DNA of 64,000 bases from Ruegeria lacuscaerulensis (GTDB lineage Bacteria; Pseudomonadota; Alphaproteobacteria; Rhodobacterales; Rhodobacteraceae). The DNA lies in contig NZ_WPZL01000003.1 of NCBI RefSeq assembly GCF_013031245.1, positions 1 to 64,000 of the forward strand. Direction: 5' to 3'. Positions 1 to 64,000 of this stretch are shown one piece after another; the stretch's first letter is position 1; every line of letters starts with the position of its first letter. The notes under the pieces are model-generated. The model had not been told where the DNA came from and did no database searches. It worked only from the letters and a program-made list of their open reading frames with translations. Position numbers and translations under genes: made by a program.

Positions 1-620
1 TTGGATTTCAGCGGTGTCTTGCGCCCGCCGCGCGGGGCTTCGTCGGCGGTGATGAGCACCTTGGCGTCGCAGCCATTGATCCGCGCCGCCAGCGCGTCCG
101 GCGAGAAGCCAGCGAACACGATCGAGTGGATCGCACCGATCCGCGCGCAGGCCAGCATGGCATAGGCGGCCTCGGGGATCATCGGCAGATAGATCACCAC
201 CCGGTCGCCCTTGCGCACGCCCATCGATTCCAGAATGTTGGCCATCCGGCAGGTGCGGCGGTGCAGCTCGGCATAGGTGATGTGCTGCGCCGCGTCGTTC
301 GGATCGTCCGGTTCCCAGATGATCGCGGTCTGATCGCCGCGCGTTTTCAGGTGACGGTCCAGGCAGTTGGCCGATACGTTCAGCGTGCCATCAGCATACC
401 AGTTGATGCCAACAGACCCGAATGCATAACTGACATCCTTGACCTGGGTATAAGGCTTGATCCAGTCGACCCGCTTGCCTTGCTCATCCCAGAACGCAAC
501 AGGATCTTCAATCGATGCCTCGTACATCCGATCGTACTTGTCAGAATCGACATGTGCACGCGCAACTGTTTCTGCGGACGGCGGATAGACCTTGGCATCT
601 GCCTGGGCAGCGGTTGTCAT
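1..620 (-). CDS. acs: Acetyl-CoA synthetase, N-terminal part (cut by window edge)
   Basis: AMP-forming acetate-CoA ligase, which activates acetate to acetyl-CoA in the cytoplasm. About 206 N-terminal residues are visible; the rest lies beyond base 1. The reading frame starts at the ATG at 620, behind a strong GGAGGAG site. It contains the ACS N-terminal domain ([15 protein letters not shown]) followed by [18 protein letters not shown] and the early adenylation-domain segment [22 protein letters not shown], all typical of Acs and close relatives. Propionyl-CoA synthetase is the main alternative, but the N-terminus fits Acs better. It is transcribed divergently from the TRAP operon, across a 424-bp spacer. 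Confidence 0.9.
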
Positions 621-1044
621 ACTGGGCTCCTCCCTATGGACTGGATTTCACTGGTTCGAATTTTGCCCGCTGATCAGGCGATGTCGACCCGTTTCCTCCC
701 CGATAGGAATAATACGGGGAACTGAAAACAATGAAATAAATTACCGGAATCTTTGAGTTTGTTTGTAAAAAAATTTCTTCATGTTTGGTAAATTGGTGAA
801 AAAAAGCAAAAAATGCTTAAAAAATAACAATAAAACAAATAGATACGTGTAATGATTTTTCGACTGTTGTTGGGGTGGGGTGGGCCACAATTTGCTTCTT
901 TTCAAATTCATCTTTCGGTTGTTAGCGACTGAGGGCTGCTGTTGCCGTGGATTCGCAATTCCTTGCAGGGGTTGGCACATTCCGATGTTGGCGCTAGCTT
1001 TGATGCCAAGCGCTTGGACAAAGAGCGCAGTATAGGGAGAAATC
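621..1044. promoter_or_regulatory. 424-bp AT-rich spacer between acs and the TRAP operon
   Basis: No gene seen. The stretch about 720-870 is strikingly AT-rich with A-tracts. Visible symmetric elements are TCCCCG at 697-702 facing CGGGGA at 715-720, AAGCA/TGCTT at 804-818 flanking an A5 loop, and the palindrome annotated at 1006-1017. It must hold both divergent promoters. No clear sigma-54 site was found, although a TGGCAC occurs at 973-978 without a matching -12 element. Confidence 0.5.
1006..1017. promoter_or_regulatory. Perfect 12-bp palindrome, candidate operator of the TRAP operon
   Basis: CCAAGCGCTTGG is perfectly palindromic. It sits 28 bp upstream of the TRAP binding-protein start, in TGCCAAGCGCTTGGACA, whose central CG and flanking TG/CA resemble LacI/GalR-type operators. 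No matching regulator gene is next to it, so the binding protein is unknown. Confidence 0.45.
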
Positions 1045-2064
1045 ATGATGAAAAAGATGTTGAGCGGTGCCGCTGTCGCCGCCTTGGGTGTTGCATTCGT
1101 GACTGAGGTTGCCGCGACCGAATGGAATGCCTCGGTCTGGGGCAAGCGCCGAGCATTTACAGAACATGTTGAGAAACTTGCCGAACTGGTTAGCGAAAAG
1201 ACCGGCGGCGATTTCACGATCAACGTCAGCTATGGCGGTCTTTCAAAGCCCAAAGAAAATCTGGACGGAATTGAGATTGGCGCCTTTGAGATGGCGCAGT
1301 TCTGCGCGGGGTATCACCGTGACAAGAACCGTGCGATCACGGTGCTGGAACTGCCCTTTCTGGGTGTGAATACGCTGGAAGAAGAAGTGGCCGTCAGCCA
1401 CGCGGTTTACGACCATCCGGCGGTCAAGGATGAGATGGCGCAGTGGAACGCGCGCATCATCATGACGTCGCCCATGCCGCAGTATAATCTGGTCGGAACA
1501 GGTGACCCGCGCGACGAACTGGCTGAGTTTGACGGCATGCGTGTGCGCGCCACGGGTGGTCTGGGTCAGGCATTTGAAGCAGTCGGAGGTGTTCCGACCT
1601 CGGTACCCGCAACCGAAGCGTTCAATGCCATGGAGTCCGGTGTTGTCGATACGGTCGCTTTTGCGCAGCACGCGCACCTGTCTTTTGGCACGATCAACGA
1701 GGCTGACTGGTGGACGGCCAACCTGAACCCCGGCACAGTCAACTGCCCGGTTGTGGTGAATATCGAAGCCTATGAAGCGTTGCCGGCGGAACATCGCGAA
1801 GCGCTGAACAGCTCGATTGACGAGGCGATTGACCATTACCTCGCCAATTACGGCGGTCTTCTTGAGCAGTGGGACGGTGTTTTGAGCGAGAAAGGTGTCG
1901 AGAAAGTGCAGATCGACGACGCCGTGATTGAGGAATTCCGCGCCAAGGCCGCTGACCCGATCCGCGAGCAATGGATTGCGGACATGTCCGCGCAGGGTAT
2001 CCCCGCGCAGGATCTTTATGATCTGGTCCAGTCGACGCTGAAGCAACAGCGCGGCGGAAACTGA
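1045..2064 (+). CDS. dctP: TRAP transporter substrate-binding protein (DctP family)
   Basis: Periplasmic solute-binding subunit of a tripartite ATP-independent transporter, 339 aa. Residues 1-24 form a Sec signal peptide ending in VAA. The mature part follows the DctP fold (ENLDGIEIGAFEMAQFCAGYH, FDGMRVRATGGLGQAFEAVGG, PATEAFNAMESGVVDTV), where the Arg in VRATG is the usual carboxylate-binding residue. An AGGGAG site lies 5-10 bp before ATG 1045; a second ATG follows directly. It is followed by small and large permease genes. The substrate is probably an organic acid; the divergent acs gene hints at a short carboxylate, which is inference only. Confidence 0.9.
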   Translation: MMKKMLSGAAVAALGVAFVTEVAATEWNASVWGKRRAFTEHVEKLAELVSEKTGGDFTINVSYGGLSKPKENLDGIEIGAFEMAQFCAGYHRDKNRAITVLELPFLGVNTLEEEVAVSHAVYDHPAVKDEMAQWNARIIMTSPMPQYNLVGTGDPRDELAEFDGMRVRATGGLGQAFEAVGGVPTSVPATEAFNAMESGVVDTVAFAQHAHLSFGTINEADWWTANLNPGTVNCPVVVNIEAYEALPAEHREALNSSIDEAIDHYLANYGGLLEQWDGVLSEKGVEKVQIDDAVIEEFRAKAADPIREQWIADMSAQGIPAQDLYDLVQSTLKQQRGGN

Positions 2065-2072
2065 TCGCCTTA

Positions 2073-2098
2073 TCCGGGTGCCTGACAGGGCACCCGGA
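2073..2098 (+). other. Intercistronic hairpin after the TRAP binding-protein gene
   Basis: A perfect 10-bp stem (TCCGGGTGCC / GGCACCCGGA) with a 6-nt loop lies between dctP and dctQ and has no T-run. Such hairpins often protect the upstream mRNA or cause partial termination, so that binding protein is made in excess over permease. The same CCGGGTGC arms recur after degP (41177-41204). Confidence 0.7.
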
Positions 2099-2127
2099 CA
2101 CCAATCGTAAAGCAGGGGAACACCGGA

Positions 2128-2757
2128 ATGGCAGGACAAGCCACGGTGCTCGAGGATGGCAGTGGCCTCAGTCGGCTGGACCGCCTTCTTTTGGGGTTAG
2201 AGCGTTTTCTGGCATTGATCAGCGGGCTTGCCGTGTTCGGTTTGATGGTGCTGGCCGTAGTCTCGGTCAGCGGTCGCAACGCGATCAATGCGCCGCTGCC
2301 GGGCTATGTGGACTGGATTGAGCAGGCCATGCCGCTGATTGCCTTTCTGGGCGTTTCCTATGTGCAGCGTGACGGCGGCCATATCCGTATGGACATCGTC
2401 ATCTCGCGCCTGCACGGGCGGGCGCTCTGGCTGTTCGAACTGATCTCGGTCATCCTAATTCTTGTTCTGATGCTGGCGCTGGTCTGGGGCAGCTGGTCCC
2501 ATTTCGACCGCTCCTTCGATTTCGGCGCGCCGCTTTGGAGCCGGGACAGTTCGATCGACATCGGTATTCCGCTATGGCCCGCCAAACTTCTGGCACCCGT
2601 CGCGTTTTCGGTCCTGTGTGCCCGGCTGGTTCTTCAGGTCTGGGGCTATGGCCGCGCTTTCGTACTCGGGCTCGAGAATCCGGTGGCCGTGCCCTTGATT
2701 CAGGACACTGCCGCACAAGCCGCCGCCGAAGCCGAGCAGCTCGAAGGGCAGGACTAG
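2128..2757 (+). CDS. dctQ: TRAP transporter small permease subunit (DctQ family)
   Basis: 209-aa inner-membrane protein with four hydrophobic segments, at about residues 30-52, 68-85, 106-128 and 152-172. The DctQ hallmark Gly-Arg-Asn (VSGRNAINAPLPGYVDWIEQ) and the later VQRDGGHIRMD are both present. It forms the membrane complex with the large permease that follows 3 bp downstream. The C-terminal 35 residues are a hydrophilic Ala/Glu-rich tail. No alternative function is likely. Confidence 0.9.
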   Translation: MAGQATVLEDGSGLSRLDRLLLGLERFLALISGLAVFGLMVLAVVSVSGRNAINAPLPGYVDWIEQAMPLIAFLGVSYVQRDGGHIRMDIVISRLHGRALWLFELISVILILVLMLALVWGSWSHFDRSFDFGAPLWSRDSSIDIGIPLWPAKLLAPVAFSVLCARLVLQVWGYGRAFVLGLENPVAVPLIQDTAAQAAAEAEQLEGQD

Positions 2758-2760
2758 CAG

Positions 2761-4164
2761 ATGGACACGATTGACATTGGTCTGTGGGTCACGGGCGGTC
2801 TGCTGGTTCTGGTCATCACCGGGATGCGCGTAGCCTTTGCCGCAGGTCTGGCGGGACTGGTGGGGCTGGTCTGGATTTTCTGGGCCAAATTTGGTTATGA
2901 CCCCGACCGATTTGGCAAGGCCCTGACGGTTGCGGTCAAGACGGCGGGGCAGGTGCCACATTCCAAAGTGGCCGCGCATACGCTCAGCCTGATCCCAACC
3001 TTCATTCTGATCGGCTACCTGGCTTATTACGCGGGCCTGACCCGCGCGCTGTTCGAGGCTGCAAAGCGCTGGGTTGCCTGGGTGCCGGGTGGTCTGGCGG
3101 TCTCGACTGTATTCGCAACCGCGGGCTTCGCTGCTGTGTCGGGCGCGTCGGTTGCCACCTCTGCCGTGTTTGCCCGGATAGCCATCCCTGAGATGCTGAA
3201 GGTTGGTTATAACAAGCAATTCGCCGCCGGAGTGGTTGCAGCGGGCGGCACGCTGGCTTCTCTCATCCCGCCATCTGCTATTCTTGTGATCTATGCGATC
3301 ATTGTCGAGCAGGATGTGGGTAAACTGCTATTGGCGGGGTTCATTCCGGGGGCGTTTTCGGCGGTCATTTACGGGTTGTTGATCGTGGGCATTGCGGTCT
3401 TTTTCAAAACTGTCGGGCCGCCCGTCACAGGGTTTTCATGGAAGCAGCGGTTTGCGTCTTTGCCCGGCGCGTTTCCGATTGTCGCCGTGATCCTGATCAT
3501 AATCTGCTTTGTCTACAACCCGTTCGGAGAAAAAGCCTGGGGCACTCCTACTGAGGGCGGCGCCATCGGAGCCTTCATCGTTTTCTGCTTTGCCCTGTTT
3601 CACGGCATGCGCTGGGAACAACTGAAATCAGCATTGCTGGAAACCGCCAAGCTGACCGCCATGATCTTCTCGATTATCTGGGGCGTTCTGATCTATGTGC
3701 GGTTTCTCGGTTTTGCCGACCTGCCGGGCGTATTCTCGGACTGGATCACTTCGCTGGAAATGTCGCCGATGCTGATCCTGATCTGCATCCTGCTGGCCTA
3801 TGCGGTGCTGGGCATGTTCATGGACGCAATCGGGATGCTGCTGCTGACATTGCCGGTCGTCTATCCGGCGGTCATGGCCTTGAATGGAGGAGAAACCGTC
3901 AGCGCCGCGGAAAGCACTTTTGGCATGTCAGGTCCGATGTGTGCGATCTGGTTCGGCATTCTTGTGGTCAAGATGGCCGAATTCTGTCTGATCACGCCGC
4001 CCATCGGGTTAAACTGTTTTGTTGTCGCTGGCGTTCGTCCGGACCTGAGCGTTCAGGACGTGTTTAAAGGTGTGACACCGTTCTTCATTGCGGATGCCGT
4101 CACCATCGCACTGTTGGTGGCGTTCCCCGGTATCGTTCTCTACCTGCCATCTCTGGCCGGATAA
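2761..4164 (+). CDS. dctM: TRAP transporter large permease subunit (DctM family)
   Basis: 467-aa ion-coupled permease of the DctM/ion-transporter superfamily with about 12 membrane segments. Family signatures include SVATSAVFARIAIPEM, the re-entrant AAGGTLASLIPPSAILVIYAIIVEQ, FMDAIGMLLLTLPVVYP, and ITPPIGLNCFVVAGVRPD near the C-terminus. It completes the operon dctP-dctQ-dctM. Full length is somewhat above the usual 425 aa because of an extra hydrophilic stretch around residues 28-60, which occurs in several roseobacter large permeases. Confidence 0.92.
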   Translation: MDTIDIGLWVTGGLLVLVITGMRVAFAAGLAGLVGLVWIFWAKFGYDPDRFGKALTVAVKTAGQVPHSKVAAHTLSLIPTFILIGYLAYYAGLTRALFEAAKRWVAWVPGGLAVSTVFATAGFAAVSGASVATSAVFARIAIPEMLKVGYNKQFAAGVVAAGGTLASLIPPSAILVIYAIIVEQDVGKLLLAGFIPGAFSAVIYGLLIVGIAVFFKTVGPPVTGFSWKQRFASLPGAFPIVAVILIIICFVYNPFGEKAWGTPTEGGAIGAFIVFCFALFHGMRWEQLKSALLETAKLTAMIFSIIWGVLIYVRFLGFADLPGVFSDWITSLEMSPMLILICILLAYAVLGMFMDAIGMLLLTLPVVYPAVMALNGGETVSAAESTFGMSGPMCAIWFGILVVKMAEFCLITPPIGLNCFVVAGVRPDLSVQDVFKGVTPFFIADAVTIALLVAFPGIVLYLPSLAG

Positions 4165-4191
4165 AAAAGCCCCCGGCGATGAACCGGGGGC
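4163..4191 (-). terminator. Rho-independent terminator of the arginase operon
   Basis: An 8-bp GC stem (GCCCCCGG / CCGGGGGC, 4169-4176 with 4184-4191) has an A6 run on its left side, giving a U-run for reverse-strand transcripts. There is no T-run on the forward side, so it serves ocd; it may also slow the convergent TRAP transcript. Confidence 0.8.
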
Positions 4192-4215
4192 AAGGTGCTG
4201 CGATGTGCGGGTTCT

Positions 4216-5259
4216 TCAGTTTGCCCGCATCAGCATCCCGTACAGGTCACGCGGGTCGTCCGGGTCGGCCAACATGTCCAGAGGTTCAAAAAAATCAGTG
4301 CCTTCGATGGCGGTCTTGATAAAACGCAGGGCTGAGAAATCTTCGATCGCAAAGCCCACACTGTCGAACAGGGTGATCTGGCGGTCGTCGCTGCGGCCTT
4401 TGGCCTGTCCGGTCATGACCTGCCACATCTCGGTGACCGGATGGTCGGCATCCAGCGCCTGAATTTCGCCCTCAACGCGGGTCTGTTCCGGGAATTCGAC
4501 GAAGATCTCGGACCGCAGCAGGATATCTCTGTGCAGCTCCGTCTTGCCGGGGCAATCGCCGCCGATGGCATTGATGTGCACGCCGGGTCCGACCATGTTG
4601 TCGGTCAGGATTGTCGCGTATTTCTTGTCGGCCGTGCAGGTGGTGATGATATCCGCGCCCTCGATTGCGTCTTCGGCGGTTTTGCATTTTACAGTCGTCA
4701 AACCGGAGTTTCTAAGGTTCGCGGCACATTTCTTGGTGGCATTGGGGTCGCTGTCATAAAGCCGCACAGTGTCGATCCCGCACATCGCCTTGAACGCCAG
4801 GCATTGGAATTCTGATTGCGCGCCGTTACCGATCATCGCCATGGTCGTTGCGGATTTCGGGGCCAGATAGCTACCAACCAGCGCCGAGGTCGCAGCTGTC
4901 CGAAGCGCGGTCAGCATCGTCATTTCGGTCAGCAGTGTTGGGTAACCGGTGTAGACGTCGGCCAGCAGGCCAAAGGCGGTCACGGTCTGAAGCCCCTCGG
5001 ACGTGTTCTTGGGGTGACCGTTCACATATTTGAAGCCATAGGCCTCACCATCCGAAGTGGGCATAAGCTCGATTACACCATGCGGCGAATGAGCCGGGAT
5101 GCGCGGTGTTTTGTCAAAGCTCTCCCAGCGTTTGAAATCGGCTTCGATCTGGGCGGCGATCTGGGTGATCATCTTCTCAAGCCCGATGTGATGCACCAGA
5201 CGCATCATGTTGTCGACGGAAACAAAGGGCACGAGGGCCTTGTCGGAAGGTTGCATCAT
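4216..5259 (-). CDS. ocd: Ornithine cyclodeaminase
   Basis: 347-aa NAD-dependent enzyme converting ornithine to proline and ammonia. It belongs to the OCD/mu-crystallin family: GFKYVNGHPKNT near the substrate site, the Rossmann motif AMIGNGAQSEFQ, then INAIGGDCPGKTEL and DSVGFAIEDFSALR, all strongly conserved in true OCDs. It is the third gene of a reverse operon after arginase and a CtlX-like hydrolase, 6 bp downstream of the latter. Together they route arginine to ornithine and then to proline. A Rho-independent terminator follows. Confidence 0.93.
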   Translation of the reverse strand: MMQPSDKALVPFVSVDNMMRLVHHIGLEKMITQIAAQIEADFKRWESFDKTPRIPAHSPHGVIELMPTSDGEAYGFKYVNGHPKNTSEGLQTVTAFGLLADVYTGYPTLLTEMTMLTALRTAATSALVGSYLAPKSATTMAMIGNGAQSEFQCLAFKAMCGIDTVRLYDSDPNATKKCAANLRNSGLTTVKCKTAEDAIEGADIITTCTADKKYATILTDNMVGPGVHINAIGGDCPGKTELHRDILLRSEIFVEFPEQTRVEGEIQALDADHPVTEMWQVMTGQAKGRSDDRQITLFDSVGFAIEDFSALRFIKTAIEGTDFFEPLDMLADPDDPRDLYGMLMRAN

Positions 5260-5265
5260 GGTCTC

Positions 5266-6186
5266 CTATCGGCGGGAAAGGTGAACACCGGCGATCATGC
5301 AACGCACTGATCCCCCGGCTGTTTCTATGGTTGGGATCGACAGCGGCAGCGGTGTGGCGCTGGCTTGGATTATTGCGATCTGTTCGGGCGTCAACGCATC
5401 AAGGGCGCGGCTGGACAGTGCCAACACCAAGCCGTCGCGTCCGCTAAGCTCAATCGCGTTTCCGGCGAAATTGGCGATCTGTTCATGCGAAAGATCGATG
5501 ACGGTGCGACCGGATTCTTCCAGTCGGGCCCGAACCGTTGCGCGGCGTACCGGATCAGTAATCATGTCCAGACAAATCAGCGCATAATGCGTGCCAATCC
5601 CCATCAGGACATTGGTGTGATAGACATCCCGTCCTTCGGCGTCCCGTGCTTCGAACGCAATCGGTTCATAGTTGAAATGCGTGCAGAACCGCTCGAGCAG
5701 AACCGGGTCTGCACGATTGGATTTGACCGTGTAGGCAATACGACCGACGTGATCCAGAACCATGGCACCGGTGCCTTCAAGCGCAAGGTCGTCTTGTTCC
5801 AATCCGGAATAGTCAATCACGTCCTGAACACGGTATTTCTGTTTCAGCAACTCGACGACGTCGCTGCGGCGTTCGCGCCGACGCGACGAAACGAACATCG
5901 GATAGATGGCAACATGCCCGCCGGGATGGGTCGAGAACCAGTTGTTGGGAAAGACACTGTCGGGCGTGTTCAGCTCACCATGATCGTCAAAAACATGAAC
6001 GGTTACACCTGCTTCACGCAGCTGTTCTACGGCTCGGTCATGTTCGTCCCGCGCGGTTGCCGATGTCGCCTCGGCAGACCGGTTTGCCAGTGTTTGAAAC
6101 GCGTTGTCGTCGCGTGTTTCCGGATTAGAGGTAAACGCATGGGGGCGGATCATAACCACTGCCGAGGGGGATTGCAGGGATATCAT
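5266..6186 (-). CDS. ctlX: CtlX-like guanidino/ureido hydrolase (citrulline utilisation hydrolase)
   Basis: 306-aa member of the arginine deiminase / guanidine-modifying superfamily. Motifs are SVFPNNWFSTHPGG, EGTGAMVLDH (carboxylate), a conserved His in VYHTNVLMGIG, and the catalytic Cys296 in GGSVRCMIAGVHL. The family is usually described as converting citrulline to ornithine; dimethylarginine hydrolase is the closest alternative. Its position between arginase and ornithine cyclodeaminase fits an ornithine-producing role. Its start codon overlaps the arginase stop codon by one base (TGATG), indicating translational coupling. Confidence 0.8.
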   Translation of the reverse strand: MISLQSPSAVVMIRPHAFTSNPETRDDNAFQTLANRSAEATSATARDEHDRAVEQLREAGVTVHVFDDHGELNTPDSVFPNNWFSTHPGGHVAIYPMFVSSRRRERRSDVVELLKQKYRVQDVIDYSGLEQDDLALEGTGAMVLDHVGRIAYTVKSNRADPVLLERFCTHFNYEPIAFEARDAEGRDVYHTNVLMGIGTHYALICLDMITDPVRRATVRARLEESGRTVIDLSHEQIANFAGNAIELSGRDGLVLALSSRALDALTPEQIAIIQASATPLPLSIPTIETAGGSVRCMIAGVHLSRR

Positions 6187-7106
6187 CAGAAACTCCGGGT
6201 CGGGCGGTCGAAGATACGGCGTCCAAGCAATGAAGCAGCCAGATCGACCATCAATTTCGCAGTGCGGCCCCGCTCGTCGAGGAACGGGTTCAACTCAACC
6301 AGATCCAGCGAGCACACGAGGCCGCTTTCGTGGAGCAGTTCCATCACCAGATGAGCTTCGCGCTCGGTCGCGCCGCCGGGGACTGTGGTGCCGACAGCAG
6401 GAGCAATGGCAGGGTCCAGAAAATCGACATCCAGTGAGACGTGCAGAATTCCGTTTGCAGCGCGGACCCGGTCCAGAAATGCGATAAGAGGCGTCTTGAT
6501 CCCGTGCTCATCAATGCTGCGCATGTCGGCCAGCATGGCGTGATCCTGCTCCAACCGTGCGCGTTCAGCCGGATCAACAGATCGCAAGCCGATCATACCG
6601 ACGCGATCCGTTGGGACGGGCGCAGGCACCGCCGGGAAGATGTCAAAGCCGGGTTGACCTGTGAAATAGGCGACAGGTGTGCCATGCAAATTGCCGCTGC
6701 CGGTGCTGTCGGGCGTGTGAAAGTCGCTATGGGCGTCCAGCCAAAGCACAAACAGGGGGCGTCCGCGCTGTTCTGCATGGGCAGCCATGCCTGTGACCGT
6801 TCCCATCGACAGGGCGTGGTCGCCGCCCATGAAGATTGGAAGACCCTTGGGGGCTGCGTCCTGTGCCGCGCGGCTAAGGGCGCTGGTCCAGCCGATACAT
6901 TCGGGCAAGGCAAACAAATGCGTGTGATCCGCTACATCTGTCTTATCAGGACGGATATCGCCAATATCTGTCACCCTATGCCCCAGGTCCGTGAGGGCTT
7001 GTTCCAACCCGGCAACCCGATAGGCGTCAGGCCCCATGCGGCACCCCTGACGGCGCTTGCCCGCGTCCATGGGTGCGCCAACCAAAATTACGTGTGTATT
7101 GTCCAT
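6186..7106 (-). CDS. rocF: Arginase
   Basis: 306-aa manganese ureohydrolase giving ornithine and urea from arginine. The metal ligands are all present: GGDH (94-97), DAHSD (124-128) and SLDVDFLDP (224-232). The C-terminus contains the typical SLDLVELNPFLDERG. First gene of the reverse operon arginase-CtlX-OCD, divergent from an AsnC/Lrp regulator 86 bp away that probably senses arginine or ornithine. Agmatinase or formiminoglutamase are less likely because of the strong arginase-type C-terminal block and the neighbours. Confidence 0.92.
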   Translation of the reverse strand: MDNTHVILVGAPMDAGKRRQGCRMGPDAYRVAGLEQALTDLGHRVTDIGDIRPDKTDVADHTHLFALPECIGWTSALSRAAQDAAPKGLPIFMGGDHALSMGTVTGMAAHAEQRGRPLFVLWLDAHSDFHTPDSTGSGNLHGTPVAYFTGQPGFDIFPAVPAPVPTDRVGMIGLRSVDPAERARLEQDHAMLADMRSIDEHGIKTPLIAFLDRVRAANGILHVSLDVDFLDPAIAPAVGTTVPGGATEREAHLVMELLHESGLVCSLDLVELNPFLDERGRTAKLMVDLAASLLGRRIFDRPTRSF

Positions 7107-7192
7107 ATGGTTATTTAAACCTTCGCGATGGCTTGCGAGAAGAGATCAAAATGTCCAAAATGAAACTGCGGATATCGAAATGAGAAACAGAT

Positions 7193-7621
7193 ATGGACGA
7201 TTTGGACAGTAGATTGCTCAGTGCCTTGCATCGGGACGCGCGGGCCTCGCTGTCCGAGCTTGCTGAAATACTGGGGGTGACGCGAACCACGGTACGCAGT
7301 CGGCTGCAACGCCTGAAGCAATCCGGTGAGATTGTCGGCTTTACCGTTCTTACCCGGCAGGACGTGGCGCAAAGCCCGGTGCGTGGATTGATGATGCTGG
7401 AAATCGAAGGCCGGGGAACCGAGCGAACAATGGCAAGGATTGCCGCCATGCGTCAGGTGCGTGCTGTGCACTCCACAAATGGCAGTTGGGACCTTATCGC
7501 CGAAATCGGAACCGAGACCCTGGCCGAACTGGACGAGGTGCTGTTTCAAATCCGGCGGATGGAAGGGATAACACGGTCCGAAACCAACCTGCTGCTTTCT
7601 ACGCGCAAAGGACGTGTGTAA
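7193..7621 (+). CDS. Lrp/AsnC family transcriptional regulator
   Basis: 142-aa regulator with an N-terminal winged helix (DLDSRLLSALHRDARASLSELAEILGV, with recognition helix TTVRSRLQRLKQSGEI), then the RAM/AsnC ligand-binding beta-alpha domain (about 70-140). It is divergent from the arginase operon, the classic arrangement for a local amino-acid-responsive activator. The 86-bp shared spacer contains repeated AAAATG elements (7149-7165) and an imperfect inverted repeat CTTCGC/GCGAGAAG that are candidate binding sites. The effector is most likely arginine or ornithine, by inference from position. Confidence 0.88.
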   Translation: MDDLDSRLLSALHRDARASLSELAEILGVTRTTVRSRLQRLKQSGEIVGFTVLTRQDVAQSPVRGLMMLEIEGRGTERTMARIAAMRQVRAVHSTNGSWDLIAEIGTETLAELDEVLFQIRRMEGITRSETNLLLSTRKGRV

Positions 7622-7724
7622 TCCCTTGTAGTGCTTTGAGGTTCAAAGAAAATGTGCAAGAATTGACCTGCGCGCCCCATCCGCGCGAGGGATCATTGCA
7701 GTACCTCAGGGCAGGAAAAAAACC

Positions 7725-10334
7725 ATGACCACGCAGGATACAGGTGAAGAACTCTGGGCCGTTCGCTGGGCCGAAAAGGTCACGGGATTTCTTGAAAAAC
7801 CCTGGGTCAGGATAGCGATACCGATTCTGGTCACACTCATTGCGCTGGTTGTGCTGCATGAGCTGTCCTCGCATGTAAAGTGGTCCGACGTTCAGACCGA
7901 TGTCGCCAATACGTCCTGGAAACTGCTGTTTTACGCCCTGTGCTTCACGGCTTTGAGCTTTCTGTCCTTGTCACTCTATGACGTTCTTGCAGTGCAAAGC
8001 GTGGCTGACGGAGAGGTTCCGTTGCCTGTTGCTGGCATGGCCGGGGCCTGCGGTTACGCTGTGTCGAATTGCCTTGGGTTCTCTTATATTACGGGGACTG
8101 CGATCCGATACCGGATCTATGCGTCACTTGGGTTGGATCTGGGCCGGGTCGCCGGTGTCATCGCTACGTCGTGGATTGCATTCTGGTCGGGGTTTGTGCT
8201 GCTGCTGGGCATTTTGCTGACCCTGCATCCGGATGGGGTGTCCAACCTTCTGCCAATCAGTGACACAACGGAAACCATCATTGGCCTCTGTCTGCTTGCC
8301 GCGGTGATAACCCTTTTTCTGTGGCTTGCGAAAGGTGGCCGAAGGCTGGCTTATGGCGGGCTTGGATTCAATCTGCCCGGCGGAAAACTGGCGGGGTTGC
8401 TGACGCTGGCCGCAGTCGGCGACCTGTTCGGGGCGTCCATGACGCTTTATGTGCTGATGCCGGATGACCTTGGGGTCGGTTATCCATTCTTCTTTACGAT
8501 TTACATTGGCGCCATTGCCGTCGGCATTCTCAGCCACGCGCCGGGCGGGATTGGCGCGTTCGAGGCCGCGCTGATCGCGGGGCTGGGCGCTTCGGGCCGA
8601 TCGGATGTGATCGCGGCGCTGTTGCTTTACAGGCTGGTTTACACCTTTTTGCCGTTCTCCATCGCCAGCTTGTCCATTGCCATTGCTTCGGCCCTGACAC
8701 ACCGGCACCACATCAGCGGTGCGGCCACATGGGTTTACCGCGTCATTCGCCCGATTGTTCCGATGGTCGCGGCGGGTGTCGCGGCAGTTGCCGGGGTTGT
8801 TCTGCTGGTGTCAGGAGCCTTGCCGTCAAGCAGCCAGAACCTCGGCGTCCTGCGCAATTTCCTGCCCCTGTCTTTCGTCGAAGCCTCACACCTGGCCGGC
8901 AGCGCTGTAGGAGTATTGCTGATCCTGATATCACGCGGGTTGTTCCGTAAACTTTACCGCGCCTGGGTCGTGGCCATGCTGTTGATGGTAGCCGGATTTG
9001 TAGCTTCGCTGACAAAAGGTCTGGATACGCATGAGGCAATCACCATGCTTGGTACCATCGCCTTGCTGGCCACCTTTCGGAGCGCGTTTTATCGCGTCAG
9101 CGGCGCATCGATTTTCCGCCTGAACATCCCGTGGCTGGTGAGTGTCATTGCGTTGCTCGCCGTTATCTTCTGGATTGGCCTTTTTGCCTATTCCCATGTC
9201 GAGTATCAGAACTCCTTGTGGTGGGAGTTCGCATGGAATGGCAACGCCTCACGATTTTTGCGCTCAAGCCTGGTGGTGGCGGTTATTCTTGGTGTGGTTG
9301 CCGTGAACTCATTGTTCGGGCGCGAAATTCCGCCGCCGGTGCGGACAGAGATCCCCGAGGTTGTTGAACGTCTGGCGCTGGAAAGCGAGGACACTGAAGC
9401 TCAGATATCGCTGACCGGTGACAAGCAATTCCTGATCTCACCGGACGAAACTGCGTTTCTGGCCTATGCCGACACTGGCAACGCTCTGATCACCAAGGGT
9501 GAGCCGGTGGGAGACGAAACTGCCGGTAAACAGTTGATCTGGCAATTGCGCGAAATGGCGGATCGGGAGGGCAAACTTTGCGCGTTTTACAGCGTTTCCA
9601 CCAAATACCTGCCGACCTTTCTGGATCTGGGTCTGTCCATCCTGAAAATCGGTGAGGTGGCGCGCGTACCGCTGAACGATTTTTCGCTGGACGGAAAATC
9701 CCGCAAGCGGTTTAGGCAGGCAAAGAACCGGGCCGAGCGGGAAGGCTATGTGTTCGAGATTATACCCAAAGATCAACTGGCCTCTGTTTTGCCGGAACTG
9801 CGTAAGATCTCTGATGACTGGCTTGAGCAAAAAGCAGGCGAGGAAAAGGGCTTTGCCCTTGGCGGGTTCGACGATGATTACCTGTCATATTTCGACCATG
9901 CCGTGCTGAGGAATGGCGACACGTGTGAGATCGTTGCCTTTGCCAATCTGTTTCAGGGCGGTCATAAATCCGAGCTGTCGCTGGACCTGATGCGCTATGA
10001 ACCCGACAGTCCAAGCTTCGTCATGGATGCGTTGTTTGCCGAGATGATGTCATGGGGGGCAGAGCAGGGGTTTCATTGGTTCTCGCTTGGCGCTGCACCG
10101 TTTTCGGGGATCGAGAACCGGCAACTGGCCTCGATCTGGAACCGTATCGGCGGGTTCGTCTATGAACATGGCGAACAGTTCTATCACTTTGAAGGGCTGC
10201 GGTCTTTCAAGCAGAAGTTCGATCCGGAATGGAGCCCGAACTACCTGGCCAGTCCTGGTGGGCTGGCGGCTCCGCGTATTCTGTACGAGGTGAACATCCT
10301 GATTTCTGGTGGGCTGCGTGGGCTGACGAAGTAA
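7725..10334 (+). CDS. mprF: Phosphatidylglycerol lysyltransferase/flippase MprF
   Basis: 869-aa bifunctional membrane protein. The N-terminal half (about 35-540) has roughly 14 hydrophobic segments of the UPF0104/flippase type (NCLGFSYITGTAIRYRIYA, LSHAPGGIGAFEAALI). The C-terminal cytosolic DUF2156 domain (about 565-865) carries KQFLISPDETAFLAY, SRKRFRQAKNRAEREGY and FHWFSLGAAPFSGI. It transfers lysine (or alanine) from charged tRNA to phosphatidylglycerol and flips the product, lowering envelope negative charge and cationic-peptide sensitivity. Full length, and apparently monocistronic. It converges with the outer-membrane factor gene only 3 bp away, with no terminator between them. Confidence 0.92.
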   Translation: MTTQDTGEELWAVRWAEKVTGFLEKPWVRIAIPILVTLIALVVLHELSSHVKWSDVQTDVANTSWKLLFYALCFTALSFLSLSLYDVLAVQSVADGEVPLPVAGMAGACGYAVSNCLGFSYITGTAIRYRIYASLGLDLGRVAGVIATSWIAFWSGFVLLLGILLTLHPDGVSNLLPISDTTETIIGLCLLAAVITLFLWLAKGGRRLAYGGLGFNLPGGKLAGLLTLAAVGDLFGASMTLYVLMPDDLGVGYPFFFTIYIGAIAVGILSHAPGGIGAFEAALIAGLGASGRSDVIAALLLYRLVYTFLPFSIASLSIAIASALTHRHHISGAATWVYRVIRPIVPMVAAGVAAVAGVVLLVSGALPSSSQNLGVLRNFLPLSFVEASHLAGSAVGVLLILISRGLFRKLYRAWVVAMLLMVAGFVASLTKGLDTHEAITMLGTIALLATFRSAFYRVSGASIFRLNIPWLVSVIALLAVIFWIGLFAYSHVEYQNSLWWEFAWNGNASRFLRSSLVVAVILGVVAVNSLFGREIPPPVRTEIPEVVERLALESEDTEAQISLTGDKQFLISPDETAFLAYADTGNALITKGEPVGDETAGKQLIWQLREMADREGKLCAFYSVSTKYLPTFLDLGLSILKIGEVARVPLNDFSLDGKSRKRFRQAKNRAEREGYVFEIIPKDQLASVLPELRKISDDWLEQKAGEEKGFALGGFDDDYLSYFDHAVLRNGDTCEIVAFANLFQGGHKSELSLDLMRYEPDSPSFVMDALFAEMMSWGAEQGFHWFSLGAAPFSGIENRQLASIWNRIGGFVYEHGEQFYHFEGLRSFKQKFDPEWSPNYLASPGGLAAPRILYEVNILISGGLRGLTK

Positions 10335-10337
10335 GAT

Positions 10338-11900
10338 TCAGTTCAGGCTGGCGCGTGTTGGGGTTTTCTCAAGAAGATCGCCCCAATCGGTGCGGTATGC
10401 CATCTCGGCCAACACAGTTTCGGGTAGGAATTCCTGGTTTTGCCGGATTTGCCAGCCGCCGCCCAAGCCCTTGTAGACCGCGACCAGATTGCTTGAAACC
10501 TGTTGCCGCGCCTCGATCAAATTGGCCTGAGATCTCAGTAGCGCCGTTTGCGTGTTCAGGATACGGGAATAACTGGCGATCCCATCGCGGTACTGACTGA
10601 CGGCAATGTCAGCAGCTTTGCGCGACGCGGCGACGCTGTTTTCATAGAAACCGACCTGTTTGCGTGACTGCGCATAGGCGACCATGGCGCTTTCAACCTC
10701 GGAATAGGCGGTCAAAACGGTATTCTGGTAATTGGCAATCAACGACTGATAAGCCGCATCCTGCGCGCGCACGTTGTTCTTGATCCGGCCGTAATTCAGC
10801 ACGTTCCAGACGACACCGGCATTTGCCAACCCGGTAGAACTGGACGACGAGAACAAGTCCCGGCCTCCCGACGCCTGAAGTCCGACCGCGCCGGACAGGA
10901 TGAACTGCGGATACAGATCCGCCAGCGCGATACCGACCTGAGCGGACTGCGTGGCCGCTGCCAGTTCAGCTGCACGCACGTCCGGGCGGCGACGCAGCAG
11001 CTCGGCCGGAACGCCGACAGCCACGTTGGAGCGCGCGGTTGGGATGCGCCCCGAATTGCCCAGAAGGCTGGTCATGCGCGATGGCGTCTGGCCAAGCAAA
11101 ACGGCCAGCGCATTCTTGGCCTGTTGAATGTCGCTTTCAATCTCGGGCACCAGCGCTTTGGTATTGTTGAGCAGGGCGGTGGATTCCTGCACGTCAAGTT
11201 CGGTTGTCACGCCGTTATTGAAGCGCAATTCGGTCAGGTCTGCGGATTCCTGTTGCAGCCGAATATTTTCACGCGCAACTGCCAGCGACTCCTGCAACGC
11301 TCGGATGTTTACATAGAGCGCTGCCACGTCGCCGGTCAGCGTGACCAGCGCGTCGTCATAATTGGCAACTTGCAGTGCCAGGTTGGACCGGGCGGCCTGA
11401 ACGCCGCGGCGCTGCTGGCCCCAGACGTCCAGCTCCCATTGTGCGTCAAAGCCGACCTGTGAGGTTGAGAACTCCGTATCCAGCGGGATGATGCGACGAA
11501 TATCCGAAACCGGACCCAAATTGTCGCTGACCTGACGTCGTTCGATGGAACCGCCGATGGCCTGCGATTGCGGGTAAAGCTCTCCGAAAGCGATACCCAG
11601 TTGTGCGCGGGCCTGCAGAACGCGCGCACCAGCCACCTGCAGGTCCAGATTCTGGGCATAGGCTTCGGCGATCAGCTTGTTCAGGGTCGGGTCGTTGAAC
11701 GTCTCCCACCACTTCACGACCGGGGCACTGCGCGAGGTTAAGCCGCTTTGTCCGGCGCTGGGGCTGTTCACCTCGATCCATTGTTTCACGACCGGAGAGT
11801 TCGGGCGCACGAAATCCGGACCAACCGGCGCGCAGCCCACCAGCAGGGCTACGCAGAGGGCGGTGCCTATCAGTCTGCGTTGTAGTTTGGCCCGGGTCAT
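10338..11900 (-). CDS. Outer-membrane efflux factor, NodT/TolC lipoprotein family
   Basis: 520-aa channel subunit. The lipoprotein signal ends in LLVGC (lipobox; Cys about residue 23), followed by APVGPDFVRP, the standard NodT start. Two OEP repeats follow with long coiled-coil helices, and GVPAELLRRRPDVRAAE is the signature between them. It should form the outer-membrane exit duct for the HlyD-type adaptor encoded 11 bp upstream. It is the last gene of a five-gene reverse operon that contains no inner-membrane pump. Confidence 0.92.
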   Translation of the reverse strand: MTRAKLQRRLIGTALCVALLVGCAPVGPDFVRPNSPVVKQWIEVNSPSAGQSGLTSRSAPVVKWWETFNDPTLNKLIAEAYAQNLDLQVAGARVLQARAQLGIAFGELYPQSQAIGGSIERRQVSDNLGPVSDIRRIIPLDTEFSTSQVGFDAQWELDVWGQQRRGVQAARSNLALQVANYDDALVTLTGDVAALYVNIRALQESLAVARENIRLQQESADLTELRFNNGVTTELDVQESTALLNNTKALVPEIESDIQQAKNALAVLLGQTPSRMTSLLGNSGRIPTARSNVAVGVPAELLRRRPDVRAAELAAATQSAQVGIALADLYPQFILSGAVGLQASGGRDLFSSSSSTGLANAGVVWNVLNYGRIKNNVRAQDAAYQSLIANYQNTVLTAYSEVESAMVAYAQSRKQVGFYENSVAASRKAADIAVSQYRDGIASYSRILNTQTALLRSQANLIEARQQVSSNLVAVYKGLGGGWQIRQNQEFLPETVLAEMAYRTDWGDLLEKTPTRASLN

Positions 11901-11911
11901 GTCACGTGTCC

Positions 11912-13057
11912 TCAGATATCCAGTGGTCGGATGAAGTTGGCGAAAGAGTACAGTCGTATGTTGATACGCCGTAGGAACTCAAAGCTTTTTCCTTGCCCGG
12001 TATAGATCGCCACAGCCGCGTGGCCACCTGCGGGGAAGGTGTGCTTATCAGGGATGTCGACCGAGATCTGCACCGCGATGCGGCCCGGCAGTTTCGGCAG
12101 CTCAAAGCCAGGCAGGCGGCCTGAAGGCAGGTATTGGCCCTGTCTGGTCGCCCACCAGATCGCCTCGACCTTACCGGTCAGAATCTCGCCGGGGTAAAGG
12201 TCCAGGGCGACCTCAACCTCCTGACCGGGCTCAACGAATTTCAGGTTCTGCTGACGGTAGGTGGCCAGAATGTACGGGTTATCTTTGGTCACAAAACTGG
12301 CGATCGCGCCCAACCTGATATCACCGACAACCAGGCCGGGACGGGCCTGTTGTGAGACGATCATGCCGTCTTCGGGCGCATAGATCGTGGTGTTGTTAAG
12401 GAAATACTGGGCCTTTTCCAACTGCGCCTGCGCCTGAAGGATGCCCGTGTTCACCCCGTCGATCTGAGAATCCAGCGCCAGCTGCGCTTTTTCCAGATTG
12501 GCCTCGGCCTCCTTCACCTGCGCCTGATCTTCGGTGACCTGTTCATTCCAGCGATCCAGCTCGTCCTGACGCGCACCACCGGCAGGCACCAGATTTTCAT
12601 AGCGCGCTTGCTGTGTCAGGGCATAAGCCAGCTGCGCGTTGGCCCGTTCGATTGCCTCGGCCGCGGCAATCACGTCTTGCTCGAGTATTTTGGCGTTCTG
12701 CTCGGCGGCAACCAGTTGTGCCGTGGCCTCTTCGACCTCAAGCGCGAACACCGTGTCGTCAAAGCGATAGAGGGGATCGCCCTTTTTGACGTCGGTATTG
12801 GGCTCGACCAGCACCTCCGTCAGGATCGTCGGTTCGGTCAGCCGCGGTACGATCTGGATGGTCGAACGGACAACATGGCTGTCGATTGAATAGGGTTGAA
12901 AGAACCGCAGCGCGACCAGAAAGACCAGCAGCAGATGCGCACCCACCCAAAAGGTAACGATCCCCCAGGTGATACTGAATTTCAGCCACTTCGCTTTGAA
13001 GAAAATGAACCAGACGAAAATGATGTAGAACAGCGTAATGCCGAGGGCGACGAACAT
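11912..13057 (-). CDS. HlyD/EmrA-type periplasmic adaptor (YiaV-like)
   Basis: 381-aa membrane-fusion protein. Two hydrophobic segments at the N-terminus (about 3-20 and 30-52) anchor it. The biotinyl-lipoyl-like half (EVLVEPNTDVKKGDPLYRFDD), a long coiled coil (about 105-215) and the beta-barrel (APEDGMIVSQQARPGLVV) follow. It lies 21 bp downstream of a DUF3302 gene, the same pairing as E. coli yiaW-yiaV, and just upstream of a NodT-type channel. Its inner-membrane partner is unknown. Confidence 0.9.
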   Translation of the reverse strand: MFVALGITLFYIIFVWFIFFKAKWLKFSITWGIVTFWVGAHLLLVFLVALRFFQPYSIDSHVVRSTIQIVPRLTEPTILTEVLVEPNTDVKKGDPLYRFDDTVFALEVEEATAQLVAAEQNAKILEQDVIAAAEAIERANAQLAYALTQQARYENLVPAGGARQDELDRWNEQVTEDQAQVKEAEANLEKAQLALDSQIDGVNTGILQAQAQLEKAQYFLNNTTIYAPEDGMIVSQQARPGLVVGDIRLGAIASFVTKDNPYILATYRQQNLKFVEPGQEVEVALDLYPGEILTGKVEAIWWATRQGQYLPSGRLPGFELPKLPGRIAVQISVDIPDKHTFPAGGHAAVAIYTGQGKSFEFLRRINIRLYSFANFIRPLDI

Positions 13058-13078
13058 ATTATGTAGTTTCCTTTGGCC

Positions 13079-13441
13079 TTAGCTTTTCTGCGTCTCGTCG
13101 GGATCCATAGGGTCGCGGTATTCCTCGTTCAAAGTGCCGCCCAACCGTTTGATTTCCTTGCGTACTGCGTCCCGTTCTTCATCGGGCATGCGGCGGATAT
13201 CAACCACTGTTCCATCATGGAACGCCCAAATGAAGGCATGGACCCATGGAACAATGGCCAAAAAACCCATCCATCCCATAATCTTTATTGCTTCGGCATG
13301 AGGGTGATTGCGTTTGATAGCGATGCGCCCCGGCAATCCCATGACGAACAGGAACAATCCCATTACCGCGGCCAGCAACAAGATCAGTGCGACGAATGTC
13401 AGATAGTCATAGTAGCCGAGTGGCTGCCCCAATAACCCCAT
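13079..13441 (-). CDS. DUF3302 inner-membrane protein (YiaW-like)
   Basis: 120-aa protein with two membrane helices (about 11-36 and 48-66) followed by a charged, probably cytoplasmic tail of about 50 residues. Key segments are GYYDYLTFVALILLLA, LPGRIAIKRNHPHAEAIKIM and GWMGFLAIVPWVHAFIWAF. I chose ATG 13441 rather than a start further upstream at 13501 because AAGGAGG lies 7 bp before it and the conserved family region begins there. Its function is unknown. Constant linkage to a HlyD adaptor suggests an accessory or small pump-like subunit of that export system. Confidence 0.85.
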   Translation of the reverse strand: MGLLGQPLGYYDYLTFVALILLLAAVMGLFLFVMGLPGRIAIKRNHPHAEAIKIMGWMGFLAIVPWVHAFIWAFHDGTVVDIRRMPDEERDAVRKEIKRLGGTLNEEYRDPMDPDETQKS

Positions 13442-13475
13442 GCTCGTGCCTCCTTTTGGGAAGGTTGCCCCATCC

Positions 13476-14045
13476 TCAGCCGTTGTCACCCAGTTCGTCA
13501 ATCAATTTGTAGCTGGTGGGCGGGTCGGCGCAAATGCCAGGGCCGCATTCCAGCAAAGTTGAAACAGCGTTTATAGCCGCCAGGCCCAACATGATGAAGA
13601 AGGCGGATTTGGCCAGAATACTGCCGCCAAAGCGGGGTTTGGCCTCGGTTTCGCCGGCGTATTGCCGGTCAAATAGCAGCATGAACGCCGTGCCAAGCAA
13701 GATCAGAAAAAAGCAGATCGCGGCCCAGGTGTAGTAGTGCAGGCCCAAAACAGGTGAGCCATAGTGGCCCGTGCCCGGGACGATATGTAGAAGAATTTGC
13801 CGGACGGCAACGCTGCCGCCGAAAAGCGCAGCGATCAGCATTATCGCATAGTGCTGGGGGCGGGGGCCATAAAGCAGGTTCAGGCCCAGACCAACACCCA
13901 CGGCAACAAAGCCAACCCTTTGCAGCAGGCACAAAGGGCAGGGTAGTTCAAAGAGTTTCAGTTGATAGATTAGGGCCAGCAACAGAACAAGGCTGACGGC
14001 CAGCATTCCAAACGCGTTCAGAGTTCGTGACAATTCTGGTGTCAT
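13476..14045 (-). CDS. dsbB: DsbB-like disulfide bond formation protein, atypical cysteine layout
   Basis: 189-aa quinone-linked thiol oxidase of the DsbB family, with five apparent membrane helices (about 12-30, 42-60, 66-88, 105-125, 146-164). The first redox pair, CPLC (36-39), is in its usual place after helix 1. The normal second pair in the loop between helices 3 and 4 is absent. Instead a CGPGIC pair (167, 172) sits in a C-terminal tail after the fifth helix, predicted to be periplasmic. No dsbA lies nearby. It sits inside the DUF5993-DsbB-DUF3302-HlyD-OMF operon. Confidence 0.88.
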   Translation of the reverse strand: MTPELSRTLNAFGMLAVSLVLLLALIYQLKLFELPCPLCLLQRVGFVAVGVGLGLNLLYGPRPQHYAIMLIAALFGGSVAVRQILLHIVPGTGHYGSPVLGLHYYTWAAICFFLILLGTAFMLLFDRQYAGETEAKPRFGGSILAKSAFFIMLGLAAINAVSTLLECGPGICADPPTSYKLIDELGDNG

Positions 14046-14054
14046 CCCGGCCCC

Positions 14055-14210
14055 CTACAACTGGATCGAAAGTTGGCTGGTTGCGTGGAACTTCAGCCAG
14101 TACACACTCAACGCCAGAGTGAAAAAGAACAGCACGTTGGCCGCGGTAGTTTTTCTGTAGTAGTTCAGCCCCATAGTGGCTGTAAGCAACGCAAATAAAA
14201 GCGCTATCAT
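14055..14210 (-). CDS. DUF5993-like 51-aa membrane protein
   Basis: A short gene starting at ATG 14210, behind GGGAGGGGAGG and ending 9 bp before dsbB. It encodes about 51 residues with two hydrophobic helices (about 2-13 and 25-38) around a Tyr-Tyr-Arg-Lys turn, and a C-terminal FHATSQLSIQL. This small two-helix pattern with an HATxxLxI tail is the DUF5993 family as I remember it, repeatedly found beside DsbB. Its function is unknown; a DsbB partner or stabiliser is the natural guess. It has no cysteines. Confidence 0.75.
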   Translation of the reverse strand: MIALLFALLTATMGLNYYRKTTAANVLFFFTLALSVYWLKFHATSQLSIQL

Positions 14211-14325
14211 GGCCCGGTCCTCCCCTCCCGTGCAACGATTGCAATATAAGAGGATAGTGTCAGGCGGCTAAACGTCTGGCAAGAATTTGATTGAGAAACT
14301 CTCGTTTAATGCGAATTGCTTACGG

Positions 14326-15087
14326 TTAATCACACAATGTAACCTGAGTTGTCCACTCGGCACATTTCCGTGTCAGGTCCTTGGGAAGTGAGTGATCGGT
14401 GTAGAACGTATCCACTTCCGACAACGAGGCAATGCGCGCCGGAGCGGTGCGTTGGAATTTGGACTGATCGGCCACAAGGCAGGTTCGGCGGGCTTGCGCG
14501 ATGATTGTCTGGCTGACCCGCACCTCCTGAAAGTCGAAGTCCAGCAGGTCGCCTTCTGCGTCCAAAGCAGAACATCCGATAATCGCGTAGTCGAATTTGA
14601 ACTGCTCGATTGTCGAGATGGTCAGGTTGCCGATCAATCCCCCGTCCGCGCGGCGCAGAACGCCGCCGGCCACAACGATCTGACAATCGGGGTTTTCGAC
14701 AAGTATATTGGCGACGTTCATATTATTGGTCACCACCATCAGGTCTTTGTGGCCCAACAACTGACGTGCGACGGCTTCGGTCGAGGTGCCGATGCTCATG
14801 AAGACTGATGCCCCGTCAGGAACGCCCTGCGCACATTTCTGAGCGATGCAAGCTTTTGCCTCGGCATTCAGGGCGCGCCGATCCTCATACCCGATATTGG
14901 ATACACCGGATCGCAGCACCGCACCGCCATGTACGCGGTCCAGCTTACCCGAGTCCGCCAGTTCCGAGAGGTCGCGGCGAATGGTCTGAACGGTAACATC
15001 AAATCGCACGGCGAGATCGTCGACCATTACACGGCCTTCCTGTCTGGCGATATTCAGAATGTCTGACTGGCGGAAGGAAAGGGACAT
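14326..15087 (-). CDS. glpR: DeoR/GlpR family repressor
   Basis: 253-aa DeoR-type regulator. The winged helix spans residues 1-57, with recognition segment VTVQTIRRDLSELADSGKLDRVHGGAVL. The DeoR C-terminal sugar-phosphate isomerase-like sensor domain (about 75-235) includes FMSIGTSTEAVARQL and VTNNMNVANIL. It is divergent from glpD, with 183 bp between the two starts and several TTTCG/CGAAA half-sites in between, which supports its identity as the glycerol-3-phosphate repressor. Effector identity is inferred from the neighbour. Confidence 0.88.
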   Translation of the reverse strand: MSLSFRQSDILNIARQEGRVMVDDLAVRFDVTVQTIRRDLSELADSGKLDRVHGGAVLRSGVSNIGYEDRRALNAEAKACIAQKCAQGVPDGASVFMSIGTSTEAVARQLLGHKDLMVVTNNMNVANILVENPDCQIVVAGGVLRRADGGLIGNLTISTIEQFKFDYAIIGCSALDAEGDLLDFDFQEVRVSQTIIAQARRTCLVADQSKFQRTAPARIASLSEVDTFYTDHSLPKDLTRKCAEWTTQVTLCD

Positions 15088-15108
15088 TTTTGCTCCTGTA
15101 TGGGTATA

Positions 15109-15232
15109 TTCGTTTTTGTTCTAATTTCGTGGATTTGCAACAGGTAGTCTAAGTTTCTTGGCTATTTCTTTTTATTTGGCACCTTTCGTGATCGCTAAAA
15201 TCGAAAAAAAACGAAAATCAACGTTGACGAAA
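15109..15232. promoter_or_regulatory. Candidate GlpR operator array between glpR and glpD
   Basis: TTCG-type half-sites at 15109-15112, 15125-15129 and 15184-15188 face CGAAA half-sites at 15202-15206, 15212-15216 and 15228-15232, in an AT-rich setting. This TTCG...CGAA symmetry is the core of known GlpR operators. The array covers the likely promoters of both genes, consistent with autoregulation and glpD repression. Confidence 0.5.
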
Positions 15233-15270
15233 CGAGCGTCCATAAGGTTAATGAACTTGCGTTTTCCACA

Positions 15271-16875
15271 ATGGGGAATCATCCGGATATGGAACGGCAG
15301 AACGACCAGGTCACCGACCTCTTCATCATAGGCGGTGGGATCAACGGCTGCGGCATTGCACGTGATGCCGCAGGGCGGGGCCTGTCGGTCACATTGGCGG
15401 AGATGAATGATCTCGCCTCGGCGACCTCATCGGCTTCGACCAAGCTGTTTCATGGCGGGTTGCGATATCTGGAGTTTTTTGAGTTCCGCCTTGTGCGCGA
15501 AGCTCTGATCGAACGGGAAACACTGCTGCGGGCGATGCCGCATATCAGCTGGCCGATGCGGTTTGTACTGCCATATCACGCGGACATGCGGTTTGATTCC
15601 GAAACACCTACATCGCGTCTGCTGAGCACATTCATGCCATGGATGCGAGGGCGGCGACCGGCGTGGCTGATAAGGCTTGGCCTGTTCATGTATGACCACC
15701 TCGGTGGCCGTAAAATTCTGCCGGGCACTACCTCTTTGAACCTGAAAACGTCGCCCGAAGGGGTGCCCCTGCGAGATAAGTTCGAAACGGCCTATGAATA
15801 TTCCGACTGCTGGATCGAAGACTCTCGGCTCGTTGTTCTGAATGCGCGCGATGCCGAGGCACGCGGGGCCAGAATCTTAGTCCGGACCGAAGTTCTGTCA
15901 GCCGAGCGTGTCGGTGACTTGTGGCATGTGACGATCCGGAACAGGGACAGCAATGAGAGCCGAGTGGTTCAGGCTAAAATGCTGATCAACGCGGGTGGTC
16001 CGTGGGTTGGCGATATCATCCAATCAAAGATCCGGGTGAATTCCCGGGAAGGTGTCCGGCTGGTGCGGGGCAGCCATATCGTTACACACAAACTCTTTGA
16101 CCACGATAAATGCTATTTCTTTCAGGGTGAGGATGGGCGGATCATCTTCGCCATTCCATACGAGCGTGACTATACGCTGATCGGCACGACAGATCAGGAT
16201 CATGTGAATCCCGACGAACCTCCGGTGTGTACAGAAGCCGAGCAGGATTACCTCTGCGCCTTTGCAACGAAGTATTTCAAGAACCCGGTTACACGTGACG
16301 ATATAGTCTGGACCTATTCTGGCGTTCGCCCCCTATACGACGACGGGGCCACCAGTGCGACCTCTGCGACGCGGGATTATACGCTGAAGGTGGATACGCA
16401 AGGCGGTGCGCCGGTGTTGAATGTCTTTGGAGGCAAGATCACGACCTATCGGCGGCTGGCAGAAAGCGCATTGGAAAAAGTGGCCGAGCATTTCCCTGAT
16501 CTTCCCGGACCATGGACTGCGGGCGTCGCGCTGCCGGGCGGCGATTTTCCCGTCGATGGCGTGCAGAATCTTGTGGCTGGGTTGGAGGCCGATTTTGCTT
16601 TTCTGGACCGCGCCTGGGCCGAACGCCTGGTGCGCGCGTATGGCACCGAGGCTCGCTCTATTCTGGGTGATGCGAAAAATGTTGAGGATTTGGGGGAAGC
16701 CTTTGGCGCATCTCTGACTGCACGAGAGCTCGTCTGGCTCATCGACAAGGAATACGCACGCACAGCCGAGGATGTCGTCTGGCGAAGGAACAAGTTGGGT
16801 CTGAGGCTGAGTGCCGATCAAGTCGAGCATATTCAGGATTGGATGGATCAGCATTACGCGCAGGCAGCCGCCTGA
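15271..16875 (+). CDS. glpD: Aerobic glycerol-3-phosphate dehydrogenase
   Basis: 534-aa FAD enzyme oxidising glycerol-3-phosphate to dihydroxyacetone phosphate at the inner face of the cytoplasmic membrane, feeding electrons to quinone. The N-terminal FAD motif is FIIGGGINGCGIARDAAGRG, followed by SATSSASTKLFHGGLRYLE, the GlpD signature. LVRGSHIV, FAIPYERDYTLIGTTD and GGKITTYRRLAE are also typical. ATG 15271 and ATG 15289 are both possible starts and neither has a convincing ribosome site. It is divergent from glpR. No glpK or glpF is in the window, so glycerol uptake must be encoded elsewhere. Confidence 0.95.
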   Translation: MGNHPDMERQNDQVTDLFIIGGGINGCGIARDAAGRGLSVTLAEMNDLASATSSASTKLFHGGLRYLEFFEFRLVREALIERETLLRAMPHISWPMRFVLPYHADMRFDSETPTSRLLSTFMPWMRGRRPAWLIRLGLFMYDHLGGRKILPGTTSLNLKTSPEGVPLRDKFETAYEYSDCWIEDSRLVVLNARDAEARGARILVRTEVLSAERVGDLWHVTIRNRDSNESRVVQAKMLINAGGPWVGDIIQSKIRVNSREGVRLVRGSHIVTHKLFDHDKCYFFQGEDGRIIFAIPYERDYTLIGTTDQDHVNPDEPPVCTEAEQDYLCAFATKYFKNPVTRDDIVWTYSGVRPLYDDGATSATSATRDYTLKVDTQGGAPVLNVFGGKITTYRRLAESALEKVAEHFPDLPGPWTAGVALPGGDFPVDGVQNLVAGLEADFAFLDRAWAERLVRAYGTEARSILGDAKNVEDLGEAFGASLTARELVWLIDKEYARTAEDVVWRRNKLGLRLSADQVEHIQDWMDQHYAQAAA

Positions 16876-16890
16876 GCGACCGCTAACAAA

Positions 16891-16916
16891 AAGCCCCGCC
16901 GTTTCTGGCGGGGCTT
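16891..16916. terminator. Bidirectional terminator between glpD and the RND operon
   Basis: A 10-bp stem AAGCCCCGCC / GGCGGGGCTT with a 6-nt loop, T-rich on the right (TTTGTCTTT) and A-rich on the left. It can end both glpD and the convergent RND permease transcript. Confidence 0.9.
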
Positions 16917-16926
16917 TGTCTTTGGC

Positions 16927-19900
16927 TCAGGCCGCTTCTTCCGAAGGTCCGGGATCGTTCTTTGTGCCCTTGATCCATTCCCTCAGCCCCTGCATCACGG
17001 CGTAGAGAACGGGCACAAGTATGACACCGATCAGCGTCGCCGCCAGCATTCCGCCAAACACAGCAACACCGATGGCTTTCTGGCTGGCAGCGCCAGCGCC
17101 GCTGGCCGCCAGAAGCGGGACAACACCCAGCAGGAACGACAGGGCCGTCATCATCACCGCGCGGAAACGCTGGAACGCGGCCTCGGCGGCGGCGTCCTTG
17201 ATCGACAAACCGTTGGCGCGCTGCTCCATTGCAAATTCAACGATGAGAATGCCGTTCTTCGACGCCAGACCCACAAGCATGATCATCCCGATCTGCGTAT
17301 ACAGGTTGATGTCACTGCCTACGATCGCCACCGCCGCAACCGCGCCGAACAAGGCGACGATCACCGATAGCAGGATCGATACCGGCATCGTCCAACTCTC
17401 GTATTGCCCGACAAGGAACAGGTAACCAAACAAGATTGCCAACCCCAGAATGACAATAACCAAACTGCCCGATGCTAGCTGTTGCTGCGCGGTGCCGGTC
17501 CATTCGAAGGCATATCCCGGGGGCAGGGCGGTTGCAGACTCCTCGGTCATGACATTGATCGCGTCGCCGCTGGACAATCCCGGCGCTGGTACCGCTGTCA
17601 CGGTTGCTGAGCGGAACAGGTTATGACGTTTGAGCAGAACCGGACCCAGCACGTTTTCAACGTCGATCAGCGTGCCCAGAGGTACCATCTCGCCTTCGGT
17701 GGACCGTACATACAGGTTCGAGATGTCCTCGACATTGTCACGATAACTCCCGTCGGCCTGGATCATCACGCGATAGACTCGTCCAAACAGGTTGAAGTCG
17801 TTGACGTAGTATGAACCCAGCTGCGCCTGCATGGTCTGGAAGATCTCTGCCACGGACACTTGCAGCGTCTTCGCTTTTTCCCTGTCCAGATCGACAAACA
17901 GCTGGGGGACATTTGCGCGGAAAGTCGTATAGGCCTGCGCGATTTCAGGGCGCTGGTTCGCAGAATACACAAACGATCCCACGGCTGAGGCCAGATCCTG
18001 CGGTGAGCCGCCACCGGTCTGCTGTACCTCCATCTCAACCCCGGCAGACATGCCCAGACCCTGAATTGGTGGTGGGTTAAAGGCCAGGATCGATGCGGCG
18101 GATTCACCGTTGGCGATAGCCAGAACCTTGCCCAGAATGGCGTCTGCGCTCAGGTCTTCATCCTTCCGTTCGTCCCAGTTTTCCAGGTTCACAAAGATCG
18201 CCGCGCCGTTGGTGGTCGTGCCGTTGAGTATCGAAAACCCGTTGACCAGAACGGTGCTGGCAACCCCTGGAATCTCGCGGATCTGGTCGTCTACACGCCT
18301 GGACACTGCCTCGGTCCTCTCCAGAGTTGCAGCGTCCGGCAGCTGGATATCCACGAACAAATAGCCGTTGTCCTCAAGCGGAAGAAAACCGCTGGACGTG
18401 TTCGACATGATTGTTCCTGTCCCCATAGCGAGGGCAACAATGACACCTACCGCAACCACGGGAAGGATCAGCATCTTGCGCACGATAGCAACATAGCCGC
18501 CGCGCACCGTTCCGATGAATTTCTCGAACACGGCCAGCAGACCCTTAGGCGGGCCGGAGCGTTCCCGCAGCACCAGACCGCACAAGGCAGGCGAAAGGGT
18601 CAGCGCGTTAATCGAAGAGATCACCACAGCGGTCGAGATTGTAACCGCAAACTGCGAATAGAGCCTTCCCGAGATACCGGGCATGAACGTGACCGGCACG
18701 AACACAGCCAGCAGAACCAGAGTAGTGGCAATAACCGGGCCTGTGATCTGCCCCATCGCCTTTCGGGTCGCCTCGGCGGGGGGCAACCCCTCATCCGCGA
18801 TGATCCGCTCGACGTTTTCGACTACGACGATGGCGTCGTCCACCACGATCCCGATGGCCAGCACCAAGGCGAACAACGAAATCGTGTTTAGCGACATCCC
18901 GAACAGCAGAAGGAAGGCGAACGTGCCAATCAGGGACACCGGGATCGCAACGGCGGGAATGATCGTTGCGCGCCAACTGCCCAAAAAGATGAATACAACG
19001 GTGATCACCAGCGTGAAGGTCATGATCAGGGTCGTGACCACGTCATTCAGAGATTGTTCGACAAAGTCGGTGGTATTGAACGGCACCTGATATTCAACAT
19101 CGGTCGGGAAGGACCGCGATAGGCGCTCCAGCTCGGCCTGAACACGTTCCGATACGGCCAGAGCGTTGGCTCCGGGCGCCTGATAGATGCCGATGACGGT
19201 CGCCGGGACGGCCTGGAAATAACCTGATGCCGAATAGAATTGAGCACCCAGTTCCACACGCGCGATATCTTTAACCCGAACAATCGAGCCCGCCTCACCA
19301 GTCCGGATAACAATGTTGCCGAACTCTGCAGTCGATGTCAGGCGACCCTTGGTCTTGATGGTGTACTGAAAGGTCTGCCCTTCGGGTACAGGGGGCGACC
19401 CGATGGAACCGGCTGAAACCTCGATATTCTGTTCCCGAATGGCGTTGATCACATCGCCCGGAGTGATGGACAGAGCCGCCATCTGATCCGGGTCCATCCA
19501 GATCCGCATGGCGTATTCCAGATTGGTCAGAACGTCCGCTTTACCAACACCCTGAACCCGCGCCAGCGCGTCTTTCAGGTTGATCGATGCATAGTTGGAC
19601 AGGAACACACTGTCATAAGTTCCATTGGGCGAGGTCAGTGTCACCAGCAGCAGCATGTTTGTGGACGCTTTCTGCGTGACCACACCCGAGGACGTTACCT
19701 CGGACGGCAGGGACGACATGGCCTGCGCCACGCGGTTCTGCACGTTCACCGAAGCGATATCGGGATCCGTGCCCACTTCGAACGTGACGTTCAGCGAATA
19801 CGAGCCGTTATCCGACGAGGTGGACGTCATGTAGATCATGTCATCCACGCCGTTCACCTGTGCCTCAATGGGTGCGGCGACAGTATTTTCAACGGTTTCG

Positions 19901-20064
19901 GCGTTTGCCCCCGTGTATGTCGTGGTAACACTGACCACCGGTGGCGTAATATCCGGGAACTGGGCGACCGGCAGAACCAGATAGCCGATGCCACCCATGA
20001 TTGTCAGGACAAGCGAAATAACAAGCGCCAGCTTGGGCCGGCTGATGAACAGGGCTGAGAACAT
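16927..20064 (-). CDS. RND efflux permease, HAE1 (AcrB/MexB) family
   Basis: 1045-aa proton-driven drug exporter in the inner membrane. Features: helix 1 at 13-31, a large periplasmic loop, [14 protein letters not shown] (the Asp-Asp proton-relay pair in helix 4), [12 protein letters not shown] (the relay Lys in helix 10), and a second duplicated half starting about residue 540. The length is typical of the family. It follows the adaptor gene by 3 bp. No outer-membrane partner is in this operon; the NodT-type channel at 10.3-11.9 kb or a TolC elsewhere could serve. Confidence 0.94.
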
Positions 20065-20067
20065 CCG

Positions 20068-21246
20068 TTATTCCCCCGGCTGCTCAGACGCCACGACCGC
20101 GTCGACCGCGACACCGGGCCGGACCCTTTGCAGGCCCTCGACGATCACGCTTTCCCCTTCGCGCAGGCCTTCTTTGACGATGATGGCCGACTCAACTGTG
20201 TCTCCGGTAGTGATATAGCGCTGTTCGACCATCTGCTTGTCGTTGACGACCAGCACAAATTCACCCCGTTGATCGCGTTGCAGCGCGGCCTGAGGGATCA
20301 GGACTTCCAATGTGGGTTCCAGTGCTTCGATATGCACGCTTAGGAAAGCGCCGTCGATGATCAGCCGGTCAGCGTTGTCGAATTCCGCGCGCAGCGTGAT
20401 GGCGCCGGTCAAGGGATCAATCCGGTTGTCGACAAAGACGATCTTGCCGGTTTCATCCAGTTCCGAGCCATTGGGCAATGTCACGCGGACGACCGGGCTT
20501 TGGTCGCTTTCGGCCAGCGTGGACGCGTTCTCACCCACTGATTCCAGAACCGAGGTAAACTGCTTCTCGTTCAACGAGAAATTGACGTAGATCGGCGCCT
20601 CGCTGACGATGTTGACCAAAGGCGGGTTGTTCGGTCCGACAACATCGCCAACACTGATCGCAACCCTCCCGATACGGCCGGAAAACGGCGCGTGGATCTG
20701 AGTATAACTCAGGTCCAGTTCCGCCTGCTGGATCGCGGCATTGGCGGCTTTGACTTCGGCCTCTGCCACCAGTTCGTTGGCGCGCGCAATGTCGCGTTCG
20801 GATTCCGGCGTGGCATCGCGTTTGTAAAGCTCTTCCTTTCGAGCCAGATCAACCTTGGCCAGTTCCAGATTGGCCTCGGCCCGGTCCAGGTCAGCGTTGC
20901 GCGCTTCCAGAGTGGCCTGGTACAGGTCGGGCTCGATCGTGAAAAGAAGATCGCCTTCGTTCACCAGCGCGCCGTCTTCGACATTCTGACTGTCAAGAAA
21001 GCCGCTGACACGTGCCACGATATCGGCCTTGTCCAGCGCTTCGGCCCGTCCGATGAACGCGGCTTCTTCAGTAATTTCCTGCGTATAAGCCGCCGCGATG
21101 GATACTTTAGGAGGCGGCGCCTCGCTTTGATCCTGGGCAGAAGCGGCATGCGCCAGTCCCAAGCAGACCAAAGCGGCCGAAAGCCATAGAAATCTGGCGA
21201 CAGGGCCGTTTTGACGGAAATCGGAAAACGTCGATACAAGGGACAT
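20068..21246 (-). CDS. RND efflux periplasmic adaptor (AcrA/MexE type)
   Basis: 392-aa membrane-fusion protein. A signal peptide of about 37 residues ends near HAASAQ. The lipoyl domain (DIVARVSGFLDSQNVEDGALVNEGDLLFTIEP), the helical hairpin (about 105-165) and the lipoyl return APFSGRIGRVAISVGDVVGP are clear. The beta-barrel contains FVDNRIDPLTGAITLRAEF, close to the MexE/BepF subtype. First gene of a two-gene operon with the RND permease. No TetR-type regulator is adjacent, so control is not visible locally. Confidence 0.93.
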   Translation of the reverse strand: MSLVSTFSDFRQNGPVARFLWLSAALVCLGLAHAASAQDQSEAPPPKVSIAAAYTQEITEEAAFIGRAEALDKADIVARVSGFLDSQNVEDGALVNEGDLLFTIEPDLYQATLEARNADLDRAEANLELAKVDLARKEELYKRDATPESERDIARANELVAEAEVKAANAAIQQAELDLSYTQIHAPFSGRIGRVAISVGDVVGPNNPPLVNIVSEAPIYVNFSLNEKQFTSVLESVGENASTLAESDQSPVVRVTLPNGSELDETGKIVFVDNRIDPLTGAITLRAEFDNADRLIIDGAFLSVHIEALEPTLEVLIPQAALQRDQRGEFVLVVNDKQMVEQRYITTGDTVESAIIVKEGLREGESVIVEGLQRVRPGVAVDAVVASEQPGE

Positions 21247-21475
21247 GGCTATTGCCTCGTTGAAGTAAAATTTTAGACGACCCGAGCCGCTGATTACGGG
21301 CCGAGTCGTTGGAACTTTGCTTCAGGATGGCGGGTTTGAACTTATTTCTCAACCTTGTTGACGCGCTGTGGGCGATGTCACGCGCGGAAATTATTCTGAC
21401 AAGCCGCAGGTTTATCGTTGTTATTCAGAAAATGGCATACAGACTGGCACTGCGTATCCAAATCGAATGCGCGAA

Positions 21476-21499
21476 TAAAAAAGGGGGCGCGTTGCCCCC
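21476..21499 (-). terminator. Terminator of metG
   Basis: A 6-bp stem GGGGGC / GCCCCC with a 5-nt loop. The A-run at 21476-21482 gives a U-run for reverse-strand transcripts; TTTT on the other side makes weak bidirectional action possible. It lies 24 bp beyond the metG stop. The rest of the 276-bp spacer up to the adaptor start shows no gene and presumably holds the RND promoter. Confidence 0.85.
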
Positions 21500-21522
21500 G
21501 TTTTCGTTGATTGCTCCCCGCC

Positions 21523-23241
21523 TCAATCGCGCGTGCCTGCGAAGCGGGTCTGCCAGTCTTCGCGCTGTTCGTCCGTGACCTTGGCGAACAACACGTCCGG
21601 CACCGTAAACGCATGCCCGGCGGGCAGGGCGCTCAGCCCGGCCGCGACATCGTCGGGCCAGCTGGTGTCCAGCGTGTTCATCGCGCTCAGCATCCGGGCT
21701 GAGGTTTCCGGGATGAACGGCGCGCTGAGCACCGCATAAAGCCTGATCAAATTCAGCCCCAGACGCACTTGAGCTGCGGCCTGATCCGGGTCTTCTTTAA
21801 ACATCGACCACGGCGCGGCGGCCTGCAGGTATTCATTGCCCGCAACCCAGATTGCGCGCAATTCCTGCGCAGATTTGCGAACCTCCATCGCTTCCATATG
21901 CCCCTCATAGGCGCGGACGCGACGGGTGAGTTCTTCGATAAGGGCATTTTCGCGCTTGCCATAAGCACCGCCCTCAGGCACGGCCTCACCGAATTTCGAA
22001 CGGCAGAACTTGGTGATGCGGCTGACGAAGTTACCCAGCACGTCGGCCAAATCCTTGTTCACCGACTGCTGAAAGTTCTCCCATGTGAACTCGCTGTCGC
22101 TGCTTTCCGGCGCATGGCTCAATAGCCACCAGCGCCAGTAGTCGGCGGGCAGGATCTCCAGCGCCTGATCCATGAACACGCCCCGGCCTTGTGACGTCGA
22201 GAACTGGCCGCCGTCATAGTTCAGGTAGTTGAAGGATTTCAGGTGGTCGACCAACTTCCATGGCTCGCCCGAGCCCAGTATGGTCGCCGGGAAGGACAGG
22301 GTGTGGAACGGCACGTTATCCTTGCCCATAAACTGCACATAGCGCACGTCATCCGCACCTTTGTCGGTGCGCCACCAGCGTTCCCATTCAGCATCAGCCT
22401 TGCCATTGGCGTCCGCCCATTCCTTGGCGCAGGCGATGTATTCGATGGGTGCGTCGAACCAGACATAGAAGACTTTGCCCTCCATTCCGGGCCAGTCCTG
22501 ATCACCTTTCTTGACCGGCACACCCCAGTCCAGATCACGCGTGATACCACGGTCCTGCAGTCCGTCGCCGTCATGCAGCCACTTTTTGGCGATGGACGTC
22601 GTCAGGATCGGCCAGTCGGATTTGCTGTCGATCCACGCGTCCAGTTGATCTTTCATGGCCGACTGACGCAGATACAGGTGCTTGGTTTCGCGCACTTCCA
22701 GATCGGTCGAACCGGAAATGGCCGAGCGCGGCTCGATCAGGTCGGTCGGGTCCAGTTGTTTTGTGCAGTTCTCGCACTGGTCGCCACGCGCACGCTCATA
22801 TCCGCAATTGGGGCAGGTGCCCTCGATATAGCGGTCGGGCAGAAAGCGGCCATCGGCATTAGAATAGACCTGCTTTTCGGTGACTTCACGGATCAGACCG
22901 GCGTCATCCAATTTGCCCGCGAAATGCTGGGTCAGCTTTTTGTTCTGATCGCTTGACGAGCGGCCGAAATGATCGAAGCTGAGGCCAAAGCGATTAGCGA
23001 TATTGGCCTGCACTTCGTACATTTCAGCGCAATACTCGGATACCGGTTTGCCTGCTTTGGCCGCTGCCAGCTCGGCCGGAGTTCCGTGTTCATCCGTGGC
23101 GCACAGGAACATGACCTCGTTCCCCCGGCCACGCTGGTAGCGTGCGTACAGGTCGGCAGGCAATTGCGAGCCGATCAGGTTGCCGAGGTGTTTGATCCCG
23201 TTAATGTAGGGGATCGCCGAGGTAATGAGTATCCGAGCCAT
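21523..23241 (-). CDS. metG: Methionyl-tRNA synthetase
   Basis: 572-aa class I synthetase. The HIGH-type motif is HLGN (18-21). One zinc knuckle is formed by Cys143, 146, 156 and 159 ([17 protein letters not shown]). WFDAPIEYI lies in the active site. The KMSKS region reads QFSTS (346-350), without the usual second Lys, and continues QGRGVFMD; I recall this as the common alphaproteobacterial form. The protein ends after the anticodon-binding helical domain, with no C-terminal EMAP-like dimerisation domain. Monocistronic, with its own terminator. Confidence 0.95.
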
Positions 23242-23498
23242 TTTACGTATCCGCGTGTCTAACTGCGCGCCCGTCTACCTTAAGTAACCGGCCAGCAAAA
23301 GCCCGGGTTTGGCGAGGATGCCATTTAAAGCAACTATCGCGCAGAAAAAGCACTTTGTGGGCGATTGGAGATTGTATCCCCGTCATCAGACACAATACCC
23401 GTGGGTTGAAAACCGGAATCACAACCTCTTGAAATTCTGTCATGACTCCCCATCTTAAATGTATACCAACGTATACCAAAAACAGGGGCACCTAATTT

Positions 23499-24215
23499 AT
23501 GTTCAACTTTCTGCTCGAGGGCGCATTTGCGCCCTTCACAATGGCACTCGCGCTTCTGTTCGGCCTTTTGGCGCTGGAACTGATCGCGCTGGCATTGGGT
23601 GGCAGTCTGATGGTGGGCGAGGGCGAAGTTGATCTGGACATTGCCGATGCCCCCGATCTGGACGTTGGTGATTTCGACCTTGATATCGACGCGGACGTTG
23701 ATCTGGGCGAATTCGAACTGGCCGAGGTTGAGGCGGATGCGCCCGGCGCGTACCCGGCGGGTCCGTTGGCTTGGCTTGGGATCGGCAAGGTGCCCTTCAT
23801 GATCTGGTTGGCGGTGCTGTTGGCCGGGTTCGGCCTTAGCGGTATGGGCCTGCAACTGGCGTTGCGCGATCTGCTAGGATTTGATCTGCCAAGCTGGATG
23901 GCCGCAATCCCTGCAGGTGCCTTTGGACTTTGGTTTGCACGTGGCTTTGGTGCTGTATTCGCCCGCCTGCTGCCGAAAACCGAAAGCGAGGCGATGTCTG
24001 AACGGATGCTGGCCCGCCGTCGTGGTGTGGTCACTCAGGGCACCGCAACGCGCGGGCGTCCGGCCGAGGTTCGCGTGACAGACCGCTACGGCAACTCGCA
24101 CTACCTGCGCGCGGAACCGCTGCAGGACAAGGACGCGCTGGAACAAGGCACCGAAGTGCTGGTGCTGCGCGACCGACGGCGCGACCGGTTCGTTCTGGTC
24201 GGCTTGTCAGACTAA
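23499..24215 (+). CDS. YqiJ-type membrane protein with OB-fold tail
   Basis: 238-aa protein with an N-terminal membrane helix (about 10-35), a long acidic linker very rich in Asp/Glu (about 40-85), two further helices (about 98-120 and 128-150), and a soluble C-terminal OB-like domain (about 170-235) containing RRRGVVTQGTATRGRPAEVRV. Such YqiJ/NfeD-like proteins are partners of flotillins, and the flotillin gene follows 33 bp downstream, as in E. coli yqiJ-yqiK. It is expected in membrane microdomains. The acidic linker is unusually regular (DLD/DVD repeats). Confidence 0.85.
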   Translation: MFNFLLEGAFAPFTMALALLFGLLALELIALALGGSLMVGEGEVDLDIADAPDLDVGDFDLDIDADVDLGEFELAEVEADAPGAYPAGPLAWLGIGKVPFMIWLAVLLAGFGLSGMGLQLALRDLLGFDLPSWMAAIPAGAFGLWFARGFGAVFARLLPKTESEAMSERMLARRRGVVTQGTATRGRPAEVRVTDRYGNSHYLRAEPLQDKDALEQGTEVLVLRDRRRDRFVLVGLSD

Positions 24216-24248
24216 TCAAATTTCTAACCCCAATCTGGAGGATTTTGC

Positions 24249-25919
24249 ATGGAACTTACATTCCTGGCCATTACAGTTGCGACTATACTGGCGGTAGTTT
24301 TGTTTATCGGCCTTGTGCTTGGACGTCTCTACCGTCGTGCGACAAGAGAAGTTAGCCTGGTGAAAACAGGTGCGGGCGGTAAAAAGGTTATCATGGATGG
24401 TGGTGTCATCATCGTGCCGTTGCTGCATGAGGTGAGCCCCGTCAACATGAAAACCCTGCGCCTTGAGGTGCAGCGCAGCGGAGAGGCTGCATTGATCACC
24501 AAGGACCGGATGCGTGTCGATGTGGGCGTCGAATTCTACGTCTCGGTCATGGCTACCGAAGAAGGTATTTCGCGCGCGGCGCAAACCCTTGGCGGTCGCA
24601 CTTTCGATGTCGAGCAGCTGCGCGAGATGATCGAAGGTAAGCTGATCGACGGTCTGCGTGCCGTGGCCGCTCAGATGACCATGGACGGCTTGCACGAAAA
24701 CCGCGCTGACTTTGTGCAGGAGGTGCAGAACGCTGTGTCCGAGGACCTGCTGAAGAACGGTCTGTCGCTGGAATCTGTCTCGCTGACCGCGCTGGACCAG
24801 ACCCCGTTTGAGGCGCTGGACGAGAACAACGCCTTTAACGCCGTGGGTATGCGCAAACTGGCCGAGGTCATTGCGACCTCGAAGAAAGAACGCGCGCAGA
24901 TTGATGCCGAGGCCGAGGTCGAAGTGCGCCGGGCCGCGATGGAAGCTCAGCGTCAGAAGCTTTTGATCGAAAAGGACGAAGAACAGGCGCGTATTGAACA
25001 GACGCAACAGGTCGAAACCCTGCGTGTGGCGCAAGAGGCCGAAATTGCCGCGCGGACCGAGGACTCGGTGCGAGAAACCGAGCGCGCTCGGATCGCCCGT
25101 GAGGAAGCCATTCGTGCTGCTGACATTGAGCGTGAGCGTAAGATCCGCGAGGCCGAAATCTCGAAAGAGCGTGAACTGGAAGTGGCCGAGCAGGAGCGTC
25201 AGATCATTATCGCGCAGAAATCCGAAGAGGAAAGCCGCGCGCGTGCATCTGCTGACCTGGCCCGTGCCGAGGCGACCAAGGCGACCGAAGCCGTGGCGAC
25301 TGCCCGTCAGGTGGCAGAGGCCGAGCGCCAGAAGCAGATCGTTCTGATCGAAGCGACTCGTGAAGCTGAACGTCAGGCCACCGCGATTCGTCTGGCCGCG
25401 CAGGCTGAAAAGGAGGCTGCAGCCGACCGTGCCGAGGCGCGCCGCGAAGAGGCGCAGGCCGAGGCGGACGCGCTCAACATCCGCGCTGAGGCCAAGAAGA
25501 ACGACATGCTGGCCGAAGCCGAAGGTAAGCGCGCGATTGTCGAAGCAGATAATGCCCTGTCGGTGGACCAGATTCGCATGAAGGTCGATCTGGCCCGGAT
25601 CGAGACAATGCCGTCGATCGTCTCGGAAATGGTCAAGCCGGCCGAAAAGATCGACTCGATCAAGATCCATCAGGTTGGTGGTATAGGTGGTGCGAACGGT
25701 GGCGGTGCCGCCAATGGCGACAAGCCGGTGGTCAACCAGGCTCTGGACTCGATCATGGGTATGGCGGTGCAAATGCCCGCGCTCAAGAAATTGGGCGAGG
25801 AACTGGGCTTGTCCATGGAAAATGGTGTCGGCGGTGTTGTAAATGGCGCTCTGGAGCCGACGGTAGAACCCGTTGAAGAAGTCGAGGTGGTTGAGGAAAA
25901 ACCGCGGACGGAACATTAA
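24249..25919 (+). CDS. Flotillin-like SPFH protein (YqiK family)
   Basis: 556-aa inner-membrane scaffold. A single N-terminal helix (about 3-22) is followed by the SPFH/Band-7 domain (about 35-225; GGVIIVPLLHEVSPVNMKTLRLEV), then an extended coiled coil rich in Glu, Ala and Arg (about 225-450; repeated ERE/RIAREEA). The C-terminal tail contains a Gly-rich patch (GGIGGANGGGAANGD) and an oligomerisation-like segment. The start ATG 24249 has CTGGAGG 8 bp upstream. It forms an operon with the YqiJ-type gene. The repetitive coil creates a long spurious open frame on the opposite strand. Confidence 0.93.
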   Translation: MELTFLAITVATILAVVLFIGLVLGRLYRRATREVSLVKTGAGGKKVIMDGGVIIVPLLHEVSPVNMKTLRLEVQRSGEAALITKDRMRVDVGVEFYVSVMATEEGISRAAQTLGGRTFDVEQLREMIEGKLIDGLRAVAAQMTMDGLHENRADFVQEVQNAVSEDLLKNGLSLESVSLTALDQTPFEALDENNAFNAVGMRKLAEVIATSKKERAQIDAEAEVEVRRAAMEAQRQKLLIEKDEEQARIEQTQQVETLRVAQEAEIAARTEDSVRETERARIAREEAIRAADIERERKIREAEISKERELEVAEQERQIIIAQKSEEESRARASADLARAEATKATEAVATARQVAEAERQKQIVLIEATREAERQATAIRLAAQAEKEAAADRAEARREEAQAEADALNIRAEAKKNDMLAEAEGKRAIVEADNALSVDQIRMKVDLARIETMPSIVSEMVKPAEKIDSIKIHQVGGIGGANGGGAANGDKPVVNQALDSIMGMAVQMPALKKLGEELGLSMENGVGGVVNGALEPTVEPVEEVEVVEEKPRTEH

Positions 25920-25923
25920 TCAG

Positions 25924-25952
25924 AAAGGGCCGGGTTTTTCCCGGCCCTTTTT
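25924..25952 (+). terminator. Terminator of the flotillin operon
   Basis: An 11-bp stem AAAGGGCCGGG / CCCGGCCCTTT with a T5 loop and a following T-run. It touches the stop codon of the convergent MFS gene and may serve both. Confidence 0.92.
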
Positions 25953-27176
25953 CTATCGCCCTTCGCGCGACCGCTTCAGCAACCGGCCAATGGTGAACGA
26001 GGTGCGCGGCGCATAGACATAATTGGTCCGTTCCTCGGGCGTAGGGCGCGACCGCATCCGGGCCAGTCCAAACCCGATCAGGAATGCATGGCCAAGCGCG
26101 ACAAAGGCGAACAGCGCCCCGGGGCCGAACTGCTGGATCAGCGTCGACGACACGTACGGCGAGGCGATCGCACCGAGGGCATACCAAAACATCAGTGCCG
26201 CAGATAGCTCGACCCTCTGTTCCGTTGTGGCAAAGTCATTGGCGTGCGCCGATGAGACCGAAAAAATCGGGAAAGTCGTGAAGCCGAAAAGCCACGCCGC
26301 CAGCATGACCCCAAGGGTTCCCGTGCCGCTTGCGGCCATGGTTACCCCGCAACTCAGCACTGCGGCAACGGACAACCAGATCAGCACCCATCGCCGGTCA
26401 TATTTGTCGGCCAGCCATCCCATAGGGTATTGCGCCATCGCCCCGCCCAGGACGAAGGACGCCAGGAAAAAGGCGATCTGGTCCACGCCCAGTCCAACCT
26501 CTTGCCCGTACACGGGACCGACCATTCGGAAAGATGCAGAACTCAGCGCGGCGACTATCACACCAGCCACGGCCAGAGGTGAACTGCGCCAGGCCAGTTT
26601 GGGACGCAGGCGAGGGGCGTTGGGCGTTTCCGGCTGGCTGGCCCTGGTCAGTGTCAGTGGCAACAGAGCGGCGCAACACAGAATGGCCAGCAGGTTATAT
26701 GAAATATAAGACGCAGGGGGCAGAACGGCGATGATCAACTGAGCCCCCAATGACGCGCCCATATCGACAATGCGATAGGTGCCCATGGCGCGCCCACGTG
26801 TTTCGTTTGTAACCTTGACGTTCAGCCACGCTTCGATCACCGTATAGCTGCCCGCGACACAGGTTCCCGATGCAATTCGCAGTGCAGCCCAGATATAGGG
26901 GTTGTCCGTCAGGGTATGCCCGATCAATCCCATCGCGCCCAATGCGGTACACACCGCAAACGCGCGCGAATGGCCGACGTTGCCCATCAGGCGCGGCGCC
27001 CACCAACAGCCGACAAAAAAACCGAGGAAATGCGCCGAACCCAGCAGACCGATCTGCTCGGTCGAGAAGTTCAGCGTCAGGCCCGAGATTGCGTCCAGCG
27101 GGCCAACGCCACCCGTTGAGAGCTGAAGCAGAATAACGGAAAGAAAAAGGGCGGCAAAAGAAATGATCGTGCGCAT
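25953..27176 (-). CDS. MFS transporter (YcaD-like)
   Basis: 407-aa major facilitator with 12 predicted helices and the typical loop motif WLADKYDRRWVLI between the middle helices. GTYRIVDMGASLGAQ and FTTFPIFSVSSAHANDF resemble the YcaD/UMF1-like group of uncharacterised roseobacter MFS proteins. I take ATG 27176 as the start because the preceding 13 codons are hydrophilic and the first helix begins directly after it; the ribosome site is weak either way. Substrate unknown. It converges on the flotillin operon. Confidence 0.85.
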   Translation of the reverse strand: MRTIISFAALFLSVILLQLSTGGVGPLDAISGLTLNFSTEQIGLLGSAHFLGFFVGCWWAPRLMGNVGHSRAFAVCTALGAMGLIGHTLTDNPYIWAALRIASGTCVAGSYTVIEAWLNVKVTNETRGRAMGTYRIVDMGASLGAQLIIAVLPPASYISYNLLAILCCAALLPLTLTRASQPETPNAPRLRPKLAWRSSPLAVAGVIVAALSSASFRMVGPVYGQEVGLGVDQIAFFLASFVLGGAMAQYPMGWLADKYDRRWVLIWLSVAAVLSCGVTMAASGTGTLGVMLAAWLFGFTTFPIFSVSSAHANDFATTEQRVELSAALMFWYALGAIASPYVSSTLIQQFGPGALFAFVALGHAFLIGFGLARMRSRPTPEERTNYVYAPRTSFTIGRLLKRSREGR

Positions 27177-27246
27177 GATGGGCCAAGCTTGCCGCAATTC
27201 TCTGGTATTGCACACGTTTTATCGACTTTGTGGTGTCGTTTTTCGC

Positions 27247-27843
27247 CTATCCGACCCGTTTGATTTCTGCCCGGATGTCCAGGCCGACAGTGTCCCGTAC
27301 CAGATCAGCATAACCTGATGCGCCGAAATCGTGGCGGTTCAGAGCGCCGGTCAGTCGAATGGACAGGTCGTCCAGACTGTCGGCGGCGCTGCCGGGCTTG
27401 CGATACAGATCCGCCCGCAGGGTAATCGGGCGCGTGACCCCGCGGACAGTCAAATCACCTGTGATCCTGGCCCCGCGTGAGATCCGCCCGCCATCCCCAA
27501 GTTGAACCTTTGTCGAAACAAACAGAATGGTGGGATAGGTGGCCGCGTCCAGAACCTCTCTGCTGAGCATTGGCTGACGCGCAAGGGGCAATTTGGTGCG
27601 GGCTTTGGCAACGTTCAGCTCGACCTTCACCCGGCTGTTGGCCAGATTGGCGAGGTCGATCCGGATATCGGCCGACTGGATCGGCATGGTTCCGGATTGA
27701 GCAAGTCCTGACAGATCAAAGGTAAAGACGACCGAGGTGCCTTTCGGCTCCAGTCGGTAAGGGGTTAGTGCAGCGTCTGCGGAGCGTGTCAGGGACAGGG
27801 TGGCCAGTCCGGCCAAAAGGGTGCGGCGGGTCATGCTGGTCAT
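27247..27843 (-). CDS. YceI-family periplasmic protein
   Basis: 198-aa protein with a Tat-like signal (MTRRTLLAGLATLSLTRSADA). The lipocalin-like YceI barrel is recognisable from GTSVVFTFDLSGLAQSGTM, ATYPTILFVSTKV and ITGDLTVRGVTRPITL. YceI proteins bind isoprenoid or amide lipids in the periplasm. I chose ATG 27843 (AGGAGG 7 bp upstream; 4-bp ATGA overlap with the MFS gene before it) over a much longer frame starting at 27984. It is cotranscribed with, and probably translationally coupled to, the MFS gene. Confidence 0.88.
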   Translation of the reverse strand: MTSMTRRTLLAGLATLSLTRSADAALTPYRLEPKGTSVVFTFDLSGLAQSGTMPIQSADIRIDLANLANSRVKVELNVAKARTKLPLARQPMLSREVLDAATYPTILFVSTKVQLGDGGRISRGARITGDLTVRGVTRPITLRADLYRKPGSAADSLDDLSIRLTGALNRHDFGASGYADLVRDTVGLDIRAEIKRVG

Positions 27844-29054
27844 GCGAGCGCCTCCTGTCCCCTTGGCCGTGATCGTTTCAATAGCATCAACAGGATGGCG
27901 ATGTTCAGCCCGTTCCAGAGGATGCCGTTGATGAAGGCCAGTTGGTAGTTTCCGGTGACGTCGTAGATCCACCCGGACATCCACCCACCCAGGGCCATGC
28001 CCATGACGGTCATCATCATGACGAAACCCACGCGGGCACCCGCTTCTTGCGGGGGCATGTATTCACGCACGACCAGGGCATAGCTGGGTACGATGCCGCC
28101 CTGCGCCAGCCCGAACAACAGGCTGATAACGTACAGCGATACCATGCCGTCATAAGGCAGGAACAGGAACAACGCGATGCATTGCAGGACCGAACCAATC
28201 AGCAAGGTCATTATCCCTCCCAGCTTGTCGGCCACCAGACCCGAGATCACACGGCTGACGACGCCGCCCAATAGCATCAGTGACAACATCTCGGCTCCGA
28301 CGGCGGGACCATAGCCCAGGCCGACGCAGTAGGACACGATATGGACCTGCGGCATGGACATGGCCACACAGCAACCGATCCCGGCCAGCCCCAGAATATA
28401 CTGTAGCGCTCGGGGCGGTATCCCGACGCTGCGCGCATTGATCCGGGCATTGGCGGCGGCGGTGCTGTGCGCCTCGGCCGGGACCTGACGACGCAGCAGC
28501 AGGGACAGCGGGATAACGACGGCCAGGGTTATGACTGCCAGAAACAGGTAGACCTGCTGCCAGCCGTCGCGGGCCAGAATTCCGGATAGCAAGGTGGGCC
28601 AGATGGCTCCGGACAGGTAGTTCCCGCTGGCCACCAGCGCCACCGCGATTCCGCGCCGCCGCATGAACCAGTGTGAAATGTCTGCAATCAGCGGGCCAAA
28701 CCCGATCGCTGTACCCAGCCCGAGCAACAGATGCGCCACCGACAAAAGCATGATGTTGGGGGCCAGCGCCGCCAGCAGATAGCTGAGCGCGCTCAGCGCG
28801 GCGGCCCCGATCAACGCTTTGGTCACGCCGAGCCGATCCACCATCTGCCCCAGCCACATGTTGCCTAACGCAAAGCCAATCATGGTCAGAACGTAGGGCA
28901 ATGAGGCTTCTGCCCGCCCTGCGCTGAACTGCGCTTCAACGGCGGGCATTACTACGATTACGGCCCACATGCCGACATTCGCCACCGTGGCAATGGCGAG
29001 CGTGATCAGAAGGCGAATCCAGGAGTAGCGACTGTCATGGATCGGGTGGCTCAT
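27840..29054 (-). CDS. MFS transporter (monocarboxylate/oxalate-formate type)
   Basis: 404-aa major facilitator with 12 helices. GQMVDRLGVTKALIGAAAL is the loop-2 motif, GLGTAIGFGPLIADISHWF and RRGIAVALVASGNYLSGAIWP are characteristic of the OxlT/MCT-like group, and YAL(V)VREYMPPQEAG is in the second half. The substrate is likely a small organic anion, but the sequence cannot say which. The gene overlaps the YceI gene by 4 bp, hinting that the two act together. The ATG 29054 start is unambiguous. Confidence 0.87.
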   Translation of the reverse strand: MSHPIHDSRYSWIRLLITLAIATVANVGMWAVIVVMPAVEAQFSAGRAEASLPYVLTMIGFALGNMWLGQMVDRLGVTKALIGAAALSALSYLLAALAPNIMLLSVAHLLLGLGTAIGFGPLIADISHWFMRRRGIAVALVASGNYLSGAIWPTLLSGILARDGWQQVYLFLAVITLAVVIPLSLLLRRQVPAEAHSTAAANARINARSVGIPPRALQYILGLAGIGCCVAMSMPQVHIVSYCVGLGYGPAVGAEMLSLMLLGGVVSRVISGLVADKLGGIMTLLIGSVLQCIALFLFLPYDGMVSLYVISLLFGLAQGGIVPSYALVVREYMPPQEAGARVGFVMMMTVMGMALGGWMSGWIYDVTGNYQLAFINGILWNGLNIAILLMLLKRSRPRGQEALA

Positions 29055-29118
29055 GCCGAAACGCTAGGGCGCGGTTGTGGTTTTGGCTAGTCACATCTTC
29101 CGTGAACGGTTTGAGGTG

Positions 29119-29739
29119 TCACGCCATGACATCTTCGGCCTCAGTCCGTTTCAGGTTCAACCCGGCGCGCGGTTTGGCCTGGGTGGCCTGCCAACTGACC
29201 GGGGGCAGGGCGCGGGCGCGGCGGCGGGTCAGGGTCCAGCGCCTTGTCTCTCCTTGATGGTTCGCAGCCATGTGCCAGCGCGTCTCGATCCCCTGCGCGC
29301 CGCCGTCGCCAGGCGTCAGCAGCAGCCCCAGCGGAGCCCGCCCCATCGCGCCGCCCTGTTCGGCGGCCAGATGCATCCGCCGCACCGGAGTCAGCCCCGG
29401 CGCGCCGGGCAGGTCGCCGATGATCAGCGGGATGGCCCCACTGCGCAGCGCCTCTTCCATGCACCACAGCAGATCCTCGGCGCGGGTGGGACGGACGAAC
29501 AGGAACCGGGCGGGATCGGCAAAAGGCATCATGCCGTCGGGATTTAGCTGGCCAGGCTCCCACGCGGGGGAAATCCACAGCACAGGCCCCTGCGCCTGAC
29601 TGACCAGCCACATGGCAAAGCTGCGCCGGGCAGGGCCACAGGCCTCGTGTACACGGGCCAGTTGCAGGCTGATCTGTGGGTGCAGGGTCAGCCCCGGCGC
29701 CTCACGCGCGGGTTTGCGGCCAAGAAGATGAGTAGACAT
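29119..29739 (-). CDS. imuA: ImuA-like SOS mutagenesis protein (RecA-like fold)
   Basis: 206-aa protein resembling roseobacter ImuA, the RecA/SulA-like accessory factor of the ImuA-ImuB-DnaE2 translesion mutasome: FAMWLVSQAQGPVLWISPAWEPGQLNPDGM at about 42-71, EDLLWCMEEALRSGAIPLIIGDL, then a basic C-terminus. No intact Walker A is visible, as in other ImuA proteins. A perfect LexA box lies 17 bp upstream of the start. Unusually, neither imuB nor dnaE2 follows; the next gene downstream is an unrelated MFS gene. The identification is supported by the combination of sequence and SOS box. Confidence 0.72.
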   Translation of the reverse strand: MSTHLLGRKPAREAPGLTLHPQISLQLARVHEACGPARRSFAMWLVSQAQGPVLWISPAWEPGQLNPDGMMPFADPARFLFVRPTRAEDLLWCMEEALRSGAIPLIIGDLPGAPGLTPVRRMHLAAEQGGAMGRAPLGLLLTPGDGGAQGIETRWHMAANHQGETRRWTLTRRRARALPPVSWQATQAKPRAGLNLKRTEAEDVMA

Positions 29740-29755
29740 GCCGTCAGACTAGCAT

Positions 29756-29770
29756 GTTCTCACTTTGTTC
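29756..29770. promoter_or_regulatory. LexA (SOS) box, GTTC-N7-GTTC
   Basis: GTTC at 29756-29759 and GTTC at 29767-29770, separated by 7 bp, match exactly the alphaproteobacterial LexA direct-repeat operator. It is placed 17-31 bp before the imuA-like start codon, over the likely promoter. Confidence 0.82.
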
Positions 29771-29798
29771 TCAATTCGGAAATGCGGGCACCGGCCCT

Positions 29799-30380
29799 TT
29801 AGCGCGCCAGGATCAGGCGGCCATCCGTGAACTGGATATTCGAAAAGCGGTGCAGGTAATCCATGCCCAGAAGCGACTGCCACAACTCACCCTCGTTAAC
29901 CCAGGCAGATACGTTTGTGTCGGTGATCGGCCCCAGCTCCAGACTGTCCAGACGCACAGGGGCGGTCCGGACCTCTCCGTTCGCCGTGGCCGCCCGGCCG
30001 AAATAGTTCAGTTGGTCAGGGTCAATGCCGATGCGTTCCGCGTCCTGAGCGCTCAACACAATCTGGCTGGCACCCGTGTCGACCAGAAAGGTGATCGGTT
30101 CTCCGTTCACGACAACCGGCAGGTAATAGTGCCCGTCATAGGCGCGGGGCACCTCAATTGTTTCGCCGGTGACGGTCATTTGCGGCGCAGGTCCGACCGT
30201 GGTGCGGATGTCTTCCCAAAGGCCGACAACGGCGATAACGCCTACGAAGATGAACACCCAGGCCAGCGCCTGCTGCAGCGTTTTGTTCAGTGTCTGGCGG
30301 TTCTGTGAGACGAACCAAAACAACACAGCCGCGCAAAGCACGACCAGATATATCAAACGCCCAATGCTGTCGCCGTCCAT
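29799..30380 (-). CDS. Retropepsin-like aspartic protease (TIGR02281 type)
   Basis: 193-aa membrane-anchored protease. Two N-terminal helices (about 8-25 and 37-55) precede a periplasmic clan-AA domain with the catalytic DTG at 101-103 (ITFLVDTGASQIVLS). LGMDYLHRFSNIQFTDGRLIL at the C-terminus is the usual end of the family; the active enzyme is a homodimer like retroviral proteases. Related proteins are common in alphaproteobacteria. The substrate is unknown. It lies 41 bp downstream of the marC-like gene in the same direction. Confidence 0.9.
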   Translation of the reverse strand: MDGDSIGRLIYLVVLCAAVLFWFVSQNRQTLNKTLQQALAWVFIFVGVIAVVGLWEDIRTTVGPAPQMTVTGETIEVPRAYDGHYYLPVVVNGEPITFLVDTGASQIVLSAQDAERIGIDPDQLNYFGRAATANGEVRTAPVRLDSLELGPITDTNVSAWVNEGELWQSLLGMDYLHRFSNIQFTDGRLILAR

Positions 30381-30421
30381 ACCGTTACCCTAAACAGTTC
30401 ACCTTAAAGGTATATGGGGAT

Positions 30422-31057
30422 TTATGACGCAAAGCCAAAGGCCTTGAGGCCGTCCAAAATGAACTGAACCGACAGTGCGGCCAACAGCATGCCCAGCAGC
30501 CGGGTCAGCACGTTCAGCCCGGTCTTGCCCAGAATGCGTGCCACCGCACCGGAGGTCAGGTACATCACGAAGACCATTGCCAACACGACCAACATGACTC
30601 CGATGACCACGGCCAGCCCCTGAAAGCCAGGCTGCTGACCCGCCAGCAGGATCATGGTTGCAATCGAGCCCGGGCCTGCGATCAGAGGGATACCCAGCGG
30701 AAACACCGATGGATCCGGGTGCTCCTCTTCTTCGGCACTGTTCTCGCGACGTTTGGTACGGCGTTCAAACAGCATGTCGAGCGCGGTCAGAAACAATAAA
30801 ACGCCACCCGCGACGCGGAATGCCTCCATCGAGATGCCGACGAACCCCAGAAGTGCCTCGCCAAATGCGGCGAACAAGGCCAATATGCCGCCCGCCGTCA
30901 GGCACGCCCGGATCGCGATTGAACGGCGCGTGTGCCAGTCCATGCCTTGGGTCAGTGCCACAAAGATCGGAGTTTGGGCGGGCGGGTCAAGGACCACAAA
31001 AAGCGTTGTGAAGGCGGTGATCAGAAATGCTGTATCTATCACGACTTGCGGCTCCAT
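30422..31057 (-). CDS. MarC-family integral membrane protein
   Basis: 211-aa protein with six predicted helices and the MarC motifs TLFVVLDPPAQTPIFVALT near the N-terminus and FPLGIPLIAGPGSIATMILL in the middle. Transport activity is presumed but not established for the family. I use ATG 31057, since longer frames start with about 80 residues of basic, non-conserved sequence read from the overlapping ACT gene. The start overlaps the end of that gene by 19 bp. The helix 3-4 loop is acidic (ENSAEEEEHPDP). Confidence 0.9.
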   Translation of the reverse strand: MEPQVVIDTAFLITAFTTLFVVLDPPAQTPIFVALTQGMDWHTRRSIAIRACLTAGGILALFAAFGEALLGFVGISMEAFRVAGGVLLFLTALDMLFERRTKRRENSAEEEEHPDPSVFPLGIPLIAGPGSIATMILLAGQQPGFQGLAVVIGVMLVVLAMVFVMYLTSGAVARILGKTGLNVLTRLLGMLLAALSVQFILDGLKAFGFAS

Positions 31058-31431
31058 TGCAGGTCTTGCAGAACGCTCAGAGCGTCCTTGGACTGATCTA
31101 ATGGGACATAGATGTGGTCGTGGTGATAACCTGCGACCATGTTTGCAGGAATTCCCGCCTGCGCCAGAGCGCCAGCGGCTGCGGCGGTCAGGCCCACTCC
31201 TTCCGGCGAAGAGTGAACCTGCAGCGTTATGCATCGCATGGCGACTGCGTTTGATGGTGCGCTGCCGATTGGAACGATGAGAGACAACCCCTCTGCCTCG
31301 GCACAACTTGCGCGCGTTCCTTCTGGCCAGGGCTTGTTTTCAGGCCAGACGACAAAAGCAAATTCACCGGGCCGCACAATGGGGTGCATACCGGCAATCA
31401 TGGCGTTGGTGTCCTTGACGGGTGTGGTCAC
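31039..31431 (-). CDS. ACT-domain protein
   Basis: 130-aa small protein with two ACT-like halves: FAFVVWPENKPWP...LSLIVPIGSAP, and CITLQVHSSPEGVGLTAAAAGALAQAGIPANMVAGYHHDHIYVP. The YHHDHIYVP ending is typical of this stand-alone amino-acid-binding ACT family (CASTOR-like). Probably a cytosolic sensor with no enzymatic part. It overlaps the ABC-F gene by 4 bp (ATGA) upstream and marC by 19 bp downstream, so all three are translationally linked. Confidence 0.85.
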   Translation of the reverse strand: MTTPVKDTNAMIAGMHPIVRPGEFAFVVWPENKPWPEGTRASCAEAEGLSLIVPIGSAPSNAVAMRCITLQVHSSPEGVGLTAAAAGALAQAGIPANMVAGYHHDHIYVPLDQSKDALSVLQDLQWSRKS

Positions 31432-33278
31432 GCTGATTCCGCCCGTTCCAGACGTTCAGCTGCGGCGACCCATAAAACTTCGGCCTTTTGCATCGCTTCG
31501 ACCACCTCGGAGAATTTCCGGTTCCATGCTTCCAGATCGTTGGTCTTGCCATCTTCATACAACGTCGGGTCCGCCAGCTTGGCCGAGAGTTTCTCGTGCA
31601 TGTCCGTCAGCTTCTCGATCCGGTCCTCGCATTTGCGCAAATCGGCGCGCAGAGCCAACACCGTATCCCGCGAGGGGCGTTTGGGTTTGGCAGTCTGCGG
31701 CTTTACCTTGACCGGTTTGTCACGGGCCAACAACAGGGTGCGATAGGCCTCAAGATCGCCGTCGAAAGGCTTTACTGTACCATCCGAGACCAGCCACAGC
31801 CGGTCTGCGACCAGTCCCAACAGATGCATGTCATGGCTGACCAGGATGACCGCGCCGGAATAGGCGGTCAGCGCCTCGACCAGAGCTTCGCGGCTTTCGA
31901 TGTCCAGATGGTTAGTCGGCTCGTCGAGGATCAGCATGTGCGGGGCGTCGATCGTCGCGATCAGCAGCGACAGGCGTGCTTTCTGGCCACCTGACAGGCG
32001 ACCGACCAGCGTCTCCGCCTGATCCGCATTCAATCCGAAGCCAGCCAGGCGCGAACGCCATTTACCCGGCGCCTCATCCGGGCGCAGGCGGCGCAAGTGG
32101 TCCAGCGGAGTCTCGTCTACATGCAACTCATCCACCTGATGTTGCGCGAAATAGCCGATGCGCAGTTTGTTGCTGCGGGTCATCTTACCCGCCATCAGGG
32201 GCAGGCGGTCAGACAACAGCTTGGACAGCGTCGATTTACCCTGACCGTTCTTGCCCAACAATGCGATGCGGTCATCCTGATCGATACGCAGATTCAGGCG
32301 GCGCAACACTTCGGTTTCGCCATAGCCCGTGACACCGCCTTCGATCTGGATGATCGGAGGTGACATCGCTTCCGGTTCCGGGAACGAGAACGCGCGTAAC
32401 GCGGCCTCTTGCGGGGTTGAGACCAATTGAATGCGCTCGATCATCTTTAGCCGCGACTGGGCCTGAACGGCCTTGGACGCCTTATAGCGGAACCTGTCAA
32501 CGAAGCTCTGCAAATGGGCGATGCGGGCCTTGGCCTTGGCGTTCTCAGATTCCGCCTGCGCAAGTCGCTCGGCCCGGCGTTCAGCGAATTTGTCGTAAGG
32601 CACCGCGTAGTAGGTCAGCTTGCGGTCTTCCAGATGCAGGATCGACCCAACTGCGCGGTTCAGCAAACCCCGGTCGTGGCTGATGATGATCACCGTATGC
32701 GGATATTTCGCCAGATAGCTTTCCAGCCACAGCGCGCCTTCGAGGTCCAGGTAGTTGGTCGGTTCGTCCAAGAGCAGCAGATCGGGCTGCGAAAACAGAA
32801 CAGCTGCCAAAGCCACGCGCATCCGCCAGCCGCCTGAGAAATCCGAGCACGGCTTCAGCTGGTCTTCGTCATCGAACCCCAAGCCTTTGAGGATCGAGGC
32901 CGCGCGCGCCTCGGCCGACCATGCGTCGATATCGGTCAGACGGGTCTGAATCTCGGCAATGCGGTCGGGGTCGGTGGCGCTGTCTGCTTCGGCCATCAGC
33001 GCGCTGCGTTCGGTGTCGGCAGCCAGAACCGTGTTGATCAGAGACACATCGGACGAGGGCACCTCTTGCGCCACGCCGCCAATCCGCGCCCGTTTGGGCA
33101 GCGAGATATTTCCCGATTCCAACGCCAATTCGCCCCGGATAAGGCGGAACAGGGTGGTTTTGCCGGTGCCGTTCCGGCCAACCAGGCCAACCTTGTGACC
33201 ATCAGGAATGGTGGCGCTGGCCTCGTCGAACAGGGGGCGGCCTTCGACGGCGTATGTGATATTCTCGATCCGTAGCAT
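31428..33278 (-). CDS. ABC-F family ATPase (ribosome-associated, Uup/YheS type)
   Basis: 616-aa protein with two ABC cassettes and no membrane segments. Cassette 1 has Walker A GRNGTGKTT, a FSGGW signature and LLLDEPTNYLDLEG; cassette 2 has GKNGQGKST, LSGGQKARLSL and ILDEPTNHLDIE. The linker between them (about 235-300) is charged, as in tRNA-contacting ABC-F proteins, and the C-terminus (about 530-610) is a coiled coil. I choose ATG 33278 because MLRIENITYAVEGRPLF is the usual beginning. It acts on ribosomes rather than in transport. First gene of an overlapping operon with the ACT and MarC genes. Confidence 0.92.
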   Translation of the reverse strand: MLRIENITYAVEGRPLFDEASATIPDGHKVGLVGRNGTGKTTLFRLIRGELALESGNISLPKRARIGGVAQEVPSSDVSLINTVLAADTERSALMAEADSATDPDRIAEIQTRLTDIDAWSAEARAASILKGLGFDDEDQLKPCSDFSGGWRMRVALAAVLFSQPDLLLLDEPTNYLDLEGALWLESYLAKYPHTVIIISHDRGLLNRAVGSILHLEDRKLTYYAVPYDKFAERRAERLAQAESENAKAKARIAHLQSFVDRFRYKASKAVQAQSRLKMIERIQLVSTPQEAALRAFSFPEPEAMSPPIIQIEGGVTGYGETEVLRRLNLRIDQDDRIALLGKNGQGKSTLSKLLSDRLPLMAGKMTRSNKLRIGYFAQHQVDELHVDETPLDHLRRLRPDEAPGKWRSRLAGFGLNADQAETLVGRLSGGQKARLSLLIATIDAPHMLILDEPTNHLDIESREALVEALTAYSGAVILVSHDMHLLGLVADRLWLVSDGTVKPFDGDLEAYRTLLLARDKPVKVKPQTAKPKRPSRDTVLALRADLRKCEDRIEKLTDMHEKLSAKLADPTLYEDGKTNDLEAWNRKFSEVVEAMQKAEVLWVAAAERLERAESA

Positions 33279-33337
33279 AGGCCGAGCACTGCGGCACGGC
33301 CTGACACTTGTCAATGGGTTGATTGACCGACTGCCTG

Positions 33338-33613
33338 TCAGTTCAGTTCAATGGCCACGTCTTCAAAGGGGTAGGAGGCAAATCCAACCAAAACCTGGTC
33401 GCCTTCTTTACTGAATGCAAAGACGTGAACTTCGTCATGGTGCAAAGTGGCACGGCAAAACACACCCGATTGGGGCAGGCTCAGAGGGCAGGTTTCCAAA
33501 TCGGTGTGGGCAACCGCCGTTTCGAAAAGTTCGTAATTCATCGGCACAGGTTCCTGATCGGCTATGGCAGTTGAGGCAAGGATGCAGGCGATAGTCGCAA
33601 GTTTCAGTGTCAT
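33338..33613 (-). CDS. Small secreted protein of unknown function
   Basis: 91 aa: a signal peptide (about 1-18, ending in TAIA) and a mature domain of about 70 residues with two cysteines (Cys42 and Cys53) likely to form a disulfide, and mostly beta-forming segments (GVFCRATLHHDEVHVFAFSKEGDQVLVGFASY). I do not recognise a named family. It lies just upstream of the ABC-F gene in the same direction, with a 59-bp gap. Codon use matches the neighbours, so it is probably a real gene. Confidence 0.65.
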   Translation of the reverse strand: MTLKLATIACILASTAIADQEPVPMNYELFETAVAHTDLETCPLSLPQSGVFCRATLHHDEVHVFAFSKEGDQVLVGFASYPFEDVAIELN

Positions 33614-33855
33614 CAGAGTGACCTTTTGTTGTTTACACGTTCTGTCCGCGCAATGGGTAGTTGACAGAAAAAGTCAGGAATTAAAATCCATTTTCTCCGA
33701 CCGCGTCATTCTTTCGCGCTCACCTTGTGACGTTACGCATGAATTATTGGTTGAGAGTCCGACACCAGCAGACGCTGTACCAGGTGTTTAGCATGGGCAT
33801 GGCGCGGACCATGTGATAGCTCTGCTTCGATTTGCATTTCAAACCGGATTTCTTC

Positions 33856-35058
33856 ATGCGCGCGGCACAATCACCGCCATCTCTGGCCACGCTGGTTTTT
33901 TTGACCGCGTTGTCGGTGTTGTCGCTGAACATGTTCCTGCCGTCGCTTGCGCGTATCGGGCAGGATTTGCAGGCTGACTATGGGGTGGTGAACCTGGCGA
34001 TCGCCGGTTATCTGGCACTGTCCGCCGTGCTGCAACTGATCATGGGGCCGCTGTCGGACAGGTTCGGGCGCAGGTCGGTGATGCTGATCTGCATGGCGAT
34101 TTTCGTGATCGCATCGGCAGGCTGCGCGATGGCCGAGTCGATCTGGGTGTTTCTTGGGTTCCGAATGCTTCAGGGCGCAGTGATTGCCGGTCAGGTTCTT
34201 TCGCGCGCCGCCATTCGTGACATGTACCCGCCGAACGAAGCCGCCAGCAAGTTGGGATACGTGTCGATGGCAATGGCGCTGGCCCCGATGCTGGGGCCGA
34301 TGCTGGGCGGCGTGCTGGAAATGCTGTTTGGTTGGCGGGCAGGGTTTATCCTTTACGTAGTCTTGGGGGCAGGGTCTCTGGCCTTGGTCTGGGCCGATCT
34401 GGGCGAGACGAACACCAACCCCTCGGCCACTTTCGCCGCGCAGATGAGGCAATATCCGCATCTTTTCGGATCGCGCCGGTTCTGGGGTTATTCGGTCTGT
34501 GCCGCCTTTTCGATAGGTGGCTTCTACGCCTTCATCACTGGCGCGCCGCTGGTTGCGGCAACCTGGTTTGACCTTAATCCCGCAGCCCTGGGTCTTGGGA
34601 TCGGCATAATCACCATGGGGTTCATGGCAGGCAGTTTTGTCACCGGCCGGTTGGCGGCGCGGACACAGCTAAGCACGATGATCCTGGCCGGGCGGGTGAT
34701 CGCTTCGGCCGGCCCGATGATCGGGTTGTTAACCTTTGTAGTCGGCATTGGCACGGTCTGGAGCTTTTTCGGTGCGGCCGTTTTCGTCGGGTTCGGAAAC
34801 GGGCTGACGGTCGCTAATGCGACCGCAGGCCTGATGTCCGTGCGGCCCCAGCTTTCCGGCAGCGCGGCAGGACTTTCCGGCGCTTTGACGGTGGCGTTGG
34901 GGGCGGTTCTGACTTCAGCAACCGGGGTGCTGGTCAATGCGGAAAACGCCCCGTTTCTTGTGTTGGGCATGATGTTCGCCAGCAGCTTCACTGGTCTTCT
35001 GGCGGTCCTGTACGTGCGCTGGATCGACCGGCGCGACCCCCTGCCGGACACGATCTGA
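33856..35058 (+). CDS. Bcr/CflA-type multidrug MFS exporter
   Basis: 400-aa drug:proton antiporter with 12 helices. Motif A is GPLSDRFGRRSVMLICMAIF, motif C-like LGPMLGGVLEMLFGWRAGF lies in helix 5, and RAAIRDMYPPNEAASKLGYV is typical of Bcr/CflA. I choose ATG 33856; a TTG at 33832 is in frame but adds only a hydrophilic octapeptide. The 242-bp spacer before it, shared with the divergent small secreted gene, holds no other gene; ACACC/GGTGT and CAGC/GCTG inverted repeats near 33760-33790 may be regulatory. Confidence 0.9.
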   Translation: MRAAQSPPSLATLVFLTALSVLSLNMFLPSLARIGQDLQADYGVVNLAIAGYLALSAVLQLIMGPLSDRFGRRSVMLICMAIFVIASAGCAMAESIWVFLGFRMLQGAVIAGQVLSRAAIRDMYPPNEAASKLGYVSMAMALAPMLGPMLGGVLEMLFGWRAGFILYVVLGAGSLALVWADLGETNTNPSATFAAQMRQYPHLFGSRRFWGYSVCAAFSIGGFYAFITGAPLVAATWFDLNPAALGLGIGIITMGFMAGSFVTGRLAARTQLSTMILAGRVIASAGPMIGLLTFVVGIGTVWSFFGAAVFVGFGNGLTVANATAGLMSVRPQLSGSAAGLSGALTVALGAVLTSATGVLVNAENAPFLVLGMMFASSFTGLLAVLYVRWIDRRDPLPDTI

Positions 35059-35163
35059 TCCGCAATTCATCATTCCACTTTTCATGAAGCAAATACCATG
35101 TTAGGCGGCGCGCGATGGATTTCGGCGCGGGTTCTTCGCGCTATCAATTAAGGAGAGGCCGAC

Positions 35164-35586
35164 ATGGCACTGGAACGCACATTCTCGATCATCAAACCCG
35201 ATGCAACCCGCCGCAACCTGACTGGCAAGATCAACGCCAAGTTTGAAGACGCCGGCCTGCGCATCGTTGCGCAAAAGCGCATCCATATGACCAAGGATCA
35301 GGCTGGCAAGTTCTACGAAGTGCACGCCGAGCGCCCGTTCTATGACGAACTGTGCGAATTCATGTCGTCGGCCCCGGTCGTCGTTCAGGTTCTGGAAGGC
35401 GAGGGCGCAATTGCCAAGAACCGCGAAGTCATGGGTGCAACCAATCCCGCAGACGCAGCCCCCGGAACCATCCGCGCCGAGTTCGCTGAGTCTGTCGGCG
35501 AAAATTCGGTCCACGGTTCGGACGCTCCGGAAACCGCTGCGGTTGAGATTGCTTACTTCTTCTCGGGCATCGAACTGGTCGGCTAA
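35164..35586 (+). CDS. ndk: Nucleoside diphosphate kinase
   Basis: 140-aa enzyme balancing NTP and dNTP pools. [21 protein letters not shown] is the classic start. The active-site His is in the segment around [16 protein letters not shown] (NxxHGSDS-like, here with Ala replacing the second Ser), and [24 protein letters not shown] is the nucleotide-binding head. AAGGAGAGG lies 6 bp before the ATG. Monocistronic, with a strong terminator. Confidence 0.97.
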
Positions 35587-35611
35587 TACGTCGTTAGTCG
35601 GAACAGATAGG

Positions 35612-35641
35612 GCCGCATCCGGTTTCGGGTGCGGCTTTTTT
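35612..35641 (+). terminator. Terminator of ndk
   Basis: Stem GCCGCATCC / GGGTGCGGC (9 bp, one G-U) with a 6-nt loop followed by T6. It lies immediately before the stop codon of the convergent TfoX-C gene. Confidence 0.93.
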
Positions 35642-35642
35642 G

Positions 35643-35990
35643 TCAAACGAATTTGAGATCGTCAGCGGACACCCGGACGCCAATTGCGTCAAGATCCGAG
35701 ATCATCTGAGTTTCGGGCGCTGCGCTGACACCGGCTTTGATCGCGTCAAACCGTTGACGCAAAGCCTTTTTCTCCTCGCCCTTGCAGTCATTCCAGGGAC
35801 GGCCCTGCAGTCCCATGACCAGAACATAATACCCGATAAAATGCGGCCGCGAGCCTGACTGCAACAACCGGATATAGGCCGCATCCGCGCCCATCTCGCG
35901 CAGTTGTTGCGCCGAGTGAATTCCGGCACGCGCGCACGCCTGTTCAAAGGCTGGGCCGAGGTTACGGATGGACGAGACGGGATCGGACAT
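35643..35990 (-). CDS. TfoX C-terminal domain protein
   Basis: 115-aa protein consisting of a single TfoX/Sxy C-terminal helix-hairpin-helix domain: IRNLGPAFEQACARAGIHSAQQLREMGADAAYIRL, followed by SGSRPHFIGYYVLVMGLQGRPWND. I start at ATG 35990; the TTG two codons upstream is less likely. The N-terminal TfoX domain of competence regulators is missing, so a competence role should not be assumed; such short proteins are common in roseobacters. It ends against the ndk terminator. Confidence 0.85.
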   Translation of the reverse strand: MSDPVSSIRNLGPAFEQACARAGIHSAQQLREMGADAAYIRLLQSGSRPHFIGYYVLVMGLQGRPWNDCKGEEKKALRQRFDAIKAGVSAAPETQMISDLDAIGVRVSADDLKFV

Positions 35991-36325
35991 GCACAAGCCT
36001 TAGCCATGTGTTTTGGAGTTGTCATCAGGCTGTTGGCGCGAACCCGATACCTTCAGATCTTACCCAGAGTAATCTTAAAGCCGGGGCTTGTCAGCTCGGC
36101 AATTCCGCGATTTCATGATGTTATATTGCCATGAGGGCGCTGACGTCCGAAAACAAGGAACCCAAGGATAAATCCGGCGAGGCAAAAAACTCATCACTAA
36201 AATTGGACGGCAAGGCAGTAAAGGCACTCAAAAATCCGAGCGACCGTAAAGGGGACCAGCGTGCAGAAGATTATCAAGACCCTTGTGTCCGACTATCTTG
36301 ATACGCCGCGCAGGGACCGGTCGTG
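35991..36325. other. 335-bp spacer before the CHAD operon with two doubtful small frames
   Basis: It must carry the promoter of the CHAD-ParA-CYTH operon. A Lys-rich 56-codon frame (ATG 36131 to stop 36301) lacks a ribosome site. A 21-codon frame (GTG 36261 to TGA 36326) is preceded by AAAGGGG and ends overlapping the CHAD start, like a coupled leader peptide. Neither matches a family I know. Confidence 0.35.
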
Positions 36326-37843
36326 ATGACGAAAAACAGCCGACTATTTATTGTTCCGGGTACCTTTGAACAGGACAGGTTTGCGAAATTAATCAAAGGG
36401 TTGACGGTCACGTTTGATGTATTGAGCCCCAGTCGGTCATTTGACCTTTTGGACTGTCACGATCAGTCTCTCAGAGCATCAGGGCGGCTGCTGATCGAAA
36501 CCGAAGGCGCCTTGCATTTGCTGCAAGAGGATGTTGCCCCCTTGGCGCAAACATGGATTGGCAAAGGCCGGTTCGTTCAGGATTTGCCTGATGGGCCTGT
36601 TCGTACCGCTCTGCGCGGGTTTCCCAAGCTCCGCGCACTTATGAGCCTGGGCAGCGGTACGGGAAAAACGGGAACTTTTGCCGTTCTGGATGACCTGCAA
36701 AAAACCCAGGTTCGTGGCGATGTGTTGTTGCTATCCACAAAGGACATTCAGGTTACGCTCCTGAACGTTCACCCAATGCGTGGATATGACCGTGCTTTCG
36801 AAGCGGTCTGCGCGGCGCTGAGCGAAATGCTAGGCGCGGCGTCCAGAATCGAGCAGATGTTTCACGTTCTGTTGCCTAAAGTCGCACCGTATGTGGCCAA
36901 GCCCAAGGTCAGCCTGGGCACGAATGAGCCCTCGATTCAGGTGGCGACCGATATCATCCGTACTTTCCTGACTGTCGCGCGCCAGAACGAAGCGGGAGTT
37001 ATCGCCGATATCGACACGGAATTTCTGCACGATTACCGCATATCTCTGCGCCGCATTCGTTCAGTCCTGAGCCTGTTCAAAGGTGTGTTTTCACCCGAAC
37101 GGACAATCGCTTTGAAGCGCGAGTTTTCAGAGTTGATGGAACCAACCGGACGGGTACGGGATCTGGACGTATATCTTCTTGAAAAAGATACGTACTTCAA
37201 TCTCATACCCGACAATCTTCACGTCGGCGCAGAAGCTATGTTTGCACAGTTTAGCAAAGAACGAACCAGTGCTTTGGCCGAGCTGTCCCGGCGGTTTCAG
37301 AGCGCGGTTTACAATAAACAGATGCGCAATCTGGCGTTGCTCTTTGCAGAGGCCAAATATCTGGATCCCGGACCTAATGCGGAACGTGGCGCGTATGACT
37401 ATGCGTGCGTGCTGATCTGGAAGCGATACCGCAAGGTTTGCAAGCTGGCACGGCGGATAACGCCGGACACCCCGGACGAGGTCCTCCATGAGCTGCGCAT
37501 TGAATGTAAGAAACTGAGATATTTGATGGAGTTTTTTGCGCCTTTGTTCGACCGGAAAGACTTCAAGACACTCATCAAGCCCCTGAAAAAGCTTCAGGAT
37601 AATCTTGGCCTGTTCAACGACTACTCGGTTCAACAAGAGGCGCTGCTGAGTTTTGTCGTCGCACAGAGTAACACGCAGGGTCGGGCAAACGCGCAACTGG
37701 CGATGGCGGTTGGCGGGCTCATCGCCGTGCTCAGCCAGCGTCAAGCGGCAGAACGGGCCAGCGTCATTGCCAATTTCCAGCATTTCGACAGCCCGAATAT
37801 CCAACATCTGTTCCGCAGCATGTTCCGCAACAAGGAGGACTGA
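36326..37843 (+). CDS. CHAD-domain protein with degenerate CYTH-like N-terminus
   Basis: 505 aa. The C-terminal about 300 residues form a CHAD domain (conserved-histidine alpha-helical, polyphosphate-binding). The two helical repeats carry HDYRISLRRIRS (His235) and VLHELRIECKKLRYLMEFF (His388), with many surface Arg/Lys. The N-terminal about 190 residues resemble a CYTH fold (FDLLDCHDQSLRASGRLLIE is like the usual substrate-strand motif) but lack ExExK, so it is probably catalytically dead. GTG 36323 is an alternative start one codon upstream. First gene of the operon, with ParA and CYTH genes following. Confidence 0.85.
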   Translation: MTKNSRLFIVPGTFEQDRFAKLIKGLTVTFDVLSPSRSFDLLDCHDQSLRASGRLLIETEGALHLLQEDVAPLAQTWIGKGRFVQDLPDGPVRTALRGFPKLRALMSLGSGTGKTGTFAVLDDLQKTQVRGDVLLLSTKDIQVTLLNVHPMRGYDRAFEAVCAALSEMLGAASRIEQMFHVLLPKVAPYVAKPKVSLGTNEPSIQVATDIIRTFLTVARQNEAGVIADIDTEFLHDYRISLRRIRSVLSLFKGVFSPERTIALKREFSELMEPTGRVRDLDVYLLEKDTYFNLIPDNLHVGAEAMFAQFSKERTSALAELSRRFQSAVYNKQMRNLALLFAEAKYLDPGPNAERGAYDYACVLIWKRYRKVCKLARRITPDTPDEVLHELRIECKKLRYLMEFFAPLFDRKDFKTLIKPLKKLQDNLGLFNDYSVQQEALLSFVVAQSNTQGRANAQLAMAVGGLIAVLSQRQAAERASVIANFQHFDSPNIQHLFRSMFRNKED

Positions 37844-37846
37844 GGT

Positions 37847-38602
37847 TTGAAGATCATTGCCTGCTACAGCAACAAAGGTGGTGTGGGGAAAACTGCGACT
37901 TCGGTGAACCTGGCCTATGCCTATGCGCAGGCGGGGCAAAATGTGCTGCTTTGTGACCTCGACCCCCAAGGCGCGTCGGGGTTCTATCTACGGGTGAAGC
38001 CGTCGAAAAAGCTGACGGATGCGCGGTTTTTCGAGGACGTGGAGCGGTTTACAAAATCCATCCGTGCCAGTGACTTCGAAAGGTTTGACGTGCTGCCTGC
38101 CAACCTGACCTTCCGCGATTTTGACGTGTTCCTTTCACGGATGCGGAACAAACGGTCCAGGCTGAAAAAAGCACTGGCCGCGGCGGGCAGTGATTATGAT
38201 GTGATCGTTCTGGACTGTCCGCCCAATTTTTCGACCCTGTCCGAGAACGTCTTCAAGGCGGCCGATCTGATCGTTGTTCCGGTCATTCCGACAACTTTGT
38301 CCCAACGATCCTTTGATCAGCTTGTCAGTTTTTTCGACGAGCGGAATCTGCCCAAGAAAAAGCTGAAGGCGTTCTTTTCAATGGTACAACGGCGCAAGAC
38401 GTTGCATCTGGAAACGATGGAGGCGATGCGAAGGTTGTATCGCAAGCGGTTTCTGCAAACCTCGATCCCTTTTGCAGCAGATATCGAGCGCATGGGTCTG
38501 AACCGCGCGCCGGTCAGCATCTATGCCGGGCGAAGTGCCGCCAGTGCCGCCTATCAGGCGCTGTATGACGAACTGGAAAACGGAGTGGTTACAACCAAAT
38601 GA
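37847..38602 (+). CDS. ParA/MinD-type positioning ATPase
   Basis: 251-aa deviant-Walker ATPase: CYSNKGGVGKTATSVNLAYA (signature Lys plus P-loop), LLCDLDPQGASGFYL (Walker A-prime), VIVLDCPPNFSTLSENVF (Walker B) and basic patches for nonspecific DNA binding (RMRNKRSRLKK). It starts with TTG 37847 behind AAGGAGG, 3 bp after the CHAD stop. There is no parB, no origin and no parS-like repeat around it, so chromosome or plasmid partition is unlikely. Cargo positioning, as in carboxysome McdA or chemoreceptor ParC, fits better. It overlaps the CYTH gene by 4 bp. Confidence 0.92.
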   Translation: MKIIACYSNKGGVGKTATSVNLAYAYAQAGQNVLLCDLDPQGASGFYLRVKPSKKLTDARFFEDVERFTKSIRASDFERFDVLPANLTFRDFDVFLSRMRNKRSRLKKALAAAGSDYDVIVLDCPPNFSTLSENVFKAADLIVVPVIPTTLSQRSFDQLVSFFDERNLPKKKLKAFFSMVQRRKTLHLETMEAMRRLYRKRFLQTSIPFAADIERMGLNRAPVSIYAGRSAASAAYQALYDELENGVVTTK

Positions 38603-39066
38603 GCACCGAAATTGAACGCAAGTTTCTGGTCGCGCAACTGCCGGATATAAGCAACACGGAAAAGGCCATCGTGCGGCAGGGGTATCTGACGGCTCCCGAC
38701 GATTCCACCGAACTGCGCTTGCGGCAGAAGAACGACAAGTTTTTTCTGACCCTCAAGGGAAGCGGAACGATGGTGCGAGTCGAGCGGGAGACCGAAATCT
38801 CCGCCGGTCAGTTCGATACCTTCTGGCCGGAAACAGAAGGGCGTCGGGTCGAAAAAGAACGCTATACCGGCCAACTGCCCGATGGGCGGGTCTTTGAGTT
38901 GGACGCGTTTCTGGGTGAATTGGCCCCATTGCGTCTGGTTGAAGTGGAATTTGAAACCGAAGCAGAAGCGCAAGCTTATACGCCCCCTGATTGGTTCGGC
39001 GCAGATGTGACCGCAGATAAACGCTATAAAAACAAGACGATGGCAATTAAAGGGATACCATCCTAA
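38599..39066 (+). CDS. CYTH-domain triphosphate tunnel metalloenzyme
   Basis: 155-aa single-domain CYTH protein with the diagnostic EIERK (4-8), then ELRLRQKNDKFFLTLKGSG, VRVERETEIS, ELDAFLGELAPLRLVEVEFETEAEA, and ADKRYKNKTMA at the C-terminus. All metal and triphosphate-binding Glu/Lys/Arg strands are present, so it is probably an active tripolyphosphatase or inorganic triphosphatase rather than an adenylate cyclase. It overlaps the ParA stop (ATGA). Its stop codon overlaps the stop of the convergent histidine-kinase gene. Confidence 0.92.
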   Translation: MSTEIERKFLVAQLPDISNTEKAIVRQGYLTAPDDSTELRLRQKNDKFFLTLKGSGTMVRVERETEISAGQFDTFWPETEGRRVEKERYTGQLPDGRVFELDAFLGELAPLRLVEVEFETEAEAQAYTPPDWFGADVTADKRYKNKTMAIKGIPS

Positions 39067-40433
39067 GGTTTTCGTGCGAGCTTTATTGTTGCTTCCAGTC
39101 CCGGATCGCAGTTGCGTGCCTGAAACGTTCCACCGTGCATATGGGAAATTGCAGCCACCAAGGCCAAACCCAGCCCGGCATTACGCTCCCGTCTGGCCGG
39201 GTCGAGCGTGACAAATGGCATTTGCAGGCGCGACAGGTCCTTTTGCGGCGCGCCGGGGCCACGATCCCTTACGCTGAGAAAGGTATTCGGACCATCTTCG
39301 CTGAGGCTGATCGTGACCGTCGTGTCTGCAGGCGCGTATCGCATCGCGTTCTCCAACAGGTTCGACAATGCCTGAGACAGCAGCGGGCGGTGTCCAAGAA
39401 TAGGCGCCGCCGTGCCGGTGACTTCAAGCCGGATGCCCTGATCGGCTGCTACCGGATCGTAAAGCTCGGCTACGTCGGCCACCAGTTGTTGCAGATCCAC
39501 GGGCTCGAACTGTTCCCTGCCAACGCCCGCCTCGGCGCGAGAGATTTCGGTCAATTGACCCAGAACCCGCAATACATGGTCGATTTCTGCGGTTGCCCGG
39601 GCGACATCTATCTCGCGATCCTGTTCCGTTTTTGCCGGGTCAGACAGTGCTTCGACCCTCTGTTTCAACCGAGACAGGGGGGACCGCAAGTCATGCGCGA
39701 TCGAGTTGGATGTGGTGCGCAAGTTGCTGACCAGCTCTTCGATTTTGTCCAGCATGGTGTTGAGCGTCCCGGCCACCTGATCGAATTCATCGCCGGTTCC
39801 GCGCATGGGCATTCTGCGGGACAGGTCACCCGACACGATGTTTTCTGCGGTGCTTGCGATGTCCGACAGCCGCGAAAATACCAGCCGGGTAAACAGCCAA
39901 CTGGTCAGAATGCTGAGGGCCAGGGCGATCCCAAGCGCAATACCAACAGACCGCAGCAAAACCCGATCAAATTGCTGCCGCGCCAGCGCGTCACGCCCGA
40001 CCAACAGGCGTTCTCCGCCAGGCAGCCGAACGGAGGCGGCAGAGATGGGGACTAGTTGATCGTCTTCCGCCCGGTGCAATTCCAGATCGACCCATCCACT
40101 ACCAGCGGTAACGCCCTCGGGCCATTGCTTGAGGTTGCCAGCCAGCTTGGCTCCGAACCGGTCCGTCAACAGGTACAACGCGTCGCGGTCGGATGCGGTG
40201 GGAAGGCGCCTTTCGATGGCAGCCATCAGACCGATCAACCCTCGGCGTTCGTATTCATCCGCCAGCCCTGTCAATTCGGCCGATACGACCGATCGGGTCT
40301 CACCCTCGATGCTGCGATTGGCTGTCACATAGACCAGAGCCAGCACCGCAGCGGTTAGAAATGTGCTGAGAACCATGCTGGCCAGTACGAGGCGGGTACG
40401 GGAATTGTTAAAGGAAAGTCGCAGGTTATCCAT
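39063..40433 (-). CDS. Sensor histidine kinase (envelope-stress type)
   Basis: 456-aa kinase. Helix 1 is at about 14-37, the periplasmic sensor domain at about 38-160, helix 2 at 161-184, and HAMP at 185-238. The DHp domain has the phospho-acceptor His247 in SIAHDLRSPLSRLKQRV, and the catalytic domain has LLENAMRYAP (N box), VRDRGPGAP (G1) and NAGLGLALVAAI (G2). Its start overlaps the response-regulator gene by 8 bp. The position downstream of degP suggests it monitors misfolded or damaged periplasmic proteins; the signal itself is unknown. Confidence 0.93.
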   Translation of the reverse strand: MDNLRLSFNNSRTRLVLASMVLSTFLTAAVLALVYVTANRSIEGETRSVVSAELTGLADEYERRGLIGLMAAIERRLPTASDRDALYLLTDRFGAKLAGNLKQWPEGVTAGSGWVDLELHRAEDDQLVPISAASVRLPGGERLLVGRDALARQQFDRVLLRSVGIALGIALALSILTSWLFTRLVFSRLSDIASTAENIVSGDLSRRMPMRGTGDEFDQVAGTLNTMLDKIEELVSNLRTTSNSIAHDLRSPLSRLKQRVEALSDPAKTEQDREIDVARATAEIDHVLRVLGQLTEISRAEAGVGREQFEPVDLQQLVADVAELYDPVAADQGIRLEVTGTAAPILGHRPLLSQALSNLLENAMRYAPADTTVTISLSEDGPNTFLSVRDRGPGAPQKDLSRLQMPFVTLDPARRERNAGLGLALVAAISHMHGGTFQARNCDPGLEATIKLARKP

Positions 40434-41106
40434 CAGATATCATGTAACCGGCGCCCCGGACAGTTTCAATCAACGGAGGCTCGCCGCCTTCGTCCAACTG
40501 GCGCCGCAACTTTGAGATATGGACGTCGACCACATTGGTATTGGGGTCGAAATGATAATCCCAAACACCTTCCAGCAGCATGGTGCGTGACACCACGCGG
40601 TTTTTCCGTCGCAGAAAGAACTCGAGTATCTGAAACTCACGCGGGGTGAGAGTGATTTCGCGCCCGTTGCGGGTGACCTTGCGAGTCAGCAGATCCATCT
40701 CAAGATCTTTGCAGGTGAGTGTGGGGCTTTCCTCGGCCTCCTGGGGGCGTCTCAGTAAAGCTTCGATACGGGCATGCAATTCCTGGAATGAGAAAGGTTT
40801 GACCAGGTAATCATCCGCACCTGCGCGCAGCCCTTTAACCCGTTCGTCAACAGCGCTCATCGCAGTCAGCATCAGAACCGGCGTTTTTAGGCCGGCAGCC
40901 CGCATCGACTTGATCAGCGACAGTCCGTCCAGCCCGGGCAGCATCCGATCCAGAACAACCGCGTCAAAACCACCGTCGGTCGCGTGATACAAACCTTCGC
41001 GGCCATCTGCTGCCAGTTCAACCGCATATCCCTCTTCGCCGAACCCTTTGGCGATGAAGTCCCGGGTATCTTCGTCATCTTCAACGATCAGCAGGCGACG
41101 GCTCAT
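40426..41106 (-). CDS. OmpR-family response regulator
   Basis: 226-aa regulator. Receiver domain 4-118 with acidic pocket Glu9/Asp10/Asp11 and phosphorylation site Asp53 (VVLDRMLPGLDG). The winged-helix DNA-binding domain (about 128-224) contains LTPREFQILEFFLRRKNRVVSR and VDVHISKLRRQLDEGG. It pairs with the overlapping kinase gene, and is probably cotranscribed with degP, whose promoter region holds 11-bp-spaced direct repeats suitable for it. A function like CpxR or DegS-pathway regulators is inferred from context. Confidence 0.94.
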   Translation of the reverse strand: MSRRLLIVEDDEDTRDFIAKGFGEEGYAVELAADGREGLYHATDGGFDAVVLDRMLPGLDGLSLIKSMRAAGLKTPVLMLTAMSAVDERVKGLRAGADDYLVKPFSFQELHARIEALLRRPQEAEESPTLTCKDLEMDLLTRKVTRNGREITLTPREFQILEFFLRRKNRVVSRTMLLEGVWDYHFDPNTNVVDVHISKLRRQLDEGGEPPLIETVRGAGYMISDG

Positions 41107-41176
41107 GATCCGAATTCCTTTCTACCGGGATTTAAACACAAATTTGGGATAAAGCACATGGTTTGGGTAATGTACG

Positions 41177-41204
41177 TGCCGGGTGCATCGCAGTGCACCC
41201 GGCA
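41177..41204 (-). other. Intercistronic hairpin between degP and the response regulator
   Basis: A perfect 11-bp stem TGCCGGGTGCA / TGCACCCGGCA with a 6-nt loop and no T-run. It is likely to stabilise degP mRNA or partially terminate, giving much more DegP than regulator. It shares CCGGGTGC...GCACCCGG with the hairpin after dctP. Confidence 0.7.
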
Positions 41205-41288
41205 GTCCCGGCGGTTTGCGGACAATTCAAACCCGCCGAGGAGGCGCCCGCCAGATTTCCCCATCAAGTGGCGCGCGCTGGTGTCAGA

Positions 41289-42725
41289 TCAGGCGATTTC
41301 CACCGCGACAAAGATCTGATTTCCGCCGCGATTGATCAGGACAAGCGCCGGATCGGTCTTTTCGCTGTCCAACGCGGCTTTCAACGCGTCCGGAGTGGCA
41401 GTTTCCTGACCACCCAGTTTCACGATCACATCGCCACGTTGCAGACCGGCTTTTGCGGCCGGGCTGTCCGGCTTCAGATCGGTCACGACCACACCATCGA
41501 CGTTTTCGCCAACACCCATTTCAGCGCGATTCATGTCCGTTAAAGGTGCGACGGTAACGCCCAGAGCTGTGCCAGAAACGGTTTCATCCACCGACCTGTC
41601 CATTTCGGCCGAGGCACTTTGGTATTGGCCGATGGTCAGCTCAAGCTGTTGTTCCGCGCCATCGCGAAGAACGGTCAGAACGCTGTCGGAGCCCACTTTG
41701 GTTGTGCCGACAAGGATCGGAAGGTCGCTGCTAGAGTCGACGGCCTCATTGTTGAACGAGAGGATAACGTCGCCCTGTTTCAGCACACCCTCAGCCGGGC
41801 TACCTTCAACGACATCCGAGACCAACGCCCCGGTCGAAGTGTCGATGCCCATGGCCGCTGCGATTTCGGGGCTGACATTCTGGATCGAAACACCCAGCCA
41901 GCCGCGGCTTACCTGTCCGTCGTCGCGCAGATCGTCTGCGATATGTTCGACGATGTTGGATGTCACGGCAAAGCCCAGGCCCACGGACCCGCCGGTTGGC
42001 GAGTAAATGGCCGAGTTCACGCCGATCACTTCACCTTCCATGTTGAACAGTGGCCCGCCCGAGTTGCCCTTGTTGATGGCGGCATCAGTCTGGATGAATT
42101 CAGCGTATGGCCCCTGCGAGATGTTGCGACCCTTGGCCGACACGATCCCGGTGGTAACGGTCGAGTGCAGCCCGAAGGGGTTGCCGATGGCCACAACGTC
42201 TTCGCCCACGCGAATCACATCGCTGTCGCCCAGATTGACGGCCTGCAAGGTTTCACCTGCGTCGATCTTCAGAACGGCGATGTCGGTCAGCGGGTCGGTG
42301 CCGACAACTTCGGCGTCGAATGTGCGGTCGTCCGACATGCGCACGGTCACGGTCGATGCATTGTCAACGACGTGGTGATTGGTCACGATGTACCCGGTCT
42401 CATCCAATACGAAGCCCGATCCCAGGCCCTGTGCCGGACCGCGCTGCGGCGCGTTGAACCCTTCGGGTGCGCCAAAGCGCTTGAAGAACTCACCAAATGG
42501 GTGGCCTTCGAAATCGAATTCCTGTCCCTGGGCCGGCATCGGTGCAGCGTTTTGTTCTGCGATGATTGTGACGACTGAGGGTGACACACTCTCAACGAGA
42601 TCGGCCAGGGCTTCGTCAGCCATCGAGGGCAGGGCGGTCGTTGCCAGCATGGCGGCACTCAACGCGCCAACGCCAACCCAACTGGATGTCCCGGGGAAAA
42701 GAAGAGAGGACTTGCGGATGCTCAT
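41289..42725 (-). CDS. degP: Periplasmic Do-family serine protease DegP/DegQ
   Basis: 478-aa HtrA protease/chaperone. The signal peptide ends about residue 36 (PSMA). The catalytic triad is His118 (TNHHVV), Asp148 (LTDIAVLK) and Ser222 (GNSGGPLF). Two PDZ domains follow (about 262-355 and 380-475; RGWLGVSIQNVSPEIAAAMG and GVVVTDLKPDSPAAKAGLQRGDVI). The LA loop (about 60-100) is short and Gln/Pro-rich. It heads a reverse operon with the response regulator and kinase, a layout recurring in alphaproteobacteria for envelope stress. Confidence 0.95.
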   Translation of the reverse strand: MSIRKSSLLFPGTSSWVGVGALSAAMLATTALPSMADEALADLVESVSPSVVTIIAEQNAAPMPAQGQEFDFEGHPFGEFFKRFGAPEGFNAPQRGPAQGLGSGFVLDETGYIVTNHHVVDNASTVTVRMSDDRTFDAEVVGTDPLTDIAVLKIDAGETLQAVNLGDSDVIRVGEDVVAIGNPFGLHSTVTTGIVSAKGRNISQGPYAEFIQTDAAINKGNSGGPLFNMEGEVIGVNSAIYSPTGGSVGLGFAVTSNIVEHIADDLRDDGQVSRGWLGVSIQNVSPEIAAAMGIDTSTGALVSDVVEGSPAEGVLKQGDVILSFNNEAVDSSSDLPILVGTTKVGSDSVLTVLRDGAEQQLELTIGQYQSASAEMDRSVDETVSGTALGVTVAPLTDMNRAEMGVGENVDGVVVTDLKPDSPAAKAGLQRGDVIVKLGGQETATPDALKAALDSEKTDPALVLINRGGNQIFVAVEIA

Positions 42726-43446
42726 TTTTGTCTCCTGTTTATATCACGCGATTGCGGCCGCGCGTTGGAACAGGAGATGCGCCTTCAGTCTGAGTGTTTC
42801 CTGAGTGATTTGTTAAGAAATCTTAATTTTGCCGCAAACGGGTGTTCTATCCTGCGAGGTCAATACAGGGGATCGGAGGATTCGTGCGAATCATCCTCTG
42901 AGAATCGGTGGATTGTTGCCGATTTTGGCGCCAATACGTGAAAAGCATTGAATTGAATCAGAATCGTTAACAAATCAGCCACTGATTTTTCGAATATTTG
43001 GGGAATCGTCTTTTGGTTGTGGGCTTGCTCGATGTCCGCCAAAGAAATTAGCAACAATTCTCGACAAAATTGCCAGATAGCTCATTAGGTTTATGCATAA
43101 CCAGTAGAGATGCTGGATTAAGTCGATAGGAGACTCTACCTGAGGTTGATTGTCGATCAGGGGGATGTTGCGGAAAAACCATTCTGATATCGGCAAAAAT
43201 AACCGCACTAGCCAGTTTTACGTTGTTTGGAACCATCGAATGGGTGACGATGTAAGAGCCCAAGCGAGGGGGAGCCGATGGCACTAGGGGGTGCCTGAGG
43301 CTTGTCACAATCACTGGAAGCGCTGAGCGGCATGTTAACGAGGGGGTCTTGTTTAGGTTCGGCAGCGGAATAGCCAGAATGCCAATTTGGTAATCTTGGC
43401 CGCGCTTTTAGGATTGGTGAAAAGTGGTAGTCCTGTTTTGGGCAAC
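42726..43446. other. About 720-bp gene-poor, AT-richer gap upstream of degP
   Basis: Clearly lower in GC than the flanks. Short open frames on both strands (up to about 88 codons) lack ribosome sites and known motifs. Visible structure: the degP regulatory repeats at 42790-42826; AATCGG/CCGATT near 42902-42924; an imperfect hairpin GAGGATTCG...CGAATCATCCTC near 42877-42900; and GGCAC/GTGCC near 43280-43296. It could be a decayed gene, a small-RNA locus or simply a long regulatory region; I cannot decide. Confidence 0.4.
42790..42826. promoter_or_regulatory. Candidate response-regulator sites upstream of degP
   Basis: CTGAGTG occurs at 42790-42796 and again at 42801-42807, an 11-bp periodicity typical of OmpR/PhoB-family direct repeats. 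Next to it lies the perfect inverted repeat TTAAGA-AA-TCTTAA (42813-42826). Both are 65-100 bp upstream of the degP start and are plausible targets of the regulator in the same operon. Confidence 0.45.
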
Positions 43447-43472
43447 CGGCCCGGTCGAAATCGACCGGGCCG
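43447..43472. terminator. Perfect 11-bp inverted repeat after the MobA-like gene
   Basis: CGGCCCGGTCG / CGACCGGGCCG with a 4-nt loop, 9 bp beyond the stop of the reverse-strand MobA-like gene. There is no clear U-run on that side, so it may act as a weak terminator or 3'-end stabiliser. Confidence 0.65.
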
Positions 43473-43480
43473 TGTTCATT

Positions 43481-44080
43481 TCAGGACCTTCGATTTGCCT
43501 TCCATGCCGCCCAGTCTGCGGGCGTATCAATATCCATCAGAGCGTTTTGTTCGGGCAACGGCTGCAAGTGCACTTTGTCTGAAAACGCCCGCACGATGGC
43601 TTGAGCACCCGCATCGCCTGTCAGTTGGCTGAGACGGTCGAAAAGGCTGCGGTCGAACACGACCGGATGACCAGGTTTTCCCGCGGCGGTTGCGCCACGC
43701 CATATCAGCTTGTCCGGATTGGTTTGGACCGACTCAAGAACACTCTCCAGGTCTGCGGTGGTGATTTCCGGCAGATCAGCCAGCAGGATCATGGCAGCGG
43801 GGGAACCCGGTGGCACATGCATCAGAGCACCTCGCAGGCTGGCGTTCATGCCTTCGCTTGCGTCCGGAACTTCGATTTTGTGAACGTCCAGTCCCTCTAG
43901 CGCGTCGTGTCTTGGATGCGGAGAGGGCGGCAGCGCCACAATGACAGGTGCCGCGATACGCGCAATCAAGGCTGAACGGCGTAACAGCGGCTGGCCGTCG
44001 ACGGGCAGCAAGAGCTTGTCTTTGCCGCCCATACGACTGGAGTTTCCAGCGGCCAGCAGAATGATTGGTATCGGAATCAT
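43481..44080 (-). CDS. MobA/MocA-like nucleotidyltransferase
   Basis: 199-aa NTP-transferase with the N-terminal nucleotide-binding loop LLAAGNSSRMGGKDKLLLPVDGQPLL, the metal-binding LLADLPEITTADL and GKPGHPVVFDRSLF, matching the molybdenum-cofactor cytidylyl/guanylyltransferase group (MocA-like). I start at ATG 44080; a longer frame to 44143 is read from inside the neighbouring gene. It follows the GcvT-family oxidoreductase gene and overlaps it only in the rejected extension. A molybdenum-cofactor role is likely, but its substrate nucleotide cannot be read from sequence. Confidence 0.85.
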   Translation of the reverse strand: MIPIPIILLAAGNSSRMGGKDKLLLPVDGQPLLRRSALIARIAAPVIVALPPSPHPRHDALEGLDVHKIEVPDASEGMNASLRGALMHVPPGSPAAMILLADLPEITTADLESVLESVQTNPDKLIWRGATAAGKPGHPVVFDRSLFDRLSQLTGDAGAQAIVRAFSDKVHLQPLPEQNALMDIDTPADWAAWKANRRS

Positions 44081-44111
44081 TCCGCTAACATGCCGCTGGG
44101 GATGGGGGTTG

Positions 44112-46529
44112 TCATCCCCGCATACGCGCGCCATCCGCATCAAACAGAGGCTTTGAGATTACGCGCGCCGGGCGTAGCTGCCCGAGGATTTCGATTTCAA
44201 CTTCTACCCCGCCGGTCGCGCGGTCCACGGGAAGAAAACCCAAGGCCACCGACTTCTCGGCGTAATGCGAATACCCGCCAGAGGTGCAGAAACCCGCGAC
44301 CTTACCGTCCAGCCAGATCGGTTCATAGGCGTTCACGTCCGCGTCGTCCGCGTCAACCTCGAACGCCACCAGTTTACGTGCTGGTCCCTCGACCCGTTCA
44401 AGCTCGGCAGCCGACCGACCGATGAAATCCGCTTTTTTTGAGAAGGATATGAACCTGTCCAGACCTGCCTCGGCTGCGGTGTAATCGGGCGAGAATTCTC
44501 GCATCCACGAGCCAAAGAACTTGTCCAATCGCAAGCTCATCATCGCGCGCATGCCAAAGGGTACCATGTCGTGTTGGTGTCCAGCCGCCCACAGGGTCCA
44601 CCACAATTGCCGTTGGGCCATCGGATCACAGTATATCTCAAACCCCAGATCGCCTGTATAGCTGACCCGCTGGACGATACAGTCGGTCATGCCTACCGTC
44701 ATGCGCCGTACGTCTAGGAACCGAATATCCGCGAGGTCTTCACGGGTGCACGCCGACAAAACCTGTACTGCTTTGGGTCCGGCGATCTGAAATCCGTTCA
44801 ACTTGTCGCTGATGTTTTCGACTTTAGTGCCGTCTTCCTGATGCTGCAGGAACCACCGCATGTGAAAGGCCTGGCTGCCATACGAGGCAGTCAGCCGGAA
44901 TTCGGTTTCTCCCAAGCAAGATACAGTGAAATCTCCGATCAACTTGCCCTTAGGCGACAACATGGGTGTCAGTGATACGCGCCCCGGTTGTGGAATGCGC
45001 CCGGCCATGATCCGGTCCAGCCAGTCCCGTGCCCCCGGACCAGAGATACGGTATTTTCCAAAATTGTGGACTTCATTGATGCCGACACCGCCACGAACTG
45101 CGCGCACCTCGCGACCGGTCGCGTCGAATGCGTCAGAGCGGCGGAACGAGGGTGTCTCGTATCCGGGCTCACCGTCTTGCGCAAAGTAGTTCGGGACCTC
45201 CAGGCCATATTGCTGGCCCCAAACCGCGCCCAGATCGCTGAAGATGTCGTACATCGGGGTCGTCCGGTTCGGACGCGCGGCAGGTAGTTCCTCATTAGGG
45301 TAGGCGACGCTGAACCGCTTTTGGTAGTTCTCGATTACCTTGGGGCGAGTGTAGCCGGGGCTGATCCAGTCGCCGAACCGAGCCACGTCCATCGCAAACA
45401 CATCACGCTCGGGCTCGCCCTCGATCATCCATTGGGCCAGCGTCAGGCCGACACCGCCGCCCTGGCTGAAGCCTGCCATAACGCCACAGGCCGACCAGTA
45501 GTTGCGTACACCCGGTACCGGTCCGACCAGTGGGTTCCCGTCCGGCGCAAAGGTGAACGGACCGTGGATCACCGATTTCACACCGGCCTCGGCCAAAACG
45601 GGAAAGCGTTTGTAGGCGAATTCGATACTGTCGGTGATCTTGTCGTAGTCATCGGGCAGCAATTCATGCCCGAACTCCCACGGGGTTCCGTCGACCGCCC
45701 AAGGCTTGCAGGGCTGCTCATAGAAACCGATGCACAATCCGCGCCCTTCTTGCCGCAGGTAGCTTTCCCCGGCCGGGTCCATCACATGAGGGTGCTCGCC
45801 ACCGGCGTCGATGATCGCTTCGATCTGAGGAATCGAGTCGGTCACCAGATACTGATGCTCCATCGGGTGCAGAGGGAAATAGATGCCAGCCATCGCGCCA
45901 ACTTCGCGCGCCCACAGGCCACCGGCGTTGACCAGATGTTCAGCATGGATGGTGCCTTTGTCAGTGACAACATCCCAGGTGCCATCTCGGCGTTGTTTAG
46001 TTTCCCGCACCATGCAGTGGGTTTCAATCGTGGCTCCGCCCATTCGGGCGGCCTTGGCATAGGCATGTGTGGTTCCGGACGGGTCCAGATGACCATCCAG
46101 CGGATCGTAAAGCGCGCCGATGATCCCGTCCGTATTGGTGATAGGGGCGATCTTTTTTATCTCTTCCGGCCCGACGATTTCTGTTTCCAACCCCATGAAC
46201 CGATGCTTGGCGCGTTCAGCCAGCAGCATGTCGAACCGGTCCTGATTGTCGGCTAGCGTCACCCCGCCCACATGGTGCAGCCCGCAGGACATGCCGGTGA
46301 TCTCTTCCAGCTCCTTATACAGTCGGATCGTATAACCTTGCAGCGCAGCCATATTGGTGTCGCCATTCAGGGTGTGAAAACCTCCGGCCGCGTGCCATGT
46401 GGACCCGCTGGTCAGTTCGGACCGCTCCAGCAGCATCACGTCCGACCAGCCCAGTTTGGTAAGGTGATAAAGAACTGAGCATCCTACGACGCCCCCGCCG
46501 ATCACTGCTACCTGAGTTGTGGTCTTCAC
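44112..46529 (-). CDS. GcvT-family FAD-dependent oxidoreductase (sarcosine/dimethylglycine dehydrogenase-like)
   Basis: 805-aa fusion. The N-terminal FAD-dependent DAO domain (1-about 380) has VAVIGGGVVGCSVLYHLTKLG, SGSTWHAAGGFH and FSQGGGVGLTLAQWM. A FAO_M linker (about 385-440) is followed by a GcvT aminomethyltransferase fold (about 440-800; GAVWGQQYGLEVPNYFA, SYTGDLGFEIY) that binds tetrahydrofolate. It probably demethylates a methylated glycine or related amine, feeding one-carbon units. I choose GTG 46529 because GGAGG lies 7 bp upstream and the FAD motif begins soon after; an upstream in-frame start adds 12 unconserved residues. Confidence 0.9.
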   Translation of the reverse strand: MKTTTQVAVIGGGVVGCSVLYHLTKLGWSDVMLLERSELTSGSTWHAAGGFHTLNGDTNMAALQGYTIRLYKELEEITGMSCGLHHVGGVTLADNQDRFDMLLAERAKHRFMGLETEIVGPEEIKKIAPITNTDGIIGALYDPLDGHLDPSGTTHAYAKAARMGGATIETHCMVRETKQRRDGTWDVVTDKGTIHAEHLVNAGGLWAREVGAMAGIYFPLHPMEHQYLVTDSIPQIEAIIDAGGEHPHVMDPAGESYLRQEGRGLCIGFYEQPCKPWAVDGTPWEFGHELLPDDYDKITDSIEFAYKRFPVLAEAGVKSVIHGPFTFAPDGNPLVGPVPGVRNYWSACGVMAGFSQGGGVGLTLAQWMIEGEPERDVFAMDVARFGDWISPGYTRPKVIENYQKRFSVAYPNEELPAARPNRTTPMYDIFSDLGAVWGQQYGLEVPNYFAQDGEPGYETPSFRRSDAFDATGREVRAVRGGVGINEVHNFGKYRISGPGARDWLDRIMAGRIPQPGRVSLTPMLSPKGKLIGDFTVSCLGETEFRLTASYGSQAFHMRWFLQHQEDGTKVENISDKLNGFQIAGPKAVQVLSACTREDLADIRFLDVRRMTVGMTDCIVQRVSYTGDLGFEIYCDPMAQRQLWWTLWAAGHQHDMVPFGMRAMMSLRLDKFFGSWMREFSPDYTAAEAGLDRFISFSKKADFIGRSAAELERVEGPARKLVAFEVDADDADVNAYEPIWLDGKVAGFCTSGGYSHYAEKSVALGFLPVDRATGGVEVEIEILGQLRPARVISKPLFDADGARMRG

Positions 46530-46620
46530 GTCTCGCCTCCCGTGTAATTTGGCCAAAGCCTGCAAGCGCGATGCGGGGTTTACTGTTCCGTTCGCGACAC
46601 TACTTGTCGCAGGCTATTGT

Positions 46621-47928
46621 TTAGAGGGGGCGGATCTTCAATCCCGTGATCCGGTTTCCTTCGCGTTCAGTCACTTCGAACCGGAAACCGTGGAACGAAA
46701 AGACCTGTCCGACAGTGGGGATCATCTGCGCCTCATGAATGACAAGTCCGGCCACGGTATTGGCTTCTTCGTCGGGCAGGGACCATTCCATGGCGCGGTT
46801 CGCGTCCCGGATCGTCATTGCGCCTTCAACCAGGTACTGCCCGTCTTCGGTGCGAGTCACCGGGACGTCCTCTTCAATGTCGAATTCGTCTGCGATTTCA
46901 CCCACGATTTCCTCAAGGATATCTTCGAGCGTAATCAGACCACGCAATGAACCATATTCGTCGACCACCAGCGCGAAATGACTGTGCATGCGCAGGAATT
47001 CCCGCATCTGGTCGTCCAGCGTGGTGGTTTCCGGCACGAAATAGGGGTCGTTCGCAACTTTGGAAATGTCGAATTCTTTCAGCCGGTTGGCATCGCCCTC
47101 CGTTCCGCCAGCATGGGCGTACATGGCGCGGAACAGGTCTTTTGCGTGTACCACGCCGACGATGTTTTCGGGTTCATCCCGGAACACGGGCAGTCGAGTA
47201 TGCTGGCTTTTCAGGCATTGCTGCAGAATGGCCTCGGGCGCGTCGTCCGCGTCGATCATCTCGATATTCGAGCGGTGCAACATGATCTCTTCGACCGTAC
47301 GGTCCCCCAGATCCAGCGCGCCGAGGATACGGTCGCGGTCTTCTTTTTCGACCACACCTTCGGAATGGCCCAGCTGCAGGGCTCCGGCGATTTCCTCGCG
47401 GACGGCCAGAATGTTGCTGTCCGGGTCGATCTGCACGCCGAATACGCGCAGAACGCCGCGCACCAGCAGACGCACGGCTGCAACGATGGGTGAGAATACG
47501 GTCACGACAACGCTGATGATCGGCGCAACAGCGGCTGCTGCCTTTTCCGCGTTTGTAATGGCGTAAGTCTTGGGCAGAACCTCGGCAAAGATCAGAACCA
47601 ACAAGGTCATCACCAGCGTCGCCAACGCCACGCCGCTTTCCCCGAACAGCCGAGTGAACAGCGCAGTTGCCAATGAGGCCGCAAGGATGTTCACAAGATT
47701 GTTGCCCAGCAACACGGAACCAATCAGGCGTTCGTTGTCGTCGGTGATGTCCAGCGCCTTTTTTGCCCCGCGCGAGCCCTTGTCGGCCTGCGCCCGAAGC
47801 TTCCCGCGTGAAGATGCGGTCAATGCCGTTTCAGAACCCGAGAAAAAACCCGACAGGATGAGCAAAAGCAAAATAGCGCCTGTGGTAAACCAGAATGCGC
47901 TGTCGATCAGAGAAGAAGAGGGTTCCAT
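46621..47928 (-). CDS. CorC/HlyC-type membrane protein (DUF21-CBS)
   Basis: 435-aa protein with an N-terminal DUF21/CNNM membrane domain of four helices (about 10-180; LSGFFSGSETALTASSRGKL), a CBS pair (about 205-330; IMLHRSNIEMIDADDAPEAIL, FALVVDEYGSLRGLITLEDILEEIVGEIADE) and a C-terminal CorC_HlyC domain (about 345-430). Related proteins export Mg2+ or protect against divalent metal stress; the haemolysin name is historical. ATG 47928 is chosen over an upstream start that runs into the xerD end. It follows xerD by 63 bp. Confidence 0.9.
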   Translation of the reverse strand: MEPSSSLIDSAFWFTTGAILLLLILSGFFSGSETALTASSRGKLRAQADKGSRGAKKALDITDDNERLIGSVLLGNNLVNILAASLATALFTRLFGESGVALATLVMTLLVLIFAEVLPKTYAITNAEKAAAAVAPIISVVVTVFSPIVAAVRLLVRGVLRVFGVQIDPDSNILAVREEIAGALQLGHSEGVVEKEDRDRILGALDLGDRTVEEIMLHRSNIEMIDADDAPEAILQQCLKSQHTRLPVFRDEPENIVGVVHAKDLFRAMYAHAGGTEGDANRLKEFDISKVANDPYFVPETTTLDDQMREFLRMHSHFALVVDEYGSLRGLITLEDILEEIVGEIADEFDIEEDVPVTRTEDGQYLVEGAMTIRDANRAMEWSLPDEEANTVAGLVIHEAQMIPTVGQVFSFHGFRFEVTEREGNRITGLKIRPL

Positions 47929-47991
47929 CGGTCCTTGGTTGTTGGTGTTTCTGCATTTGTTATGGGGGCGCAGCCCCACCGGATCAAGGGC

Positions 47992-48945
47992 TTAGCCCTT
48001 GTCGTCGGTGTCTTTGGCCAGCGGGTGATGCTCCAACACCAGTTCTGCCAGCCGTTCGTCCAGAACATGAGTGTAGATTTCGGTGGTGGCCACGTCGGCG
48101 TGCCCTAGTAACGTCTGAATTGACCGCAGATCGGCTCCGTTGGCAAGCAGGTGCGTGGCGAAGGCATGGCGCAGCGTATGGGGTGTGACCTTTTCCGGTG
48201 GTACACCGCCCTGAACAGCCAGCTCCTTAACCAGCAGAAAGAACATGTGTCGGGTCAGGTGCCCGGACTTGCCGCGCGACGGAAACAGGAACTTCGATCG
48301 CTGGCCTCCATCTGACACCAACCGATCTTCGGCTTCATCCCTTGTTTTCAGCCAGACAGACAAAGCTTCGCGGGCAGGGGGAGACAGCGGCACCATCCGC
48401 TCCTTACCGCCTTTGCCAAGAACCAGCAGCATCCGCGGGTCGCCACGCGCCGATGACACGGGCAGCGAGACAAGCTCGGTCACGCGCATACCGGTGGCAT
48501 ACAGAACTTCCATCAGGCAGGTGTTGCGCAGGCGGTCTGATTCCGTGCGTCCGGTTTGGCGCGCGGCCTGCAGCAGCCGGTCCACTTCGGGCACGTCGAG
48601 CGTCTTAGGCAGGCGCTTTTGCCGACCCGGGCCCTTGATCTGAATGGCCGGGTTGGTGTCACGCCAGCCTTCTTCAAACGCAAACCTATAGAGTTGTTTG
48701 ATTGCGGACAGCCGCCGCGCGCGGGTGGATTTCGACAAACCCTGCGCATCGCAGTCGATCAGGTAGGCCTCGATCTGGTCGCGCTCAGCCTCGGCAAACC
48801 CGGTTTTGCGGCGTTCCAGCCAGGCCGCGAAATCCTTCAGGTCGCGCCCATAGGCCAGCAGCGTGTTGGTGGCTGCCCCAAGTTCTGCGGCCTGTGCCTG
48901 CAAAAAGGTGGAGATCCACAATTCCTGAGTGGCCGGGGACGCCAT
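47992..48945 (-). CDS. xerD: Site-specific tyrosine recombinase XerD
   Basis: 317-aa recombinase resolving chromosome dimers at dif with XerC. The N-terminal SAM-like core-binding domain spans about 5-95. The catalytic residues are Arg154, Lys178, His256, Arg259, His282 and Tyr291 (HTLRHAFATHLL, LLGHADVATTEIYTHV). The genomic neighbourhood is not an integron or island, which supports the housekeeping XerD role over an element integrase. It starts 2 bp after the upstream 507-aa gene. Confidence 0.92.
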   Translation of the reverse strand: MASPATQELWISTFLQAQAAELGAATNTLLAYGRDLKDFAAWLERRKTGFAEAERDQIEAYLIDCDAQGLSKSTRARRLSAIKQLYRFAFEEGWRDTNPAIQIKGPGRQKRLPKTLDVPEVDRLLQAARQTGRTESDRLRNTCLMEVLYATGMRVTELVSLPVSSARGDPRMLLVLGKGGKERMVPLSPPAREALSVWLKTRDEAEDRLVSDGGQRSKFLFPSRGKSGHLTRHMFFLLVKELAVQGGVPPEKVTPHTLRHAFATHLLANGADLRSIQTLLGHADVATTEIYTHVLDERLAELVLEHHPLAKDTDDKG

Positions 48946-48947
48946 GA

Positions 48948-50471
48948 TCAGGTGCCCTGCAGGATCAGCAGGTTCAGCGCTGCACGGCGAGCTGTGTCCT
49001 CAAGGCCCACCCGGCGCAGCGTTGCGATAGCGGCGGTTAGGTCCACGAGATTCCCGCGAGATCCGTGGGCAAACCGCTCCATGGTTTCCAGAATGGCCTC
49101 ACCCAGTTGATCGTTTGCGAGAAGCGCTTCGATATCCGACGGGATCGGTGCCGCCCAGGCAAACCCTTCAGCGATTGCATCCGCCAAAGGCGACGGCGAA
49201 GGCGCGCGCCCGGGGTCGCCCTGCGCCAGCGCGGCCAAAAACTGCGACTCTTCGGACTGATCCGGCGCAGAAAGTGCGGCGGTCTCATATAGCTCGGACA
49301 GAAGCAGGATACGCCACCTCAGGTTCTCGGCCGCTGGGTCGGAAAGAGTGATTTGCGACAAGCGGCCGGCGAAAAGCTCGGCAAATGGAACCTCAAGCCC
49401 AACGTCGCGCATCTGTTCCCAAACGGCTATCAGGGCTTTGGAAATTTTTTTAGGCTTCCCTGACTCAAGCGCAGTTTCAAACCGCTGAATCGCCGCGACC
49501 CTGTCCCAGACCGCACCGGAGGCCGCCGGATCGCGTTCGGTGTACAGGCCCAATAGCTGATTGGGGGTCAGCGCGCCGATCCGAGTCAATCGTTCAGCGG
49601 CTTCGATCTGTGCTTTCCAGCCAGCCACATCCCGAAGGTCGGCGTTGGCAAAGGCCCGCGGCAGCGGGGCCGAGGGCAACCGTTCGCCAATTGCTTCGTA
49701 AAGACGGAAACTTAGCGGGTCCGGGTGATCCGGTTGCGGCAGGTATTCCGCATCTTCAAACAATTCGGGGCTGAGGAACCGGTCCAACACCGCCAGATCC
49801 TCAGATGGCAGAACTTGCAGCGCATGTGCTGCTTCTAACGTCAGGGCCGCCGAAGCCCAATCTCCCCGCCGAGCCTTGCAGAAAATCTGGGCCGCGTAAT
49901 CTTGCGACAGATGTGGTTGGGCGATCAGAGCTGTGCAGCTTCGATCCTCGTCCCCGGTCAGCAGCGTCGCGTCGAACCAGCGCTGAAACCGGTCGCGGCT
50001 GTCCGTAGGGCCAGCCAATTGCACAAGTGACTGCACCGGATCAGCAGCGCCAAGCTGCATCAGCCGGTCTAGCCTTGCTAACAGCAGTGTTTCCTGCGCG
50101 TTCGGCTCTGCAGGTGACCGCGCCTCAGACAGTAGCAGGGTAAAAAGCAGGCGCTGCATGGCGGGGTTGTACTTGACAGGCACGCGGGCAATTAGTTCGG
50201 CCAGACGTTCGGAATCGCTGTTCTGCCACATGTCAATCGGTAGGCCGGTCACAGTCGACGATACAAGGCCCAGCGGTTGCGACAACGCCTCAAGCGGAGT
50301 GACTTCGACATCCGGCTGGATACCGGTCTGCGTCACCGGAGGTTCCAGCAGAACCGTGCCCGGCAGGTTCTCTGGCGGGTTGCTCAACCATTCAATGACT
50401 GAAAGAGGTTCCTGCTGCGCCTGCGCCGATCCGGCCAGAAACAGCGCGAACACTGCGGCCTTATTCGACAT
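48948..50471 (-). CDS. Secreted all-helical protein of unknown function
   Basis: 507 aa. The signal peptide is about 1-18 (SNKAAVFALFLAGSAQAQ), then a Pro-rich segment, and the rest is predicted almost entirely alpha-helical with repeated 35-45-residue helical pairs (ESGKPKKISKALIAVWEQM, SELYETAALSAPDQ), suggestive of TPR-like or other solenoid repeats. I recognise no named family. It lies between a 49-aa membrane protein gene (11-bp overlap) and xerD (2-bp gap), so the three are cotranscribed. A periplasmic scaffold is possible but unproven. Confidence 0.7.
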   Translation of the reverse strand: MSNKAAVFALFLAGSAQAQQEPLSVIEWLSNPPENLPGTVLLEPPVTQTGIQPDVEVTPLEALSQPLGLVSSTVTGLPIDMWQNSDSERLAELIARVPVKYNPAMQRLLFTLLLSEARSPAEPNAQETLLLARLDRLMQLGAADPVQSLVQLAGPTDSRDRFQRWFDATLLTGDEDRSCTALIAQPHLSQDYAAQIFCKARRGDWASAALTLEAAHALQVLPSEDLAVLDRFLSPELFEDAEYLPQPDHPDPLSFRLYEAIGERLPSAPLPRAFANADLRDVAGWKAQIEAAERLTRIGALTPNQLLGLYTERDPAASGAVWDRVAAIQRFETALESGKPKKISKALIAVWEQMRDVGLEVPFAELFAGRLSQITLSDPAAENLRWRILLLSELYETAALSAPDQSEESQFLAALAQGDPGRAPSPSPLADAIAEGFAWAAPIPSDIEALLANDQLGEAILETMERFAHGSRGNLVDLTAAIATLRRVGLEDTARRAALNLLILQGT

Positions 50472-50610
50472 TCAGGATTACCGGTTCTCTGATCTCGTCC
50501 TGCGGGGCTGAGAAATCCGCGCCGAAGAACGGCCCCAGATAGGCATATGCCACCAGCCCGATGAAACACAGGCATACAAGGTATATCAGGAACTTGATCA
50601 GACGGCCCAT
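50461..50610 (-). CDS. 49-aa single-helix membrane protein
   Basis: A short gene from ATG 50610 to TAA 50461. The residues MGRLIKFLIYLVCLCF begin a single hydrophobic helix (about 5-28) followed by an acidic periplasmic tail (FFGADFSAPQDEIREPVILNVE has 22 residues, about 28-49). It overlaps the start of the 507-aa secreted-protein gene by 11 bp, which strongly suggests translational coupling and a shared function. It is divergent from aroK, 79 bp away. No recognised family. Confidence 0.65.
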   Translation of the reverse strand: MGRLIKFLIYLVCLCFIGLVAYAYLGPFFGADFSAPQDEIREPVILNVE

Positions 50611-50689
50611 TGCTCAACACTGCCCCAATTTTCTCTTTTGCCATAGTTATAGCTAGCATTTTTCCTAAGATCACGTCATTCACGGTGAA

Positions 50690-51277
50690 ATGAGCGAAAT
50701 TAAGCATAACACCCACAACTCCGAACCTGTTGCAGGGTTTGCACTGCACAAAACGGTGGTTCTTGTAGGGATGATGGGCGCAGGCAAGACTGCTGTGGGC
50801 CGGGCTTTGGCCGCGCGACTGGGTGTTCCCTTCCTCGACAGCGATGCCGAGATCGAATCGGCGGCCAATATGACCATCCCCGAGATATTTGAACGCGACG
50901 GTGAGCCGTTTTTCCGCACTAAGGAAAGCCAGGTTATCGGGCGCCTGCTGGACGAGGAGAAAGGCATCCTGTCGACCGGAGGTGGTGCTTTTTTGGCTCA
51001 ATCGAACCGCCAAATGATTACGGAACGCGGGGTGTCCGTCTGGCTGCGGGCTGACCTGAATGTCCTGTGGAACAGGGTCAAACATAAGGACACGCGCCCT
51101 TTGCTTCGCACCGCCGACCCGTATGCGACTTTGCGTTCCTTGTATGAAGCGCGTGTACCGGTCTATGCGGAGGCTGATCTTGTGGCCGAATCCGACGGCG
51201 AGACTTCGATCGAGAATATGGTGGACCGGGTGTTGAATGCCCTAGCGACACGCCCCGATGTTTTGGAACGAAAATAG
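50690..51277 (+). CDS. aroK: Shikimate kinase
   Basis: 195-aa enzyme phosphorylating shikimate in aromatic amino-acid synthesis. The P-loop GMMGAGKTAVGRALAARLG is at about 25-43, the shikimate-binding FLDSDAEIE and FFRTKESQVI follow, then STGGGAFL and the lid Arg in KDTRPLLRTADP. It is directly followed by aroB without any gap, the common alphaproteobacterial pair. The N-terminal about 20 residues before the P-loop are longer than in E. coli AroK but normal for rhodobacters. Confidence 0.95.
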   Translation: MSEIKHNTHNSEPVAGFALHKTVVLVGMMGAGKTAVGRALAARLGVPFLDSDAEIESAANMTIPEIFERDGEPFFRTKESQVIGRLLDEEKGILSTGGGAFLAQSNRQMITERGVSVWLRADLNVLWNRVKHKDTRPLLRTADPYATLRSLYEARVPVYAEADLVAESDGETSIENMVDRVLNALATRPDVLERK

Positions 51278-52390
51278 ATGCACCAAACCGTACATGTAGA
51301 CCTTGGCGAACGCTCCTATGATGTGGAAATCGGGCCCGACCTGCTGGCGCAGTCCGGCACACGGATCGCGCCATTGCTGCACCGTCCCAAAGTTGCCGTG
51401 CTAACGGACGAGAATGTGGCCGACCTGCATCTGGATGCATTGCGTGACGGATTGGCTGAGGCGGGGATCGAGATGTCTTCGTTGGCCTTGCCAGCAGGGG
51501 AGGCAACCAAAAGCTGGCCGCATTTCGAACGCGCGGTCGAGTGGCTCTTGTCCGAAAAGATCGAACGCCGGGATGTCGTGGTGGCTTTCGGTGGCGGCGT
51601 CATCGGCGATCTGGCGGGCTTTGCCGCTGCTGTCCTGCGGCGCGGGGTGCGGTTCGTGCAAATTCCGACGTCTCTGCTGGCGCAGGTGGACAGTTCCGTC
51701 GGAGGCAAGACCGGGATCAATGCACCGCAGGGCAAGAACCTGATCGGGGCGTTTCATCAGCCGTCTCTGGTGCTGGCAGATACTGCGGTGCTGGGCACGA
51801 TGACTCAGCGGGATTTCCTGTCGGGCTATGGTGAGGTCGTGAAATACGGCCTGCTGGGCGATGCTGAGTTCTTTGAATGGCTGGAAGGGAATGGCCCGAA
51901 CGTCTCCGGCGGAGAAATGGCTGCGCGGGTGCGTGCCGTGACCCGCTCAGTCCAGATGAAAGCCGATATCGTCGCGCGCGACGAGACCGAGCAAGGCGAC
52001 CGCGCGCTGCTGAACCTGGGCCATACCTTCTGTCATGCGCTCGAAGCGGCGACCGGGTATTCCGACCGGCTGCTGCATGGTGAAGGCGTGGCTATAGGTT
52101 GCGCATTGGCGTTTGAACTGTCCTCGCGCCTGGGGTTGTGCTCGCAAGAAGACCCAAGCCGTGTGCGGGCACATCTGCGCGCGATGGGGATGAAGACCGA
52201 TCTGGCAGATATTCCCGGCGACCTGCCGAGCGCGGAGGCACTCGTGGACCTGATGGCACAGGACAAGAAGGTCATCGATGGCCAGCTGCGATTTATTCTG
52301 GCACGGGGTATAGGGCAGGTCTTTGTGACTTCTGACGTCCCCCGAGATGTTGTGATTTCGGTGCTTGAGGATGCTCTGGCGACGGTTTGA
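51278..52390 (+). CDS. aroB: 3-dehydroquinate synthase
   Basis: 370-aa NAD- and metal-dependent enzyme of the shikimate pathway. VAFGGGVIGDLAGFAAAVLRRGVRFVQIPTSLLAQVDSSVGGKTGIN spans the NAD and substrate sites. GYGEVVKYGLL and LLNLGHTFCHALEAATGY carry metal and catalytic residues (Glu, His). Its start codon immediately follows the aroK stop. It converges without any spacer on the site-2 protease gene, whose stop lies in the next codon. Confidence 0.96.
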   Translation: MHQTVHVDLGERSYDVEIGPDLLAQSGTRIAPLLHRPKVAVLTDENVADLHLDALRDGLAEAGIEMSSLALPAGEATKSWPHFERAVEWLLSEKIERRDVVVAFGGGVIGDLAGFAAAVLRRGVRFVQIPTSLLAQVDSSVGGKTGINAPQGKNLIGAFHQPSLVLADTAVLGTMTQRDFLSGYGEVVKYGLLGDAEFFEWLEGNGPNVSGGEMAARVRAVTRSVQMKADIVARDETEQGDRALLNLGHTFCHALEAATGYSDRLLHGEGVAIGCALAFELSSRLGLCSQEDPSRVRAHLRAMGMKTDLADIPGDLPSAEALVDLMAQDKKVIDGQLRFILARGIGQVFVTSDVPRDVVISVLEDALATV

Positions 52391-53461
52391 TCACCGCCCG
52401 CGGATGACCATCAACTCACCGATGTTTTCGCGGGTGATATAGCCCACCATATGCCCGGCGTGCGTACAAACCGCTATGGCCGGAGCTCCCTTGTGCAGCC
52501 CCTCCAAAACCATCTCCAATCCACTGGTCAGTTGCACCTTTGGTATGTCCGTTTCCATGATGGATGTGGCTGGTTCCGACCGTGGGCTGTCGCCAGCCAG
52601 AGCAGCAAACAAACGGCCTCGGGTTACGAATCCCAAGAGGTCTCCGTCTGGCGCCAATACTGGGAATTCATGCTGCGTGGTATGAATGACGGCCTGGGCC
52701 GCTGTCGCCAATGTGTCAGTTGGGGACAGGGCCTGATACTCGGTGATCATTGCGTCCCGTGCCAGAACCCGCCGCGCGACCGAGCGCATGGCCACGTCCT
52801 GGCTTTCCGAGCTGGCTGCGACGAAAACAAAGACGGCGATCAGGACCAGTATTGGATTACCGCTGCTCAGCCCCCAGAAACCAAACGCCACAGCAACGGC
52901 CTGGCCGCTCATCGCAGCGATTCTGGTGGCTTTAACCCGGTCCATTTTCAGGCAAAGAAGGGCGCGGAAAACGCGACCGCCATCCATTGGAAAGGCAGGA
53001 ATCATGTTGAAAACGGCCAATAACAGATTCACATAAGCCAGACGGCTCAACAAGCTGGGCCCGGTCGTGTCGATCTGCGCCATCGTCTCCAGCGGCATAC
53101 CGGCCCCGAGCGCAACCAGAACGATCCAGATCACAATGTTGACGGCGGGCCCGGCAAGGGCCACCCACACCTCCTGCATTGGCTTTTCCGGCATTCGTTC
53201 CAGCCGGGCCAACCCGCCGATGGGCAGCAGAGTGATATCAGGAGTTTTGATCCCGTAGCGCCTTGCCATCAGCGCGTGGCCGAATTCATGCGCGACGACA
53301 CAGGCAAACAGGGCCAGTACGAAAATCAGGTTCTCGATTGCTGCCGGTAGCCCGCCGCTGGAATAGGCGGCAAAACCGACCCAGGCCAATAACAGGAAGA
53401 AGGTGACATGGACCCTCAGTTCCGACCCAAGTACCCGGCCGAGTGAGAAGGACCATGTCAT
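52391..53461 (-). CDS. Site-2-type zinc metalloprotease with CBS domains
   Basis: 356-aa intramembrane M50 protease, Rip/SpoIVFB type. Six hydrophobic segments; zinc motif HEFGH (58-62) in helix 2; and the third ligand region NMIPAFPMDGGRVF (Asn152, Asp160). The C-terminal two CBS domains (about 235-355; ARDAMITEYQALSPTDTLATA, IGELMVIRG at the end) could sense adenine nucleotides. The substrate is unknown; no anti-sigma factor is adjacent. The arrangement after ssb in the same direction has an 18-bp gap and could be an operon. Confidence 0.9.
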   Translation of the reverse strand: MTWSFSLGRVLGSELRVHVTFFLLLAWVGFAAYSSGGLPAAIENLIFVLALFACVVAHEFGHALMARRYGIKTPDITLLPIGGLARLERMPEKPMQEVWVALAGPAVNIVIWIVLVALGAGMPLETMAQIDTTGPSLLSRLAYVNLLLAVFNMIPAFPMDGGRVFRALLCLKMDRVKATRIAAMSGQAVAVAFGFWGLSSGNPILVLIAVFVFVAASSESQDVAMRSVARRVLARDAMITEYQALSPTDTLATAAQAVIHTTQHEFPVLAPDGDLLGFVTRGRLFAALAGDSPRSEPATSIMETDIPKVQLTSGLEMVLEGLHKGAPAIAVCTHAGHMVGYITRENIGELMVIRGR

Positions 53462-53479
53462 GATAGATCTCCGTTTGGG

Positions 53480-53968
53480 TTAGAACGGAATCTCGTCGTC
53501 GTCGATTCCGCCTGATGCCGGGGCAGGGGCGCTGGACGATCCGCCGTAGGGGTCGCCATAGCCGCCACCGGCCTGACCGCCGCCATATCCGCCAGACTGA
53601 CTGCCGCCGCCTTCGCCGCGAGCGTCCAGCATCACGAGTGTCGAGCCGAAGCCTTGAAGAACAACCTCAGTCGAATACCGATCCTGCCCGGACTGGTCTT
53701 GCCATTTGCGGGTCTGCAGTTGCCCTTCGAGATAGACCTTCGAGCCTTTGCGCAGGTACTGCTCCGCCACGCGGACAAGCCCTTCGTTGAAAATCGCAAC
53801 GCTATGCCACTCCGTGCGCTCTCGGCGTTCACCGGTGTTGCGGTCTTTCCAGGTCTCGGATGTAGCGATGCGCAGGTTGCATACTTTGCCACCGTTCTGG
53901 AAAGTCCTTACCTCAGGATCGCGGCCAAGATTTCCGACCAGAATGACCTTGTTGACTGAACCCGCCAT
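53480..53968 (-). CDS. ssb: Single-stranded DNA-binding protein
   Basis: 162 aa: the OB-fold domain spans 1-about 112 ([53 protein letters not shown]), followed by a Gly/Ser/Gln/Tyr-rich linker and the acidic DDDEIPF C-terminal tip that recruits replication and repair partners. No LexA box is visible in the spacer upstream (53969-54175). This is the housekeeping SSB. Confidence 0.97.
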
Positions 53969-54175
53969 ATATTTCCCCGTTCTTGACTGACTAGAGTGCG
54001 CCCGAATCTGACGCTGTGTATCTGTGCGACCCTATACGGCCTGCGTCGTGGTTAAAACACAGTTGATGGATGCAACAGTGGGCAAGAAATTTCCTGGTTT
54101 CAGTTTACCAAGCTTTCATTGCTTGCTGAAATATTTATACTTATTCGGGTTCCTGAACGAGCGAGATTGGCATTA

Positions 54176-54754
54176 ATGCGTTTTCTGGTTGGTGGTTTTT
54201 CTGTTTTGTGCCTTGCGCTGGTCTCGGTTCCGGTGACGGCTGACACATTGTCCACGAAAAGCCGCAGAGATATTTTTCTCAAACAATCCAAAGTGCTGGA
54301 TACGCGTGCAGCGACGCAATACCGGGATTCGGAGCGGTTAAAGCCAAAAACTGCCCAGCCCAGCTTCAGCAAACGCTATACCGGCAAGTACCGCGGCGAA
54401 TACATGGCACTTGCCCGCCAGGCGGCCCGCAAACACAGTGTTCCGGAGGAGTTGTTCCTGCGCCTGGTGCAACAGGAAAGTGGCTGGAATCCCCATGCAA
54501 AATCCCACAAAGGTGCTTTGGGTTTGGCGCAGTTGATGCCGGGCACGGCACAGTTGCTGGGTGTGAACCCGCATGATCCGAAACAGAACCTGGAAGGCGG
54601 CGCCCGATACCTGTCGTGGCAGTATCGTAAGTTCAAATCCTGGCGTCTGGCTCTGGCCGCATATAATGCAGGCCCGGAAGCTGTTGAAAAGCACGGTGGC
54701 GTTCCGCCGTACAAGGAAACCCAGAACTACGTGAAAGTGATCTGGGGCGGCTAA
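54176..54754 (+). CDS. Lytic transglycosylase (Slt domain)
   Basis: 192-aa periplasmic murein hydrolase. I choose ATG 54176 because a signal peptide ([20 protein letters not shown]) begins there; an in-frame TTG 57 bp upstream would add hydrophilic residues before it. The Slt domain has catalytic Glu101 in [15 protein letters not shown], then [18 protein letters not shown] and [15 protein letters not shown], all typical of family 1. It cleaves peptidoglycan, releasing anhydromuropeptides. The gene is apparently monocistronic, and the small size is typical of roseobacter housekeeping enzymes. Confidence 0.9.
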
Positions 54755-54845
54755 AAAAGCCATGCTGCGGCGCAGAGCGCTCATATCTTGATCGCAGACA
54801 GTTCAGCGCCTTAACCTGACCGTATAGCGATCAGGATAGGGAAGC

Positions 54846-55814
54846 GTGTTGGTGGCAATTGATCATCCGCAGATACCCAAGGAAACTATGGCCAATTGGC
54901 AGCAACTCGTCGACCTGGTTGCCCAACTTGCAGATGTTCCCGCCAGCCTGATTATGAAAACAGATGTACCGGACCACTCGGTGCTGATTACTTCGGACCA
55001 CCCCGACAACCCTTATCCGGTGGGAATGAATTTTCGTCTGCACCCCAAACTCTATTGTCAGGGTGTATTGCAACGCGACGGTGAGCTGGTGGTTGAAGAC
55101 GCGGCGTGTGAACCGGCGTGGTCTGACAACGACGACATGGAACATGGCATGTCGTTTTACATCGGCTTGCCGCTTAAATGGCCCGACGGTTCCGTCTTTG
55201 GAACGATTTGTGTCCTCGACCGGAAACGCAACCGTCGGGCGTTGATCTTCCGCGAAGGGTTGGCTCAGTTCGCGCGCATGGTCGAGTCGGATTTGGCTTT
55301 GTTGCAAGAGGTTTACCTGCGCCGTGCGCTTGAGGAAAAACTGAACGAAACACTTGCGCAGTTGGAAACCCGGGTGCAGGAACGGACACGCGAGCTGCAG
55401 GAAACCAACACCGCACTACGTGTTCTGTTATCCAGCTTCGAGGATGATCGAAAAAGCCGCGACCACCAGATCGTCGAACGTGTTCGCAGTATGGTTTTGC
55501 CCTATCTCGACAAACTTCGGTGCCAACTTGATGAGGATAAGGCTCAGCACGCCTATCTGGATCTGGCGGAACAGAACCTGCGAGAAATTACGTCATTGAT
55601 GTCGGACAGACTTTCTGACGCGTTTGCGGTCATGACTCCGACCGAGATTGAAATTGCACAACTGGTTATGTCAGGAAAGACGACAAAAGACATCGCCCGA
55701 GCCCTGTCACGTGAGACCTCAACGATTGACTTTCATCGCAACAATATCCGGCGAAAGCTTGGTCTGGAGGGGCGGGACCAGAACCTTCGGAGCCATCTCC
55801 TCACGATTTCGTGA
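54846..55814 (+). CDS. GAF-domain LuxR-type regulator
   Basis: 322 aa. GAF sensor domain at about 15-155 (FYIGLPLKWPDGSVFGTICVLD), coiled coil at about 165-225 containing ETNTALRVLL, then a helical dimer segment and a LuxR HTH (about 258-318; MTPTEIEIAQLVMSGKTTKDIAR, TIDFHRNNIRRKLGL). The coil-HTH module strongly resembles that of PAS-LuxR proteins of sulfate-reducing Deltaproteobacteria. It starts at GTG 54846 behind AGGGAAG. It lies 128 bp upstream of a Tat-exported metallo-hydrolase gene, its possible target. Confidence 0.87.
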   Translation: MLVAIDHPQIPKETMANWQQLVDLVAQLADVPASLIMKTDVPDHSVLITSDHPDNPYPVGMNFRLHPKLYCQGVLQRDGELVVEDAACEPAWSDNDDMEHGMSFYIGLPLKWPDGSVFGTICVLDRKRNRRALIFREGLAQFARMVESDLALLQEVYLRRALEEKLNETLAQLETRVQERTRELQETNTALRVLLSSFEDDRKSRDHQIVERVRSMVLPYLDKLRCQLDEDKAQHAYLDLAEQNLREITSLMSDRLSDAFAVMTPTEIEIAQLVMSGKTTKDIARALSRETSTIDFHRNNIRRKLGLEGRDQNLRSHLLTIS

Positions 55815-55942
55815 ACATCGAATATGGGGATTACCCCCATATTTCCCCCGGAAGATTCCGATCTGAACCAATTTGAAGGACATCGCTATCCTCTCAAGGG
55901 TGGCGCGGAAAATTCCGTGCTGTCCAACAGAGAGGAAAAAAA

Positions 55943-56929
55943 ATGGATCGAAAAGATCTGAAACCGACGATCCTGAAGGGCGATCGGGATGATTTGGCGC
56001 CGGGGTTATCACGCCGGTCATTTTTCATGGCGGCGGGCGCTGCTGGTGTTGGTGCCGGGGCCTCCCTGATAGGTGCAAATCCGGCGCAAGCGCAGTCACA
56101 GGCATGGTTGCAACCTGGCAACAACAACCACGTGATTGAATTGCAGGGCACGACTGGACAATCAAGCACAGGGGCGGTCGGCATTGATTACTATGGTCAT
56201 TGCGCGATCAAGATCACCTCACCCAGCGGTGCGGCGGTTCTGTTCGATCCTTGGCGGGACGACCCATCCGGGGCGTGGGGGCTGTGGTTCAGAAACGAAT
56301 TTCCCCAAATCCCGGTCGATATTACGATGTCGACGCATGCTCATTTCGACCACGATGCGATTGAGCGGCCCAACTCGACCATGGTTCTGGATCGGATGGC
56401 CGGAGAATTTGTCTTTGCCGATCTCAAGATCACTGGTTTCGCCGACAAACACGCCTGCGTTGCTCCGGGATGGTACGATTGGACGAACGCTCTGGCTGAA
56501 TCCGGAGTCGAAGCCTGCCCGCCCAACAATGTCGGGCATATGGATATGGTCGTCTATCTTGTCGAGACCGGAGGCATTCGCACCCTGATCTGGGGCGACA
56601 ACCGTCACAACCCACCTCAGGAGTTCTGGGATGCCGTTGGGCAAGTGGATGTCCTGACACTGCCGGTGGATGGATCGCAACATATCCTAAGCTATGATCA
56701 GGGAAATGACATTGTGGCCAGGCTGAAACCCAAGATCGTTATCCCGACGCATTATCTGAACGAAGTAACGTCTTATACGCTTACAACGCTGCAATCGGCG
56801 GATGAATGGGTGAAAGCGCAGCCAAGTTACAAGATGCTCGACGGCGGCAGTCTAAAGCTTGAGGCAGGCGAAGTCGCAGGCATGAATCTGGAGTTCATGC
56901 ATTTTGGAAACAACGTCCTGACCAGTTGA
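55943..56929 (+). CDS. Tat-exported metallo-beta-lactamase-fold hydrolase (UlaG-like)
   Basis: 328-aa protein with a twin-arginine signal (LSRRSFFMAAGAAGVGAGA, cleavage near AQA, about residue 50). MBL fold: THAHFDHDAIE (His132, His134, Asp136, His137), later His in DNRHNPP and the C-terminal PTHYLNEVTS. The arrangement fits the UlaG/RomA branch rather than true beta-lactamases. The substrate is unknown. AGAGAGG lies 10 bp before the ATG. It follows the GAF-LuxR regulator in the same direction, and a bidirectional terminator ends the gene. Confidence 0.88.
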   Translation: MDRKDLKPTILKGDRDDLAPGLSRRSFFMAAGAAGVGAGASLIGANPAQAQSQAWLQPGNNNHVIELQGTTGQSSTGAVGIDYYGHCAIKITSPSGAAVLFDPWRDDPSGAWGLWFRNEFPQIPVDITMSTHAHFDHDAIERPNSTMVLDRMAGEFVFADLKITGFADKHACVAPGWYDWTNALAESGVEACPPNNVGHMDMVVYLVETGGIRTLIWGDNRHNPPQEFWDAVGQVDVLTLPVDGSQHILSYDQGNDIVARLKPKIVIPTHYLNEVTSYTLTTLQSADEWVKAQPSYKMLDGGSLKLEAGEVAGMNLEFMHFGNNVLTS

Positions 56930-57000
56930 GTTTGGCCAATCCGGTATTGTCACTCGCGGAACCACCAATCATCGAACCCTTACGCAGTCAGGTTGGTGCA

Positions 57001-57029
57001 AAAAAGGCCGGTTTGTAACCGGCCTTTTT
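57001..57029. terminator. Bidirectional terminator between the MBL gene and the ABC operon
   Basis: A 13-bp stem AAAAAGGCCGGTT / AACCGGCCTTTTT with a 3-nt loop; A- and T-runs are in the stem ends, suitable for both directions. Confidence 0.92.
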
Positions 57030-57044
57030 CCGAAGTCATTTCAG

Positions 57045-59132
57045 TTACTCTGCTGCGATTTTAATCACCGGTTCCATCCGGGCCAGTATGTCATCGGCAA
57101 GGTGACATTTGATCTGATGCCCATCGGTCAGGGTTTTGACCGGTGGCACGTCGCTTTCACATCGCCCGTCCGGCACGTCGGACTTCCAGCGGCAGCGCGT
57201 CTGGAACGGACACCCAGGCGGTGGGTTCATCGCTGACGGGATATCGCCCTCGAGAACGATGTGCTGCTTTTCGATCGACGTATCCGCGATGGGCACGGCG
57301 CTCAGCAGGGCTTCGGTATAAGGGTGGTAGGGCGGCGAGAACACCTGATCCGTTGAGCCCAGTTCGACCACGTGACCCAGATACATGACCATCACCCGGT
57401 CACTGAGGTAACGCACGATGGACAGGTCGTGGCTGATGAACAGCAAGGTCGTCTTGTGTTCGCGCTGAATCTCCATCAGCAGATCGGTAACTGCCGCCTG
57501 CACCGACACGTCCAGCGCCGAGACCGGTTCATCCGCGACAACGATGCGCGCATCACCAGCAAAGGCGCGGGCGATGCCGACGCGCTGTTTCTGGCCACCT
57601 GACAATTGACGAGGCATTCGATCGGCAAAGGCGCGGGGCAGTTTCACCAGATCCAGCAATTCCAGCATGCGTTTCTTGCGCTCGGCTTCGGAGTTGCCAA
57701 CGCCAAAGATTTCCAGTGCCCGGATGATCTGACGGCCAACGGTCATCGACGGGTTCAGCGTGTCGAACGGGTTCTGGAACACCATCTGAACTTCGCCCAC
57801 CGTTTTGGCGTCGCGTTCTTCGATCGGTACGGCCTCGATATTGCGGTTGTCCAGCAGGATCTGACCGTCCGTGGCGGTTTCCAACCCCATCAGCACCTTG
57901 GCAAAAGTGGACTTGCCGCACCCGGATTCACCTACAATGGCAAGCGTTTCGGATTCGTGGGCCTCGAAACTCAGGGTTTCGTTGGCCTTCACAACCTTCT
58001 TCGAGCCTCCGCCGAACAAGGCATTCGCGGCAACCTCATAGTATTTCTTAAGGTTGTCCATCTTCAGAACGACGCGGCCAATCTCGCCCTTGTCCTTCTG
58101 ATCCGCTAGCGTGATCGGGGCGTTCCAGTCGATTTCCTTGAATTTCAGACACCGCGTGTGGTGACGGTCATTGCCCGGCACGGCCTCCATCAAAATGTCT
58201 TGCGCATCGCAGCGGCCTTCTTCGAAATAGTCGCAACGCGGGCCGAAGTTGCATCCGGGAGGGCGCTCATGCGGGAGAGGGAAGTTGCCCGGAATGGCCA
58301 CCAGAGGGCGGGAATTCTTATCTGCACCCGGCAACGGAATCGATCGGAACAGCGCCTGTGTATAAGGATGCTGCATTTCGTCGAAGACATCGTGAATCGA
58401 GCCGCGTTCCACCGCCTCACCGGAATACATGACACACAACCGGTCGCAAGTTTCCAGGACCAGACCAAGGTTGTGAGAAATGAACAGCATGGATGTGCCG
58501 TATTTCTTGCCAAGGTCCTTGACCAGTTCAACCACTGCGGCCTCAACGGTCACGTCCAGAGCGGTGGTGGGTTCGTCCAGAATTAGCAACGACGGTTTCG
58601 ACATCAGCGCCATGGCGATAACGATCCGCTGTTGCTGGCCACCGGATAGCTGGTGCGGGAACGAATTCAGCATCCGCTCGGGGTCCGGCAGGCGAACGTC
58701 GGTCACCACTTCCAACGCCCGGGAATATGCCTCGTCAGAGCTTACACCCTCGTGGATCATCGGGACTTCCATCAGCTGTTTGCCGATCTTCATTGCCGGG
58801 TTCAGTGAGGCCATCGGCTCCTGATAGATCATCGCGACTTCGTTGCCTCGAATGTCGCGCAACTCTTCCTTCGACATTTCAGACAGGTCACGGCCTTTGA
58901 ACTTGATCGTACCGCCCACAATCCGACCGTTCTTGCCAAGATCCTGCATGACTCCAAGGGCAACGGTGGACTTGCCGCAACCGGATTCGCCGACCAGACC
59001 AACGGCCTCACCAGGCTGAACGCTGACCGAAAAGTCCATCACGGCCGGAATTTCCCGCAAGCGGGTGAAGAATGAAATCGACAGCTTGTCGATCTCCAGG
59101 ATAGGGCCGTCATATTCCGCCAGTTTGCTCAT
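57045..59132 (-). CDS. Oligopeptide-type ABC transporter, fused ATPases (DppD-DppF)
   Basis: 695 aa with two ABC domains in one chain. Domain 1 (about 8-330) has Walker A GESGCGKST (48-56), LSGGQQQRIVIAMAL and LLILDEPTTALDVT; domain 2 (about 370-690) repeats GESGCGKST, LSGGQKQRVGIARAF and VVADEPVSALDVS. Each ends with the oligopeptide-ABC C-terminal Cys-rich tail (PPGCNFGPRCDYF, PPGCPFQTRCRW) that often binds an iron-sulfur cluster. ATG 59132 is preferred (GAGGAGA 7 bp upstream). Last gene of the operon. Confidence 0.92.
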   Translation of the reverse strand: MSKLAEYDGPILEIDKLSISFFTRLREIPAVMDFSVSVQPGEAVGLVGESGCGKSTVALGVMQDLGKNGRIVGGTIKFKGRDLSEMSKEELRDIRGNEVAMIYQEPMASLNPAMKIGKQLMEVPMIHEGVSSDEAYSRALEVVTDVRLPDPERMLNSFPHQLSGGQQQRIVIAMALMSKPSLLILDEPTTALDVTVEAAVVELVKDLGKKYGTSMLFISHNLGLVLETCDRLCVMYSGEAVERGSIHDVFDEMQHPYTQALFRSIPLPGADKNSRPLVAIPGNFPLPHERPPGCNFGPRCDYFEEGRCDAQDILMEAVPGNDRHHTRCLKFKEIDWNAPITLADQKDKGEIGRVVLKMDNLKKYYEVAANALFGGGSKKVVKANETLSFEAHESETLAIVGESGCGKSTFAKVLMGLETATDGQILLDNRNIEAVPIEERDAKTVGEVQMVFQNPFDTLNPSMTVGRQIIRALEIFGVGNSEAERKKRMLELLDLVKLPRAFADRMPRQLSGGQKQRVGIARAFAGDARIVVADEPVSALDVSVQAAVTDLLMEIQREHKTTLLFISHDLSIVRYLSDRVMVMYLGHVVELGSTDQVFSPPYHPYTEALLSAVPIADTSIEKQHIVLEGDIPSAMNPPPGCPFQTRCRWKSDVPDGRCESDVPPVKTLTDGHQIKCHLADDILARMEPVIKIAAE

Positions 59133-59224
59133 CTGTGTCTCTCCTCGCCAGACTGTGGGGATCCCCTTCATCTGGCCAAAAATACCTCGGGGGTCCGGGG
59201 GCAGTGCCCCCGGCCTCGATCACA

Positions 59225-60688
59225 TCAGTCCTTCAGACTTTCTTCGCGCAGTCCGTCAGCCAGCAAGTTCAGACCAAGAACCAGAGACAACAGCGCCAAC
59301 GCAGGAGGCAGGGCAGGGTGCAGGTAGATCGAGAGAAGTCTCCGCCCCTCGTTGATCGTCGAGCCCCAGTCCGGGCTTTCCGGCGGAAGTCCCAGCCCGA
59401 AGAAACCCAAGGTTCCCAGAAGGATGGTGGTATAGCCAATGCGCAGGCAGAAATCGACGATCAGCGGACCGCGCGCATTGGGAAGAATCTCCCACAGCAT
59501 GATGTACCAGGGCCCTTCGCCCCGGGTCTGTGCCGCAGCCACATAGTCGCGCGTCTTGATGTCCAGCGCGAGGCCGCGAACGATGCGAAACACGGTGGGT
59601 GAGTTCACGAAGACCACCGAAACGAACACGACCAGGATGCCACCGGGGATATTGAACAGGTCAAGATAGGTGGGCAGCCCCCAGATGCTGTAGGTTTCCG
59701 TGTTGACGATGTACCCACCGGTTGAGATTAGCGACAGGTAGAGCCAGATAGCGATGCCCAACACTCCGATCAGCAGAGGTGTGCGGAAATTGGGTCGCGT
59801 GTAGTAACGCGAGTTCAGCAGAACCCCAATAAAGAGGATCGGGAAAATGAACAGAACAGCTGCCATATAATTCGGCACCCCGGTTGCAACGATCTCTGGC
59901 GTCACCAGCAGGTAGAACAGCAGGATCACGGGGAAGGCGAGGATCAGGTTGGCAAGGAATGACAGGAACGTATCCAGACGACCGCCATAGTATCCGGCGG
60001 GCAGGCCCAGAGTGATCCCGACCATAAAGGCAAACATGGTCGCCAATGGCGCGATCTGCACCACGATCCAGGCCCCTTTGACCATTCGGCTGAAGACGTC
60101 GCGGGCCAGGTTGTCGCCACCCAGAAGGTACCAGGCGTATTCACCCTCTTCCGGGCTGGGCAGAGGGGTACCAGGCACCTTGTTTTTCATGCCAGACACC
60201 TGCGTCAGCGGGTCGTGTGTCACGATCAGGTCCAGAGCGCCAAAGACGCCGGTGAACACCCAGAACATCACAAGGCCAAAACCGATCATGCCGATGGGGC
60301 TGTCGAACAGTTTGCCATACAGGCCAAGGCGTCGCTTGAATGCAACAGACATGGCGAACAGGATGACGAGCGACAACCAGACGGGCAGGAACTGTTGAGA
60401 GATCGCGCCAATTATCCCTGCGCCTGTACCCATGAGGATACCAAGTACGATATAGGCCACTGAAAGGGCCACACAGGCAAAAAAGCTGTATCGCAAGATC
60501 GTTTGAACCAGCCCGAACAAGCCCGATCCGGAACTGACGGTGCCGTCCACATTTACGTTTATCGGCGCTTCGGGCAGCAGGATGCTACCAAGTATCCAGA
60601 CGACGATCGATATCGCCAATGCGGCCAACGCGAGCATTAACAAAGGGTTCAGAAAGGCGATAGAGCCGGTCCAGCTAAGAGGTTCCAT
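59225..60688 (-). CDS. Oligopeptide-type ABC permease (DppC family), extended
   Basis: 487-aa inner-membrane subunit, about 190 residues longer than normal DppC. The canonical part begins at GDNLARDVFSRMVKG (190-204), with the EAA-type coupling loop RDYVAAAQTRGEGPWYI (380-396) and LGTLGFFGLGLPPESPDWG (425-443). The extra parts are an N-terminal 130 residues with three or four helices and an insertion at about 265-345 with further helices. 12 bp separate it from the partner permease gene upstream. The extra helices may enclose the transport channel; their role is unknown. Confidence 0.88.
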   Translation of the reverse strand: MEPLSWTGSIAFLNPLLMLALAALAISIVVWILGSILLPEAPINVNVDGTVSSGSGLFGLVQTILRYSFFACVALSVAYIVLGILMGTGAGIIGAISQQFLPVWLSLVILFAMSVAFKRRLGLYGKLFDSPIGMIGFGLVMFWVFTGVFGALDLIVTHDPLTQVSGMKNKVPGTPLPSPEEGEYAWYLLGGDNLARDVFSRMVKGAWIVVQIAPLATMFAFMVGITLGLPAGYYGGRLDTFLSFLANLILAFPVILLFYLLVTPEIVATGVPNYMAAVLFIFPILFIGVLLNSRYYTRPNFRTPLLIGVLGIAIWLYLSLISTGGYIVNTETYSIWGLPTYLDLFNIPGGILVVFVSVVFVNSPTVFRIVRGLALDIKTRDYVAAAQTRGEGPWYIMLWEILPNARGPLIVDFCLRIGYTTILLGTLGFFGLGLPPESPDWGSTINEGRRLLSIYLHPALPPALALLSLVLGLNLLADGLREESLKD

Positions 60689-60700
60689 GATCTATCTCCC

Positions 60701-61747
60701 TTACGAAATGCGTATACGCGGGTTGAGGTAGACATAGCCGATATCCGAGATCAGCTGGGTCACCAGCACCACAAAGACCGACACGACCGAAATCGCCAGC
60801 AACAGCTGAATGTCGTTGTTGCCTGCCGCCTGAACCAGCGCCCAGCCGAACCCCTTGTAGTTGAACAGGGTCTCGACGATCACCACGCCGTTCAGCAGCC
60901 ACGGGAACTGCAGCATGATGACGGTGAACGGTGCGATCAGCGCGTTGCGCAATGCGTGTTTCATTACGATATTTCCGAACGATACCCCTTTCAGCCGTGC
61001 CGTACGGATGTATTGCGCGGTCATCACTTCGGTCATCGACGCGCGGGTCATGCGGGCGATATATCCCATACCGTAAAGCGCGATGGTGAGAACCGGCAGA
61101 AAGAAGTTCTCAAAAGTCGGGTTCTCCATCGCCTGCGTCGCCGTGCCCTTGAACCATTTCAGTCCGACGGCCGAAGAGGTGAATACAGCGATGAAGATCA
61201 CACCCGATACATATTCCGGTGTTGCCGTTGTCACGATGGAAAAGGTGGACAAGGTCCGGTCCAGAACCGACGCCTCGCGCATGCCTGCAAGAATTCCGAC
61301 TATCAGGGCCAGCGGAACCATCAGCAGCATCACCCACAACATCAGACGCCCGGTCAATGCCAGTTTCTCTGAGACGACTTTGCCGGCACTTACCTTGAAG
61401 ACACTTGATTGTCCCCAGTCTCCCTGAAGAAGTCCGCACCGCTGGGGGGCTTCTTCGGCGGGGATGTTGTCACGAATACAGCGACCCGTGACCCGACCTT
61501 CGTCGCTGGTATAGGTCCAGCCCTTTGAAACACCGAGCCATTCGCCATAGCGCTTCAGCAGGGGTTGAGTATAACCGCGTTTTTCCAGCCAACTGGCGAC
61601 CTCTGCATCGGTCATCCGGGCGTTGCCCTCGAACTTGGCAACTTTTTCCAGGTTCGGTTGTAGATTGGTCAGGAAAAAGACAATGAAGGTCAGGACGAGC
61701 GCTGTAAGCAGCATCGTTCCTAATCGCCTCAGGAAAAACACACCCAT
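60701..61747 (-). CDS. Oligopeptide-type ABC permease (DppB family)
   Basis: 348-aa inner-membrane subunit. Helix 1 is at about 9-30; after it comes a periplasmic insert (about 35-115) with two Cys (GRCIRDNIPAEEAPQRCG) that could form a disulfide. The core follows with LALIVGILAGMREASVLDRT, MTRASMTEVMTAQYIRTARLKGVSF (coupling loop) and LFNYKGFGWALVQAAGNND, all DppB/OppB signatures. It pairs with the extended DppC-type permease 12 bp downstream. It lies 110 bp after the binding-protein gene, with a strong hairpin in between. Confidence 0.9.
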   Translation of the reverse strand: MGVFFLRRLGTMLLTALVLTFIVFFLTNLQPNLEKVAKFEGNARMTDAEVASWLEKRGYTQPLLKRYGEWLGVSKGWTYTSDEGRVTGRCIRDNIPAEEAPQRCGLLQGDWGQSSVFKVSAGKVVSEKLALTGRLMLWVMLLMVPLALIVGILAGMREASVLDRTLSTFSIVTTATPEYVSGVIFIAVFTSSAVGLKWFKGTATQAMENPTFENFFLPVLTIALYGMGYIARMTRASMTEVMTAQYIRTARLKGVSFGNIVMKHALRNALIAPFTVIMLQFPWLLNGVVIVETLFNYKGFGWALVQAAGNNDIQLLLAISVVSVFVVLVTQLISDIGYVYLNPRIRIS

Positions 61748-61814
61748 CTCAGATTCCCCTTTTCATGTTGCTCCGCAGCGGGGTGCCGCGATTTGCTGCA
61801 TTGTGAAAATCAAT

Positions 61815-61846
61815 GACCGGGCCGCCCGGATCGGGGCGGCCCGGTC
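61815..61846 (-). other. Intercistronic hairpin after the peptide-binding-protein gene
   Basis: A perfect 13-bp stem GACCGGGCCGCCC / GGGCGGCCCGGTC with a 6-nt loop, followed on the reverse strand by only short T-runs. Likely partial terminator or mRNA stabiliser, giving excess binding protein over permease. Confidence 0.75.
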
Positions 61847-61857
61847 TCTGAGGTGGG

Positions 61858-63519
61858 TTATTCGGCAAATCCGATATACTGGTATTTGATCTCGAACTGA
61901 GCGTGCATTTCAGCATTCACGAGACCAGGACGTGAATGATTGTAGATCGAACGCCAGTAAGGCTGAATGATCACACCCTCTTCCTGCATGATCTCTTCGA
62001 GCCGTTTCATCAGAACACGACGCTTGTCTGCATCGGCGATGGCGCTGGCGTCGGTGAGGGTCTTGTCGAACTCTTCGTTGTTAAAGCCAGTCTCGTTCCA
62101 GGGCACACCGGATTTATAGGCGAGGGTCAGCACCTGAACGCCAAGAGGACGCTGGTTCCAGGTCGTCGATGAGAACGGGTATTTGTCCCAGTCGTTCCAG
62201 AACGTCGAACCGGGCAGAACCTTGCGGTTCACCTTGAACCCGGCATCCCGCAACTGCGCCGCAACCGCGTCGGTGGTGTCTTTCTCGAAACCGTCATCCA
62301 GCGAGATGAGCTCATGTTCGTAGTTCTCCATCCCGGCCTCTTTCATCAGCGCCATGGCGCCTGCCGGGTCCACCACCAGCGGTGGCAGTTCGGCATATTC
62401 GGGATGAATCGGGCTGACGTGATGGTTTTCGGCAGGCTTGCCGCGACCGGCATAGCCCAGTTCCAGCACGATGGCGTTGTCCACCGCCATTGCAAGCGCG
62501 CGACGCACGCGGGGATCTTCATAAGGCTTCTTGCCGTCGACCTCGGCAGACTGGTTGGGTCGGGTGACGATGGTTGCAGCTGTGGCTGCCTCGGAACGTA
62601 CCATGCCCAGCCCGTCGAGAATGTCGATGAACTCGCCGATAGATTCGTAGGTCATATCGACCTCTTCGGCCTCGACGGCGGCCATCACCGTGGCAGGATC
62701 AGTGCCGTAGTCGATGAACTCGACCCGGTCGACATAAGCGCCGTTGCCTTCGTTCCACCATGTGTGGTCGGGGTTGCGAACGATCACGGCTTTTTCGCCA
62801 ACCGAGTAGCTTTCCGGCATATAGGGCCCGGTTCCGATCGGGTTGTCCACGGGGTTGCCACCGTTCAGCGACGGGTGTGTGACTGCCGCCGGGTAGTCGG
62901 CAATGCCAGCCAGAATGGTGATATCCGGTGCCGGCAAGTTCAGGACAACCGTATGTTCGTCTGCGGCGACAATTCCGCCCTCAATGGCTTTCTTTGTGTC
63001 GGGGTCGACGAGCGGGCCCATCCGGGTGGCCATCGAGTTTCCTTCGACTGTGCCGTCACACCAAAGGTTAAAGTTGTGTACGACGTCGTCGGCGGTAAAC
63101 GGATCGCCGTTGTTCCACTTTACGCCTTGGCGCAGGTGGATTGTGATTGTTTTGGCGTCATCGCTGGTTTCCCAGCTTTCGGCCAGAACCGGAGTAAAGC
63201 TGCCGTCGTTGTTGTAATGGATCAGGTATTCAAGCCAGCCGCGGGTGATATTGCCATGTTCGGACCATTCATACAGTCGCGGTTCACGCAGGCCGTGAAC
63301 TTCCATCTGAATGCGCAATGTCCCGCCCTGGCTAACCGGGGTCGCAGCGCGCGCAGGCGCGGCCAGACCGATCATGGAATAGGCTGCTGGTACAGCGACA
63401 CCCAGCGCGGTCGCGCGGGCCAAAAACTCGCGACGGCTGAGTTTTCCGTCCCGATATTCCTGAGCATGCATTTCCGCTGCCCAGTGAATCGATGCTCCTG
63501 TCGTGGTTCGATTTTCCAT
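61858..63519 (-). CDS. ABC transporter substrate-binding protein (DppA/OppA, SBP_bac_5), Tat-exported
   Basis: 553-aa periplasmic receptor. A twin-arginine signal (KLSRREFLARATALG) precedes a hydrophobic segment and cleavage near AARA, about residue 61. The domain is class C peptide-binding: GWLEYLIHYNNDGSFTPVLAESW, LRQGVKWNNGDPFTADDVVHNF and GTGPYMPESY are standard. I choose ATG 63519 (GGGAGAG 7 bp upstream) over a longer frame to 63600. It is the first gene of the four-gene operon binding protein, DppB, DppC, DppDF. The ligand is likely a peptide or related amide compound. Confidence 0.9.
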   Translation of the reverse strand: MENRTTTGASIHWAAEMHAQEYRDGKLSRREFLARATALGVAVPAAYSMIGLAAPARAATPVSQGGTLRIQMEVHGLREPRLYEWSEHGNITRGWLEYLIHYNNDGSFTPVLAESWETSDDAKTITIHLRQGVKWNNGDPFTADDVVHNFNLWCDGTVEGNSMATRMGPLVDPDTKKAIEGGIVAADEHTVVLNLPAPDITILAGIADYPAAVTHPSLNGGNPVDNPIGTGPYMPESYSVGEKAVIVRNPDHTWWNEGNGAYVDRVEFIDYGTDPATVMAAVEAEEVDMTYESIGEFIDILDGLGMVRSEAATAATIVTRPNQSAEVDGKKPYEDPRVRRALAMAVDNAIVLELGYAGRGKPAENHHVSPIHPEYAELPPLVVDPAGAMALMKEAGMENYEHELISLDDGFEKDTTDAVAAQLRDAGFKVNRKVLPGSTFWNDWDKYPFSSTTWNQRPLGVQVLTLAYKSGVPWNETGFNNEEFDKTLTDASAIADADKRRVLMKRLEEIMQEEGVIIQPYWRSIYNHSRPGLVNAEMHAQFEIKYQYIGFAE

Positions 63520-63865
63520 TAACGTCTCTCCCTGTGACATTGTTTTTTTTGAAGAAGTTCTGAACCACTCAGACCTTTTGGCGCTGGTTGGTGGTTTCAC
63601 GGTTTTTCTCTTCTTGGATCATAAACATCCCCATGCCGCCATTCGGCACCAGAATTAGGATGAGGTCAATGTTCGAAATCGTCATTCATGGCACAAAAAC
63701 GACATCGGCGTACGGAGTTTTCCGATCAATACCCAATCGAACATTATCGATTTTAACGACGACAGGGATTAAGGGCAGGGGATTCGTTTGACGACACAAG
63801 CCCGGTTTGGCCATTTTTCTTGCAGATCAAAACACCGAGCGTTCGCGGAGTAGCCGCGTTAGGTA
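63520..63865. promoter_or_regulatory. 346-bp promoter region of the peptide ABC operon
   Basis: No gene seen. It carries an exact 9-bp inverted repeat AATGTTCGA at 63668-63676 and TCGAACATT at 63737-63745, with 60 bp between them. These could be two operator half-sites for looping or a long-loop hairpin. They resemble GlpR-type TTCG/CGAA half-sites, but no regulator gene is adjacent. Confidence 0.45.
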
Positions 63866-64000
63866 TCATTTTGAGAAATCTACTCGAATCCAGTTTTTCA
63901 TCCGCGCACGAAACCAGGTGCGCTGGCGCTTGGCGAACTGACGGGTAGCGATGGTTGCGCGTTCCCGGGCGGTATCCAATGTCAACCTGCCGTCCAGGTA
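63866..64000 (-). CDS. miaA: tRNA dimethylallyltransferase, C-terminal end (cut by window edge)
   Basis: Only the last 44 residues are visible, reading from the window edge to TGA at 63866. They contain [17 protein letters not shown], the characteristic C-terminal MiaA motif (ATRxYAKRQxTWFR). MiaA prenylates A37 of tRNAs reading UNN codons, using dimethylallyl diphosphate. The remainder lies to the right of the window. Confidence 0.85.

Follow-up and report, generated by a model that had tools for sequence, protein, structure and literature searches.

The five closely packed genes that we analyzed in Ruegeria lacuscaerulensis are two units placed head to tail: a pair encoding DUF5993 and a DsbB-like protein, followed by a trio encoding a DUF3302 protein, an HlyD-type adaptor and a NodT-type duct. 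The export-like unit is DUF3302-HlyD(-NodT), while the DsbB pair is a separable and often deleted neighbour that stands outside the machine. On the comparative sequence evidence below, the balance tilts towards an export-like DUF3302-adaptor-NodT assembly in which DUF3302 would form the inner-membrane base, with the DsbB pair independent of it.

Organization of the locus

The five genes, the promoter-like element and the RND pair described here lie on the minus strand of the window, i.e., the whole analyzed stretch of 64,000 nucleotides. The run opens with DUF5993, a membrane protein of 51 amino acids (14055..14210; PF19455, 50.4 bits, cut-off 27), and the DsbB-like protein (189 aa; 13476..14045; PF02600, 42.3 bits, cut-off 22.1). 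These are followed by the DUF3302 protein (120 aa; 13079..13441; PF11742, 52 bits, cut-off 32), the HlyD/EmrA-like periplasmic adaptor (381 aa; 11912..13057; PF16576 and PF13437, both above cut-off) and the NodT-type outer-membrane efflux duct (520 aa; 10338..11900; TIGR01845, 344.6 bits, cut-off 210), which provides the trio with an outer-membrane factor. In gene order, the spacings are 9, 34, 21 and 11 bp. The upstream neighbour is a DeoR-type regulator gene on the same strand and the downstream neighbour is mprF, which is convergent. Around 2.7 kb upstream of the run, past glpD and deoR, lie an AcrB-type RND permease (16927..20064; PF00873, 1043 bits), a possible rival partner, and its AcrA-type adaptor (20068..21246; phmmer match to E. 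coli AcrA, 172 bits). Domain and profile searches of the window found no transporter gene inside the five-gene run. The tight spacing and the absent pump gene reported by the first-pass annotation are thus confirmed, as is its remark that E. coli yiaW-yiaV also comes without an adjacent pump gene; the same is true of yibI-yibH.

A separable DUF5993-DsbB pair

The conservation of the five-gene order, suggested earlier as a check on the operon, proved to be partial. Among the 44 Ruegeria-group loci, which share the downstream flank of the window, 33 keep the order and 11 miss the pair while the other three genes stay in place; none of the 20 other loci from the same scan shows the five-gene order. 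On a tree, the presence or absence of the pair amounts to about ten changes. Clear gene scraps of the lost pair persist in two of the 11 pair-less loci, and in ten of these 11 genomes DUF5993 is absent genome-wide. The adaptor is present in 51 of 54 Ruegeria genomes, whereas the pair is so often missing. A DsbB-like gene lies directly downstream of DUF5993 in all 20 loci above the PF19455 cut-off, and most DUF5993-DsbB loci are far from any DUF3302 gene. Outside Ruegeria, pair and trio occur apart, and they are unlinked in four genomes that have both (G112, G376, G320 and G378). These gene neighbourhoods indicate that DUF5993 and DsbB form a pair of their own, separate from the trio.

Like E. 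coli DsbB and Campylobacter DsbI, which belong to the same protein family, the DsbB-like protein carries a CPxC motif, here CPLC at residues 36-39 after the first membrane helix. In E. coli DsbB, the loop that joins helices 3 and 4, the second one on the periplasmic side, holds the second Cys pair. The window protein differs in having no Cys pair between these helices; its only other pair (residues 167 and 172, in ECGPGIC) sits in the C-terminal tail after the fifth hydrophobic segment, and the single remaining Cys is at 111. Its relatives have the CPxC motif in 53 of 54 cases and the C-terminal EC[GA]xxxC in all 54. The Campylobacter DsbI model reaches only 32.4 bits against a cut-off of 800.

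The first-pass annotation had read the run as one machine coupling thiol or quinone oxidation to export. The shared strand, the gaps of 9-34 bp and the order kept in 33 loci favour such a coupling, as does a DsbB-like gene without DUF5993 that adjoins the trio of another locus (L200) in convergent orientation. It is nevertheless largely refuted by the natural deletions that leave the trio intact, by the disappearance of DUF5993 from nearly all pair-less genomes and by the separate occurrence of the pair. We rejected the coupling on the deletions and this separate occurrence, and consider it highly improbable. A tight five-gene run can mislead, as natural deletions within one genus part the DsbB pair from the trio.

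A conserved element before the trio

A promoter-like element, TTGACG-N18-GAGGAT (13472..13501), overlaps the 3' end of dsbB. It is kept in all 11 Ruegeria-group loci without dsbB, present in 30 of the 34 with dsbB, and found in none of 19 loci outside the Ruegeria group. The 68 nt adjoining DUF3302 are 72% identical between lineages, compared to 52% both for the 68 nt before them and for shuffles. Promoter scans, including one with the sigma-70 consensus, did not flag the element; we regard it as a candidate for the promoter or an operator of the trio. Since the element at the dsbB end survives in all 11 pair-less loci, the trio is likely to have a promoter of its own, a further point against a single five-gene machine.

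DUF3302 and its adaptor

The DUF3302 protein of the window has two membrane helices joined by a positively charged loop (LPGRIAIKRNHPHAEAI), and its C-terminal tail (VDIRRMP) is conserved in family alignments. Its gene lies directly upstream of the adaptor gene, at 21 bp. The same arrangement with a YiaV/YibH-kind adaptor was observed for 119 of 120 genes examined, representing 114 distinct adaptors: 56 of 57 in a Pfam-based set (about 40 fetched stretches for some 78 listed matches, plus earlier matches) and 63 of 63 full-length adaptors retrieved by adaptor sequence, the 64th locus of that set (L211) being left out as a 49-residue fragment. DUF3302 occurs in 55 of 397 sampled genomes, and adaptors of the YiaV/YibH type are found across Pseudomonadota, E. 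coli included. A fold search with the DUF3302 model gave no match below E 0.001, and no energy-coupling feature is recognisable in the two-helix protein. A weak Pfam match of DUF3302 to Imm_superinfect (19.8 bits against a cut-off of 27.9) is regarded as helix resemblance. In one locus (L028), DUF3302 and adaptor are fused; this case was not used because the frame breaks behind the fusion and the gene may be damaged.

Hydropathy and an AlphaFold2 model (pLDDT around 64-76 in this region) place two N-terminal membrane helices in the adaptor, at residues 2-21 and 29-53. The model further comprises a long hairpin (~102-221), lipoyl and beta-barrel strands and a C-terminal helix. Its nearest solved fold is EmrA of EmrAB-TolC (Foldseek 8zar_D, E 6.3e-22, TM 0.66), with which it shares the hairpin and the C-terminal helix, and a profile match to EmrA (2.8e-17) sets the two proteins roughly in register. 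The best NCBIfam match is MdtN, at 111.8 bits and below the cut-off of 376. Two N-terminal helices are present in nearly all DUF3302-linked adaptors, as opposed to one in E. coli EmrA, MdtN, YbhG, YhiI, MacA and AcrA; YiaV and YibH likewise have two or more N-terminal hydrophobic segments. In a tree from which six misread, fused or fragmentary rows were left out, a 99/95 branch separates 71 adaptors, including YiaV, YibH and that of the window, from a comparison set of ten other adaptors.

Three marks define a subfamily: the DUF3302 tail and, in the adaptor, TIQIxPRLxxPT and the LPSGxLPxF loop. All three are present in 24 of 71 loci and all absent in the other 47, with the qualification that the patterns used to retrieve 19 of the 24 contain TIQI. 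The marks are not independent events, because they travel within one clade. Among the mark-positive loci, 21 of the 24 continue with a gene for an outer-membrane duct after the DUF3302-adaptor pair, versus four of the 47 mark-negative ones; L027/L191 carry NodT. In the EmrAB-TolC complex, the permease is described as docking on the beta-barrel loops of EmrA (PMC13139468). Given the approximate register between the two adaptors, the conserved LPSG loop would fall in this permease-docking region.

YiaV itself is listed as TCDB 8.A.1.1.4 in a table of PMC10971958. YiaW-YiaV and YibI-YibH resemble the window in the DUF3302 gene directly before the adaptor, in the common adaptor group and in the missing adjacent pump gene. 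Unlike the window, they have no outer-membrane efflux gene alongside and lack the DUF3302 tail, TIQI and LPSG marks in alignments; YiaV and YibH are about 25% identical to the window adaptor.

The search for a pump

When E. coli pump sequences were used as queries, none of 72 same-strand DUF3302-adaptor runs contained a gene matching EmrB, AaeB, MdtO, AcrB, MacB, YbhF or RbbA. This screen includes one Ruegeria-group locus (L026), and two of its runs (L190 and L191) repeat others (L029 and L027). An energised inner-membrane transporter encoded with the adaptor is thus absent from the window run, as are the canonical kinds from the 72 related runs, so that the missing pump gene is general to this kind of adaptor. 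No recurrent exporter family emerged among the neighbours in these runs, where part of the unlabelled multi-helix or recurrent neighbours was checked by Pfam. In a clustering of neighbours, NodT alone recurred widely as a same-strand partner, apart from frame-shadow ORFs and scattered ABC ATPases on either strand. The upstream ORFs of 512-516 aa in L189, L190 and L029 have no Pfam match, and further ORFs upstream encode unrelated proteins (MFS_1 in L187, glyoxalase in L191, BipA in L199). The literature found does not name a pump or substrate of YiaV/YibH-type adaptors.

The pumps of MdtNOP and AaeXAB are FUSC-type. Both systems recall the window, MdtNOP through MdtN as the best family match of the adaptor and AaeXAB through AaeX, a small membrane protein encoded before the adaptor, but their pump (MdtO, AaeB) is part of the operon. 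A search with the FUSC_2 model found no match in the genome of the window. EmrAB-TolC differs similarly: EmrA is described with one N-terminal helix and is encoded next to the permease EmrB, while the window has two helices, DUF3302 and no permease.

Sulfatase (PF00884-type) genes were observed in seven of 69 fetched DUF3302 loci versus one of 29 control loci, that one match being weak. For the 52 Pfam-search loci, seven genes compare with 1.2 expected (P 0.0003, or ~0.035 if three related loci count once) from a background of 291 in 214.3 Mb (45 genomes), the two counts having used different models and thresholds. No sulfatase gene was seen near the trio of the window. The link is suggestive and was kept out of our verdict.

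Possible alternative partners of adaptor and duct

The adaptor could also serve an energised pump encoded elsewhere, such as an orphan DHA2/MFS permease or a secondary transporter, with DUF3302 as a small accessory like AaeX. The partner of EmrA, the nearest solved fold, is indeed an MFS pump, and the genome offers candidates. Its one DHA2 permease above the family cut-off has its own EmrA-type adaptor, but four more DHA2-like permeases score 149-215 bits, below cut-off, and five are weaker still. Three of those four were fetched and have no adaptor labelled alongside; the fourth is convergent to the second DUF3302-adaptor pair of the genome (L032). The genome also has RND pumps that lack a duct gene. 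In four other loci, the gene directly behind the pair encodes a secondary transporter (SulP in three, a CPA2-type antiporter in one). The MFS_1 gene of L187 lies 257 bp upstream, an RND pair lies 380 bp upstream in L101, and in L189 an EmrA-EmrB pair sits about 2 kb downstream. These neighbouring transporters vary by lineage, however, and no exporter type is linked to the adaptor across the 72 runs, in contrast to DUF3302 with its linkage in 119 of 120 cases. A dedicated small partner and a duct without a dedicated pump would also be odd for a pump subunit, and we regard this explanation as unlikely.

The duct raises a related question, as NodT may mainly serve the RND pumps of the genome, especially the AcrAB-like pair located 2.7 kb upstream. 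The genome encodes three outer-membrane efflux proteins (PF02321; contigs C17, C85 and C30), i.e., a TolC-type duct, one in a type I secretion cluster and the window NodT, for six RND permeases (C30, C67, C12, C63, C1 and C18). NodT is the only NodT-type duct found, the other two best matching the TolC-type TIGR01844. From these contig positions, five RND permeases have no duct gene on their own contig and the sixth has only NodT. Moreover, in L179, L185 and L188 the run is immediately preceded by an RND gene of the same strand. Sharing of this kind leaves the adaptor and DUF3302 unexplained, and it sits uneasily with a duct gene that follows the DUF3302-adaptor pair in nearly all subfamily loci, with the absence of a labelled RND gene from all 20 stretches outside the Ruegeria group, and with a hairpin-plus-T-run site between RND and trio in L185. 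In L179, a hairpin between RND and trio was scored for the other strand only. As the main role of NodT, a shared duct is a possibility to which we give limited credence; it is compatible with the assembly that we favour, and the two are not exclusive.

Proposed assembly

In the favoured DUF3302-adaptor-NodT assembly, the adaptor would form a hexamer by analogy with EmrA, with its own twelve membrane helices as the anchor, and would span the periplasm to a NodT trimer. DUF3302 would lie in the inner membrane under the adaptor ring, doing the job of the membrane part of a pump, where it may hold, gate or feed the tube at its base; the conserved tail of DUF3302 may dock on the membrane-facing loops of the adaptor. 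Because the assembly has no dedicated classical pump, cargo would more likely enter from the periplasm, or from the outer surface of the inner membrane, than be driven from the cytoplasm. DUF5993-DsbB would act independently as a thiol-oxidation module; its transcript may extend into a trio that does not need it. Adjacency alone is no proof of a DUF3302-adaptor complex, and we infer the physical complex, the docking mode and the substrate route. The earlier suggestion that DUF3302 forms or recruits the inner-membrane part gains from its near-invariant linkage and from the general absence of a pump gene; a dedicated inner-membrane partner fits these gene neighbourhoods, and the proposal is strengthened, not proven. 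A more radical version appears doubtful: here the trio would be a self-sufficient, pump-free conduit, closed at the inner membrane by a base of the two-helix protein and the adaptor with its two-helix anchor, through which periplasmic or membrane-surface molecules exit via NodT, and YiaWV/YibIH would be a half-system borrowing TolC.

What looked like an adaptor that lost its pump thus becomes a testable proposal, with DUF3302 as the dedicated partner. If this is true, tripartite assemblies would be possible without a classical pump.

Conservation of the Five-Gene Run

The run (10338-14210, minus strand) comprises genes for DUF5993, DsbB, DUF3302, a HlyD-type adaptor and the NodT duct, with spacers of only 9, 34, 21 and 11 bp. 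Each of the five products exceeds its family cut-off and family profile searches find no transporter gene among them, so that coordinates and family matches together confirm a pumpless run as described in the first-pass annotation. The gene that converges with NodT (7725-10334) encodes MprF, a bifunctional lysylphosphatidylglycerol flippase/synthetase (849 bits).

An adaptor-based scan of genome contigs yielded 64 loci, including named Ruegeria loci with adaptors up to 97% identical to that of the window, which places the window with this genus. As in the window, mprF follows NodT in 44 loci. The expected conservation of the five-gene order holds for 33 of these, the other 11 having DUF3302, adaptor and NodT (the trio) without DUF5993-DsbB (the pair), but fails in all 20 loci that lack this flank. 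The trio is nonetheless present in 16 of the 20 (L191 included), while in L201, L206 and L207 the adaptor is not followed by a duct gene and L211 is fragmentary. Two loci of the same genus from an independent search (L026 and L132) also hold the five genes; they are the same loci as L184 and L173, hence not additional. A Methyltransf_7 gene (SAM-dependent carboxyl methyltransferase) lies downstream of NodT, after the trio, in L186 and L187. In L179, L185 and L188, no glpD-deoR separates the RND gene from the run, and in L185 this spacer contains a hairpin-plus-T site.

DUF5993 and DsbB as a Separate Module

A DsbB-like gene lies directly downstream of DUF5993 in 20 out of 20 loci above the family cut-off (19 recognised by profile, L139 by tblastn; three weaker DUF5993 matches were left out). 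Outside the genus of the window, the pair occurs without DUF3302 near by, and four sampled genomes (G112, G376, G320 and G378) contain both modules far apart. On a tree of the trio DNA, the 11 Ruegeria loci without the pair are dispersed, and presence or absence of the pair changes 10 times, or 11 times with two outgroup rows included; at least nine of these 11 changes are forced by well-supported branches. L174 retains codons 1-15 of DUF5993 together with DsbB residues 152-189, and L185 only DsbB residues 162-188. As these remnants differ, more than one deletion event must have occurred, though the true number could be lower than the tree implies if strains recombined. DUF5993 was not found anywhere in the genomes of 10 of the 11 pair-less loci; that of L179 has a DUF5993-DsbB pair placed elsewhere. 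By contrast, of 54 genomes of the genus, 51 have the adaptor; trio loss is invisible among the 44 loci because these were picked for having the adaptor. A trio that is intact without the pair in a quarter of those loci (11/44), and a pair that occurs alone elsewhere, argue against the proposed role of DsbB in linking thiol oxidation to export.

The DsbB variant itself has five segments and a second Cys pair in its C-terminal tail (ECGxGxC), as seen in 54 out of 54 relatives. It lies directly 3' of DUF5993 in the window (13476-14210), L026, L035 and L123-L139. DUF5993 and the five-segment DsbB may constitute an unstudied two-part thiol oxidase. In L200 (9743-10345), a five-segment DsbB-like gene without DUF5993 converges on the NodT gene of the trio.

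All 11 pair-less loci share the element TTGA[ACT]...G[AG]GGAT with a constant 30-nt span, whose copy in the window covers the last dsbB codons and the positions just past the stop. The pattern recurs in 30 of the 34 loci with dsbB; outside the group it is missing from all 19 loci examined. Across ten pair-less loci (45 pairs; L156 omitted as a near-copy of L155), the 68 nt adjoining DUF3302 average 72% identity between lineages, and the preceding 68 nt 52%, the level of shuffled sequence. Once dsbB is gone, no coding constraint acts on the element, which is therefore read as a candidate promoter or operator of the trio; since a consensus promoter scan gives no flag here, we infer that role.

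The DUF3302-Adaptor Unit and Its Missing Pump

The adaptor directly follows DUF3302 in 56 of 57 cases in a Pfam-based sample (about 40 fetched stretches for some 78 listed matches, plus those of another search) and in all 63 cases of the adaptor-based one. The single exception, L102, has a weak 25-bit DUF3302 match. The 119 DUF3302-linked adaptors include 114 distinct ones. Apart from a few mis-started ORFs, nearly all carry two hydrophobic segments at the N-terminus, whereas EmrA, MdtN, YbhG, YhiI, MacA and AcrA of E. coli have one; AaeA and the EmrA-type adaptor of the window genome show a weak second peak. In a tree of 81 rows, from which six misread, fused or fragmentary rows had been removed, 71 DUF3302-linked adaptors form one side of a 99/95 branch, and E. 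coli YiaV and YibH fall inside this group. Three marks of the window's subfamily (the DUF3302 tail and the adaptor's TIQIxPRLxxPT and LPSGxLPxF loop) occur together in 24 of the 71 loci, 19 of which were fetched with patterns including one mark, and are all absent in 47. The 52 loci not chosen by mark comprise five with all three and 47 with none. A duct gene follows the adaptor in 21/24 mark-bearing loci versus 4/47 others. The window genome has a second, divergent DUF3302-adaptor pair (G000:C13:37271-37441; L032), convergent with a DHA2-type permease gene.

Among 72 runs of same-strand genes, defined by gaps of no more than 150 bp between neighbours, none contains a match to EmrB, AaeB, MdtO, AcrB, MacB, YbhF or RbbA. 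The original interpretation, a single five-gene export machine, is partly supported: the missing pump gene is a genuine oddity that extends to the examined DUF3302-linked adaptors in general, but the DsbB link finds no support. Beyond the 150-bp limit, transport genes lie upstream in L101 (an RND pair, at 380 bp) and L187 (an MFS_1 gene, at 257 bp) and downstream in L189 (an EmrA-EmrB pair, about 2 kb away). Among selected multi-helix neighbours, Pfam identifies a SulP-STAS permease directly after the DUF3302-adaptor pair in L094, L095 and L096, the first two of which also encode an AI-2E-family protein farther along. One locus has a CPA2-type antiporter behind the pair, two Polynucleobacter-type loci have an ion-channel domain after NodT, and the remaining identifications are scattered. 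Sulfatase genes (PF00884) near such pairs (L084, L090, L091, L093, L207, L030 and L023) are commoner than genome density predicts; a HAD hydrolase accompanies them in four of these loci, and L084 has sulfatases on both sides.

Possibly, the adaptor is served by a pump encoded elsewhere, or NodT is shared with other pumps; the efflux inventory of the window genome leaves room for both. One DHA2 permease has its own EmrA, but four DHA2-like permeases score 149-215 bits, and at the three of these that were fetched no labelled adaptor lies alongside. No FUSC_2 match was found in the genome. Six RND permeases (contigs C30, at 16927-21246 of the window, C67, C12, C63, C1 and C18) face three outer-membrane efflux proteins, namely a TolC-type protein (C17), that of a type I secretion cluster (C85) and the trio's NodT (C30), and none of these three is encoded on the other five RND contigs.

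Structure Models and Proposed Docking

The literature, as far as its text was accessible, offers no mechanism for DUF3302, DUF5993, YiaV, YibH, YiaW or YibI. The excerpts list yiaV as an uncharacterised MFP-family member (PMC10971958), report its 1.5-fold upregulation upon biofilm colonisation (PMC3646849) and, in a Vibrio genome-association study naming the gene, cite a drug-tolerance role (PMC10485832). Deletion of yiaW is cited as raising transformation efficiency (PMC12844161), and a macrophage phenotype was not accounted for by a yiaW insertion (PMC5495878). A yibI deletion mutant was outcompeted in urine (index 0.33) and showed reduced adhesion (PMC5404293). A term search of a 2026 adaptor review found no mention of YiaV (PMC13328181).

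The adaptor model (mean pLDDT 81) has N-terminal helices at 2-21 and 29-53, a hairpin formed by helices 102-156, 164-196 and 204-221, and strands of the lipoyl and barrel parts, and it ends in a C-terminal helix (357-376); its best structural match is EmrA of EmrAB-TolC. The DUF3302 model (pLDDT 77, pTM 0.54), for which no solved relative was found, comprises helices at 10-34 and 36-43 (short), a broken second helix at 49-74 and a tail helix at 86-100. By the positive-inside rule, the charged residues of the inter-helix loop predict that this loop is cytoplasmic and both ends are periplasmic. A profile match places a conserved LPSGxLP in an adaptor loop roughly in register with the docking loops of EmrA. 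Because the EmrB permease docks on the corresponding EmrA barrel loops, as described for EmrAB-TolC (PMC13139468), DUF3302 would, by analogy, sit at the LPSGxLP loop of the adaptor.
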